Below are positions 1 to 37,820 of a stretch of 37,820 nt of DNA, in pieces. Position 1 is the first letter of the stretch. Each line of letters begins with the position of its first letter. The stretch is from positions 1 to 37,820 of the forward strand of contig JAGXOA010000064.1 in the NCBI GenBank assembly GCA_019894715.1, given 5' to 3'. A program made the translations under genes and the position numbers. Origin of the DNA: Promethearchaeota archaeon. Lineage in GTDB: Archaea; Asgardarchaeota; Lokiarchaeia; Sigyniarchaeales; SOKP01. Below the pieces are notes generated by a model. The model worked only from the letters and a program-made list of their open reading frames with translations. It was not told where the DNA came from and ran no database searches.

Positions 1-1
1 C

Positions 2-109
2 CTCAGTGAACGAGGAATCATTCCAAATATGATGGAATGGTTTTCTACGATAAACAGGCCAACCCGTAGTAGAAGCGGTTGTGTACTCGTAGGAAGCCAC
101 GGTCTTTAG
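2..109 (+). pseudogene. tnpB: TnpB C-terminal tail (partial at window edge)
   Basis: An open frame enters from the left edge and ends at the TAG at 107-109, inside the loop of the right-end hairpin of an IS200/IS605-type element. About 35 residues are visible, including SERGIIPN and a final VGSHGL. The stop codon falling in the CTTTAG of the right-end hairpin is the usual arrangement for TnpB, the RNA-guided nuclease of these elements. The RuvC catalytic residues and zinc finger would lie outside the window, so intactness cannot be judged. The call rests on the linkage to the hairpin more than on residue matches. Confidence 0.5.
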
Positions 110-125
110 GCCGTGTGTAGTTCAC
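91..125 (+). mobile_element. IS200/IS605-type right-end hairpin (copy A1)
   Basis: GAAGCCACGG-tctttagg-CCGTG followed by TGTAGTTCAC. The stem-loop with CTTTAG in the loop and GTAGTTCA afterwards is the classic right end of TnpB-carrying IS605/IS1341-like elements. Three related copies occur at 7131, 8333 and 12864. This is the only one with coding sequence attached. Confidence 0.7.
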
Positions 126-183
126 AATCAATACAAGAAATAATATAATTAGAAATAATGGTGGATTATGAAGAAGAATTAAT

Positions 184-2589
184 TTATCTAGTTTTAGATT
201 TAAATTTTTGATATAATGCTTTATCTAGGTATTTTCCTATTTTTTTTGCAATAATTTTTGCAATCTCGTATTTTTCTCCATCATATAATTTTTCTTGTTC
301 AATACTACCTTTTTTTGGGGTATGACGTTTTTCTAAAATTTGTTCTATATGGTTTATTACATCATTTTTTATGATTTCTTGATTTGGTAACTTTATATTT
401 GGTGCTAAGGTTCTTATTTTATCTAATGCAAATACAAAATATTCTGTTATTCTTTCTAACGACCCTCCATCTAATTCACTGTGTAATTTTAAATTTTCTG
501 TAGTCGTCTTTGTATCTTTATCTTGCCAATATAATTGATTTGGATTTATTCCAGAACTATTGATTCTCATTAAAGAAGAAGTAATTCTACGCTCTATCCA
601 ATTAAGTGTGCTTATTTTTTGCTTCTCTATTATTTTTAATTTTTTCTGCTCTTTCTCTTTTTCTTTTGCACTAATTTCATTTATAATGGCTTTTCTTCTT
701 GTTTCTTCAAATTGCTCAAATCTCTTAATTAGATCATATCCTAAACAATAAGAAATAGGTGAAATTAAATCCTTACTTAGTTTTATATCTTTTATATTTT
801 TATAGATTGGACTGGGAGAATTACTATACATCTTCATTGCTTTTTCTAAAGATGTATCTAATAATCTTGCTAATATAAATCCATTAATGAGAAATGGTTG
901 ATTTTCTGCATTAAATATCAATACTAATTCTTTTTGTCTTTTCTTTAAACGTTTGATTAATAATTCTTCTAATTTTATCCAAACCCATTCTTCTGATTTA
1001 TTTGTCTTATACATTTTTTTAAAAGCTAAGAGATATAATGCTTTTTCATTTGAAATCTTATGATATGATTCAATAATTCTACTTAGTTGTCTTAGAATCT
1101 TTGATAAGGTGTAAAAAAAGATATCTTTAACGATATTATTTATTATCTCTTTAAAATCTAATAAAAAAAGAATTTGTGAATAATCAACTAAATTCAAATT
1201 CTTTAGAAAAATTTCATCAATTATCTCTTTCTTTTTCAAAGATTCTTTCAATTCTATATATGTAATACCTATTTTCCTTTCTAATATTTCCCATAATTCA
1301 TTAAATTCATTTCTCTCCCTTTTTAATAGTTCAATAAGACTTTTCTTTTCATTTCCTATAATATTTTCTTGATTTTTTACATTGATATTATTAATTTCTA
1401 TAAGGGCTTTTTTTGCTATATTTACTATATTTTTTTTCTGATCATTCAACTGCATTATATCAAATTTATCGATATTGTATCTTATCATATTTTCTTCAAT
1501 ATTTGTAACAAGTTCTTCATCAACATTGATAATTTGTAAAATATTATAGATTCCATATTTGTTTAAAGCATAAATTATTTCCTCAAAACATTCTTCATTG
1601 ATATGTTGTAAAAAATATATAAAATCATTAGGATTTGTTTTAAATTGAATAATTATCTCTTTTTTTAAAAAATTTAATACTTTTTCTTCAAATTCATCGA
1701 AATTGATATCCGTTTCTAGAGCATTTTCAATAATGCGAATTAGAGTCTTTTTTAATTTATTTGCATTCTTAAATGCTTTTAATCCTGGAATTGATATTGG
1801 AAAGCGGTTAAGATCATACTCAATGATTTTTTTCTTTATCATTCTACCTGGCATTGCACTCATTTTTAATTCTTGATATGACTTAAATTCGAAATCTTTT
1901 TGAATCTTTTTCTTTATTCTTATCAGTGTTGATAATTCGATATTCTTATCCTCTTTTTCATCTTGTAGTAATTTTTTCTCTAATTCAATAGATATATCTT
2001 TAAATTTTGCGCCTTCATTTAAAATATCCCGTTTAATATTATTGGTTAATCCAATTAAATCTCCAATTAGATCATAAAAATTAAAAGATGAGAAATGTAA
2101 CATAATTTCCAATAGTTCTTTTTCTAAATTTTTATCAATTTCATTTAGTAAATTTTCTTTTTCACTCTCAATTATATCATCGTTTCTCACTTTTATTAAT
2201 AAACCTAAGAATTTATCCTCCAAATCTATTAGCTTAAATAACATCTTGATTTCAGACTCAAAGGAATCTTTTAATAAAAATTTTATTTCGTTATAGATAG
2301 TTTTTTTTTCATTGATTTCTAATTTTTTTGAATATTCAAAAGTTCCTTTATCTAAGTCTACAGACTCCCCAACTCTAATTCCATGATTATGATAAATATG
2401 TACTGAAGCTGTTGCTATTAATAAATCTTTTAATGTTGCTTTTTTTTCCACTAATTCAAAAATCTTTGCCTTATCTGCTTCTCTTTTAAAATGAGATAAT
2501 ATTAAATCAATAGTTTGGAAATATCTAAAAGTACTCTCAACAGCAGTTGTCTTTCTTTTTATTCCAGTAATCATAATTCTTTTATCCAC
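184..2589 (-). CDS. Large helical protein of unknown function (801 aa)
   Basis: I do not recognise a family. The protein is almost entirely predicted helix, rich in K, E, I, N and L, with charged coiled-coil-like stretches (for example the EKEKEQKKLKIIEKQK region near residue 650). It has no signal peptide, membrane segment, cysteine cluster or nucleotide-binding loop that I can see. The GTG start at 2587-2589 lies inside the end of the upstream gene, a 19-base overlap, so the two are probably translationally coupled and work together. A shorter start at the ATG six codons in is possible. The downstream end abuts the TnpB element remnant. Confidence 0.75.
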   Translation of the reverse strand: MDKRIMITGIKRKTTAVESTFRYFQTIDLILSHFKREADKAKIFELVEKKATLKDLLIATASVHIYHNHGIRVGESVDLDKGTFEYSKKLEINEKKTIYNEIKFLLKDSFESEIKMLFKLIDLEDKFLGLLIKVRNDDIIESEKENLLNEIDKNLEKELLEIMLHFSSFNFYDLIGDLIGLTNNIKRDILNEGAKFKDISIELEKKLLQDEKEDKNIELSTLIRIKKKIQKDFEFKSYQELKMSAMPGRMIKKKIIEYDLNRFPISIPGLKAFKNANKLKKTLIRIIENALETDINFDEFEEKVLNFLKKEIIIQFKTNPNDFIYFLQHINEECFEEIIYALNKYGIYNILQIINVDEELVTNIEENMIRYNIDKFDIMQLNDQKKNIVNIAKKALIEINNINVKNQENIIGNEKKSLIELLKRERNEFNELWEILERKIGITYIELKESLKKKEIIDEIFLKNLNLVDYSQILFLLDFKEIINNIVKDIFFYTLSKILRQLSRIIESYHKISNEKALYLLAFKKMYKTNKSEEWVWIKLEELLIKRLKKRQKELVLIFNAENQPFLINGFILARLLDTSLEKAMKMYSNSPSPIYKNIKDIKLSKDLISPISYCLGYDLIKRFEQFEETRRKAIINEISAKEKEKEQKKLKIIEKQKISTLNWIERRITSSLMRINSSGINPNQLYWQDKDTKTTTENLKLHSELDGGSLERITEYFVFALDKIRTLAPNIKLPNQEIIKNDVINHIEQILEKRHTPKKGSIEQEKLYDGEKYEIAKIIAKKIGKYLDKALYQKFKSKTR

Positions 2590-4874
2590 TCTCTATACAC
2601 TTGTTTAAAATTATCTAATAAGTTTACCATTATATATCCATCTCCCCAATATTTAATATTAAATACTTGAAATAAATCTCCTTTAAATAGCTCTCTCTCC
2701 TCATTAGTAGAATTATATTTAAGAATTAATGATTTAGGAATTGGAATTAATTTAGAAAAATATTTTAATTCATTTTTTCTTATGTAATTATAAAAATTAT
2801 CGCTTTCATTAACTTTAAAATACTCTAGGGGTATTATTTCTTGTGACGTAGCAAGAAGACTACTAATCTTATTCTCAATTTTCTTTTTTATATATATTGG
2901 AAATTCTGTTTTAATCCCAAGAAAATATTCATATTGTTTAAGGAATGATAATAAATTATCTCTTTTATCCTCATTTTTTTCTTGAGCTATGAAATTATCT
3001 AAAAATTCCATAAATTTTTCAGGATCTTGGGATTTACTTTCTCTCTCTTCTAAATAATTTATAAAATCATTATAAATCTCAATAAGAGTCCATTCTTTCT
3101 TAACATTCAATTTTAGAAAAATCTTCGTATAATCCTTTATCCATTCAAGAATATAATTTTTCCAGGTTAAATCTATACCAGATAATCTCTTCTCTAAAAA
3201 TCTATGAAATTTTGTAGAAAATAATACTGGATCACTAATTTCTGAACTTGGAACTTCCTTCAGATATCTATTTATTGTAGAATAACGTAGAATATAACTT
3301 AAAAGAAAATGAAGTTCATCTGAAAACATTTTAAATCCTTTTATTGAATCTTTTATGTTGATTGAATCCTGTAGATTAATTTCTGTAAAAGAAACGATAT
3401 CCTTAATTTTCAATTCTATTTTTCGAAAAAATTCATCAAGATTATTGAAAACTAATGTTTTAAATGATTTTAGAAGAATTTTATTATCAAATTCCCTATC
3501 ATTTTTATTTGAAAAAGATATAATTTCAATTTTTTTTAATATATGTTCATGAAATTCATCAAAAATACGCTCTCCTAAAATTCTAGAAGGTTTTGGTTCA
3601 TTGATAAACTCTTCTTTTAATTCTTTAATTAGATTTTTTATATTTAACCTTAAATTTCGATTTACTAAATATTGGTATTTATAAGTATTTATAATCATCA
3701 GAGTATTATTAACTAATTCTGAAAAATAATTAAAAACTGATGTTAATTCATTAGCTCTTATCTCATCCTTTTTTATTATCATTTGACTAATGAAATTACT
3801 TGTGATATTGAATAACTCAGAAAAATCATTATTGTTATTATTTTTAATTTTCTTTCCAAAAAGTTCTAAGATTTGATCTATGGATCCTTTTTCTCCACTT
3901 ATTTGAAAATCTTTACTTAAACTAAAGAAACGTTCAATATTTGTCTTAATTTGCTCTAGAATAATATCAATTCTGGAAATTAACCAGTTTTCAGATTTTA
4001 ATTCATTTACCTTTGCTAAATCTTTTTCTATATTTTTTATAAAAAACTTAACTAATTTATTTTGGAAATAGTCGATTGTACCTGTATTTACTAAATTCAA
4101 GAGATTAGTTCCCAAATTTAAGGTTTTTTCAATTACAAAATTAGCACTTGGTTCTGTAATTGAAAACTTAAGATGTTCTTTTGCTGTCTTTCCTTCGAAT
4201 GGATTTTTTAATTTTTCAAATTTATTGTGTGATAAGGTAATTTCAGTTGGATTTTTATGCCATTGCAGATCTATCCTTGATTTTAATTTACAGTATTTCT
4301 CCAAAAACTTTTTCTCTGTTGGCATTAAATCTGATAGGCCAATCATTTCTTTATTCCATTTATTTTCAATCAATTGGCCATATAATTTTTTTGTAAATCG
4401 AGAAGCAAATCTTCTAAAAACATGCTCTTTTTGATTATTACTGAGTTCAGGGTTATTTGCATAATCTTCAACCTCAAAAAATAATCTACTTATATGGGTG
4501 ATTGCTTTATTTGATTTGTGTATATTAATATAACCTATCTCGGGCTTTAATGCAAGCATTAAACTTTCACAATCTTTGTAATTCCCTGGTACCAATATCA
4601 TTGATTTTGGAAAGATCCTTGTTTTAAAATCCTCAGGATAAAAATTTTTTAATTCAAATTCAATAAAAAATAATTCAGAACCAGTGTAATCTCTCAACAT
4701 TGCATTAAATTGAGTAAGATATTTTATAACATCTACAGAAAGTTCTTTAATAATTGCTTTTTTTAGACTGCCTGGTCCAATTATATCTCCCACAATCAAA
4801 TTCTCTTGATTTGGGGAGGAATATCCAAACATTATAGAAAATTGATAATTAATTGATTCTCTAGTGGTTATCAT
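2571..4874 (-). CDS. Large helical protein of unknown function (767 aa)
   Basis: First gene of a two-gene minus-strand unit, starting at ATG 4872-4874. The first ~140 residues look mixed alpha/beta (SIMFGYSS, LIVGDIIGPG, LFFIEFELKNFYP), and the remaining ~600 are helical, with repeated LI/EF/KK patterns and no obvious catalytic motif. No membrane segment or signal peptide is apparent. The C-terminus is compact and aromatic (FNIKYWGDGYIMVNLL). It is divergently arranged with a roadblock/LC7 gene 235 bases away, a fold that usually acts as a GTPase-system scaffold. A link between them is only suggested by position. No family assignment is offered. Confidence 0.75.
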   Translation of the reverse strand: MITTRESINYQFSIMFGYSSPNQENLIVGDIIGPGSLKKAIIKELSVDVIKYLTQFNAMLRDYTGSELFFIEFELKNFYPEDFKTRIFPKSMILVPGNYKDCESLMLALKPEIGYINIHKSNKAITHISRLFFEVEDYANNPELSNNQKEHVFRRFASRFTKKLYGQLIENKWNKEMIGLSDLMPTEKKFLEKYCKLKSRIDLQWHKNPTEITLSHNKFEKLKNPFEGKTAKEHLKFSITEPSANFVIEKTLNLGTNLLNLVNTGTIDYFQNKLVKFFIKNIEKDLAKVNELKSENWLISRIDIILEQIKTNIERFFSLSKDFQISGEKGSIDQILELFGKKIKNNNNNDFSELFNITSNFISQMIIKKDEIRANELTSVFNYFSELVNNTLMIINTYKYQYLVNRNLRLNIKNLIKELKEEFINEPKPSRILGERIFDEFHEHILKKIEIISFSNKNDREFDNKILLKSFKTLVFNNLDEFFRKIELKIKDIVSFTEINLQDSINIKDSIKGFKMFSDELHFLLSYILRYSTINRYLKEVPSSEISDPVLFSTKFHRFLEKRLSGIDLTWKNYILEWIKDYTKIFLKLNVKKEWTLIEIYNDFINYLEERESKSQDPEKFMEFLDNFIAQEKNEDKRDNLLSFLKQYEYFLGIKTEFPIYIKKKIENKISSLLATSQEIIPLEYFKVNESDNFYNYIRKNELKYFSKLIPIPKSLILKYNSTNEERELFKGDLFQVFNIKYWGDGYIMVNLLDNFKQVYREWIKEL

Positions 4875-5081
4875 TTTAAGTGATAATAAAAATTTTGCTT
4901 TTCTTTCAATTATATAATAGATTAAATATATATTTTTAAGTAATTGTACTTTAAATGAGGTTATAAATTCAAATTAGCAATAAAATTTTCAATCAAATAA
5001 GAATATTAATGATTGTATTTTTAATTATACTATAAAAAAAATATTATTTTAAGGAATTATCTCTAAAAATATTTTTTATTT

Positions 5082-5112
5082 TTATATATTGTAGATAGGT
5101 GAGAAAAAGATT
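5082..5112 (+). promoter_or_regulatory. TATA box and AGGTG ribosome site for roadblock gene
   Basis: An archaeal TATA-like box (TTATATAT, 5082-5089) is followed by AGGTG (5097-5101) and, 8 nt later, ATT at 5110 in frame with the roadblock protein. The TATA spacing would also put transcription start close to 5110, so either a leaderless message or Shine-Dalgarno initiation is conceivable. There is no ATG, GTG or TTG in frame between the upstream stop (5092-5094) and residue 65. Confidence 0.4.
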
Positions 5113-5514
5113 CAATTTGGAAGTGACTTAGGCATTACCAATGAAGATATTGAAAAAATAAGTCCACAAATTACATTTATTACTTCAAACGCAGATATTG
5201 AAGCAATAGCACTTGTATCCACCGAAGGCTATCAAATTGCGTTCTCTGCTTTACCACAATATAAAGTAGATGGTGATCAATTTTGTGGTCTAGCTTCTGC
5301 ATTGCTAATGACAGGAAGAACCACAATCCAACAATTATTTCAAGAAGATCTCAGTGAAATAATTCTTAGGGCAGAGGATGGATATGTTGTTATTACTAAT
5401 GCTGATAAATTAGTAATTGTCTGTGCCGGAACAATTATTGAGACTCTTATGAAATCTGTGAAAGTTATGAGAGTTGCTGCTAAGAATTTGATACAAATTT
5501 TTGAAGGAAGATAA
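5110..5514 (+). CDS. Roadblock/LC7-domain protein, apparent ATT start
   Basis: The frame is open from 5095 to the TAA at 5512-5514 and encodes about 134 aa with the single-domain roadblock pattern: ITFITSNADIEAIALVSTEGYQIAFS (beta-hairpin region), then FCGLASALLMTGR (helix), LSEIILRAEDGYVVI and LVIVCAG (sheet), and a closing helix. Archaeal and Asgard roadblock proteins dimerise and partner small GTPases; a Rab-like GTPase lies at 29.8 kb. A start at the internal TTG 5302 would remove half of the domain, so the true start must be upstream. The best-placed codon after AGGTG is ATT 5110. The gene is monocistronic. Confidence 0.8.
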   Translation: MQFGSDLGITNEDIEKISPQITFITSNADIEAIALVSTEGYQIAFSALPQYKVDGDQFCGLASALLMTGRTTIQQLFQEDLSEIILRAEDGYVVITNADKLVIVCAGTIIETLMKSVKVMRVAAKNLIQIFEGR

Positions 5515-5676
5515 AAAAAATTAAAATACTTTATCCAAATTTAATAGTGAATTACTCATTCTGTTGTTTTATATTTTTATTATATTAACACATTAACATT
5601 CTCTATTATATGATTTGATAAGATTTAATATTAATTCACTATGATATAACTAAAAAAAAAATAGAGGTATTTAAAT

Positions 5677-7080
5677 ATGGTAGACTACTTCAATGCAAGG
5701 ATTTTTTTAAATCCAAATGAAATTCCAAAAGAATGGATAAATATTTTACCTGATTTACCAACACCAATGACTCCTTTAATTAATCCGATGGATGGGACAC
5801 CTGCACCATTTGAAATGGCCTGTGCAGTTTTTCCTAAAGAATGTGTTCTTCAAGAAGTTTCCCAAGAACCAATGATTCCTATACCAAATGAAATAAGGGA
5901 GATCTTTGCTAAAACATATAGACCTACTCCATTACACAGGGCATTAGGATTGGAAAAATCAATAGGAATAGAAGGAGATGATATAAAGATTTTTTATAAG
6001 AACGAATCCGTATCTCCTACTGGATCCCATAAACCTAATACTGCAATTGCACAAGCCTATTATGCCAAAAAACAAGGTCTTGAAGAATTAGTTACAGAGA
6101 CAGGAGCGGGACAATGGGGATCTGGACTTTCTTTTGGATGCAGTCAATTTGATTTAAAATGTATAGTTTATATGGTACGTGCAAGTTTTTTGCAAAAACC
6201 AGGAAGAAAAATATTGATGAGATCATTTAATGCAGAAGTTCATGCTAGTCCATCAAGATTTACTGAATCTGGGAAATTATTTTATGAAAAGGATCCAGAT
6301 CACCCTGGAAGTTTAGGATTGGCTATCTCTGAAGCAGTAGAGCATAGTCTTAGAAGTGATAAAGCAAGATATTCTCTTGGTAGTGTAGTTAATTTTGTAT
6401 TATTACATCAAACTATCATTGGTCAAGAGGCTAAGGCACAATTACAGAAAGCAGGTATTGGAACCCCTGATATAATTATTGGAAGTATGGGCGGGGGATC
6501 CAATTTTGCAGGACTAATGCTTCCATTTGCTAGAGATAAAATACATGGAAAAACACCAGACATAGACATAATTGGTGTAGAACCAAGAGCATGTCCAAGT
6601 GTATGTAAAGGAGAATATCGTTGGGATTTTGGGGATACAGCACAAAGAGCTCCAATTGTAAAAATGTATACTTTAGGTCATACATTTATTCCAAGTCCAA
6701 TTCATGCAGGGGGATTAAGATACCATGGTATGGCACCAATTATTTCTATATTACATAATAATAATGTACTTAGAGCAGTAATGCATCATCAAACAGAGGT
6801 GATAGAGGCAGGAATTAAATTTGCTAATGCAGAAGGTATAATTCCCGCTCCAGAATGTGCTCATGCTGTCAAAGAAGCTATTGATCAAGCATTAAAAGCA
6901 AAAGAAGATAATGAGAAGAAAACAATTCTGTTTAATTTCAGTGGCCATGGATATTTTGATTTATTAGCATATAAAGAGTTTATGACTGGTAATTTAGTAG
7001 ACTATGAATTACCTACTGGGGATATTCAAAAAGCTTTAAACTCACCTGAAATGCCAAATATTGATGAATCAAAATTCTAA
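5677..7080 (+). CDS. trpB2: Tryptophan synthase beta chain, TrpB2 type
   Basis: This PLP enzyme condenses indole (or an indole donor) with serine to give tryptophan. At 467 aa it fits the longer TrpB2 class rather than the ~400 aa TrpB1. The PLP lysine is K119 in the motif TGSHKPNTA, the catalytic glutamate is E141 in TETGAGQWG, and the PLP-phosphate loop is GSMGGGSNFAG starting at residue 269. The start ATG has AGGT 8 nt upstream. No trpA or other trp gene is adjacent, so it may act as an indole-salvage enzyme, the role often proposed for stand-alone TrpB2 proteins. Confidence 0.95.
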   Translation: MVDYFNARIFLNPNEIPKEWINILPDLPTPMTPLINPMDGTPAPFEMACAVFPKECVLQEVSQEPMIPIPNEIREIFAKTYRPTPLHRALGLEKSIGIEGDDIKIFYKNESVSPTGSHKPNTAIAQAYYAKKQGLEELVTETGAGQWGSGLSFGCSQFDLKCIVYMVRASFLQKPGRKILMRSFNAEVHASPSRFTESGKLFYEKDPDHPGSLGLAISEAVEHSLRSDKARYSLGSVVNFVLLHQTIIGQEAKAQLQKAGIGTPDIIIGSMGGGSNFAGLMLPFARDKIHGKTPDIDIIGVEPRACPSVCKGEYRWDFGDTAQRAPIVKMYTLGHTFIPSPIHAGGLRYHGMAPIISILHNNNVLRAVMHHQTEVIEAGIKFANAEGIIPAPECAHAVKEAIDQALKAKEDNEKKTILFNFSGHGYFDLLAYKEFMTGNLVDYELPTGDIQKALNSPEMPNIDESKF

Positions 7081-7102
7081 TTTTAATAAATTTTCTATTC
7101 TC

Positions 7103-7110
7103 TTTTTTTT
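7103..7110 (+). terminator. Oligo-T terminator after trpB2
   Basis: A TCT(T)8 run lies 22 bases after the trpB2 stop codon. Archaeal RNA polymerase terminates at U-rich runs without needing a hairpin. Because the window is AT-rich, the specificity of this signal is limited. Confidence 0.35.
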
Positions 7111-7130
7111 AAAAATTTACCAATATCAAA

Positions 7131-7164
7131 GCAGAAAGCCACGACCTTTAGGTAGTGGTAGGTC
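7131..7164 (+). mobile_element. Orphan IS605-type right-end hairpin (copy A2)
   Basis: GCAGAAAGCCACGACC, then TTTAGG, then TAGTGGTAGGTC. It matches the right end at 91-124 and is nearly identical to the reverse complement of 8333-8366, but no tnpB sequence precedes it (trpB2 does). It lies in the 7081-7276 gap upstream of pyrI. It is probably a footprint left by an element, or a non-autonomous copy. Confidence 0.6.
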
Positions 7165-7276
7165 AATTCTAACTATTCGAACCTAGCATAATCAAATTAT
7201 AAATAAAATCTAAATTATTCTATTAACTAGATTAATAAATTAAAATATATACTATGAAAACTATTTTATTGTTAGG

Positions 7277-7783
7277 ATGTCTCAAACGAATTTAAGAATT
7301 GATAGAATTCATGAGGGAACTGTTATTGATCATATCGATGCGGGGTATGCTCTGACAATATTAAATCTAACAGGTCTTGATGAGTCTCCCAATCTAATGA
7401 CTATTGGGGTCAATGTGTCATCAAAAAAATATAAAAAAAAAGATATAATAAAAATTGAGAATGTGTTTTTAGATAAGATTCAAATGCAGATGATATCTAT
7501 TTTATCTCCAAACGCAACAATATCCCTTATAGAGAATGATACAGTAATTAAAAAAGAAAGTGTTAATTTACCAAAAGTAATTAAGAAATTATTAGCATGT
7601 CAAACAAAAACTTGTATAAGTAATTCACAAAAAGAACCAATTGAAACGGAATTTTCTGTCCTAGAAGAGAAACCTCTAAAAATACAATGTATTTTTTGTG
7701 ATAGAATATACAAATTAGATGAAATAAATTTTCAATCAAAGAGAAAAAAAAGGAAAAAGATAAAGCAAAGAATTTTGTTATAA
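7277..7783 (+). CDS. pyrI: Aspartate carbamoyltransferase regulatory subunit
   Basis: PyrI binds nucleotides allosterically and joins the PyrB catalytic trimers in pyrimidine synthesis. The 168 aa product has the N-terminal nucleotide-binding motif EGTVIDHIDAGYAL and the four zinc cysteines C108, C113, C138 and C141, in the spacing of the Escherichia coli protein (109/114/138/141). The C-terminus ends in an extra basic tail (KRKKRKK). The ATG at 7277 has a short AGG just before it. No pyrB is in the window, although the two are commonly adjacent in archaea. The inverted IS605-type ends on both sides could mark rearrangement at this locus. Confidence 0.93.
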   Translation: MSQTNLRIDRIHEGTVIDHIDAGYALTILNLTGLDESPNLMTIGVNVSSKKYKKKDIIKIENVFLDKIQMQMISILSPNATISLIENDTVIKKESVNLPKVIKKLLACQTKTCISNSQKEPIETEFSVLEEKPLKIQCIFCDRIYKLDEINFQSKRKKRKKIKQRILL

Positions 7784-7822
7784 ATATCAAAAATTACTTT
7801 ACTAATCTGATTTTTATGTGGA

Positions 7823-8233
7823 TTATAAAGTTAATAAAGTATGTGTAATAGTTGTGGAAATCATAAAAAGGAAAAAATAAATACCTAAACCTGGAGATAT
7901 AATTTTTTTCCAATTCCACTCTTCTTTACTGTATTCAAATTTAAAAATAAAAAAGCTAGCAAAGAAGGGAAATAAAAACCAGAATACAATCATCCATAAA
8001 AACATCCACCATCCAATTAAACCCAATAAAAGTCGTGCAGTAATTCCACCTAATACCCCAGTCACAGCTCTAGACCAGTATAATTTGGCTTGCTGATTTA
8101 ATCGTATATCAAGAGCACTTTCTTTTCCTTTTTTTTCTTTTACATGATCGTCTATCCTTTCTTTCCTTAATTTGATCAGTTTCTTCCTTTTCTTACGAAT
8201 ATCAACTTTCTTTGGGCGTTTCTTTTTTACCAT
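7823..8233 (-). CDS. Small basic-headed membrane protein, 3 TM, possibly EMC6-like
   Basis: 136 aa. The first 50 residues are strongly basic (KKKRPKK, KKRKKLIKLRKER). They are followed by RAVTGVLGGITARLLLGLIG, a hydrophobic WWMFLWMIVFWFLFPFFASFF segment, and a final segment around ISPGLGIYFFLFMISTTI. The three-helix layout with a glycine-rich first helix after an arginine resembles the Rab5-interacting/EMC6 superfamily, members of which act in membrane-protein insertion. That resemblance is by eye and weak. It is convergent with pyrI, and both lie between the inverted right-end hairpins. Confidence 0.65.
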   Translation of the reverse strand: MVKKKRPKKVDIRKKRKKLIKLRKERIDDHVKEKKGKESALDIRLNQQAKLYWSRAVTGVLGGITARLLLGLIGWWMFLWMIVFWFLFPFFASFFIFKFEYSKEEWNWKKIISPGLGIYFFLFMISTTITHTLLTL

Positions 8234-8570
8234 GATTTTTTTTTTATAATGATGAAATTTGAATCAATACTTATTAGAAATTAAAAGCATTATTTAATTT
8301 TTTTATTGAAAAATTTATAATATCTCTTTTTTGAACTACCACTACCCAAAGATCGTGGCTTTCTGCTTTAATATGGGTTTTCCATAGGTAAATGAACAAT
8401 TTTTTATTTTAAAAAAGAGAAAATTAAAATGCTGTCTAATAATAAGACATTTTCTTGAATGAGATTTTAACTACCTAAAAATTTATACAATTTAGATTCC
8501 TTTTTTTAAATATCTCTATTGATATGTTATCAAATAATTATCTATAATACAAATTAAATCAAATATAAGG
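8234..8570. other. Gene-free stretch holding one IS605-type right end
   Basis: Divergent spacer between the small membrane protein and rqcH. Besides the hairpin at 8333-8366 it is AT-rich with no open frame worth calling. The last 60 bases probably carry the rqcH promoter, ending in AGGT at 8568-8571. Confidence 0.5.
8333..8366 (-). mobile_element. Orphan IS605-type right-end hairpin (copy A3)
   Basis: Reading the minus strand: GCAGAAAGCCACGATC, TTTGGG, TAGTGGTAGTTC. It is an inverted, almost perfect partner of 7131-7164, with matching flanks AAAGCAGAAAG. No tnpB coding sequence is attached. Confidence 0.6.
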
Positions 8571-10622
8571 TTGATAAAAATAAAAACATATTTTTCAAAT
8601 ATTGATGTATTTGCAATTACCAGAGAATTAGATGAAATTTTATCACAAGGTAGAATTATAAATGTTTATGAAATTGAAGATTTACTGATATTAAAAATTA
8701 ACACAATACATGGAAATAAAAATCTAATTATTAAAAAGGATGCAAGAGTTAATTTAACAGAGTATGATTATCCTAAACCAAAATATCCTAGTCAATATAT
8801 TATATCTTTAAGAAAATTTATTAAAAATAAGAAGATATCGAATATTTACCAATATAATTTTGATAGAATTATCGTTATTGAATATTATGTTGAAGATAAG
8901 CAATGGAAATTTATAATCGAGCTTTTTAATAAGGGAAATTATATTATTATAGATGAAAATAGTATAATAAGAGTTGCAAAGAGATATTTAAAATATAGAG
9001 ATAGATCTATTCTAGCTAAAAAAGAGTATATTTTTCCACAATCCTATGGGATTAACTTTTTAGAAATAAATAGAAATGAATTTCTGAACTTAGTTAACAA
9101 AGAAAATCAAATAGTGAAGATTCTTGCACGGGAAATTAGCATATCTGGAAAGTATAGTGAGGAAATATGTCTTAGGGCAAATGTAGAAAAAATTTTGTTA
9201 GGAATTCAGCTAAATGAAGACCAAATTAATGATCTTTATAAAGCCCTTAAAAATCTAAGAAATGAATTATTATTTGCAGATATTAAAGCACATATTATAT
9301 ATGATCGTGATAATCTTGAATTATCTGTACTCCCTTTCGAACTAGAAAGTTTTAAAGAATATAATAAAAAAAATCTTTCGAGTTTTAATAAAGCAGTTGA
9401 TCTTTATTTTTCTAAAATTGATTCAAAAAATATTATTAAAGGATCTGATTCAAAAATTAATAACAAGATTAAATCTCAAAAAAAAATACTTGAAAATCAA
9501 ATCGAATATTTAGATCAACTTGAATCTAAAAGTAAGAAATATTATAATCATGGTGAATTCATTTATGCTAATCTTGAATCTTTAGAAAAATTATTAAATA
9601 CTATAAAAATAGCAAGAACCAAGAAATATACTTGGGATGAAATAAATGAAAAATTACTCCATGCTAAAGAAAAAAATATGAACGAAACTAGATTTTTCCA
9701 AAAAGTTATACCTTCTACTAAAGAAATTCTTTTAAAACACTCTGAAGGAGAAATTTATATTGATTCTAAAAAATCAATTGGAGAAAATGCAAATCAAATT
9801 TACCTTAAGGGAAAAAAATTAAAAAAAAAAAAAATAGGAACTAAAGAAGCAATAGAGAAAACTAAATCAATGCTAAGAAAACTAGAAAAAGAAAAAGAGT
9901 ATCATGAAGAAGAAATAGATTTTCTTGTAAAAAAACCTGAAAAAAAATGGTTTGAGAAATACAGATGGTTTAAATCCTCCACAAATTTTCTTATAATTGG
10001 AGGCCGAGATGCATCATCTAATGAAGCAATATTTAAGAAATATATTGAACCAAATGATTTAGTTTTTCATACTGTTTTCCCGAGATCTCCATTGGTTGTT
10101 ATAAAGAATCCCAATGATGATGTTATACCAGAAGAAACCATTAAAGAGGCAGCTAATTTTGTAGTGAGTTATTCTCAAGCATGGAAAGAAAATTGGGGTT
10201 ATGCTGATATTTTTTATGTAGGTCCAGATCAAATTTCAAAAACACCTCCTTCAGGAGAATTTTTACCAAAAGGGTCATTTATGATTGAAGGAAAAAAAAA
10301 TTTCATAAAAAACGCTAAAACTGAGCTAGCGATCGGACTCACTTTTAAAGAATTAGATTCAGATAATGAGGACAATAGAAAAATACATTATCCAAGTGTT
10401 ATTTCAGGACCTATAAAAGCAATTAAAAATCAATCAAATAATTATATAATAATATCTCCTTCAAAATCGGGGGATACCAAAGGAAAAATTGCTAAAAAAA
10501 TTAAAAATCACTTCATAAACAGTAGTGATAAAGAACTAAAAAAATGGATAAAATTCTTATCATTAGATGAAATAATTCTAGTACTTCCAAATGGCTCTTC
10601 AAAAATAAATAATTCTACTTAA
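8571..10622 (+). CDS. rqcH: NFACT-family ribosome quality control protein (RqcH/NEMF/Rqc2)
   Basis: It is the archaeal homologue of RqcH/Rqc2/NEMF, which binds split large ribosomal subunits carrying stalled peptidyl-tRNA and recruits tRNA for C-terminal tailing. The NFACT-N domain opens with FSNIDVFAITRELDEIL and QGRIINVYE. The conserved D-R pair needed for tailing in bacterial RqcH is present at about D98-R99 (YNFDRIIVIE). A charged coiled-coil centre (residues ~290-450) is followed by the NFACT-R (DUF814) domain with WFKSSTNFLIIGGRDASSNE. Length, ~680 aa, is normal. The TTG at 8571 is directly abutted by AGG; the in-frame ATA at 8580 sits 8 nt after AGGT and may be the real start. Confidence 0.92.
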   Translation: MIKIKTYFSNIDVFAITRELDEILSQGRIINVYEIEDLLILKINTIHGNKNLIIKKDARVNLTEYDYPKPKYPSQYIISLRKFIKNKKISNIYQYNFDRIIVIEYYVEDKQWKFIIELFNKGNYIIIDENSIIRVAKRYLKYRDRSILAKKEYIFPQSYGINFLEINRNEFLNLVNKENQIVKILAREISISGKYSEEICLRANVEKILLGIQLNEDQINDLYKALKNLRNELLFADIKAHIIYDRDNLELSVLPFELESFKEYNKKNLSSFNKAVDLYFSKIDSKNIIKGSDSKINNKIKSQKKILENQIEYLDQLESKSKKYYNHGEFIYANLESLEKLLNTIKIARTKKYTWDEINEKLLHAKEKNMNETRFFQKVIPSTKEILLKHSEGEIYIDSKKSIGENANQIYLKGKKLKKKKIGTKEAIEKTKSMLRKLEKEKEYHEEEIDFLVKKPEKKWFEKYRWFKSSTNFLIIGGRDASSNEAIFKKYIEPNDLVFHTVFPRSPLVVIKNPNDDVIPEETIKEAANFVVSYSQAWKENWGYADIFYVGPDQISKTPPSGEFLPKGSFMIEGKKNFIKNAKTELAIGLTFKELDSDNEDNRKIHYPSVISGPIKAIKNQSNNYIIISPSKSGDTKGKIAKKIKNHFINSSDKELKKWIKFLSLDEIILVLPNGSSKINNST

Positions 10623-11365
10623 TTATAATCCAAATTATATTTCCAGCTTTTAATATGAGATATATTCTTAAAATCATCAAATAACAGACCATCGATCCCC
10701 ATTTTGATTAGGTTTTTAATTTTTTCTAATGAATTCTCATATTCCATGAAATCCCATGAAAATGCAAGAATATTATTCATATGACAGATATTTATAAATT
10801 TCTTGGTGATCTGATTAGATCTCAAACTCAACATATCAATTGGGAATTCTAATTTATTAAATTCTTCATTTTCTAAAAAAGATTTTAATGTTAGATCCTT
10901 TCCTTTAGTAATATTATAACAAACTAAACACTCAGGATTCTTATTTTTTATGCTTAACAAATCATAAATATTTCTTCCACTAATAATGCACTTATTTATT
11001 AAATCCTTTTTTTTGATCAAATCTAAAATATCATCTTGAATTCCTTCTTCTTTTAGTTCAATCATAAATTTGGTTTTATCTCGATACCTATCTAAGATCT
11101 CATTTATTAATAATATTTTTTGATTATTTTTTTTTGTTCTGAATTTACTAAGTTCATTATATGTAAAAGTATCTACTGTTCCTGAACCATTTGTAGTCCG
11201 ATCTAATGATGGATCATGAAAAATTATAAATTGATTATCTTTAGTTCTTCTGACATCAAATTCAATATAATCTGCACCTGATTTAATTGCAATATCAAAA
11301 GATTTTATAGTATTTTCATCAAAAACCTTTCTAGTACCTCTATGTCCAATAAAAAAAAAAGCCAT
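10619..11365 (-). CDS. Glycerophosphodiester phosphodiesterase family protein
   Basis: A TIM-barrel GDPD hydrolysing glycerophosphodiesters to glycerol phosphate and alcohol. The motifs are at the N-terminus as expected: H8-R9-G10 (GHRGTRKVFDENT), E17, E35 and D37 (YIEFDVRRTKD), and the second catalytic histidine H50 in IIFHDPSLDRTTNG. The end (FSWDFME, then GIDGLLFDDF) is also typical. At 248 aa it is complete. It is the last gene of a probable minus-strand unit behind two membrane/secreted proteins, and its stop overlaps the rqcH stop by 4 bases tail to tail. No signal peptide, so it acts in the cytoplasm. Confidence 0.93.
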   Translation of the reverse strand: MAFFFIGHRGTRKVFDENTIKSFDIAIKSGADYIEFDVRRTKDNQFIIFHDPSLDRTTNGSGTVDTFTYNELSKFRTKKNNQKILLINEILDRYRDKTKFMIELKEEGIQDDILDLIKKKDLINKCIISGRNIYDLLSIKNKNPECLVCYNITKGKDLTLKSFLENEEFNKLEFPIDMLSLRSNQITKKFINICHMNNILAFSWDFMEYENSLEKIKNLIKMGIDGLLFDDFKNISHIKSWKYNLDYN

Positions 11366-11387
11366 TTTTAATAATAATATATTTTTC

Positions 11388-11798
11388 TTATTCTTGGATA
11401 AGATAAAGATATATTATTATAAAAATCAAACCAAAGAATGTTAATGCAAAAACCGTTCCATCTAAAGATGACTGAATTAAAGATAAAATAAATAAACCTA
11501 TTAATTCTTTCCAAGTTAGAGGTTTACCTGTTAATTCTTTATAATTTCCCACACTTATTATCATGAAAAAGAAAAAGAGTAGTATAATGCATGCCTTAAC
11601 AATAATTTCAATAGCTACCAAGAGTAGGAGATCATCATAAACAATTGAGACAATATTGCCATTAAACAATATAGATATAATCAGCAATATTATAGCAATA
11701 ATTGCAGATAAAATGACGGTTCTATAAGAGAAATTTTCGTCAACTTTTCTTTCATTCTTTGCTTCTTTTTTAACATTTGGGTTTTTAAACTTTGACAT
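11388..11798 (-). CDS. Three-TM membrane protein, unknown
   Basis: 136 aa. A hydrophilic basic N-terminus (~25 residues) is followed by hydrophobic segments around YRTVILSAIIAIILLIISILF, IEIIVKACIILLFFFFMIISV and LFILSLIQ...TVFALTFFGLIFIIIYLYLI. No family recognised. It begins 2 bases after the stop of the secreted CBM9/DOMON-like gene and ends 22 bases before the GDPD gene, so the three are probably co-transcribed. A role at the cell surface with the upstream protein is only inferred from spacing. Confidence 0.75.
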   Translation of the reverse strand: MSKFKNPNVKKEAKNERKVDENFSYRTVILSAIIAIILLIISILFNGNIVSIVYDDLLLLVAIEIIVKACIILLFFFFMIISVGNYKELTGKPLTWKELIGLFILSLIQSSLDGTVFALTFFGLIFIIIYLYLIQE

Positions 11799-11800
11799 TA

Positions 11801-12610
11801 TTATCTTATCCTTTTTATTTTTTTCTTTAACAATATAATTCTGTAGATATAAAAGCCAAGAAAAACACCATTTAAACTAAAAATGGTTACACTTAGAATA
11901 ATCGTTAATACTTCCGTATTGAAAAGTGGTGGTTGTGGTGGGTCTTTAATATTTATAGTAACATTACTACTACGAATAAATCCTTCTGGAAAGGAGGGAA
12001 TTACTCCTTGGCTTATATTAAATTTATAAGATTCTTCATATTCCAAATATGCATCTTCTGTTTGAGCAATACCAAGAGGGATATGAAATTCATAAGTGTA
12101 GAGGTCATGACTACCTTGATATTCAATCTTACCAGCACCATTACCATGCATTTCTTGATCTGCTGTAAAATTATTTGTTGCATAGTTGATATTATAATCA
12201 TAGTAAGAATAATCAATATAAGATGAGATGTTAACTATTTTAGCATCAACAAAATCATATTGATTATATGAATTTGTATTTGAAATTAAAATAGCCAGGG
12301 TTCCATTTGATCCTTGAGAACCTGGAACTAATTCGAACTGAATTAAAATATACAAATCATTTTTATCTTGAATAACTTTAATAGATGTTTCTAAACCTAC
12401 ATCACCTGGGGTTGCCTTTAAATAAATTGTTTCAAAGAGCGTCTCTTTCCATTCATCTGTATCAATATCTCCATTTATAATTGGAGTATCTCCAAATATT
12501 GGATCAATTTCTATAGGATCTCCAAGGGAAACAGGAGTTATACACAATGAAAGTAATATAAAACTGCAAATTAATGATACCGCTAAAACTTTAGAATTCT
12601 TATTTTTCAA
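11801..12610 (-). CDS. Secreted membrane-anchored protein with CBM9/DOMON-like domain
   Basis: 269 aa. It has an N-terminal signal peptide (KVLAVSLICSFILLSLCITP) and one C-terminal membrane helix (residues ~233-258) ending in a basic KKKIKRIR cytoplasmic tail. The exposed part opens with IINGDIDTDEWKET, the pattern of CBM9-like/DOMON sandwich domains, which bind sugars or haem. Further strands (LYILIQFEL, GTLAILISN, YTYEFHIPLG) fit the same fold. The ligand cannot be told from sequence. It is the first gene of the 12610-to-10619 minus-strand unit. Confidence 0.8.
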   Translation of the reverse strand: MKNKNSKVLAVSLICSFILLSLCITPVSLGDPIEIDPIFGDTPIINGDIDTDEWKETLFETIYLKATPGDVGLETSIKVIQDKNDLYILIQFELVPGSQGSNGTLAILISNTNSYNQYDFVDAKIVNISSYIDYSYYDYNINYATNNFTADQEMHGNGAGKIEYQGSHDLYTYEFHIPLGIAQTEDAYLEYEESYKFNISQGVIPSFPEGFIRSSNVTINIKDPPQPPLFNTEVLTIILSVTIFSLNGVFLGFYIYRIILLKKKIKRIR

Positions 12611-12710
12611 ATGCTTCCTTCACTTTGTGATTCATAAATTATTTTCGATGATGTTTCTAAAAAATTTTCCTTTATTTTTAATTTTTCTTAAATTTTATTT
12701 ATATAAGACC

Positions 12711-12762
12711 TTTTTATCATATAAATAAAAGAAAATCCATTCATTTAGGGATGAGATGAATT
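12711..12762 (-). mobile_element. TnpB-element left end (copy B1) with tnpB start remnant
   Basis: On the minus strand: AATTCATC, a stem-loop around CCCTAAA, TTTTCTT, 8 nt, then ATGATAAAA. The same order and spacing recur at 17280-17330 and 37697-37746. Continuing the frame from ATG gives MIKRSYINK before a stop. TnpB proteins often begin MIK-x-Y, so this looks like the first codons of a lost tnpB. Confidence 0.55.
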
Positions 12763-12863
12763 TTGTTAAAAAATACATTGCAAAAATCATTAATATATCT
12801 CACAATCTATTATTAAATAGAGGAAAAACTCTAATTTAGTATTAATCTCGCTTTATTATTTTT

Positions 12864-12895
12864 GAACTACCACGCCCTAAAGGACGTGGCTTTCT
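12864..12895 (-). mobile_element. Orphan IS605-type right-end hairpin (copy A4)
   Basis: Minus strand: CCAGAAAGCCACGTCC, TTTAGG, GCGTGGTAGTTC. The stem is complete and the trailing TAGTTC is conserved. The sequence 5' of it on the minus strand is an unrelated gene (end of 12944-13387), so it has no tnpB. Confidence 0.65.
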
Positions 12896-12943
12896 GGTGG
12901 AAGACGGGTAAAAAAGAATTTGATTACTTATTTATAAGAAACT

Positions 12944-13387
12944 TTAGAAAAGATAGTTAGGTAATAAAATTGTACAAAAAAATTTATTGATATAGGTATT
13001 TGCATAATTTAATATACGCATTATTTCTCTTTTTGATTCAGAATTTTTGTCAATATATTCTACAAATTCTTTTGGACCTAATGCTACTAAAATTCCTGAA
13101 ATATCCTTTTCTCTTTTTATTAGGAATAGGTAATCCTTTCTCTTTTCTCTATCCTTAATAATCAATAAGATCCAAGGATTTAAGGTCCAATCAACATTAT
13201 CCGGAGAAAAAACTCTTTCAATACCTCTTCCAGTTATGTATTTATTTGAAGTATCGATCGATTTATTAAGCCTATTGAAAAAACTTCTCTTGATTGTTAG
13301 ATATCCGTCAAAATATTTCCTAACATCAAATAATAGAATTTCTTTTTTATTATTAACTAATTTAATATTCACTATCCAATTGTTCAT
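12944..13387 (-). CDS. Unknown protein at the end of the L15e/RNase P cluster (147 aa)
   Basis: No family recognised. It looks alpha/beta, with WIVNIKLVNNKKEILLFDVRKYFDGYL at the start, WILLIIKDREKRKDYLFLI in the middle and a helical C-terminus ending in hydrophobic FFCTILLPNYLF. I chose the ATG at 13385-13387; a TTG at 13399 would add MIAK. The gene overlaps the stop of the preceding gene by 26 bases, which argues for coupled translation in the L15e-Rpp30-Pop5 unit. Confidence 0.65.
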   Translation of the reverse strand: MNNWIVNIKLVNNKKEILLFDVRKYFDGYLTIKRSFFNRLNKSIDTSNKYITGRGIERVFSPDNVDWTLNPWILLIIKDREKRKDYLFLIKREKDISGILVALGPKEFVEYIDKNSESKREIMRILNYANTYINKFFCTILLPNYLF

Positions 13388-13832
13388 TTTTGCTATCAAT
13401 CCTTTTATTTAATGTAATTTCTTCAATTTTAATATTTTTTATTAAATCTTTTAATTTATTAATAGAAATTCCAATAATTCCTAAACTTTGATCCTCTATT
13501 TCCAATAGATCATAGTTCAAATAACATTCATAAAATAAGTTACTTCCTTTTGAGGTTAGTCCAGATGTATGTAAAACATTAAGATTTTTTAAGATATTTA
13601 TTAATATATTAACATTTTCATTAGATATCTTTTCTTCTCTTAATGTTATTTTAATTATTCTATTATTATTCAATGGATAAATTGTTAACTTGAGGCAATC
13701 AGAAGTTCTTGATTTTATAACTAAAAGATATTTTGATTTGATTGAATCATTGTTGTCAGAAATAAAATCATTTAATATAATTTTAGAAAGGTTTTCTCTC
13801 TCTAAAATAGCTGCTTCAGTTAGATTTTTCAT
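13362..13832 (-). CDS. Unknown protein in the L15e/RNase P cluster (156 aa)
   Basis: No family recognised. Alternating strands and helices (YLLVIKSRTSDCLKLTIYPL, IIKITLREEKIS, NILKNLNVLHTSGLTSKGSNL) vaguely recall ACT-like or ferredoxin-like folds, but no signature residue is seen. It follows pop5 by 74 bases on the same strand and its 3' end overlaps the next gene. In other archaea the L15e-Rpp30-Pop5 block is followed by proteasome or exosome genes; this is neither by motif. Confidence 0.65.
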   Translation of the reverse strand: MKNLTEAAILERENLSKIILNDFISDNNDSIKSKYLLVIKSRTSDCLKLTIYPLNNNRIIKITLREEKISNENVNILINILKNLNVLHTSGLTSKGSNLFYECYLNYDLLEIEDQSLGIIGISINKLKDLIKNIKIEEITLNKRIDSKNEQLDSEY

Positions 13833-13906
13833 AATAATTTTTAATTTTTTTAAATTAATAAATCCCTATTTGATTATTTACAACAATTGCTTTTTATTAA
13901 AATAAT

Positions 13907-14242
13907 TTATTTCAATATCTCTTTTTTGATTTTTTTAATTTTTTTTATAGTACCAGAAGTCTTAATAGGTGTTATAATCACTCTTTTTCCCTTTATTTCT
14001 CTAACCAAACTTAGTGCTGAAATGATTAGTTCTTTACTATTATGAGAAAATTTTATTATACCATAGTTTTTCTCTAAATTTAGATCTATTATCCACAATC
14101 CCATCTTATTGACAACACTTAAACCATAATATCTCCAAATAGAGTTCCAGATAACATTTATTAATTCTATTTTATTATATCTATGAGGTGTTTCATTTAT
14201 TATATTAAAAAGAATATATCTTTTCCTCTCTTGTTTAACCAA
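13907..14242 (-). CDS. rnp2: Ribonuclease P protein component 2 (Pop5)
   Basis: Pop5 pairs with Rpp30 and activates the catalytic domain of RNase P RNA for tRNA 5'-end maturation. The 111 aa product begins ERKRYILFNI, has GLWIIDLNLEKNYGIIKFSH and ISALSLVREIKGKRVIITPI, and ends with the family's SGTIKK signature. The start is a TTG (14240-14242) overlapping the end of the Rpp30 gene by 8 bases, the expected coupling of the two subunits. Confidence 0.9.
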   Translation of the reverse strand: MVKQERKRYILFNIINETPHRYNKIELINVIWNSIWRYYGLSVVNKMGLWIIDLNLEKNYGIIKFSHNSKELIISALSLVREIKGKRVIITPIKTSGTIKKIKKIKKEILK

Positions 14243-14966
14243 TTTCTTTATCTCCCTTTATTAATCTTACTCCTTTTTCATAAATCATATTATCTTGACG
14301 ATTTTGAACTCTATTAATTAGATTTAAAACATTATAACTAAATGCTTTTCTTGCCTCTGATAATGGTATTCCAATTAAGGTATGACATATACTTATCAAT
14401 GCCTTGGGATTTCTTAGATCATATATATTTGAGAAATCTCCACTAATTATATAATTTGATTTTGAGTGTATAGTGCGTTTTATAGCACGGTATAGATTTC
14501 TAATAGCCTTTGATTGAAGTGTTTTATTTTCTATCATTATAGGAGCCAAAGTAAACTCTATAAATGAATTATTTTGATTAACTAAAGATAATACACCTTT
14601 TGAAAGAGATTTAGTTAGTTTTAAATTTGCATATGAAATCATATCTACTCTAGAGTCCCTTGCCGCATGAATTTGAACATCTGGATTTAATGATTCAACA
14701 CAAATAATTTCAGGATAATTATGATATAATTGTATCTTTTTCTTAAAGACTTTTAAATTCTCTATTTTTAAATTGATTCTGTAGTAAATGTTGATAGATG
14801 TAAGATCATTTATTTCTTGTTTTAATTCATTGTTTATTTTGATGATATCATTTTGAGGTTCTAATATTATATTTTTAATTCTTAATTTCTCACAGAACTT
14901 AAGTTTCTTCTCTAATTCAATTAGATTATCCAAATTGACTCTAAGTCTTGATTCAAATAGTGACAA
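14235..14966 (-). CDS. rnp3: Ribonuclease P protein component 3 (Rpp30)
   Basis: Rpp30 is the TIM-barrel-like RNase P subunit that dimerises with Pop5. At 243 aa it matches archaeal Rpp30. Visible features are the early FESRLRVNL, the central VESLNPDVQIHAARDSRVDMISYANLKL (the R-x-D-x-I-S-Y/F region) and IEFTLAPIM, and the late IISGDFSNIYDLRNPKALISICHTLIGIP. The start is TTG at 14964-14966. It lies between the L15e gene and pop5 in the order L15e-Rpp30-Pop5, which is conserved in many archaea and supports both assignments. Confidence 0.9.
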   Translation of the reverse strand: MSLFESRLRVNLDNLIELEKKLKFCEKLRIKNIILEPQNDIIKINNELKQEINDLTSINIYYRINLKIENLKVFKKKIQLYHNYPEIICVESLNPDVQIHAARDSRVDMISYANLKLTKSLSKGVLSLVNQNNSFIEFTLAPIMIENKTLQSKAIRNLYRAIKRTIHSKSNYIISGDFSNIYDLRNPKALISICHTLIGIPLSEARKAFSYNVLNLINRVQNRQDNMIYEKGVRLIKGDKEIG

Positions 14967-15079
14967 AAATATAGAACTCTCTTTAGTATATTAAATAATT
15001 CTATGATTTTGTAATAATAAATCGCTAAAATAATTTTCTTAAGATAAAATAGAAATATAAAATAATATTATAAGGTAAT

Positions 15080-15664
15080 TTACTTACCTCGACCTTTATT
15101 TGCTCTAATACTAGGGCGTGTTTTTTCAGAACCCCATCCTTTTTTATGTAAACCTCTGGATTTTCTTCCTGCGGATGTTTTTCCTCTATTTACTCTTTTC
15201 TTATGTGAGGATGTGCATATCCAATTTATTTTTGGATCTGATTTTATTACCGGATGACTTGGATCTACAAGTATTACTTCATAATACCAACTATAGCCAT
15301 CTGAATAAATTTTATAACTATTGAGAACTTCTAAGTTAGGAAATTTCTTTTGGGTTCTTTCTTCTGCAATTGTTTGTAAATTCTTACCTGTTGTATATTT
15401 TGAAACACCCATAGCACGAGGTTTTCTTCCTCTTTTAGGACGAATCTTATGCATTCCTCCCTTTCTTATTCTAGCTCTCGCCATTACATATCCTTGTTTA
15501 GCTTTATATCCTAGCTCTCTTGCCCTATAAATTTTTGTGGGTTTATCAATTCTCTGAATAGACCTACCTTTTCTATATTCTATTCCTCGATTCCATTCAA
15601 GTGATTGATATCCTTTTTCATGTTTTTCAAATGTTTCTTTTACATATTTATATCCAGACTTCAA
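15080..15664 (-). CDS. rpl15e: 50S ribosomal protein L15e
   Basis: A large-subunit protein found in archaea and eukaryotes, absent from bacteria. The 194 aa sequence is basic and includes YKYVKETFEKHEKGYQSLEW, VMARARIRKGGMHKIRPKRGRKPRAMG, YEVILVDPSHPVIKSDPKINWI and the C-terminal RGKTSAGRKSRGLHKKGWGSEKTRPSIRA. The start is a TTG with AGGT seven bases before it, a clean example of this organism's ribosome site in front of a non-ATG codon. First gene of the minus-strand cluster with the RNase P genes. Confidence 0.97.
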   Translation of the reverse strand: MKSGYKYVKETFEKHEKGYQSLEWNRGIEYRKGRSIQRIDKPTKIYRARELGYKAKQGYVMARARIRKGGMHKIRPKRGRKPRAMGVSKYTTGKNLQTIAEERTQKKFPNLEVLNSYKIYSDGYSWYYEVILVDPSHPVIKSDPKINWICTSSHKKRVNRGKTSAGRKSRGLHKKGWGSEKTRPSIRANKGRGK

Positions 15665-15728
15665 CTTTATTACCTTTTAAAATTATATATTAATAAATTT
15701 TTGATAATTTTAGAATTTTATGAATTGA

Positions 15729-16655
15729 TTACTGAAGATTTTTTAAAAAATCAACTATCTTATTTGCAATTCCGGTACTAGCTTCTATTTGAGTCTCAAT
15801 AGTTTGACTTCCAATATGAGGTGTAAGAATTAGATTATTATTACAATTAAATAAGTCTATATTATTAAGAGGTTCTTCCCTATAAACATCTAAAGCAGCT
15901 CCACCTATTTTCCCACTGTTTAAAGCATTTAATAAAGCAATTTCATTAATTAACGTTCCTCTTGCAGTATTGACAATTAGTGTATTTTGATTCATCATAT
16001 TCAATTGTTTTTCATCTATTATATTTTCTGTCTTGCTTGTTGAAGGGAGATGCAATGAAATTATTTGAGATTCTGAAATTAAATCCTCTAAAGTATTGTA
16101 TATTTTATATCCTAATTCTTTTGCTTTGGTTTTTACTTTTTCATCTATATCATAAATTCCAATATTCATATCAAAAGCTGCAGCTCTTTTTGCAACTTCT
16201 ATTCCAATATTCCCAAAACCGATTAAACCTAATTTTTTATCTTTTAATACGTGCCCCATATAATCTTTTTTAAACCATTCTCCACAATGCATTGTCTTAT
16301 CTGCATTTGTTATGTGTCTAGATAAACTTAGAATTAATCCAATTGTTAATTCTGCTACAGAGACCGAAGGGGCTTCGGGAGTATTAAAGATTTTAATATC
16401 TTTTTTCTTTGCTTCCTCTCTATCAACATTGTCTAATCCTACTCCTGCCCTACCTATAGCTTTTAACTGGGATGCATTTTTAATAATTTCAGATGTTAAT
16501 CTTGTTCGGGACCGAATGATTATTGCATCATATTGTCCAATTTTTTCTTTAAGTTCATCTTTTTCAATTGAGAAGTTCTTATCAACATCTATTCCTGCAT
16601 CTTCTAAAATTCTTATACCTTTTTCATGAATTTTATCAGAAATTAATACTTTCAT
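15729..16655 (-). CDS. serA: D-3-phosphoglycerate dehydrogenase-like 2-hydroxyacid dehydrogenase
   Basis: NAD-dependent oxidation of 3-phosphoglycerate, the first step of serine synthesis. It has the GFGNIG dinucleotide loop (G146-G151), NTARG with catalytic R232, E261 in YREEP and H280 in TPHIGSQT. GRAGVGLDN and NTPEAPSVSVAELT are typical of SerA. At 308 aa it is the short form without the C-terminal ACT regulatory domain, so serine feedback is not expected. I chose ATG 16653-16655; a TTG two codons upstream is possible. Related hydroxyacid dehydrogenases (glyoxylate reductase) are an alternative. Confidence 0.88.
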   Translation of the reverse strand: MKVLISDKIHEKGIRILEDAGIDVDKNFSIEKDELKEKIGQYDAIIIRSRTRLTSEIIKNASQLKAIGRAGVGLDNVDREEAKKKDIKIFNTPEAPSVSVAELTIGLILSLSRHITNADKTMHCGEWFKKDYMGHVLKDKKLGLIGFGNIGIEVAKRAAAFDMNIGIYDIDEKVKTKAKELGYKIYNTLEDLISESQIISLHLPSTSKTENIIDEKQLNMMNQNTLIVNTARGTLINEIALLNALNSGKIGGAALDVYREEPLNNIDLFNCNNNLILTPHIGSQTIETQIEASTGIANKIVDFLKNLQ

Positions 16656-16748
16656 AATCAATTTTAAGAATAAATTTACATTATTACTAATAGTAATAAA
16701 TGCTTTAATAAAAAATACCTTATAGACTTATCTAATATATAATTTAAT

Positions 16749-17222
16749 ATGGTTATAATGAATCCTAAACCTAAAGAACGTCCTGAATTTAAAAGTATTC
16801 AGATAGATGATAAAGATGGACTAAATATCTCCTATAATAAAAAAGAAATAATAAAAAATTTACCCCATATTGCAGATGAAATCACAAAACATGATAATAT
16901 GATTAAAATTAATTCTGTTGAATATGAAATAGAGGAAGTAGAAAAAGAAGAGAAAGATTTATCAAATCTAGAAGAATTAATAGATCCCTCTGTATTAGAT
17001 TTTATAAGAAGATGCACTACAAACAAGGATGCCATTGAAATCCTAGATTATTTACTAAAAAGGGAAGAGATCTCTAAAGACCTTTTTAACTCATATAAAA
17101 AAGAAATCGAAAAAAAAGATGGGTTAAAAAACCTAATAAAAAGAAGTGGAGGTTTTAAGAACTCTGGATATTATTTAAGGAAATATTATTTTCAAAATCA
17201 AGATAAAAAAAAAAAATACTGA
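16749..17222 (+). CDS. Archaeal conserved protein, DUF2095-like
   Basis: 157 aa, function unknown. The first ~75 residues are charged and low in complexity. The second half carries a compact helical region (VLDFIRRCTTNKDAIEILDYLLKR) and ends in GGFKNSGYYLRKYYF, a gly-aromatic motif I associate with the archaeal DUF2095 family; that assignment is from memory. Two ATGs (16749 and 16758) are possible. It is divergent from serA, with the promoter in the shared 93-base gap. Confidence 0.7.
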   Translation: MVIMNPKPKERPEFKSIQIDDKDGLNISYNKKEIIKNLPHIADEITKHDNMIKINSVEYEIEEVEKEEKDLSNLEELIDPSVLDFIRRCTTNKDAIEILDYLLKREEISKDLFNSYKKEIEKKDGLKNLIKRSGGFKNSGYYLRKYYFQNQDKKKKY

Positions 17223-17279
17223 ACTACCAATAAATAAATTGCATAAAGAAAAATTTTTTATCATCCTCATCTTTGTTTT

Positions 17280-17330
17280 AATTCATCCCTTCCCTAAAAG
17301 AATGGGTTTTCTTAAACGTTCATGATAAAA
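17280..17330 (+). mobile_element. TnpB-element left end (copy B2)
   Basis: AATTCATC, CCTTCCCTAAAAGAATGGG, TTTTCTT, 8 nt, ATGATAAAA. Same order and spacing as B1 and B3. The frame after ATG reads MIKQINLEEDY then stop, so no tnpB remains. It occupies the 253-base gap between the DUF2095-like gene and the small winged-helix gene; the rest of the gap holds no supported gene. Confidence 0.5.
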
Positions 17331-17475
17331 CAAATTAATTTAGAAGAAGACTATTAAAGTATAAAACAATAATTAATATGACAGATGATGAACTTGTGAC
17401 AATATAAAAGAGTTATTGCTCAATAACGATGAATATGTTGCCCCAGACTGATGTCATTATTCTAATAGTCATTTA

Positions 17476-17736
17476 TTAGTATAATAGATTTTTTTTTATT
17501 TTTTTTTTAAAATGATGTCCTTTCTCTGTAAGGATATATTCTTCTTCTTTTTTATCAATTAAATTCAAATTTAGTAATACTGGGATTCTTCCTTTAATAC
17601 AAGATATAGGAATACCTGAAAAGAGTTTTATTGTATCAAAATTCTTTGCACCTTTATCTATAGCTGAAAAGATTTCAATACCGATATTACCCAATAAATA
17701 TTCTAGATCTTCTTCAGTAGGTTCTTCTTTTGGCAT
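17476..17736 (-). CDS. Small winged-helix domain protein
   Basis: 86 aa. Helices EDLEYLLGNIGIEIFSAIDKG and FDTIKLFSGIP precede a recognition-like helix (ISCIKGRIPVLLNLNLI) and a short wing (DKKEEEYILTEKGHHFKKKI). The IL-x-x-KG ending is typical of archaeal winged-helix proteins. It could be a DNA-binding regulator or a protein-interaction module. It follows the longin/winged-helix gene by 59 bases on the same strand and may be co-transcribed with it. Confidence 0.75.
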   Translation of the reverse strand: MPKEEPTEEDLEYLLGNIGIEIFSAIDKGAKNFDTIKLFSGIPISCIKGRIPVLLNLNLIDKKEEEYILTEKGHHFKKKIKKNLLY

Positions 17737-17795
17737 TTCTTCTTATCATGCTCATAAATAAATTAAGTATAGAGATCTTAGTTTACTAAAATTTT

Positions 17796-19088
17796 TTATT
17801 CCATTTCTTTTTTGTTATTTTTTTTTTTGACGAGCTTTTTTTTAAATTTAGGAGCATCCTTTTCATTATTGTTATTCTTAGAGGCTTTAAAACTTGTTAT
17901 AGGGGGCTCTTTTTCTAAATAATTATTTTCTTTACTTAATTTATCATTTACAATTAGATTATATGTATCTGCAACTACAGGTTTTGCTTCTTTGGGTAAT
18001 AGTTTTCTTAAATACTCAGGAAAAGCTGTTGTGATCTGTAAATTTGTTTTTAGAACAATATATCTTTCATTCTTATATTTTAATTCTTCAATTATATCAT
18101 GTTCTTTTAAAAATTCTATAACTTTGCTTAGAGCATTTAAATTTCTTTTTGAAACTAATTTTGGTAATTTATCTCTTGGAATTAGTCCATTTCTTAATTC
18201 TGAGAGTACATTATACTTTTTTGGATCTGCAATAATTTGAAAAAGATGAAAGGAATCATCTTCTAATTCTTCTTCGGTCTTTGTCTCATAACTACTAAAA
18301 TATTTTTGAACTTTTGGAAGAATTAATTCAATTAATTTTGGTGTTTCATCTATATATTCAATAACACTATCTGGAGGAATTCTTTCCGCATTAACTTCTT
18401 TTAGCAATAATACATATTTTTCAACAATCCCTATCTGATTTATAAATATTAGCTGTCTTTTAATTAATGTTTCAATCGTATCATCAAAAGATTTTTTTAA
18501 AAAACAATTTTGAAACCATTCTCTTAACCACTCTAATGGTAATGGCCCCTTGGAGAGTTTTCTAAGCGTTTGAAAAATGTATTTTTTCTTTAAAAGGTTT
18601 GCCAATTTTTCTTCTTCTGACTTTTCTCTTGTTATCTCTATTGTTTCCCAATATAGTTCTCTTACCCGTAATTTCACTAGCTCATTATTTTTGATAATAA
18701 GTTCTTGTTCTTCTTTATCAAAATTTCTGATGTCTCCTATACGAAATGCTGTATAAATTGTTTCAATTGATTTCAATTTTTCAGAAAATTCAGAACATAA
18801 AGATTGTATTTTTTCTTCTATTTCTGAGAGTGTTTGTTGCTCAAAAATAAATGAAATCATTAGCATATCTTTATTACCTCTAGCCCAGTCTGATGATATT
18901 TCAAAATAATAATTCATTGTAATTATTTCTTCGAATGAATGTGTGAAAAAACCTTCTATGAATTGTTGATCCATTATATTCGCTATTCTTGTTAATAATT
19001 TGTCATCTAATATATTTTCTGGATATGAATAGAATATTAAAGGTCCAATTTTACGATGAAAATAACTTAATGCACAAATATTCTTCAA
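17796..19088 (-). CDS. Longin-like domain plus winged-helix protein, NPRL2/3-like plan
   Basis: 430 aa. Residues 1-125 look like a longin/roadblock-fold domain: ICALSYFHRKIGPLIFYSYPE, MNYYFEISSDWARG and MLMISFIFEQ. The opening phe-x-x-x-x-GP-x-ile-x-tyr-x-x-pro-glu resembles eukaryotic NPRL2 (GATOR1), where a longin domain is also followed by winged helices. Here winged-helix-like regions are at ~165-225 (FQTLRKLSKGPLPLEWLREW) and ~285-350 (YNVLSELRNGLIPRDKLPKLV). A lysine/asparagine-rich tail ends the protein. The start is a TTG with GGAGA upstream. A GTPase-regulating role is inference; family membership beyond the fold plan is untested. Confidence 0.75.
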   Translation of the reverse strand: MKNICALSYFHRKIGPLIFYSYPENILDDKLLTRIANIMDQQFIEGFFTHSFEEIITMNYYFEISSDWARGNKDMLMISFIFEQQTLSEIEEKIQSLCSEFSEKLKSIETIYTAFRIGDIRNFDKEEQELIIKNNELVKLRVRELYWETIEITREKSEEEKLANLLKKKYIFQTLRKLSKGPLPLEWLREWFQNCFLKKSFDDTIETLIKRQLIFINQIGIVEKYVLLLKEVNAERIPPDSVIEYIDETPKLIELILPKVQKYFSSYETKTEEELEDDSFHLFQIIADPKKYNVLSELRNGLIPRDKLPKLVSKRNLNALSKVIEFLKEHDIIEELKYKNERYIVLKTNLQITTAFPEYLRKLLPKEAKPVVADTYNLIVNDKLSKENNYLEKEPPITSFKASKNNNNEKDAPKFKKKLVKKKNNKKEME

Positions 19089-19311
19089 CTAATAGCTCTC
19101 CAATTCCTTTTTATCCTTTATGTGAATTTCTATCTTTTGATTATTACAGAATATACTTTAATATTAAGGATTATATATTCCTAAATATAAATAAATTTAT
19201 GTTATTGATTGGAATTAATTTATTAAAAGAATTAATTTAATTAGAATTTAATATCATTATATTTAAGTACATTTAAATTTGGTATATTCTAAAAAAGATA
19301 TTTATTATTGA

Positions 19312-20055
19312 ATGAAAATGACAATAAAATTGGTTGGTTTTGATTTAGATGATTGCCTATTTGATTCAACAGGATTATCAATGAAAGCTCGTTTAAAAGG
19401 AATTGAAGCAATGATAAAACATGGATTAAATATTGAAAAAGATGAAGCCATTAAGATACTCAAAGAGATAGTCGAAGAATACGGTTCTAATTTTTCTAAA
19501 CATTATAATTATTTTATTAGAAGGCTCAACCAAGTTAATAAAAAAATAATTCTGTCTTATAATATGCAATATAAATATGTTGCAGCAGCAATTATGGCGT
19601 ATCATAAGGAAAAAATTGATTCTATAAGTCTCTATAAAGATGTAGAAAAATGCCTCTCTAAGCTAAAAGAAATGAATATTAAAACAGCTATCATAACGGA
19701 TGGCATCCCAATAAAACAATATGAAAAAATTTTAAGATTAAAAATAGAACATTTAATCGATTTAGTTGTTATAACAGATCAAATAGGCATCAGAAAACCA
19801 AATCCAAAACTCTTTGAGTATTGTCTTAAAAAATTTGAAGTTAAAGGACAAGAAACTATTTATATTGGAGATCGATTGGATAGAGACATTGCCCCTGCCA
19901 AAAAGAATGGGATTCACAGTGTATATATCCATAGAGGAGGTAAGTATGATTCAATAAATAAAAATATAACAATAACAAATGAGCTGAAACCAACCTATGA
20001 AATTAAATCATTGAGTGAACTATTTGATATAATAGAAGATATAAACTCAAAATAA
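19312..20055 (+). CDS. HAD-superfamily phosphatase
   Basis: 247 aa with all four HAD motifs: FDLDDCLFD (nucleophile D11, acid D13), T129-D130-G131, K162 in IRKPNPKLF, and GDRLDRDIAPAKKNGI (D187, D192). An alpha-helical C1-type cap lies between residues ~20 and 105. The substrate is not determined by sequence; small phosphorylated metabolites are usual. The next gene, a nitrilase-family enzyme, starts 10 bases downstream, so the two form a unit. Confidence 0.9.
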   Translation: MKMTIKLVGFDLDDCLFDSTGLSMKARLKGIEAMIKHGLNIEKDEAIKILKEIVEEYGSNFSKHYNYFIRRLNQVNKKIILSYNMQYKYVAAAIMAYHKEKIDSISLYKDVEKCLSKLKEMNIKTAIITDGIPIKQYEKILRLKIEHLIDLVVITDQIGIRKPNPKLFEYCLKKFEVKGQETIYIGDRLDRDIAPAKKNGIHSVYIHRGGKYDSINKNITITNELKPTYEIKSLSELFDIIEDINSK

Positions 20056-20065
20056 GGATATAAAA

Positions 20066-20878
20066 ATGAAAGTTGCTTGTATTCAACCAAAAATCCATCA
20101 AGATATCGAAAAATGTTATACTGAAATCGAAATTCTATTGAAAAATTTATTGAAAGAATTTAATAATTGTAATATTATTTGTTTACCTGAAAGATGGACT
20201 CCTTTCTTTAATGATATGTCTCACAATATTCAGGACGAAAGAGGTGAAAATTGTGAATTTATTAAAGATTTAGCAAAAAAATATGAAATTTCAATTTTAT
20301 CTGGCGCAATTTGGGAGAAAAGGGATAATCAAAAGAAACCATTCATAACATGCTATTATTTCAATGAAAAAGGTCAGGAAATTGGAAGACAAGATAAAAT
20401 TCATCTCTATTCATATGAACAGGAGTATTTCGAACCAGGACGTGTGTTAAATATATTTAAATTAGATAAGACAAAGTTTGCAATCCTCATATGTTTTGAC
20501 GTTGCCTTTTTTGAAATCCCTCGATTGGCAGTTGAGAATGGTGCAGATATAATTTTCTCTCCCACTCAAATTAGTATTGATGGAATGTATAATTGGAAAA
20601 TATACTTACAAGCTAGAGCTCTTGAAAATAGGATTCCTGTTGTAGGATGTAATACTTTAGGTAAGATTTGCAATAAAATTTTTCCAGGAAATAGTAAAAT
20701 AATTTCTTTTATTAAAGGGTCAACATCTCCAGCCAAAATTAATATTATTGAAGCTCTTACTAACGATAGTTGTTTTTTATATGAAAATATTGACTTAGAT
20801 TATCTAAAGATACTAAGAGATATTCGATTAAATGAAGTAATAGATAAAGATTCTATTAAAGTAGAGAAAATTAATTAG
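20066..20878 (+). CDS. Carbon-nitrogen hydrolase (nitrilase superfamily amidase)
   Basis: 270 aa. The Glu-Lys-Cys triad is visible: E42 in CLPERWTPF, K111 in GRQDKIHLY, and C143 in ILICFDVAFFEIPRL. GADIIFSPTQ and ARALENRIPVVGCN are also family features. The family hydrolyses C-N bonds of amides such as omega-amides or N-carbamyl compounds; the exact substrate cannot be told. AGGA stands 7 nt before the ATG. Pairing with the HAD phosphatase may mean metabolite repair, which is inferred only. Confidence 0.92.
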   Translation: MKVACIQPKIHQDIEKCYTEIEILLKNLLKEFNNCNIICLPERWTPFFNDMSHNIQDERGENCEFIKDLAKKYEISILSGAIWEKRDNQKKPFITCYYFNEKGQEIGRQDKIHLYSYEQEYFEPGRVLNIFKLDKTKFAILICFDVAFFEIPRLAVENGADIIFSPTQISIDGMYNWKIYLQARALENRIPVVGCNTLGKICNKIFPGNSKIISFIKGSTSPAKINIIEALTNDSCFLYENIDLDYLKILRDIRLNEVIDKDSIKVEKIN

Positions 20879-20979
20879 AAATTGAACTTTACATATTTAT
20901 TTTTTACTTCCAATTATCTCTCTCAGTGGGGTTTAAATATGAATGTTGAAATAGATTATAAAAATAATCTTAAAAAAAA

Positions 20980-22194
20980 ATGATATCAATAAAAGAAAAA
21001 GAAGATTTTATAGGTCCAAAAGCACTCTTTGATCCTCTCTATATCCCTCCTAAATTACTATATAGAAAAAAAGAAGAAAATTCTCTCTTTTCAATTTTAG
21101 ATGATTGTCTGACAGATAATTATTCTATGAATATATTATATCAAGGTGTTGAAGGAATTGGAAAAAAAGTAATTATAAATAAAGTATTAAGAGATCTGAT
21201 TAAAGAAAATGATTGTCTTAATAGCTATAATAAAATAAATATTGATTGCAAAGAAAAAGGCCTAGATGAAATAATTATTTATCTTTTATCATCAATTTTG
21301 AGAATATTGAATATTAAAATTGATATTAATATGATAATTAACTCAAAGATCTCACAAATTTGGAATATAATGAAATTAGCTGTAAAAAAACTTAATAATA
21401 AAATAGTAATTATCCTAAATAATTCTGAAAATCAAGATTTCCAAATAATAAAAAAAATACTTTCATTTAGCAAAGAATCAAAAATTACAACGATCTCAAC
21501 AATAAATCAAGTTTTAAAACCATCTAAATGGGAAATATTACAATATTATGATCTTAAAAGGAAACTAAATCATTTCTCATATACTCAACTCTTTGATATT
21601 CTTAAACAAAGAGCTTCTTTAAGTTTTTCTCATCAAATTGATTTTGAATTGATTGAATATATAACAGATACTATTTTTGATAATTATATTCCTATTCCTG
21701 GTAAAGGAGTTGAGATTTTAAAAGATCTTTTTCCTTATCTCCACTCAAGAGATTCAGTAAAATACAATCTATTAATAGAAATTTGTGAAAATCACTTTGA
21801 ATCATTTCTTATCTTTGATGAATTTAATATGTTATCATTCTTATCTGAAGAAGATTTATTAACTATGATTTTTCTGGATAATCTAACAAATTATTTTATG
21901 AAAAATTCATCTAATTTTTACGTAAATTTAGAATCTTTAAAAGAATTATATTTTATATCTTGCGAAACTACTGGTTATAATAAGAGTCGTGATGAATTTT
22001 CTCAAATGATTAAAAAACTTGAAAATCTCGGAATTATTAATTCATCCAAGAAAGGTATATTAGAAAAAACTGATAAATATTCAAATAATCATCCACTAAA
22101 TAATTTTTATTTTATTTCAATAAGTCCATTAAAATTAAAAGCTATGATTGATGCTATTTTTGAAAAAAATCATATAACTGATTTGAATAATTAA
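20980..22194 (+). CDS. Orc1/Cdc6-like AAA+ protein with degraded ATPase motifs
   Basis: 404 aa. The opening DPLYIPPKLLYRKKEENSLF is the hallmark of archaeal Orc1/Cdc6 initiators (D-x-x-YIP-x-x-L-x-x-R-x-x-E), followed by MNILYQGVEGIGKKVI in the Walker A position and a C-terminal winged-helix region (residues ~290-400). The Walker A threonine is replaced by lysine, and the Walker B Asp-Glu by Asn-Asn (IVIILNNSEN), so ATP hydrolysis is doubtful. The ATG at 20980 has no ribosome site. An ATG at 20939 with GGGG 8 nt before it would read into this frame if the A9 run at 20972-20980 were one base longer. No convincing origin-recognition boxes seen nearby. Confidence 0.85.
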   Translation: MISIKEKEDFIGPKALFDPLYIPPKLLYRKKEENSLFSILDDCLTDNYSMNILYQGVEGIGKKVIINKVLRDLIKENDCLNSYNKINIDCKEKGLDEIIIYLLSSILRILNIKIDINMIINSKISQIWNIMKLAVKKLNNKIVIILNNSENQDFQIIKKILSFSKESKITTISTINQVLKPSKWEILQYYDLKRKLNHFSYTQLFDILKQRASLSFSHQIDFELIEYITDTIFDNYIPIPGKGVEILKDLFPYLHSRDSVKYNLLIEICENHFESFLIFDEFNMLSFLSEEDLLTMIFLDNLTNYFMKNSSNFYVNLESLKELYFISCETTGYNKSRDEFSQMIKKLENLGIINSSKKGILEKTDKYSNNHPLNNFYFISISPLKLKAMIDAIFEKNHITDLNN

Positions 22195-22203
22195 TTTTTT
22201 TTT
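22195..22203 (+). terminator. Oligo-T run directly after the Orc1-like gene
   Basis: Nine T residues follow the stop codon immediately, the archaeal U-tract type of terminator. A separate TATA-like region (TATATATAG around 22300) precedes SMC, so the two genes probably have separate transcripts. Confidence 0.35.
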
Positions 22204-22321
22204 GTTATTCTTTTTAACTAATAGATTTTTTATATTTCATAATTAGAGTTTGAGAATATAAAAAAAACATTTATACTCATGTAAACTCTTTTAATGTATA
22301 TATATAGTATAATTAGAGATC

Positions 22322-22336
22322 AGGTGTTTTTTTCTG
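22322..22336 (+). promoter_or_regulatory. AGGTG ribosome site placing SMC start at CTG 22334
   Basis: AGGTG (22322-22326), seven T residues, then CTG ACA TAT ATT AAG AAA ATT. Translating from CTG restores the standard SMC N-terminus TYIKKI-x-x-x-GFKSF, which a start at ATG 22358 lacks. The GTG inside the ribosome site is out of frame. Confidence 0.6.
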
Positions 22337-25300
22337 ACATATATTAAGAAAATTTCAATGACTGGATTTAAATCATTTGGAGATCGTACAGTTACGATAA
22401 AATTATCTCAAGGATTTACATGTGTAGTTGGCCCAAATGGTGCTGGTAAGTCAAATATAATAGATGCTTTATGTTTTGCACTTGGTAGGTTATCAAAAAA
22501 AACAATGAGGGCAGAAAAGCTTGAGGACCTAATCTTCGCTGGGTCCAGAGGCCATAATCCTTCAAACCGAGCTTCAGTTACACTATCTTTTGATAATTCT
22601 GATAGTTCTCTTCCTGGAGGTACAAGTGAGTTTGAAATAACTCGTGTAGTAATAAGAGGAAAGGGAAATCAATATAAAATGAATGGAAAAAGAGTAACTC
22701 GCCAGCAAATCTTAAATGTTCTTGCTGCTGCAAATATTGATCCTGATGGAAGTAATCAATTTGTACTTCAAGGAAAAATTATGGAACTTACTCACATGAA
22801 TACTGAAGATAGAAGAAGATTTATAGAAGAGTTAATTGGCCTTCAGAAATATGATGATATGAAAGATGATACATTAAAAGAATTAGAGAAAGCAGAGCGT
22901 GATTTAGGTCAATTTGAAGCAATCTTTAAAGAAGTATCTTCTCAATTAAAAAAGGTTGAAAAAGAAAAAAATGATGCAATAGCTTGGAGAGAATTGGATC
23001 AGAAAATCAAAGACCTCAATGTTAAACTAATTGCTTTAAAAATATCAAAATTAAAAGAAGAAGAAGAAGCTATTGAAAAGAAAATTGAACAATCTCAAAA
23101 GCTTATTGAAGAATTTGAGGAAAAAATATCTCGTCAAGAAGAAACACTAAAACAAGAATCATTAATTATGGATAATATTCAGAAAACCATAAATGAAAGA
23201 GAAATAGAAAGAGATAGCATTAATGAACAAATAACTCTTTTAAAAACAGAACTATCCTCAAATCAAACAACATCTAATTTAGCTATAAAATCAATTGAAA
23301 AACTTAAAAAAGAAAAAAATAAACTTGAAAATCTTCAAATGGTGTTGGAAGATGGACAAAATTATGATTCTCTTATTAATGATATAAAAACTGAAATAGA
23401 TAGCATTAAAATTAAGATAGAAGGGGCAAAGAAAGAAATAGAGGTAAAGCAACAAAACCAATTAAAGATAGATGAACAATTAAATAATACTGAAGAAGAA
23501 AAATCCATATTAAAAGCAGACATTTCCAAATTTAAACAAGAGATCTCATCAAAAGAAGCTAGTATTAATGGTTTAAAAGAAAATATAAAAAAAAATATTA
23601 ATAAAAAAGAAAAAAGAGAAGAAGAATTAAGCAATCTTAAAGGAGAAGCTGAAAGTGTTGAAAACGCTATAAAATTAGTTAAAGATGAGGAAAACAAAAT
23701 AAGAAAAGAAATTGATGTTATCAAATCCCAAATATCTGAAGAAAATGAAAATAGAAAGGATTTAGAAAATAATATTAATTCGAAACAACAAGAGAAAAAT
23801 AAAATAAATTCAAATATCTCTGAAATAAAATCAACATTATCTTCAATTAGTACTGAAATTAAAATGCATAAGGAAAATATTCTGAATTTGGAGAATAAAA
23901 AACAAATAATAAATCAAAAAATAGAAGATATCAGCAAGGGAACTGAAATAGAAAAAGCCTTAAAAAAAATTCTTGAAAATAGAAAAAATTTAAATCAAGA
24001 ATTAGAAGTTCTTAAAAAAAAAAAGAAAGAAGAGGATTTTGAATTTAGGAAAAATGAAAAGAGTTTAGAGCTCTTAAAGATGAAGCAAAATGCATTTCTT
24101 TCTGAAATAAATGATAATCAATCTAAAATAAGCAATTTAGAAACTAAAACTAAATTATTCCAAAATGAATTAACTAAATTAGAAAGAGAAAATAGAAACT
24201 TAGTTTCACATATTGAAGACCTAAATAAAAATATCGAAGAAAATGATAAGAATATAGAAAATTTAAACTATAGAAAAGATAATGTTATCCACAGGCTTGA
24301 GGAATTAAATGCTGAAAAAAAAAGAATTCAAGATCGAATTAATAATGCTGAACAAGAGTATGAAAAAGATAAATCTGATATTAATGGGATTTTACAGATT
24401 TTAAACATGTTAACTCAGAATATAAATATCTCTGTAGAGTCTATAAAAAGTAATATTCAACAATCTAATTCAGAAGCAATTGATTTTTCTGCTGAAGATT
24501 TTAAAAAATTTATTTTAGATATCATTGATATGATGAAAACGATAGAAGATGTGAAAAATGAATCAAAAACCGAAGAAATTACTCCCGTTCTTGATTCTAT
24601 GATTCAAACTCTATCGTTATTTAATGATAATGCTGATCAAACAATAGAACAATTAGTTTATAGAATAAAAGAATCTGTTGATGTTGCTGTACAAGATTCT
24701 ACTTCAAATTTTGACCATTTTGTTCAAGATTTAATGGAAATATTAGAAAATGTTCACCTCTCTCTTAGAAAATTAACTGTTTCAAAGAGTCAAGATCTAT
24801 ATAAACAAGTAGAAGAAATATCTGAAAATATCCAAGAACAAGCTGAGGATGTAAATGAAATTATGATGAATATATCGGAATTACAAATTCAAAATATTCA
24901 TTATAATAAAGATAAAGTCACCTCACAAAGTAAACTCGAAGAAATTCTCAAAAGGATTAGTGAATTGAATGAAAAAAATAATAATTCGAATAAAGAAATA
25001 GAAGAGAGAAATACAATTATAAAAGAAAGAAAAACCCAAGAAGAAGAAATCAATAAGGAAATAGATGATTTAAAAAAAATTAAAGAAGATCATTGGAGAA
25101 TTTCATCAGAAATTCAAGAAGAATTGGAGGAAAAACAAAATAAAGTCTCTGAATATGAACAAAAATTACAAGATCTAAAAGGAATTGAGACTTTATTTGA
25201 AAATCTTGAAGAAATAAACCAGAATATTGAAAAGATAAAAAAATCAATTGAGGATAAAAAAATATCAATGATTGATATTGAAGAAAAAATAAAAAATAAA

Positions 25301-26779
25301 AATACAGATTTGGATACAATCCAAAATGAAATTGAAATATTAAATAATAAAAAAGAAAATTTCTGGGAAATCAATAAATCTCTGCAAGAAAAGATAGAAG
25401 AAAAAAATAAAAACCTCGAAAAAACATTAGATCGATTGAGATCATTAGAAAATATCATGAGATTGATAAATTCAATTGAAGAATTAAAAAATGAAAATAT
25501 AGAAGCAGAGAAAAAAATAAAAGAAAATAATGCTAGAATTGAAGAAGTTAAGATTAAAATAGAAAATATTCAAAAAGAAGTAGATGAAAAACAAAAAATA
25601 ATAGATGCCCTAAGAAAAGATAAATCTAAAGAGATAAAAACTCAAAAATCTGCCCAAGAATCTTTAAATAATTTAAATAAAGAATTACAAGAAACACAAA
25701 TAAAATTAAATGAATTGAATAAAAATAAGGAAAGAGAAGAAAAAATAATCTCATTAACTTCCGAAATTGAACAAACAGAAAATCAAATTAAAGATGTAAC
25801 AGTGAAAATCAAAGAAATAGAAATAAAACTAACCGAAATAAATATTAAAAAAACTGAAAAACAAAATGAAATTAATCAATATATTGCTCAAAAAGATGAA
25901 TCATGGAAAAAACAAAAGCATTATCAAAAAATCTATACTGATCTAAAATCCGATTTCTCAATGGAAAAGTCAAAATTAAATAATTTAGAATCAAAAAAGA
26001 TTATTACAAATGACCAAATTGAAACATTATTTCAAAGATCGAAAGATTATGGCTCTCTACCTCGAATTATTGATAAAATCTCTGAAAACGAATTGGAAAA
26101 AGAAATTGTTAGTACAACTAAACTAAGAGAGCTGCTTGAACCTGTGAATCTTAAAGCAATAGACCAGTATGATAATGTAAAGGAAAGGTTTGATGAAATT
26201 GATATGAGAAGACAAACTATTCAAAGAGAAAGAAAATCTATACTAGACGCAATAGACAGAATAGAACTTGAAAAAACTCAGTCTTTCATGAAAGCTTATC
26301 ACGAGATTAACAGAGAATTCTCTCAGATATTTAAAAAATTATCTCCTGGTGGGTCTTCGAAAATGATACTTGATAGACCTGATAAACCGTTTGAAGGGGG
26401 AATTAGTATTGAAGCAAGACCTAGAGGAAAAAAAATATCTTCTCTCGAAATTTTAAGCGGGGGAGAGAAAACTCTTGTCGCTCTCTCTTTCATATTCTCT
26501 ATACAGGAATTTTATCCTGCCCCTTTTTATATTTTAGACGAGATTGATGCAGCTCTCGATGGTCCAAATGTCCACCGAGTCTCTACAGTTATTCAAGAGT
26601 TCTCCAGCCAAGCACAATTCATAGTAATCAGTCACCGAGAAGAAAATATTGTCAACGCAGAAAGAATTTATGGAGTATCAATGCAAAAAAGTGGAATAAC
26701 TGATGTATTTAGTGTTGATTTAGAAAAAGAAGCTAAACGTCTTTTAGAGACAGAAGATGCTGAAGTGGTAGAAGAATAA
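22334..26779 (+). CDS. smc: SMC chromosome-organising ATPase, very long and without a recognisable hinge
   Basis: It is the structural-maintenance-of-chromosomes ATPase, the partner of ScpA/ScpB. Numbered from CTG 22334 it is about 1481 aa, against roughly 1150-1200 for typical prokaryotic SMC. The N-terminal head has Walker A GPNGAGKS (G33-S40), and VLQGKIMELTHMNTEDRRRFIEEL. The C-terminal head has LSGGE (1374-1378), Walker B YILDEID (D1402, E1403) and ISHREENI (H-loop). Between them are two coiled-coil arms of ~450-500 residues. The centre (~680-860), where the hinge should be, is helical and acidic (DFSAEDFKKFILDIIDMM) with almost no glycine and no GxxG or beta-strand pattern. No Cys hook is present. 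ScpA and ScpB lie 5 kb downstream. Confidence 0.93.
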   Translation: MTYIKKISMTGFKSFGDRTVTIKLSQGFTCVVGPNGAGKSNIIDALCFALGRLSKKTMRAEKLEDLIFAGSRGHNPSNRASVTLSFDNSDSSLPGGTSEFEITRVVIRGKGNQYKMNGKRVTRQQILNVLAAANIDPDGSNQFVLQGKIMELTHMNTEDRRRFIEELIGLQKYDDMKDDTLKELEKAERDLGQFEAIFKEVSSQLKKVEKEKNDAIAWRELDQKIKDLNVKLIALKISKLKEEEEAIEKKIEQSQKLIEEFEEKISRQEETLKQESLIMDNIQKTINEREIERDSINEQITLLKTELSSNQTTSNLAIKSIEKLKKEKNKLENLQMVLEDGQNYDSLINDIKTEIDSIKIKIEGAKKEIEVKQQNQLKIDEQLNNTEEEKSILKADISKFKQEISSKEASINGLKENIKKNINKKEKREEELSNLKGEAESVENAIKLVKDEENKIRKEIDVIKSQISEENENRKDLENNINSKQQEKNKINSNISEIKSTLSSISTEIKMHKENILNLENKKQIINQKIEDISKGTEIEKALKKILENRKNLNQELEVLKKKKKEEDFEFRKNEKSLELLKMKQNAFLSEINDNQSKISNLETKTKLFQNELTKLERENRNLVSHIEDLNKNIEENDKNIENLNYRKDNVIHRLEELNAEKKRIQDRINNAEQEYEKDKSDINGILQILNMLTQNINISVESIKSNIQQSNSEAIDFSAEDFKKFILDIIDMMKTIEDVKNESKTEEITPVLDSMIQTLSLFNDNADQTIEQLVYRIKESVDVAVQDSTSNFDHFVQDLMEILENVHLSLRKLTVSKSQDLYKQVEEISENIQEQAEDVNEIMMNISELQIQNIHYNKDKVTSQSKLEEILKRISELNEKNNNSNKEIEERNTIIKERKTQEEEINKEIDDLKKIKEDHWRISSEIQEELEEKQNKVSEYEQKLQDLKGIETLFENLEEINQNIEKIKKSIEDKKISMIDIEEKIKNKNTDLDTIQNEIEILNNKKENFWEINKSLQEKIEEKNKNLEKTLDRLRSLENIMRLINSIEELKNENIEAEKKIKENNARIEEVKIKIENIQKEVDEKQKIIDALRKDKSKEIKTQKSAQESLNNLNKELQETQIKLNELNKNKEREEKIISLTSEIEQTENQIKDVTVKIKEIEIKLTEINIKKTEKQNEINQYIAQKDESWKKQKHYQKIYTDLKSDFSMEKSKLNNLESKKIITNDQIETLFQRSKDYGSLPRIIDKISENELEKEIVSTTKLRELLEPVNLKAIDQYDNVKERFDEIDMRRQTIQRERKSILDAIDRIELEKTQSFMKAYHEINREFSQIFKKLSPGGSSKMILDRPDKPFEGGISIEARPRGKKISSLEILSGGEKTLVALSFIFSIQEFYPAPFYILDEIDAALDGPNVHRVSTVIQEFSSQAQFIVISHREENIVNAERIYGVSMQKSGITDVFSVDLEKEAKRLLETEDAEVVEE

Positions 26780-27110
26780 AAAAAAAGAATATTATTTTTT
26801 ACAATTTTCTGAGAATATAATTGACTCTATTGAGGAAATTCAAGATTATGTTCAACATCTTGTAAATAATTATGAGGGATGGATCGATACTAATTCTACT
26901 GAAGATCGTGCTGATCCTTATGTAATTGCTGTTGCTCATAACTTAAATGGTATTGTAGTTACGCAAGAAAAATTGAATCATCATTTAGAGAAAAATCCTG
27001 ATCAAATTCCAAACCAACCTCATGGACTTAAAATGCCAAATATATGTAATTTAGAACAAATAAATTATCTAGATCTATTAGGATTTATTGTAGAAATAGG
27101 ATCATTCTAA
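26772..27110 (+). pseudogene. DUF4411 PIN-like toxin remnant, N-terminus lost
   Basis: The frame is open from 26772 to TAA 27108-27110 but contains no usable start codon; the only ATG is near the end. The product (from about 26802) contains ADPYVIAVAHNLNGIVVTQEK and KMPNICNLEQINYLDLLGFI, the C-terminal half of DUF4411, a PIN-like RNase toxin family (ADP-W/Y-VIA-x-A, V-V-T-x-E, K-x-P-x-x-C). The N-terminal part with the first catalytic aspartates is missing, and its coding frame starts inside the last codons of smc. No antitoxin is seen directly upstream. It is probably debris of a toxin-antitoxin module. Confidence 0.7.
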
Positions 27111-27126
27111 AGATAAATCAATATTA

Positions 27127-27375
27127 TCAAGATAGTTTCCAATATACGTTAGGTCTTCCTATTTTCCCGTCATTTCTTGTAAATTTTTCAACAATTTTCC
27201 TTTTAAGCAATATAATTAAATTATCAAAAATGGTTGTTCGTGGTTTATTTAATCTTTTCACAAGATCTCTCCGAGTAAGTGCCCCTTTTTCTTTTAATAT
27301 ATCCATTAATTTAAATTGTATTGGAGATACTATTTTTTTTGTTTCTGAAAAATTTAGAAAGTAAGAATTTTCTAT
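27127..27375 (-). CDS. Small winged-helix regulator, apparent ATA start
   Basis: 82 aa in the frame from ATA 27373-27375. The sequence SPIQFKLMDILKEKGALTRRDLV-KRL-NKPRTTIFDNLIILLKRK followed by GRPNVYWKLS is an ArsR/MarR-like winged helix, with GRP-x-x-Y-W forming the wing. No ATG, GTG or TTG is in frame before residue 24, which would cut the first helix. AGGTG stands exactly 8 nt before the ATA (27384-27388), the spacing seen at other starts here. It is convergent with the DUF4411 remnant, 16 bases away, so it could once have been the regulatory partner; that is speculative. Confidence 0.65.
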   Translation of the reverse strand: MENSYFLNFSETKKIVSPIQFKLMDILKEKGALTRRDLVKRLNKPRTTIFDNLIILLKRKIVEKFTRNDGKIGRPNVYWKLS

Positions 27376-27689
27376 TTTTCTCCCACCTCTCTACTTTTAA
27401 TTAATAAAATTAATATAACAATTCACTTCGACAATAATCTTAAAATTATGTTAATATTGGGAGATTGAATATTTATTAAAAAATACAAGAGTATGGTAAT
27501 TTTCTGAGGATTTTTTCTCTATATATTATTTTTTAATTTATATTGAAAAATCTAATATTGAATCCTATTGAGAAAAAAGAGGAAAATAAAAATCAATATG
27601 TCATATCTTATTCTAAAAAACAATATTGGACTTTTTAAATAACGATTATAATAATTATTAAAGATTTGGTTTATTTAAGGAAGTTTTTA
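27376..27689. other. Gene-free divergent promoter region
   Basis: Spacer between the winged-helix gene and TFB. It is very AT-rich, with TATA-like sequences (for example TATATATTATTTTTTAATTTATAT near 27519-27543). I see no gene, repeat or transposon end in it. Confidence 0.4.
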
Positions 27690-28598
27690 ATGAAATTTAA
27701 CCAATATAAGATTACTTGTCCAGAATGTAAAAAAGAAAATATTATCTTAGATCGTTCTCGGGGAGAACTAATTTGCCAAAATTGTGGTATGGTAATTTCA
27801 CAAAAAGAAATTGATATGAGTCCTGAATGGCGAATTTATAGTTATGAAGATTCCCAAAAAAAGAATAGAGTTGGACCTCCAACTGATTATGCTATCTTTG
27901 ACAAAAATCTTGGTTCAATTATAGATTCAAATAACAAAGATATTTATGGAAATAGAATTATAAACACTAATCTTAATCAGATTCATAGATTAAGGAAATG
28001 GAATGTTAGGGCTAAAATAAATAGTTCCTATAACTATAATTTATCTATAGCAATGATTACATTAGATAAAATTACATCACAATTAGGTTTGCCAAAACTT
28101 GTAAAGATTGCTTCTTCATTATTATATCGAAAAATCTTGAAAAAAAAGTTAGTAAAAGGAAGATCTATTGTTCAAATTATTATTGCAACAATTTATTTAA
28201 TCTGTAGATTGTATTTAATTCCAATAAAATTAAAGGAATTAGCAGACCATACAAATGTGGAGATCAGATACATTAGAAATTATTATAACTTAATCATTAA
28301 AAAGTTTGACCTAAAACCCAATACCCTTCCAATTACTTTATTTGTTTCTCGGTATTGTAGTGATTTATATTTATCAAATAATGTTGAACTGACGTCTTTA
28401 AAAATTTTAGATATAATAGAAAAAAGGGGATTATTAATTGGAAAAAATCCTTCTAGTGTTATTGGAGCAGTTATTTATACTGCTGCGATTATAAATCAAG
28501 AAAGAAAAACGCAAAAACAAATATCAAAAGTGGTGGGGATAACAGAATCCACCATTCGAGAACTCTGTCGAATTATAAATTCAAATATTATACTTTAG
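27690..28598 (+). CDS. tfb: Transcription initiation factor TFB, divergent
   Basis: TFB bridges TBP-bound promoters and RNA polymerase. The 302 aa protein has the N-terminal zinc ribbon (C10, C13, C29, C32: CPEC and CQNC), a B-reader/linker region (MSPEWRIYS, DKNLGSIID) and two cyclin folds, the second ending with TQKQISKVVGITESTIRELCR. Departures from the consensus are MSPEWR for GPEWR and DKNLGS for DKGLST, so this may be a specialised paralogue rather than the main TFB. I chose ATG 27690, with AGGA 8-11 bases upstream, over the in-frame TTG 27666. Confidence 0.93.
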   Translation: MKFNQYKITCPECKKENIILDRSRGELICQNCGMVISQKEIDMSPEWRIYSYEDSQKKNRVGPPTDYAIFDKNLGSIIDSNNKDIYGNRIINTNLNQIHRLRKWNVRAKINSSYNYNLSIAMITLDKITSQLGLPKLVKIASSLLYRKILKKKLVKGRSIVQIIIATIYLICRLYLIPIKLKELADHTNVEIRYIRNYYNLIIKKFDLKPNTLPITLFVSRYCSDLYLSNNVELTSLKILDIIEKRGLLIGKNPSSVIGAVIYTAAIINQERKTQKQISKVVGITESTIRELCRIINSNIIL

Positions 28599-28720
28599 CT
28601 TATTGTAAATTAACTTTGATTAATTTAGATTGATTATCATTTTTTTAAAAAAGAAAAACATTTTACATCATCTTTAAGAGCTCTAAACTCTTTTCATTTT
28701 TCTTAAATTCAAAATTTTCT

Positions 28721-28736
28721 TCTTTCTTTTTTTTTT
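28721..28736 (+). terminator. T-rich run downstream of TFB
   Basis: TCTTTC followed by ten T residues, about 120 bases after the TFB stop. It is consistent with a U-tract terminator; background AT richness lowers confidence. Confidence 0.3.
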
Positions 28737-28811
28737 AAGAACATCTAGTTTTTGACTTCATTTTTTTCTTTATAAATAAAGGTCATATCTTTGTCTATAA
28801 TTACTAAATAA

Positions 28812-29240
28812 ATGTGTGTGTATGATATGAAAAGTTATAATATAGTCAATTTCATAAAGAAAATATATATTGAATTCTATATTGATACAAATTCTCAGAA
28901 TAATGAGGCATATTTGATATCTAAAGATTTTAAAAAAAAGATGGAGCAATTTAATCAAGAATTACATATTGAGCAAAAAAACCTTAATTATTATTTTTTT
29001 GAATTTAAAAGATATGATGTAACCGATTATATAGATGATTTAGATCTGTGTGATAATTATTTATCCTTCTGTACAACTGGATTTAAGAAATCACCTGCAA
29101 TCTTACTTGTAGTTTTTTTTGCTAATGAATTTTATGATGAAATTCGAATAGAGGGAAAAGAAATTCTCAATAATTTACCTTCAATCTTAGAATTTCTTAA
29201 ATTCCAAATAATTAAGGCGAAAAGTAAACATTTTAACTAA
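28812..29240 (+). CDS. Unknown small protein (142 aa)
   Basis: No family recognised. Mixed strands and helices: NFIKKIYIEFYIDT, LNYYFFEFKRYDVTDYIDDLDL, then SPAILLVVFFANEFYDEIRIEG and a C-terminal amphipathic helix. It is acidic in the middle and basic at the end, without membrane helices or cysteine motifs. ATGs at 28812 and 28827 are both possible starts. It is convergent with the zinc-ribbon gene, 22 bases away. Confidence 0.6.
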   Translation: MCVYDMKSYNIVNFIKKIYIEFYIDTNSQNNEAYLISKDFKKKMEQFNQELHIEQKNLNYYFFEFKRYDVTDYIDDLDLCDNYLSFCTTGFKKSPAILLVVFFANEFYDEIRIEGKEILNNLPSILEFLKFQIIKAKSKHFN

Positions 29241-29262
29241 AAGCAAGAGATTTAGATTTGTA

Positions 29263-29583
29263 TCAATTATATACTTGATTTAAAATCGTTCCACATTCAG
29301 GGCAAATTTGTGTACTATTGTTAATTTTAGATAAACAATATCCACAGTGGTTAAAATCATCAATAGAATTTAAAATTTGAATAAAAGCCTCCAAATTCTC
29401 CGCTTTCATTACCCTTTCCATAAGTTTTTTATTTTTTTTTTTAATTATTATATCTGATTTATTTGTTATTAGCTCGATAATTCTTTTATCAAATTCTAAA
29501 CCACAATTTAAGCATATCATCATATTTTTTGATTCAAACATCTCTCTATTCTTACATTTTGGACAATATTTTAATAATGACAT
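29263..29583 (-). CDS. Double zinc-ribbon protein
   Basis: About 106 aa with two treble-clef/zinc-ribbon pairs: CPKC ... CLNC near the N-terminus and CGYC ... CPEC near the C-terminus, joined by a basic helix (IIIKKKNKKLMERVMKAENLEAFIQIL). Such proteins may bind nucleic acid or act as scaffolds; no specific role is claimed. I chose ATG 29581-29583; a TTG at 29598 would add five residues. It is divergent from the GTPase gene. Confidence 0.7.
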   Translation of the reverse strand: MSLLKYCPKCKNREMFESKNMMICLNCGLEFDKRIIELITNKSDIIIKKKNKKLMERVMKAENLEAFIQILNSIDDFNHCGYCLSKINNSTQICPECGTILNQVYN

Positions 29584-29793
29584 CTTCTTAGTTTGCAAAA
29601 CCTTTCTTCTTTCTATTAAAAAAATATTAGAAACTAATTATTTAAACAACTAATAGTTACAGATCAATTTTAATTAAAATTGATAAAAAAAAACCTTTTT
29701 AAACAAAAATTTTAGAAAACCATCAGTCTCAACTAATTATTTGAAAATCATTTCTTAATTTTTTTATAAAAATCACTTTAATAGGTAATTTTA

Positions 29794-30324
29794 ATGTTAG
29801 AAACTCCAACTCAAGAAACTAAGTTAATGAAGATAATAATTGCTGGAAATGCTAGTGTGGGAAAAACTACACTTCTAAAACGTTATGTTGAAGGTAAATT
29901 TATATCCAGTTCTAAAATGACTATTGGTCTTGATCATTACACTAAAGAAATAATGTTTTCCAATTATTCTTGTAAAATGCAATTATGGGATTTAGGTGGA
30001 CAAGATAGGTTTCGTTATATTATAGATTTTGCTGTAAAAGGGGCTCATGGGGCATTATTATTATTTGATATTACTGATTATAATAGTTTTATTTCACTTG
30101 ATAAATGGGTAAAATTGTTACGTGCTGAAAATAAAGATTTACCTATACTCTTAGTAGGTACAAAAAGTGACCTGCAAAATTGTTCTGTTGTTAAAAATGT
30201 CCTCATTCCAAAAGTAATTGAAAGAAATCAAATGTGTAAATATATAGAAACATCTTCAAAAACAGGGGATAATATAGAAAATGTTTTTCAATCAATAATT
30301 TCAAATATCATAATACCAAACTAA
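29794..30324 (+). CDS. Rab/Ras-like small GTPase
   Basis: 176 aa. G1 GNASVGKT (G18-T25), a switch I threonine in KMTIGLDHYT, G3 WDLGGQDRF (D66, G69, Q70), G4 TKSD (123-126; TKxD in place of NKxD) and G5 ETSSKTG (152-158). The catalytic glutamine is kept, so GTP hydrolysis is expected. The C-terminus (NIIIPN) has no cysteine, so no prenyl anchor. This expanded Rab/Ras-like family is a mark of Asgard archaea; roadblock and longin proteins in the window are potential partners by family habit only. AGGT stands 7 nt before the ATG. Confidence 0.94.
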   Translation: MLETPTQETKLMKIIIAGNASVGKTTLLKRYVEGKFISSSKMTIGLDHYTKEIMFSNYSCKMQLWDLGGQDRFRYIIDFAVKGAHGALLLFDITDYNSFISLDKWVKLLRAENKDLPILLVGTKSDLQNCSVVKNVLIPKVIERNQMCKYIETSSKTGDNIENVFQSIISNIIIPN

Positions 30325-30404
30325 TTTTTTATTTTATTTTTAATCTTAAATTTACATTTACTTTTTATATGTAATATTGTATAAATGATCAAAATAATAC
30401 CATA

Positions 30405-30533
30405 GTGATTCTTACATTGGAGATTAATAAGAAAATTATTGTAGGACTTACAATTTTACTAACTGTAGCATATGGATTATCTCTTGCAACAGCTGGAGTC
30501 AGTTTTCCAGGATGTGCAGAAGGACAACCATAA
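30405..30533 (+). CDS. Single-TM small membrane peptide (38-42 aa)
   Basis: A short open frame starts at GTG 30405 or TTG 30417 and ends at TAA 30531-30533. From TTG the product is about 38 aa: a charged MEINKK head, one hydrophobic helix (IIVGLTILLTVAYGLSLATAG) and a short tail FPGCAEGQP. A TATA-like TTTATATG at 30363-30370 would place transcription start just before GTG 30405, suggesting a leaderless message. A strong T tract follows. Coding status rests on the clear helix pattern and flanking signals. No function is known. Confidence 0.45.
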   Translation: MILTLEINKKIIVGLTILLTVAYGLSLATAGVSFPGCAEGQP

Positions 30534-30572
30534 ATATACAAGAAGTGTAAAATTTAAGATCCCCATATTATC

Positions 30573-30593
30573 CTTTTTTTTCTTTTTTTTTTT
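30573..30593 (+). terminator. T-tract terminator after the small membrane peptide
   Basis: CCTTTTTTTTC followed by eleven T residues, about 40 bases after the small peptide stop. It is the longest T tract in this interval and isolates the peptide from the membrane-protein gene at 30728. Confidence 0.45.
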
Positions 30594-30727
30594 AAATACA
30601 CAATTAAATTCCTTTTTTTAAATTTGCTAATCGCTTTAAGATATAAATTGTAGTTTTTATAGTCTAATACATAAAAAAAATAGACTTATAAAATATTTTC
30701 AATTTTTAAATCTAAAGAGGATTCCCA

Positions 30728-31546
30728 ATGGAAGCTAAAAAATTAAAATACAAAAAACTTTTTTTAATTCTAAGTGTTGCATTATTGGTTTCATACATAA
30801 TCTTATTCATATCTATATGGCCAGAAATCCATAATGTTTTTAATAAAATAGAAAGTTACTTTGCAATCCTTATCATTCTTTTTCGAATAGTAATATTTGG
30901 TTCCTTTACTTTATTTTTACTAAGAAAATGGTTTAAGCAAGAAGCTATTTATACTTCTGATGCATATTTCCTTTTTGCATTATTTTTTATAATCTTGATT
31001 GTCGGTAAGGGTGTTGATCTTTTAATATCTCTAATATATCTTGGGGAATTATATAATCCAATATATATGTTGATTTTCTTTAAAATTAGATATATGATCA
31101 TTACAATTAATGCAATTCCTTTATTATATTTAGGATTAGAAGTACTTATGAATATATTTGATATTTATATAAAGAAAATATCGAAATTACAATTTAATTT
31201 GGTAAAAATCTCAATCGTTTCTGTATTTTTCTTATTTAATTCAATACTCATCCTAAATTCACCTAATTTAGAAGATATTCTTGGTATTTTACCAATTATT
31301 ACAACCTTAACAATGGTAGGAATTATAATATTGTTTGCTCTGATGTATAAGATTAAGAGACTCTCTCAAGCACATGGATTAATCATTAGTCTTGGATTTC
31401 TTTTTATTATATTCTCTCATATGTTAAGACCTTCTCTTACTATAGATTTCAACATATATATGCTAATTAGTGCTGAAATGATAGACCAATTGCTCTATAT
31501 CATAATTTTTATTGGTTTTATTAAAAAACCTCCCTATATAAAGTAA
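30728..31546 (+). CDS. Polytopic membrane protein (about 7 TM), unknown
   Basis: 272 aa with hydrophobic segments around residues 10-30, 42-64, 77-105, 114-140, 158-176, 184-207 and 214-265, so about seven helices. The basic N-terminus (KKLKYKK) suggests it faces the cytoplasm. The plan resembles the 7TM sensor modules found before histidine kinases, but no kinase or other soluble domain follows. No pore or transporter motif seen. A weak AGAGGA precedes the ATG. Confidence 0.75.
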   Translation: MEAKKLKYKKLFLILSVALLVSYIILFISIWPEIHNVFNKIESYFAILIILFRIVIFGSFTLFLLRKWFKQEAIYTSDAYFLFALFFIILIVGKGVDLLISLIYLGELYNPIYMLIFFKIRYMIITINAIPLLYLGLEVLMNIFDIYIKKISKLQFNLVKISIVSVFFLFNSILILNSPNLEDILGILPIITTLTMVGIIILFALMYKIKRLSQAHGLIISLGFLFIIFSHMLRPSLTIDFNIYMLISAEMIDQLLYIIIFIGFIKKPPYIK

Positions 31547-31561
31547 TTTTTTTAAACCTAG

Positions 31562-31571
31562 TTTTTTTTTT
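31562..31571 (+). terminator. Oligo-T run after the membrane-protein gene
   Basis: Ten T residues 15 bases after the stop codon, before the scpA promoter region. Confidence 0.35.
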
Positions 31572-31703
31572 AAAGGGAAATTTATTATATTTCTCTTATT
31601 TGCATTACTAAAAATTATATATTTTTAATGATATATAATTCAATGAAAAAGAGTTTCTAAGAATTCATTTCTCAACGAAAACTATAAAAAACCAAATAAG
31701 AAT

Positions 31704-32699
31704 ATGAGTGAAGAAAATAAAGAAGAAGAATATAATTTTCAAGAATGGACGATAAAACAACTAAGAGATTTTTCTTATGTTAATCACATTTCTATTCCAT
31801 CTAAGTCAAAAAAAGCTGAAATAATAGAATTATTAGAAAATATAGTATCTAGTTCTGAATTTGTTGATCGAAATAAAGAAGAGCATTTTGAAGAAGAACT
31901 TATTGTTGATTTTGATGAAGATGAAGTTGCACCTCTATTTAAGAAAGAAGAAAAAGAATTGAAATTTTGGCAAAAACCTCCTTTTTCTACGTTATTAAAT
32001 TTAGAGTTGGCTAAAGACTCTGATATTGCATTCTATGATTTGTCTAATCTAGTAAATAAATTTTTTGATAAAATGCTCCATGAAGATTTTATTAATTTTA
32101 AAGTCTCTGGAATAGCTTTAAAGACTTCAGCATCACTACATCATCATAAAATAACTAGTATAATTAAGGAAGAAGAAGAGATTCAGAAAAAAGAAGAAAT
32201 TGAACAATTCAGACAAAGAACAAGAAGAGGTATACCTAAAACATTATCCCAACCTATTCAATCAAAACTTAAGATAACAAGCAAGGATGAGCTTTTTGAG
32301 GCAATGAGGGCCGCTATAATAGAGACTATGCAAAAAAAAGAGAAGTTAAGAAGGCAGAGAATAAAGAAAGAAGAGAGATTAAAAAGAAGAAAAGAGTTAT
32401 CTGCAAAAGCCCAATTACCAAAAGAGTTACTCAAACATATTACTGGTAAGGAACAAACTATTGAAGAATTACTTAATAATTGGCATAATAAAATTAAAGC
32501 AATTATTAAATTTGAGAAAAAAGATTACACAAATTTATTTGATCTTATCAAACTTATAAATAAAGATCAAGAAAGTATCTTTGGTAGAAAATATGAATTA
32601 GTAAGATTATTTCTGGCCCTAATGTTTCTTAGCACAAATAATAAAATATATCTAGAGCAGAATCAAGATTTTACTGATATTAATGTAGAATTAAAATAA
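31704..32699 (+). CDS. scpA: ScpA-like kleisin with N-terminal SAP/Rho-N-like domain
   Basis: Kleisin subunit bridging SMC heads. 331 aa. Residues 14-47 (EWTIKQLRDFSYVNHISIPS, then KSKKAEIIELL) match the helix-extended-helix pattern of SAP/Rho-N/LEM-like domains, which bind nucleic acid; this is not part of ordinary ScpA. An acidic linker follows, then the kleisin N-domain helix (DLSNLVNKFFDKML), a long basic middle (KKEKLRRQRIKKEERLKRRKE) and a C-terminal winged helix (YELVRLFLALMFLSTNNKIYLEQN). ScpB starts about 20-30 bases downstream in the usual order. Identification rests on this synteny and the kleisin ends. Confidence 0.85.
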   Translation: MSEENKEEEYNFQEWTIKQLRDFSYVNHISIPSKSKKAEIIELLENIVSSSEFVDRNKEEHFEEELIVDFDEDEVAPLFKKEEKELKFWQKPPFSTLLNLELAKDSDIAFYDLSNLVNKFFDKMLHEDFINFKVSGIALKTSASLHHHKITSIIKEEEEIQKKEEIEQFRQRTRRGIPKTLSQPIQSKLKITSKDELFEAMRAAIIETMQKKEKLRRQRIKKEERLKRRKELSAKAQLPKELLKHITGKEQTIEELLNNWHNKIKAIIKFEKKDYTNLFDLIKLINKDQESIFGRKYELVRLFLALMFLSTNNKIYLEQNQDFTDINVELK

Positions 32700-32730
32700 T
32701 AAAGAACAATTTGGCATAGTGATTAAAAAG

Positions 32731-33477
32731 ATGAATAAAAATAATGATGACTCTGAAAATAATGATCTAATTGACATTGAAACATCTCATGAAGAAGAGC
32801 AAGATTTTCAAGAAAAGAAAACGGTTGAGAATAATGAATTATCTCAAGGTGGAAATCTTAACGAGGAATCTATTCAAAACGATAATGATGATACAGTTGA
32901 CATTGAGAATGATGAACAAGAAAAAGAGGAAATTCCCTCTGAAGAACAATCTGATGAGGAAATGAGCGATATTTATAGAAATCTTGTTGAAGGTGCACTT
33001 TATGCAGCAGGAAAGTCATTATCAATTGAGGAAATTTCTACAAAAATGAATATATCGAAAGTAGAGATAGAAAAATTGCTGAATGAACTCCTTGAAATTT
33101 ACAATAACCGATCAAGTGCTATTACTATCATTAAAATAGGAGAAAAATATCAAATGCAAATAAAATCAGAATATTCTGATAAAATCTCTCAATTTGCCCA
33201 AGGTGGCGCCATATCTGAAAAATATCTAAGAACTCTCACAATTATAGCATTGAAACAGCCAATTTTAAAATCTATTGTGATAAAAATAAGAGGATCTGGG
33301 GCTTATGAACATATAAAATATCTCGAGGAAAATGGATTTATTGTTGGGATTAAAAAAGGAAGGTCAGCAGAATTATCTACGACAGATAAATATGCTGAGA
33401 TGTTTGGACTCCCCAGAGATAAACAAGAAATGAAAAAAATTATGGTTGGACAATTGGGTATTGATCAGAAATCATAA
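32731..33477 (+). CDS. scpB: Segregation and condensation protein ScpB
   Basis: Tandem winged-helix partner that binds ScpA and regulates the SMC complex. About 248 aa. The first ~75 residues are a strongly acidic tail (repeats of DDSEN, EEEQD, DDTVDIEND), followed by RNLVEGALYAAGKSLSIEEISTKM, the canonical ScpB opening, and by LRTLTIIALKQPILKSIVIKIRGSGAYEHIKYLEENGFI and STTDKYAEMFGLP in the second winged helix. The acidic N-terminal extension is unusual and could contact the basic middle of ScpA. A GTG at 32719 would add four residues. It is convergent with valS. Confidence 0.93.
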   Translation: MNKNNDDSENNDLIDIETSHEEEQDFQEKKTVENNELSQGGNLNEESIQNDNDDTVDIENDEQEKEEIPSEEQSDEEMSDIYRNLVEGALYAAGKSLSIEEISTKMNISKVEIEKLLNELLEIYNNRSSAITIIKIGEKYQMQIKSEYSDKISQFAQGGAISEKYLRTLTIIALKQPILKSIVIKIRGSGAYEHIKYLEENGFIVGIKKGRSAELSTTDKYAEMFGLPRDKQEMKKIMVGQLGIDQKS

Positions 33478-33505
33478 ATCTTTAGATATATAAAATAAAA
33501 ATAAA

Positions 33506-36106
33506 TTAACTGAATAAATTCAAACTTACATCAATATCCTCTATAAATTCTCTTTTCTCAGGTTCTAAATTATTTGCTTCCTCTTCTGATTTATTTAATA
33601 TTATGAGTTCCTTAATTCGAATTGTGTTTACAATGTTTTCTTTAAAATCCTTTAATATGGATACTTGATTTTTATTTGTAAACAAATACACCTTTTCAAT
33701 TTCTTGATTTAAAGGTATTTGAAGCTTTGATTTAAAGGTTCTTAAGGATTTAATGATTTTTATACATAATTCTCCATATTTAGCTGAATTTCCCGACATA
33801 ATCTCATATTTTAAAGGCCATTTGTCAAGATGAATCGATTTCAAATCAATAAATTGACTATATATAATTGAGTAAATCTCTTCAGAAATAAATGGCATAA
33901 AAATTGCAAATATTTTCAAAATTTTGTATAATAAATGAAGTGCATTTTTCAAAGCATTTGATCTGATTTTTTCATCTTCTAAATAAAACTTAAATTTAAT
34001 TGCCTCAATATAATTATCGCATATATCATTCCAAAAGAATGATCTTAGAACCATAAAAGCTTCGTGCCAATTATATTCATTAAAAAAGCTTGTAATTTTA
34101 TCTAAAACTATATTAAATTCAGAAAAGATATAATTGTCTATTTGAGAAAATGAATCTTCATCGATATGAATATCTGTAATTTTAATTTTATCCATATTAA
34201 GCTTTAAAAATCTATAAGCATTCCATACTTTTGTTAAAAACCTTTGCGCTCCTATCAATTGTTCATAATTTTTGCGATATTTTTTATTGAATTTATCTAA
34301 TGGCAGTTTTTTTTTCTCTATATTTATCTTTTCTTTAGATATAGGTTGTTTTGTATGAATATTTATCCATGTATATTCAAAAGGATAATCATCACCCAAA
34401 GTTCCCATAGCAGCCCATTGTCTTATTACATCTGCTCCAAAATCAGGCATTACTTCGTCTGGAGAAACAATATTTCCAAAGCTTTTAGACATTTTTCTTG
34501 AATCTGGCCCTGCAACCATCCCATTTATCATAATTTCACTAAAAGGAGGTTTTCCTGTTAATTTTTTACATCGAAATAGAGTATAAAATAACCAAGTTCT
34601 TATTATTTCATATCCTTGAGGTCGATGGACATCTGCATCTGTATAGGTCTTTTTAAAAAAATCGTCATCCTCCAACCATTTAGCTATAGCAAGAGGGGTG
34701 ATACTTGAATCAATCCAGCAATCACATACATCTTTTTCACCTTCAATATTCTTACTTTTACATTTTGGACATTGGTTTACTGGTGATGCTATTTTTACAG
34801 GATCTAAAGGTAGATCTTCCTCATTTGGAATAATTATTACACCACAATCCATACAATACCAAAAGGGAATTGGTGTTCCAAAAATTCTTTGTCTTGAAAT
34901 TACCCAATTCCAGTCCAATCCTTCAGCCCAATCTATTAATCTTTGTTTGTGTTTTTCTGGATACCATTTCATTACCTCTCCTGCTCCGATTATCTCATCT
35001 GTAAAATCTTTTATTTTTATAAACCACTGATATACAGGTAAATATTCTATTGGATTCCGACAGGAAGAACGTTCTGAATGAACAATAATACTATGCTCAT
35101 AATCTGAGATTTTTTCTAAAAGACCCATTTCATCTAGATCTTTTACTATTCGTTTTCTAGCCTCATCAATAGTTAAACCTTGATATTTTGAATTTTGGTT
35201 TAGATGACCATCTTCAGTAAATATCTGGATTTCTTCTAAATTATGTTCAAATCTCCATTTTATATCCATTTCATCTCCATACGTACAACAATATACTATA
35301 CCTGTACCAAAATTCATATCTACTTTTTTATCAATACGTACTCTTACAGTTCGATCTGTAAATGGGATTTTTACTTCAGCAGCAGATAAATGATAGTATC
35401 TATCATCATTTGGGTGGACAAAAATACCTACACATGCCTCAACATATTCTGGACGAGTCGTAGCTATTGTGATATATTCATCTTTACTACCAACAATTGG
35501 TAATTTGATATACCATAGATGTCCTTTTTCTTCTTCATATCCAACTTCTGCTTTAGCAACAGATGTTTCACAATTTACACAGAAGTGTGTTGGGAATTTC
35601 TCTCGGTATAACCAACCTTTTTTATGAAAATCTAAAAGAGATTTTTGTACTTTATATTTATAGCTTTCATCCATTGTTCTGTATGTATAATCCCAATCTG
35701 TTGAATAACCTAAAGAGTCATATTGTTTTCTCATATTTGCAATGTTATCTTCAACCCATTCATTACATTTACTTAAGAAGAGATCTCTTTGATTTTTTGA
35801 AATACCATAATTCTTTTGAACGGCAAGCTCTACAGGTAGTCCATGACAATCAAAACCTTGTGGAAAATAAACATTATCTCCCCTCATCTTATGATATCGT
35901 GCTACAAAATCGATCCAAGAATGATTTAGAACATGGCCAAGATGTAAGGTTCCGCTTACAAAAGGAGGGGGTGTATCCATAGAAAATACTTTACCTTCTT
36001 TCTTAATATCAAAAGAGTAAATTTTATTGTCTTTCCAATACTTTATCCATTTCTTTTGAACTTCATTGAATTTAAACCGTTTTGGAAATGTTATTTCTTG
36101 AGTCAT
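33506..36106 (-). CDS. valS: Valine--tRNA ligase
   Basis: Class I synthetase charging tRNA-Val. 866 aa, the usual archaeal length. HIGH motif H55-L-G-H58 preceded by the valine-type DTPPPFVSG, editing-domain TRPEYVEACVG, zinc-binding CVNC and CPKC/CDC pairs, and KMSKS at 538-542. WISRQR and the anticodon-binding helices (ITSFFNEYNWHEAFMVLRSFFW) are in place. PPPFVSG-x-LHLGH separates it from IleRS. The ATG at 36104-36106 gives a full N-terminus. Confidence 0.95.
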   Translation of the reverse strand: MTQEITFPKRFKFNEVQKKWIKYWKDNKIYSFDIKKEGKVFSMDTPPPFVSGTLHLGHVLNHSWIDFVARYHKMRGDNVYFPQGFDCHGLPVELAVQKNYGISKNQRDLFLSKCNEWVEDNIANMRKQYDSLGYSTDWDYTYRTMDESYKYKVQKSLLDFHKKGWLYREKFPTHFCVNCETSVAKAEVGYEEEKGHLWYIKLPIVGSKDEYITIATTRPEYVEACVGIFVHPNDDRYYHLSAAEVKIPFTDRTVRVRIDKKVDMNFGTGIVYCCTYGDEMDIKWRFEHNLEEIQIFTEDGHLNQNSKYQGLTIDEARKRIVKDLDEMGLLEKISDYEHSIIVHSERSSCRNPIEYLPVYQWFIKIKDFTDEIIGAGEVMKWYPEKHKQRLIDWAEGLDWNWVISRQRIFGTPIPFWYCMDCGVIIIPNEEDLPLDPVKIASPVNQCPKCKSKNIEGEKDVCDCWIDSSITPLAIAKWLEDDDFFKKTYTDADVHRPQGYEIIRTWLFYTLFRCKKLTGKPPFSEIMINGMVAGPDSRKMSKSFGNIVSPDEVMPDFGADVIRQWAAMGTLGDDYPFEYTWINIHTKQPISKEKINIEKKKLPLDKFNKKYRKNYEQLIGAQRFLTKVWNAYRFLKLNMDKIKITDIHIDEDSFSQIDNYIFSEFNIVLDKITSFFNEYNWHEAFMVLRSFFWNDICDNYIEAIKFKFYLEDEKIRSNALKNALHLLYKILKIFAIFMPFISEEIYSIIYSQFIDLKSIHLDKWPLKYEIMSGNSAKYGELCIKIIKSLRTFKSKLQIPLNQEIEKVYLFTNKNQVSILKDFKENIVNTIRIKELIILNKSEEEANNLEPEKREFIEDIDVSLNLFS

Positions 36107-36311
36107 ATCTATTCAAAATTCTAATGTTAATTTAAATTTCGATAAAAAACGAAAAATACTAAATAATTAAATTGTATAATAAAAAATAACTTTTTAGTAT
36201 ATTGATTCTGTATTTGGTTGTATTTTTATAATTAACTTCAATTAAAACATTGAATTTTATAGATGAAATAGAAATTATTAATCTAACTCATATAATCTTT
36301 TAATAAAATGA
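36107..36311. other. Gene-free spacer between valS and the AAC(3)-family gene
   Basis: AT-rich spacer of about 200 bases on the 5' side of valS. It presumably carries the valS promoter; no gene or repeat seen. Confidence 0.4.
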
Positions 36312-37130
36312 TTAAATTATTGGTCCACCTTTAATCGCATCATTACATCTAATACAATCTTGATTATCACAATGTGTGATCTCTGGATTGGATTTTATGA
36401 CATCTACGATAATTTTTACAAATGATTTTAAATGGAAGATTCTCCAAATACTATCACCAATCATAATTTTCCTTTCTATTCCTTTTATATAAGGATTAAA
36501 ATTATTAAATCCATCTGAACATCCTCCAATATTCACAGAAATAGGTTTAAATTCCGAATCATTTGCCCATCTAATAAATAGATTTCTTCCAGTAAGATTT
36601 TCTGTATAATGAATTATTGTTGCTTTTGTTAAGTCCACACCCATTAGAAACAGATATCCATCATTTTTATATAATTCAATCAAAGGAGCATAAACATTTT
36701 TAGGTTTTTGATTTTTAATATAATGTTTAGCTTTTTTTCCTACAGCCGAAAAAGAATTAAGTGGATGATTTCCTCTCTTTCTGTTTGGTATAGATAAAAT
36801 ATATTTTGGGATTAATCCCATCGAATAATGAATTTCATTTGATGATGGTGAATAATATCTATTTATAATCTCAATTGGATTATGATTTTCATATGATGAA
36901 AGACCATTTTGCTGTGGTATATTCTTCTTATCAAACATAGGTATTTCAAAATCATAACTAAAAGTTGGGACGATTATTGTGTAATTTCTTTCTAAAAAAG
37001 CATCTACTATTGATTTGGGGCCTCCTTTAACATATCCAAATGATTTTAATGAAGAATGAATACAAGCTAATTTTTTATCTAAATCTAATTCCTTCAACAC
37101 CTCCCGAATATCTTCTTTAGTAACAATCAT
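36312..37130 (-). CDS. AAC(3)-family (YokD-like) N-acetyltransferase
   Basis: Acetyl-CoA-dependent transferase of the aminoglycoside 3-N-acetyltransferase fold. 272 aa. Family motifs: HSSLKSFGYVKGG (H25-S27), PTFSYDF, NHPLNSFSAVGK (N121-P123), LFLMGVDLTKATIIHYTE with the putative catalytic H174 and E177, then GGCSDGF and a C-terminal CDNQDCIRC cysteine cluster (C254, C259, C262) seen in YokD-type members. In archaea such proteins need not act on antibiotics; a sugar or small-molecule amine is as likely. The ATG lies 20 bases from a degenerate open frame on the same strand. Confidence 0.88.
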   Translation of the reverse strand: MIVTKEDIREVLKELDLDKKLACIHSSLKSFGYVKGGPKSIVDAFLERNYTIIVPTFSYDFEIPMFDKKNIPQQNGLSSYENHNPIEIINRYYSPSSNEIHYSMGLIPKYILSIPNRKRGNHPLNSFSAVGKKAKHYIKNQKPKNVYAPLIELYKNDGYLFLMGVDLTKATIIHYTENLTGRNLFIRWANDSEFKPISVNIGGCSDGFNNFNPYIKGIERKIMIGDSIWRIFHLKSFVKIIVDVIKSNPEITHCDNQDCIRCNDAIKGGPII

Positions 37131-37150
37131 TTTAAAATTGATATAATGTA

Positions 37151-37330
37151 TTATTTTTTTGATATATAATCAATTAAGATATTATTATATAGATTTTTAT
37201 CAAGAATATACTCTATATCTTTTATCTCTTCTAAAAAGTAATTAATTTGATTACACGATATAGAAGTTAGACTTTTGAAGATTATAATACCCTTTGCTTT
37301 AAAAAAATACCTATATAGAAAATTAGAGTA
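37151..37330 (-). other. Startless open frame upstream of the AAC(3)-family gene
   Basis: 59 codons on the minus strand, closed by TAA at 37151-37153, with no ATG, GTG or TTG start I trust. The tail (NQINYFLEEIKDIEYILDKN) has an amphipathic helix pattern. It may be the end of a decayed gene between two other genes. In such AT-rich DNA chance cannot be excluded. Confidence 0.2.
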
Positions 37331-37375
37331 TTATAATTTAATTGTGAATCAAATAGAGAATGAATTGTATTGAAT

Positions 37376-37667
37376 CTAGGTTGATTTTTTTTGTAATATA
37401 TAAAATGTACAATCAAATTCTTTTTGATCAGCATTTTTTACAATTTTTATTTCTCCTTTTATTTAATTTTTCTAATGCTTGTTGATTAATATCTATTCCA
37501 ATAATATTACTATTACTTAGTTTCGCTAATTCAATGGTAGCTTCTCCAGTACCACAACCTATATCTAAAATTTTGGGATAATCCATCACTGGTAATAATG
37601 AAAAAGCCTTTTTTGTATATTTAAGAAATTTCTTCTTATATTCAATATCAAATTCTTTTATTGTCAT
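37376..37667 (-). pseudogene. Class I SAM methyltransferase with internal deletion
   Basis: The frame from ATG 37665-37667 gives 79 aa: EFDIEYKKKFLKYTKKAFSL, then the SAM-binding motif ILDIGCGTGEATIELAKL and the acidic loop IIGIDINQQALEKLN. It then stops where a full enzyme would continue for 100 or more residues. In another frame just beyond, KIVKNADQKEFDCTFYILQK (ending at TAG 37376) looks like the last strands of a methyltransferase. The simplest reading is loss of the middle of the gene plus a frameshift. It lies next to a TnpB-element left end. Confidence 0.65.
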
Positions 37668-37696
37668 ATTTTCTTAATTTTGAATCTATTTTATAT

Positions 37697-37746
37697 TTTA
37701 TCATGATTGCTCAAGAAAACACCTCCCTTTAGGGAGGTGATGAATT
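37697..37746 (-). mobile_element. TnpB-element left end (copy B3), best-preserved hairpin
   Basis: Minus strand: AATTCATC, then the near-perfect stem CACCTCCC-TAAA-GGGAGGTG, TTTTCTT, 8 nt, ATGATAAAA. It is the cleanest of the three left ends. The frame from ATG reads MIKYKI and then leaves any TnpB-like sequence, running into the methyltransferase remnant. Confidence 0.6.
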
Positions 37747-37820
37747 GAGTTTGAAAAAAAATCAATAAATCATTAGACTCTCACCTTTCTTATGTAATTC
37801 TATACTACCAATTTAATAAG

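What the first reader, a model, noticed from the sequence alone, without database searches (positions are those of the whole stretch)
17796..19088. Possible archaeal relative of NPRL2/NPRL3 (GATOR1)
Seen: a longin-like start with a phe-x4-GP-x-ile-x-tyr-x2-pro-glu pattern like NPRL2, followed by two winged-helix-like regions. Known: NPRL2/3 combine a longin domain with winged helices and regulate Rag GTPases. In an Asgard genome with roadblock and Rab/Ras-like GTPases this could be an ancestor of the nutrient-sensing regulator.
Basis: partly seen in the sequence, partly recalled or inferred. Interest (0 to 1): 0.62.

Follow-up and report, generated by a model that had tools for sequence, protein, structure and literature searches.

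The report
Lokiarchaeal NPRL2-like longin protein, arginine loop
This Lokiarchaeal gene encodes a protein built like the human nutrient-sensing regulator NPRL2/NPRL3 (a longin domain followed by winged helices), and it keeps a nearly unchanging arginine at the spot where the human proteins use one to switch off small GTPases, so this kind of switch probably predates eukaryotes.

Summary
The 430-aa ORF (17796-19088, -) carries F-x4-GP-x-I-x-Y-x2-PE exactly as human NPRL2 does. Its model (pLDDT 80) is a longin, a long helix and two winged helices. The 13 best of 350,542 PDB chains are all GATOR1/SEAC or FLCN-FNIP2 entries.

New here: (1) an Ala-Arg-Gly loop between strands 4 and 5, the arginine-finger site of NPRL2, FLCN and SMCR8. 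The Arg is invariant in 34 diverse Asgard longins and stays in about 60 of 62 when masked in the search. (2) A phylum-wide paralog with the same winged helices but no Arg loop, as expected for an NPRL2/NPRL3-like pair. (3) Pfam's Folliculin longin model exceeds its cut-off in 34 of 196 Asgard genomes and in none of 14 controls; in this genome the hit is fused to a Rag-type GTPase. (4) A small winged-helix gene follows in most relatives.

Not met: Pfam NPR2 and IML1 (DEPDC5) score nothing above cut-off in 59 genomes, and sequence profiles alone do not reach NPRL2. So it probably works like a longin-domain GAP; orthology to NPRL2 is unproven. 'NPRL2-like longin' is already an Asgard annotation category.

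The parts
17796..19088 (-). Whole gene of protein 'A': longin + linker helix + two winged helices, 430 aa, TTG start
   Evidence: ORF and translation; orthologs in about 69 of 79 genomes of the order; model with pLDDT 80
18723..19088 (-). Longin domain (residues 1-122) with FHRKIGPLIFYSYPE motif
   Evidence: DSSP of the model; best PDB fold matches are GATOR1/SEAC and FLCN-FNIP2 chains; same motif as NPRL2 6ces_N
18876..18884 (-). Ala69-Arg70-Gly71 loop between strands 4 and 5: proposed arginine finger (Arg70 codon 18879-18881)
   Evidence: Invariant in 27 orthologs and Arg invariant in 34 Asgard longins; kept when masked in the search; same alignment column as FLCN R164, one column from NPRL2 R78
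18630..18716 (-). Long helix linking longin and winged helices (residues 125-153)
   Evidence: DSSP of the model
18378..18617 (-). Winged helix 1 (residues about 158-237)
   Evidence: Model; shared with paralog family B
18024..18275 (-). Winged helix 2 (residues about 272-355)
   Evidence: Model; ArsR-type winged helices among the later PDB matches; shared with family B
17799..17960 (-). Poorly conserved, Lys-rich disordered C-terminal tail (residues 377-430)
   Evidence: pLDDT below 50; alignment
17476..17736 (-). 86-aa stand-alone winged-helix protein, next gene downstream, probably co-transcribed
   Evidence: Homolog on the same strand in 61 of 67 loci, mostly -16 to +142 nt from A; Pfam HTH_45 26.5 bits, cut-off 25.5

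Best explanation
The protein is an archaeal longin-domain GTPase-activating protein, or the catalytic subunit of one. Its longin would dock on a Rag/Arf-type small GTPase, and Arg70 in the strand 4-5 loop would reach into the nucleotide pocket to speed GTP hydrolysis, as NPRL2 R78, FLCN R164 and SMCR8 R147 do. The winged helices would serve as assembly surfaces, as in NPRL2/NPRL3, rather than for DNA binding. The likeliest partner is a member of the paralogous B family, which has the same architecture but no Arg loop; the pair would form a pseudo-symmetric longin heterodimer with one Arg-bearing and one Arg-less subunit. Shown: predicted fold, domain order, invariant Arg, Arg-less paralogs, Rag-type GTPases in the genome, and fusion of related longins (a Folliculin-like Arg longin and a B-type longin) to such GTPases. 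Inferred: GAP activity, pairing of A with B, substrate identity, and descent relation to NPRL2.
For: Fold search: top 13 of 350,542 PDB chains are GATOR1/SEAC or FLCN-FNIP2 entries, NPRL2-size chains first. Arg70 lies between strands 4 and 5, the site given for DENN-type GAPs (PMC12803157). Three positions (F10, G15, R70) are invariant in 34 Asgard longins, most of those from other classes only about 20% identical to the window protein. With the Arg loop masked, 57 of 62 covered hits keep Arg at that column, 2 more have it one residue away and 1 was misaligned; 2 lack it. Three alignment methods put Arg70 on FLCN R164. Pfam Folliculin hits 7 of 34 members, best E 7.7e-7, and 34 of 196 genomes above cut-off, 0 of 14 controls. 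In this genome the Folliculin-like Arg longin (24.0 bits, cut-off 23.3) is in one chain with a Gtr1/RagA GTPase (82.7 bits), and a B-type longin is fused to another. A and B are homologous over their full length (hhalign 99.9%, E 2e-32), with the Arg loop missing in B. B's best PDB matches are also GATOR1 chains. Longin followed only by tandem winged helices is the described Npr2/Npr3 architecture (PMC3521125).
Against: No biochemistry exists. Sequence methods alone do not reach NPRL2: Pfam NPR2 is silent, the best profile E-value to NPRL2 in the PDB is 1.2, and hhalign covers 27 residues. NPRL2's Arg is followed by Asn, not Gly, and aligns one column off. TM-scores to whole GATOR1 chains are low (0.2-0.3), so the match rests on the longin plus domain order, not on overall shape. 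DEPDC5 is absent. Full-length A is confined to Lokiarchaeia, not seen in the other classes. A and B are not gene neighbours. The GTPase fusions carry other longin subtypes than A.
Confidence: 0.6

Rival explanations
1. It is a longin-winged-helix scaffold or exchange factor for a small GTPase, like TRAPP, Mon1-Ccz1 or roadblock platforms, and the Arg loop only contacts the GTPase without catalysing hydrolysis.
For: Most longin/roadblock dimers act as GEFs or platforms (PMC10933270). B, which is much more widespread, has no Arg, so the common ancestral role need not be GAP. VAMP7, AP-2 and TRAPP longins appear among B's fold matches.
Against: A's fold matches are headed by proven Arg-finger GAP complexes. 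Arg is one of only three invariant residues and sits at the catalytic site.
Confidence: 0.2
2. It is a transcription regulator: the longin senses a GTPase or ligand and the two ArsR-like winged helices plus the small downstream winged-helix protein bind DNA.
For: The winged helices resemble ArsR-type regulators; a stand-alone winged-helix gene is co-directional downstream in most genomes.
Against: No Pfam transcription-regulator family hits A. NPRL2/NPRL3 have the same longin-winged-helix layout and act in a GAP complex. The strongest conservation includes the longin motif and Arg loop. Electrostatics of the recognition helices were not tested.
Confidence: 0.15
3. The resemblance of the architecture to NPRL2 is convergence within the longin superfamily: a longin was fused to common archaeal winged helices independently of the eukaryotic Npr2/Npr3 lineage. 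(Compatible with GAP activity; it is a rival on descent.)
For: No significant sequence match to NPR2/NPR3 models; Asgard Arg longins occur in many other architectures, so shuffling is frequent; the best significant Pfam match is Folliculin, not NPR2.
Against: Two paralog families, one of them phylum-wide, share the architecture, and both have GATOR1 chains as best fold matches. Convergence of architecture would still leave the longin and its Arg site homologous.
Confidence: 0.3

Closest known systems
NPRL2 / NPRL3 (Npr2/Npr3) of GATOR1 / SEACIT
   Same: N-terminal longin with identical F-x4-GP-x-I-x-Y-x2-PE motif, Arg at the catalytic loop (R78 human, R84 yeast), longin followed by tandem winged helices, Arg-less paralog with the same layout, best PDB fold match
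   Different: No Pfam NPR2 match above cut-off; two winged helices in the chain instead of the described triad (a third is a separate gene); Arg-Gly instead of Arg-Asn; no DEPDC5; B family much more widespread than A
Folliculin (FLCN) / SMCR8 longin-DENN GAPs
   Same: Longin with Ala-Arg-Gly loop aligned on FLCN R164; Pfam Folliculin matches several Asgard Arg longins above cut-off, including one fused to a Rag-type GTPase in this genome
   Different: The window protein lacks a DENN domain and itself scores below the Folliculin cut-off (11.7 versus 23.3 bits)
'NPRL2-like longin domain' category of Asgard signature proteins (asCOG, cited in PMC9834061)
   Same: Same label for Asgard longins; Lokiarchaeum ossiferum is reported as enriched in it
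   Different: The passage read there does not mention the winged-helix architecture, the arginine, the Arg-less paralog or the Folliculin link; whether this gene is in that asCOG could not be checked
Afi1 / Avl9 DENN GAPs
   Same: Weak Pfam Afi1 matches to the longin start (best E 0.0078); conserved Arg in the strand 4-5 loop
   Different: They are single-chain longin-DENN proteins acting on Arf GTPases

Membership tests
NPRL2 / Npr2 (GATOR1 catalytic subunit) | Match to the Pfam NPR2 model (PF06218) | tested here: not met
   Not among Pfam hits of A; 0 of 59 Asgard genomes above cut-off
NPRL2 / Npr2 (GATOR1 catalytic subunit) | Longin fold at the N-terminus | tested here: met
   Model; fold search headed by GATOR1 chains
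NPRL2 / Npr2 (GATOR1 catalytic subunit) | Tandem winged helices after the longin, no DENN domain | tested here: met
   Two in the chain, a third encoded next door; Npr2/Npr3 are described with three (PMC3521125)
NPRL2 / Npr2 (GATOR1 catalytic subunit) | Catalytic Arg in the longin loop | tested here: met
   Arg70 invariant, between strands 4 and 5; one alignment column from R78. Catalysis itself not tested
NPRL2 / Npr2 (GATOR1 catalytic subunit) | Arg-less NPRL3-like partner and DEPDC5/Iml1 in the same genome | tested here: inconclusive
   Arg-less paralogs present in 39 of 39 genomes of the order; IML1 family absent in 59 genomes; physical pairing not testable
NPRL2 / Npr2 (GATOR1 catalytic subunit) | GAP activity on a Rag-type GTPase | not testable with these tools
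   Rag-type GTPases are abundant in the genome
Folliculin longin (PF11704) | Score above the Pfam gathering cut-off | tested here: not met
   Window protein 11.7 bits versus 23.3; other Asgard Arg longins do pass
Longin-domain GAPs in the wide sense | Longin with conserved Arg between strands 4 and 5 | tested here: met

The most novel reading that the evidence does not exclude
Lokiarchaea carry a DEPDC5-less, NPRL2/NPRL3-type heterodimer (A with Arg, B without) acting on Rag-like GTPases, and the wider Asgard family of Arg-loop longins, some fused in cis to Rag-type GTPases and scoring as Folliculin, is the pool from which the eukaryotic longin GAPs NPRL2, FLCN, SMCR8 and Avl9 all descend. The arginine-finger logic of nutrient signalling would then predate eukaryotes.
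Probability: 0.35. Interest if true: 0.9.

Novelty: new variant of a known kind. Interest (0 to 1): 0.72.

Why it matters
Asgard archaea have dozens of Rag/Arf/Ras-type GTPases, but their GAPs are essentially unassigned (PMC10933270 notes that regulators are hard to match to GTPases from gene layout). An arginine that survives across Asgard classes at the catalytic site of GATOR1 and Folliculin names a concrete GAP family, a residue to mutate and candidate substrates. It makes the question of when Rag-GTPase nutrient control arose testable in a test tube. Within the papers that could be searched, no description of the arginine loop, the Arg-less paralog or the Folliculin match in Asgard longins was found.

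Tried and rejected
(1) Direct sequence detection of NPRL2: phmmer, HMM and hhalign against the PDB, Pfam NPR2 and verified human/yeast sequences gave no significant match; kept as evidence against orthology. (2) Ascertainment bias as the cause of the invariant Arg: tested by masking the loop; rejected, about 60 of 62 hits keep Arg. (4) NPR3 model against family B: no match. (5) DEPDC5/Iml1: absent. (6) A GTPase gene next to A: none; conserved neighbours are a HAD hydrolase, a nitrilase-type hydrolase, a Cdc6-like ATPase, SMC and ribosomal L15e. (7) Structure of an A-B or A-GTPase complex could not be predicted (single chains only, two jobs, both used).

Full report
What is there. The ORF 17796-19088 (-) encodes 430 aa and starts at TTG right after an in-frame stop, behind a GGAGAG sequence. 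Orthologs of about full length occur in about 69 of 79 genomes of the order, at 35-84% identity; the rest are mostly incomplete genomes with only longin-domain paralogs. Named relatives are Lokiarchaeota, Prometheoarchaeum, Harpocratesius and Sigynarchaeum. One genome of another family in the class has it with an extra longin in front (L103). Gene order around it is conserved: HAD hydrolase in 78 of 86 loci, small winged-helix gene in 67, nitrilase-type hydrolase in 64, DUF2095 protein in 54, L15e in 53.

Architecture. With 27 sequences in the alignment the model has pLDDT 80: longin, long helix, two winged helices, disordered tail. (The model starts at codon 2, so its residue n is ORF residue n+1; ORF numbers are used here.) Zhang et al. 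2012 (PMC3521125) describe Npr2/Npr3 as a longin followed by a triad of winged helices, with the DENN domain abbreviated or never present. The window protein has two, and a co-directional 86-aa winged-helix gene follows it (61 of 67 on the same strand, mostly -16 to +142 nt). That this third one completes the triad is speculation.

Structural neighbours. Foldseek against 350,542 PDB chains: ranks 1-13 are all GATOR1, SEA complex or FLCN-FNIP2 entries, best E 3.5e-6. Chains 6ces_N and 8adl_S are NPRL2/Npr2 and 6ulg_L is FLCN by sequence; the others are assigned by entry and chain length only. Then follow CodY and ArsR-type winged helices, DENND1A, Lst4 longin and DENND10. Alignments to the longer GATOR1 chains span 456-493 columns, i.e. 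the winged helices too, but with large rmsd (about 22 A), so domain order is supported and relative domain placement is not.

Arginine loop. Ala69-Arg70-Gly71 lies between strands 4 and 5. Known fingers are NPRL2 R78, yeast Npr2 R84 (PMC9646525), and SMCR8 R147 with NPRL2 and FLCN in the same class (PMC8213707); DENN GAPs also have it between strands 4 and 5 (PMC12803157). That FLCN's finger is R164 is from my own knowledge. Among 34 longins from several Asgard classes only F10, G15 and R70 are invariant. With the loop masked, 57 of 62 covered hits have Arg at that column, two have it shifted by one, one was misaligned, two lack it. hhalign and three MAFFT modes put Arg70 on FLCN R164; NPRL2 R78 and Npr2 R84 fall one column away.

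Folliculin link. The window protein itself scores 11.7 bits on Pfam Folliculin, but 7 of the 34 longins match it, best E 7.7e-7. The model rings above its cut-off in 34 of 196 Asgard genomes and none of 14 controls. In the window's own genome the hit is the N-terminal domain of a 470-aa protein whose next domain is Gtr1/RagA (24.0 and 82.7 bits). Longins fused to GTPases in Loki are known (PMC4917890, PMC10933270); the Folliculin match and its arginine were not found described there.

Partner candidates. Family B (six copies in this genome) is found in 39 of 39 genomes of the order and widely across the phylum. It is homologous to A from end to end, lacks the Arg loop, and its model (pLDDT 90) again finds GATOR1 chains first, though generic longins follow closely. 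A and B are separate clades at 100/100. A B-type longin is also fused to a Rag-type GTPase. The eukaryotic longin GAPs all pair one Arg subunit with one Arg-less subunit, so A with B is the natural guess; nothing here shows that they bind.

What fails. Pfam NPR2 and IML1 find nothing above cut-off in 59 Asgard genomes; NPR3 does not match B; profile searches reach NPRL2 only at E about 1. So it is not filed as NPRL2. The most defensible statement is: an archaeal longin-domain protein with the layout of NPRL2/NPRL3 and the arginine site of the longin GAPs, probably a GAP for a Rag/Arf-type GTPase.

Noticed in passing
L234:1360-2595, L235:1243-2586, L237:613-1797, L239:376-1560, L241:344-1579: Asgard proteins of 395-448 aa whose longin passes the Pfam Folliculin cut-off (best 32.6 bits) with a FFFVEDATARGG loop, followed by a region that looks by eye like a DENN domain (ALLKNENVLVFGQKGEIALTLATLRWFLPHKK). 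Pfam finds no DENN there; if real it would be a prokaryotic longin-DENN protein.
   Followed up: partly
L109:1003-2412 (own genome contig C109): 470-aa protein: Folliculin-like longin with DPKARGNAKAST loop fused to a Gtr1/RagA-type GTPase, a possible GTPase with a built-in GAP domain.
   Followed up: partly
L085:1051-11820 (own genome contig C284): Two family-B genes each lie directly downstream of, and start overlapping with, a giant Ig/LamG-like membrane protein (1367 and 1424 aa) with similar Lys-rich cytoplasmic tails; looks like a receptor-adaptor operon repeated in tandem.
   Followed up: no
G143:C87, G147:C14, G174:C192 (L216-L218): Very large proteins (open frames 1693-8821 aa) whose C-terminal part, after a likely membrane segment, is an Arg-loop longin (EARGGQENLSL).
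   Followed up: no
L204, L209, L212, L213, L224, L231: Proteins with an Arg-loop longin at the C-terminus; those read in full (L204, L224) begin with a response-regulator-like receiver domain, suggesting phospho-relay control of a GTPase.
   Followed up: no
window 20980-22194 (+): Cdc6/Orc-like ATPase with a C-terminal winged helix (Pfam Cdc6_C 22.4 bits, cut-off 25.1) next to an SMC gene, conserved in 51 of 86 loci.
   Followed up: no
window 184-4874 (-): Two long adjacent proteins (801 and 767 aa) with no convincing Pfam family.
   Followed up: no

Follow-up and report, generated by a model that had tools for sequence, protein, structure and literature searches.

The window (the whole stretch of 37,820 nucleotides analysed here, from a Promethearchaeota archaeon) encodes an SMC protein that is probably the housekeeping Smc of an Smc-ScpAB complex, with its hinge replaced by a duplicated helical tip in which two hairpins would join the SMCs tip to tip. 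The hingeless protein is present in 65 of the 79 genomes of the order, in most cases next to scpA and scpB, and is sister to hinged SMCs, which together argue for a housekeeping subunit whose hinge was replaced. The relevant features of the window are listed below. Residue 1 of the SMC is the Tyr encoded at 22340.

22334-26779, + strand: SMC without a hinge, probable Smc subunit of Smc-ScpAB (about 1,480 aa)
22430-22456, + strand: Walker A, GPNGAGKSN, in the N-terminal head (residue 31; sequence inspection)
22832-24364, + strand: N-side coiled-coil arm, residues about 165-675 (heptad period 3.45-3.5; boundaries approximate)
24365-24814, + strand: tip domain that takes the hinge's position, residues 676-825 (acidic, poor in glycine, helical throughout)
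24371-24544, + strand: tip repeat 1, 58 residues, 678-735 (hhalign to repeat 2)
24557-24580, + strand: predicted hairpin turn, residues 740-747 (AlphaFold2 helix boundaries)
24581-24754, + strand: tip repeat 2, 58 residues, 748-805 (hhalign to repeat 1)
24815-26269, + strand: C-side coiled-coil arm, residues about 826-1310 (conservation and periodicity; boundaries approximate)
26453-26473, + strand: ABC signature, LSGGEKT, in the C-terminal head (residue 1372; sequence inspection)
26525-26563, + strand: Walker B / D-loop, FYILDEIDAALDG, with FYILDEIDAALD at residue 1396 (sequence inspection)
31704-32696, + strand: ScpA (kleisin) with about 90 extra N-terminal residues that are SAP/HeH/LEM-like (below the Pfam cut-off)
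32719-33477, + strand: ScpB (kite; PF04079, E=7.9e-34)

The SMC gene and its heads

Read from its first ATG, the SMC frame spans 22358-26779 (+) and encodes 1,473 aa. Relatives start 8 codons further 5', with TTG in 62 of 79 instances. At that site the window has a CTG codon (22334), and a start at ATG 22358 would cut off the first 8 residues. The split ABC ATPase head is complete, with Walker A at the N end and the signature and Walker B at the C end. The first-pass annotation had described an SMC of about 1,480 aa with intact heads, and both the motifs and the Pfam SMC_N match (E=1.8e-58) bear this out. NCBIfam SMC models score about 600 bits (TIGR02169: 612 bits); the model of archaea-specific SMC-related proteins (NF045487) gives 146 bits, under its curated cut-off of 300. 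An assembly or frame artefact was considered and rejected, as was chance, because dozens of independent genomes share the hingeless architecture almost without indels.

Absence of a hinge and of a zinc hook

Pfam SMC_hinge (PF06470) does not match the window SMC even at E<=10. The sole SMC_hinge of this genome is found in a different, SMC-like protein of 1,167 aa on another contig (L104; G000:C139:29000-33300), which has a diverged hinge and the Walker A sequence GPNWSGKTS. Proteins of this type occur in almost all genomes of the class.

A local hinge HMM was trained solely on Asgard hinges from outside the sister group of the hingeless SMCs. The hingeless family scored at most 1.3 bits with this model, while hinged SMCs, diverged ones included, scored 34-226 bits (34-60 bits for the diverged SMCs); SMC-like paralogues reached 20-27 bits. 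Profile-profile comparison of the Asgard hinge with the central domain of the hingeless SMC returned a probability of 0.1%. The first-pass annotation had reported no recognisable hinge and had named a hinge-family HMM match as a possible refutation; its report withstood the search.

The N-terminal head of the window SMC holds the protein's only two cysteines (residues 28 and 45). The protein thus contains no CxxC, as had been noted earlier, and a Rad50 or zinc-hook identity was rejected. In another genome (G004) a 1,260-aa SMC (L079 / L182:5236-9018) has no hinge and carries a central CKTC motif (CxxC) resembling a zinc hook. Its heads fall among those of Smc and outside the SMC-like paralogues, and there are no ScpAB genes nearby. 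This protein is possibly an independent hinge replacement.

A conserved, duplicated tip domain

The helical acidic block pointed out by the first-pass annotation (24377-24913, residues 680-858) overlaps a conserved domain at residues 676-825. In an alignment of 23 orthologues conservation peaks at 0.65-0.72 in this domain and is mostly 0.4-0.6 in the flanking arms. The composition also differs: hydrophobic residues make up 34% of the tip domain versus 24.5% of the arms, and charged residues 27% versus 41%. In both tip halves the hydrophobic period is 3.65 residues, compared with 3.45-3.5 in the arms. Two-stranded coiled coils have a period of 3.5, and straight helical bundles follow the hendecad pattern, with about 3.67. 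In the window SMC the 150 residues of the domain contain one glycine and have a net charge of -13, so the acidic character described earlier holds. Among Pfam domains the centre gave only chance coiled-coil matches below the cut-offs, and sequence searches for PDB relatives returned generic coiled coils only.

Profiles of residues 676-745 and 746-825 were aligned by hhalign over 58 columns without gaps (98.2% probability, E=6e-14). Control arm segments gave at most 3% probability, with the exception of one that overlaps the tip domain itself. At the level of sequence profiles, the tip is two copies of a 58-residue unit, one per arm strand.

The AlphaFold2 model of window residues 628-880 (49 aligned sequences) consists of two continuous helices (2-112 and 121-252 of the model) and has no strand. 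Its mean pLDDT is 78.5, with 57-75 at the tip itself. A model led by a Sigynarchaeal homologue (about 25% identical) likewise has two helices, 2-144 and 150-306. The tip of each SMC monomer is therefore predicted to be a straight helical hairpin. Structure prediction of the monomer had also been proposed in the first-pass annotation, and neither version shows a hinge fold. In both cases the top Foldseek match was the chemoreceptor cytoplasmic hairpin 2ch7 (E=0.35 for the window, E=5e-4 for the Sigynarchaeal model), a helical hairpin that forms a four-helix bundle when it dimerises. TM-scores for the Sigynarchaeal tip model were about 0.35 and superpositions were poor; the likeness therefore lies in the general shape of a long helical hairpin, with no sign of common descent.

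The arms of the window SMC measure about 510 residues on the N side and 485 on the C side. The arms of the hinged sister SMCs are about 360 residues long (estimated from the loci) and the arm of Bacillus subtilis Smc is 344 residues (PMC5344682), so the description of the arms as extra-long was correct. The Sigynarchaeal hingeless SMC is shorter (1,307 aa overall).

ScpA and ScpB

The window ScpA and ScpB, whose presence had been claimed in the first-pass annotation, were located by tblastn. In most of the relatives examined scpA starts no more than about 100 bases past the SMC stop and is followed by scpB. The hingeless SMC is thus genetically linked to both partners, and its place in this operon identifies it as the Smc of Smc-ScpAB. 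In the window, in its sister species and in one other genus, smc and scpA are parted by a few genes (an insert of about 5 kb). About 2 kb downstream of the window SMC gene, adjoining a TFIIB gene, there is an inverted and decayed fragment (28612-28770, -) with 3 stops and 57% identity to SMC residues 542-594 (ATG numbering). Its presence there suggests that it is the trace of a rearrangement, and the same event may also have parted smc from scpA.

ScpA proteins of the hingeless system are 335-398 aa long, whereas other Asgard ScpA proteins usually have 226-303 aa. The difference is an N-terminal extension of about 100 residues, and the module it carries differs by lineage. In one genus it is a helix-hairpin-helix (PF14520, E=3e-13), while in most of the family it is SAP/HeH-like, just under the Pfam cut-offs. 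Another lineage has a weak C2H2-like finger, and in family f3 the extension is lysine-rich. Extended ScpA loci include window 31704-32696, L130:11062-12147, L155:8495-9514 and L185:10644-11753. At L187, where the neighbouring SMC is hinged, ScpA lacks the extension. The hinges of other SMCs bind DNA whereas this tip is acidic; for this reason, and going by the extensions, the extended N-terminus of ScpA may have taken over DNA contact from the tip.

Distribution and ancestry

The tip profile matches 68 of 228 Asgard genomes. Within the order it was found in 66 of 79 genomes, 65 of which carry the hingeless SMC; the remaining one (G010) matches only through a protein with tandem tips. Many of the order's genomes with no match are incomplete and some hold SMC fragments. 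The tip itself is kept in all genomes carrying the hingeless SMC. NCBI records matched by the tip profile belong to Lokiarchaeota/Lokiarchaeia and Sigynarchaeota. The two matching genomes outside the order are G130, described below, and G090. The G090 match and those to cysteinyl-tRNA synthetase (487-aa frames) are weak and were rejected as chance.

By a count from the tables, about 12 of the 65 carriers have an additional, strongly hinged SMC. In the other 53 no such additional protein turned up, and the only ScpAB-type SMC detected is the hingeless one. One genome of another class (G130) contains hingeless smc-scpA-scpB on an 8.6-kb contig (C70; L171). This contig is probably mis-binned, since its ScpA and ScpB regions share about 85% identity with the corresponding regions in a genome of the window's order and G130 has its own hinged SMC elsewhere. 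In other Asgard families, genomes G088-G110, G115 and G120 match neither SMC_hinge nor, beyond about 60 bits, SMC_prok_A, and they appear to lack an Smc-ScpAB-type SMC.

A tree computed on 375 columns from the two head halves places the hingeless SMCs in a single clade (support 98.6/100). Three SMCs from the same class, each 1,190 aa long, form its sister group (100/100); their hinges are diverged yet recognisable (29-47 bits with Pfam, 45-60 bits with the local HMM). The window SMC heads group with Smc and not with SMC-like paralogues. As the hingeless clade and its sister are nested within hinged Asgard SMCs, the change ran from hinge to tip. It was accompanied by growth of the arms, which had about 360 residues per strand before and about 500 after. 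Genomes with a hinged sister SMC (L179, L180, L181) have two ScpB-like genes, of which one adjoins a ScpA gene and the other lies upstream of the SMC.

Proposed mechanism and alternatives

In the proposed scenario, an ancestor of Lokiarchaeales/Sigynarchaeales would have swapped its globular hinge for an unrelated helical tip, which would have arisen by duplication of a 58-residue helix, so that each arm strand came to carry one copy. The monomer would end in a straight helical hairpin. Dimerisation would proceed through a four-helix bundle, in which two hairpins probably pack together and join two SMCs tip to tip, the role of the hinge in other SMCs. With about 150 additional residues, each arm would lengthen the ring by about 20 nm (at 0.15 nm per residue). 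ScpA would bridge the heads, ScpB would bind ScpA and the heads would hydrolyse ATP, all as usual, and DNA contact would have shifted from the acidic tip to the extended N-terminus of ScpA. The fuller claim, that the duplicated-helix tip makes an SMC-SMC junction with neither a hinge fold nor a metal and that DNA binding moved to lineage-specific ScpA modules, is evenly poised.

A much-diverged hinge, which the first-pass annotation had left as an option, would lie in the right position, and even the sister hinges score weakly (29-47 bits with Pfam). A genuine hinge fold is nevertheless scarcely credible: the hinge HMM separates the hingeless SMCs (at most 1.3 bits) from the sister group (45-60 bits), the profile-profile probability is 0.1%, and AlphaFold2 gives two continuous helices with no strand in two versions that are 25% identical, and the window tip has a single glycine across 150 residues. 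It is very unlikely, if somewhat less so, that the centre is ordinary arm and the hinge was lost with no replacement, leaving merely the end of a coiled coil. The centre is helical throughout, and an SMC with no hinge has been described from ocean Actinobacteria metagenomes (PMC12153180), but the centre is set apart from the arms by its conservation, its composition and its helical period, has its own duplication and recurs as a module in another protein.

That protein (930-1,040 aa) has two tandem SMC-tip domains and is encoded in four genomes of family f3 (G008, G010, G011, G012; loci L220, L221, L222, L223, with the same proteins in L172-L175). The tip profile matches it with E=4e-20 and 1e-7, and the arm controls give nothing. 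With the local HMM the domain E-values are 1e-20 and 2e-6 in L220, and the second copy is weaker (0.002) in L223. Beyond the tip domains the chain continues as a C-terminal part that is not helical and ends in a lysine-rich tail, and the protein matches no Pfam family. It may be a single-chain copy of the SMC tip dimer. Since some relatives encode it, the tip could instead be a docking site for another protein such as this one, with no self-dimerisation and the ring closed by heads and ScpA only. We consider this unlikely: the tandem-tip protein occurs in only four or five genomes, was not found in the window's own genome and so cannot be a general partner, whereas the tip is conserved in all carriers. 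Two tips per chain would also fit a single-chain tip dimer.

Relation to known systems

The preferred reading, a housekeeping Smc with a replaced hinge, places the protein beside the Smc found in the Smc-ScpAB of bacteria and archaea (TIGR02168/TIGR02169). The two share the head motifs, antiparallel coiled-coil arms and an operon with scpA and scpB, and in the tree the protein lies within Asgard Smc. It differs in having a duplicated helical tip for SMC_hinge and arms about 150 residues longer per strand. An experimental parallel is B. subtilis Smc(Zh), whose hinge was exchanged for a Rad50 zinc hook and which supported normal growth on rich medium, so that in principle a hinge can be swapped; its authors called the nature of the Smc dimerisation domain "surprisingly uncritical" (PMC5344682). 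Both systems would have an unrelated dimerisation module in Smc-ScpAB, but the zinc hook was engineered, whereas the Lokiarchaeial tip is natural, helical and free of cysteines. Rad50 and ClsN-type archaea-specific SMC-related proteins also belong to the SMC superfamily and have another tip for the hinge; they use CxxC zinc hooks (PMC9389158), while the window SMC has no central cysteine. The ocean Actinobacteria SMC has neither hinge nor CxxC, but it comes from another lineage, and the part of its description covered here mentions no replacement domain, duplication or scpAB context (PMC12153180).

A search of open-access literature found no description of a hingeless tip-bearing SMC. Lokiarchaea are relatives of the ancestor of complex cells and are central to the question of eukaryote origin. 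A hinge counts among the defining parts of SMC condensins, and models of how DNA enters, how loops are extruded and how obstacles are bypassed assign it an active part. A whole archaeal order with a hairpin-tipped Smc-ScpAB would be the natural counterpart of the B. subtilis hinge-swap experiment. What the hinge is needed for would become directly testable by reconstitution, with the hinged sister SMCs as controls. If the reading is true, an archaeal lineage near the eukaryotes would fold its chromosomes without needing a globular hinge able to open or to bind DNA.
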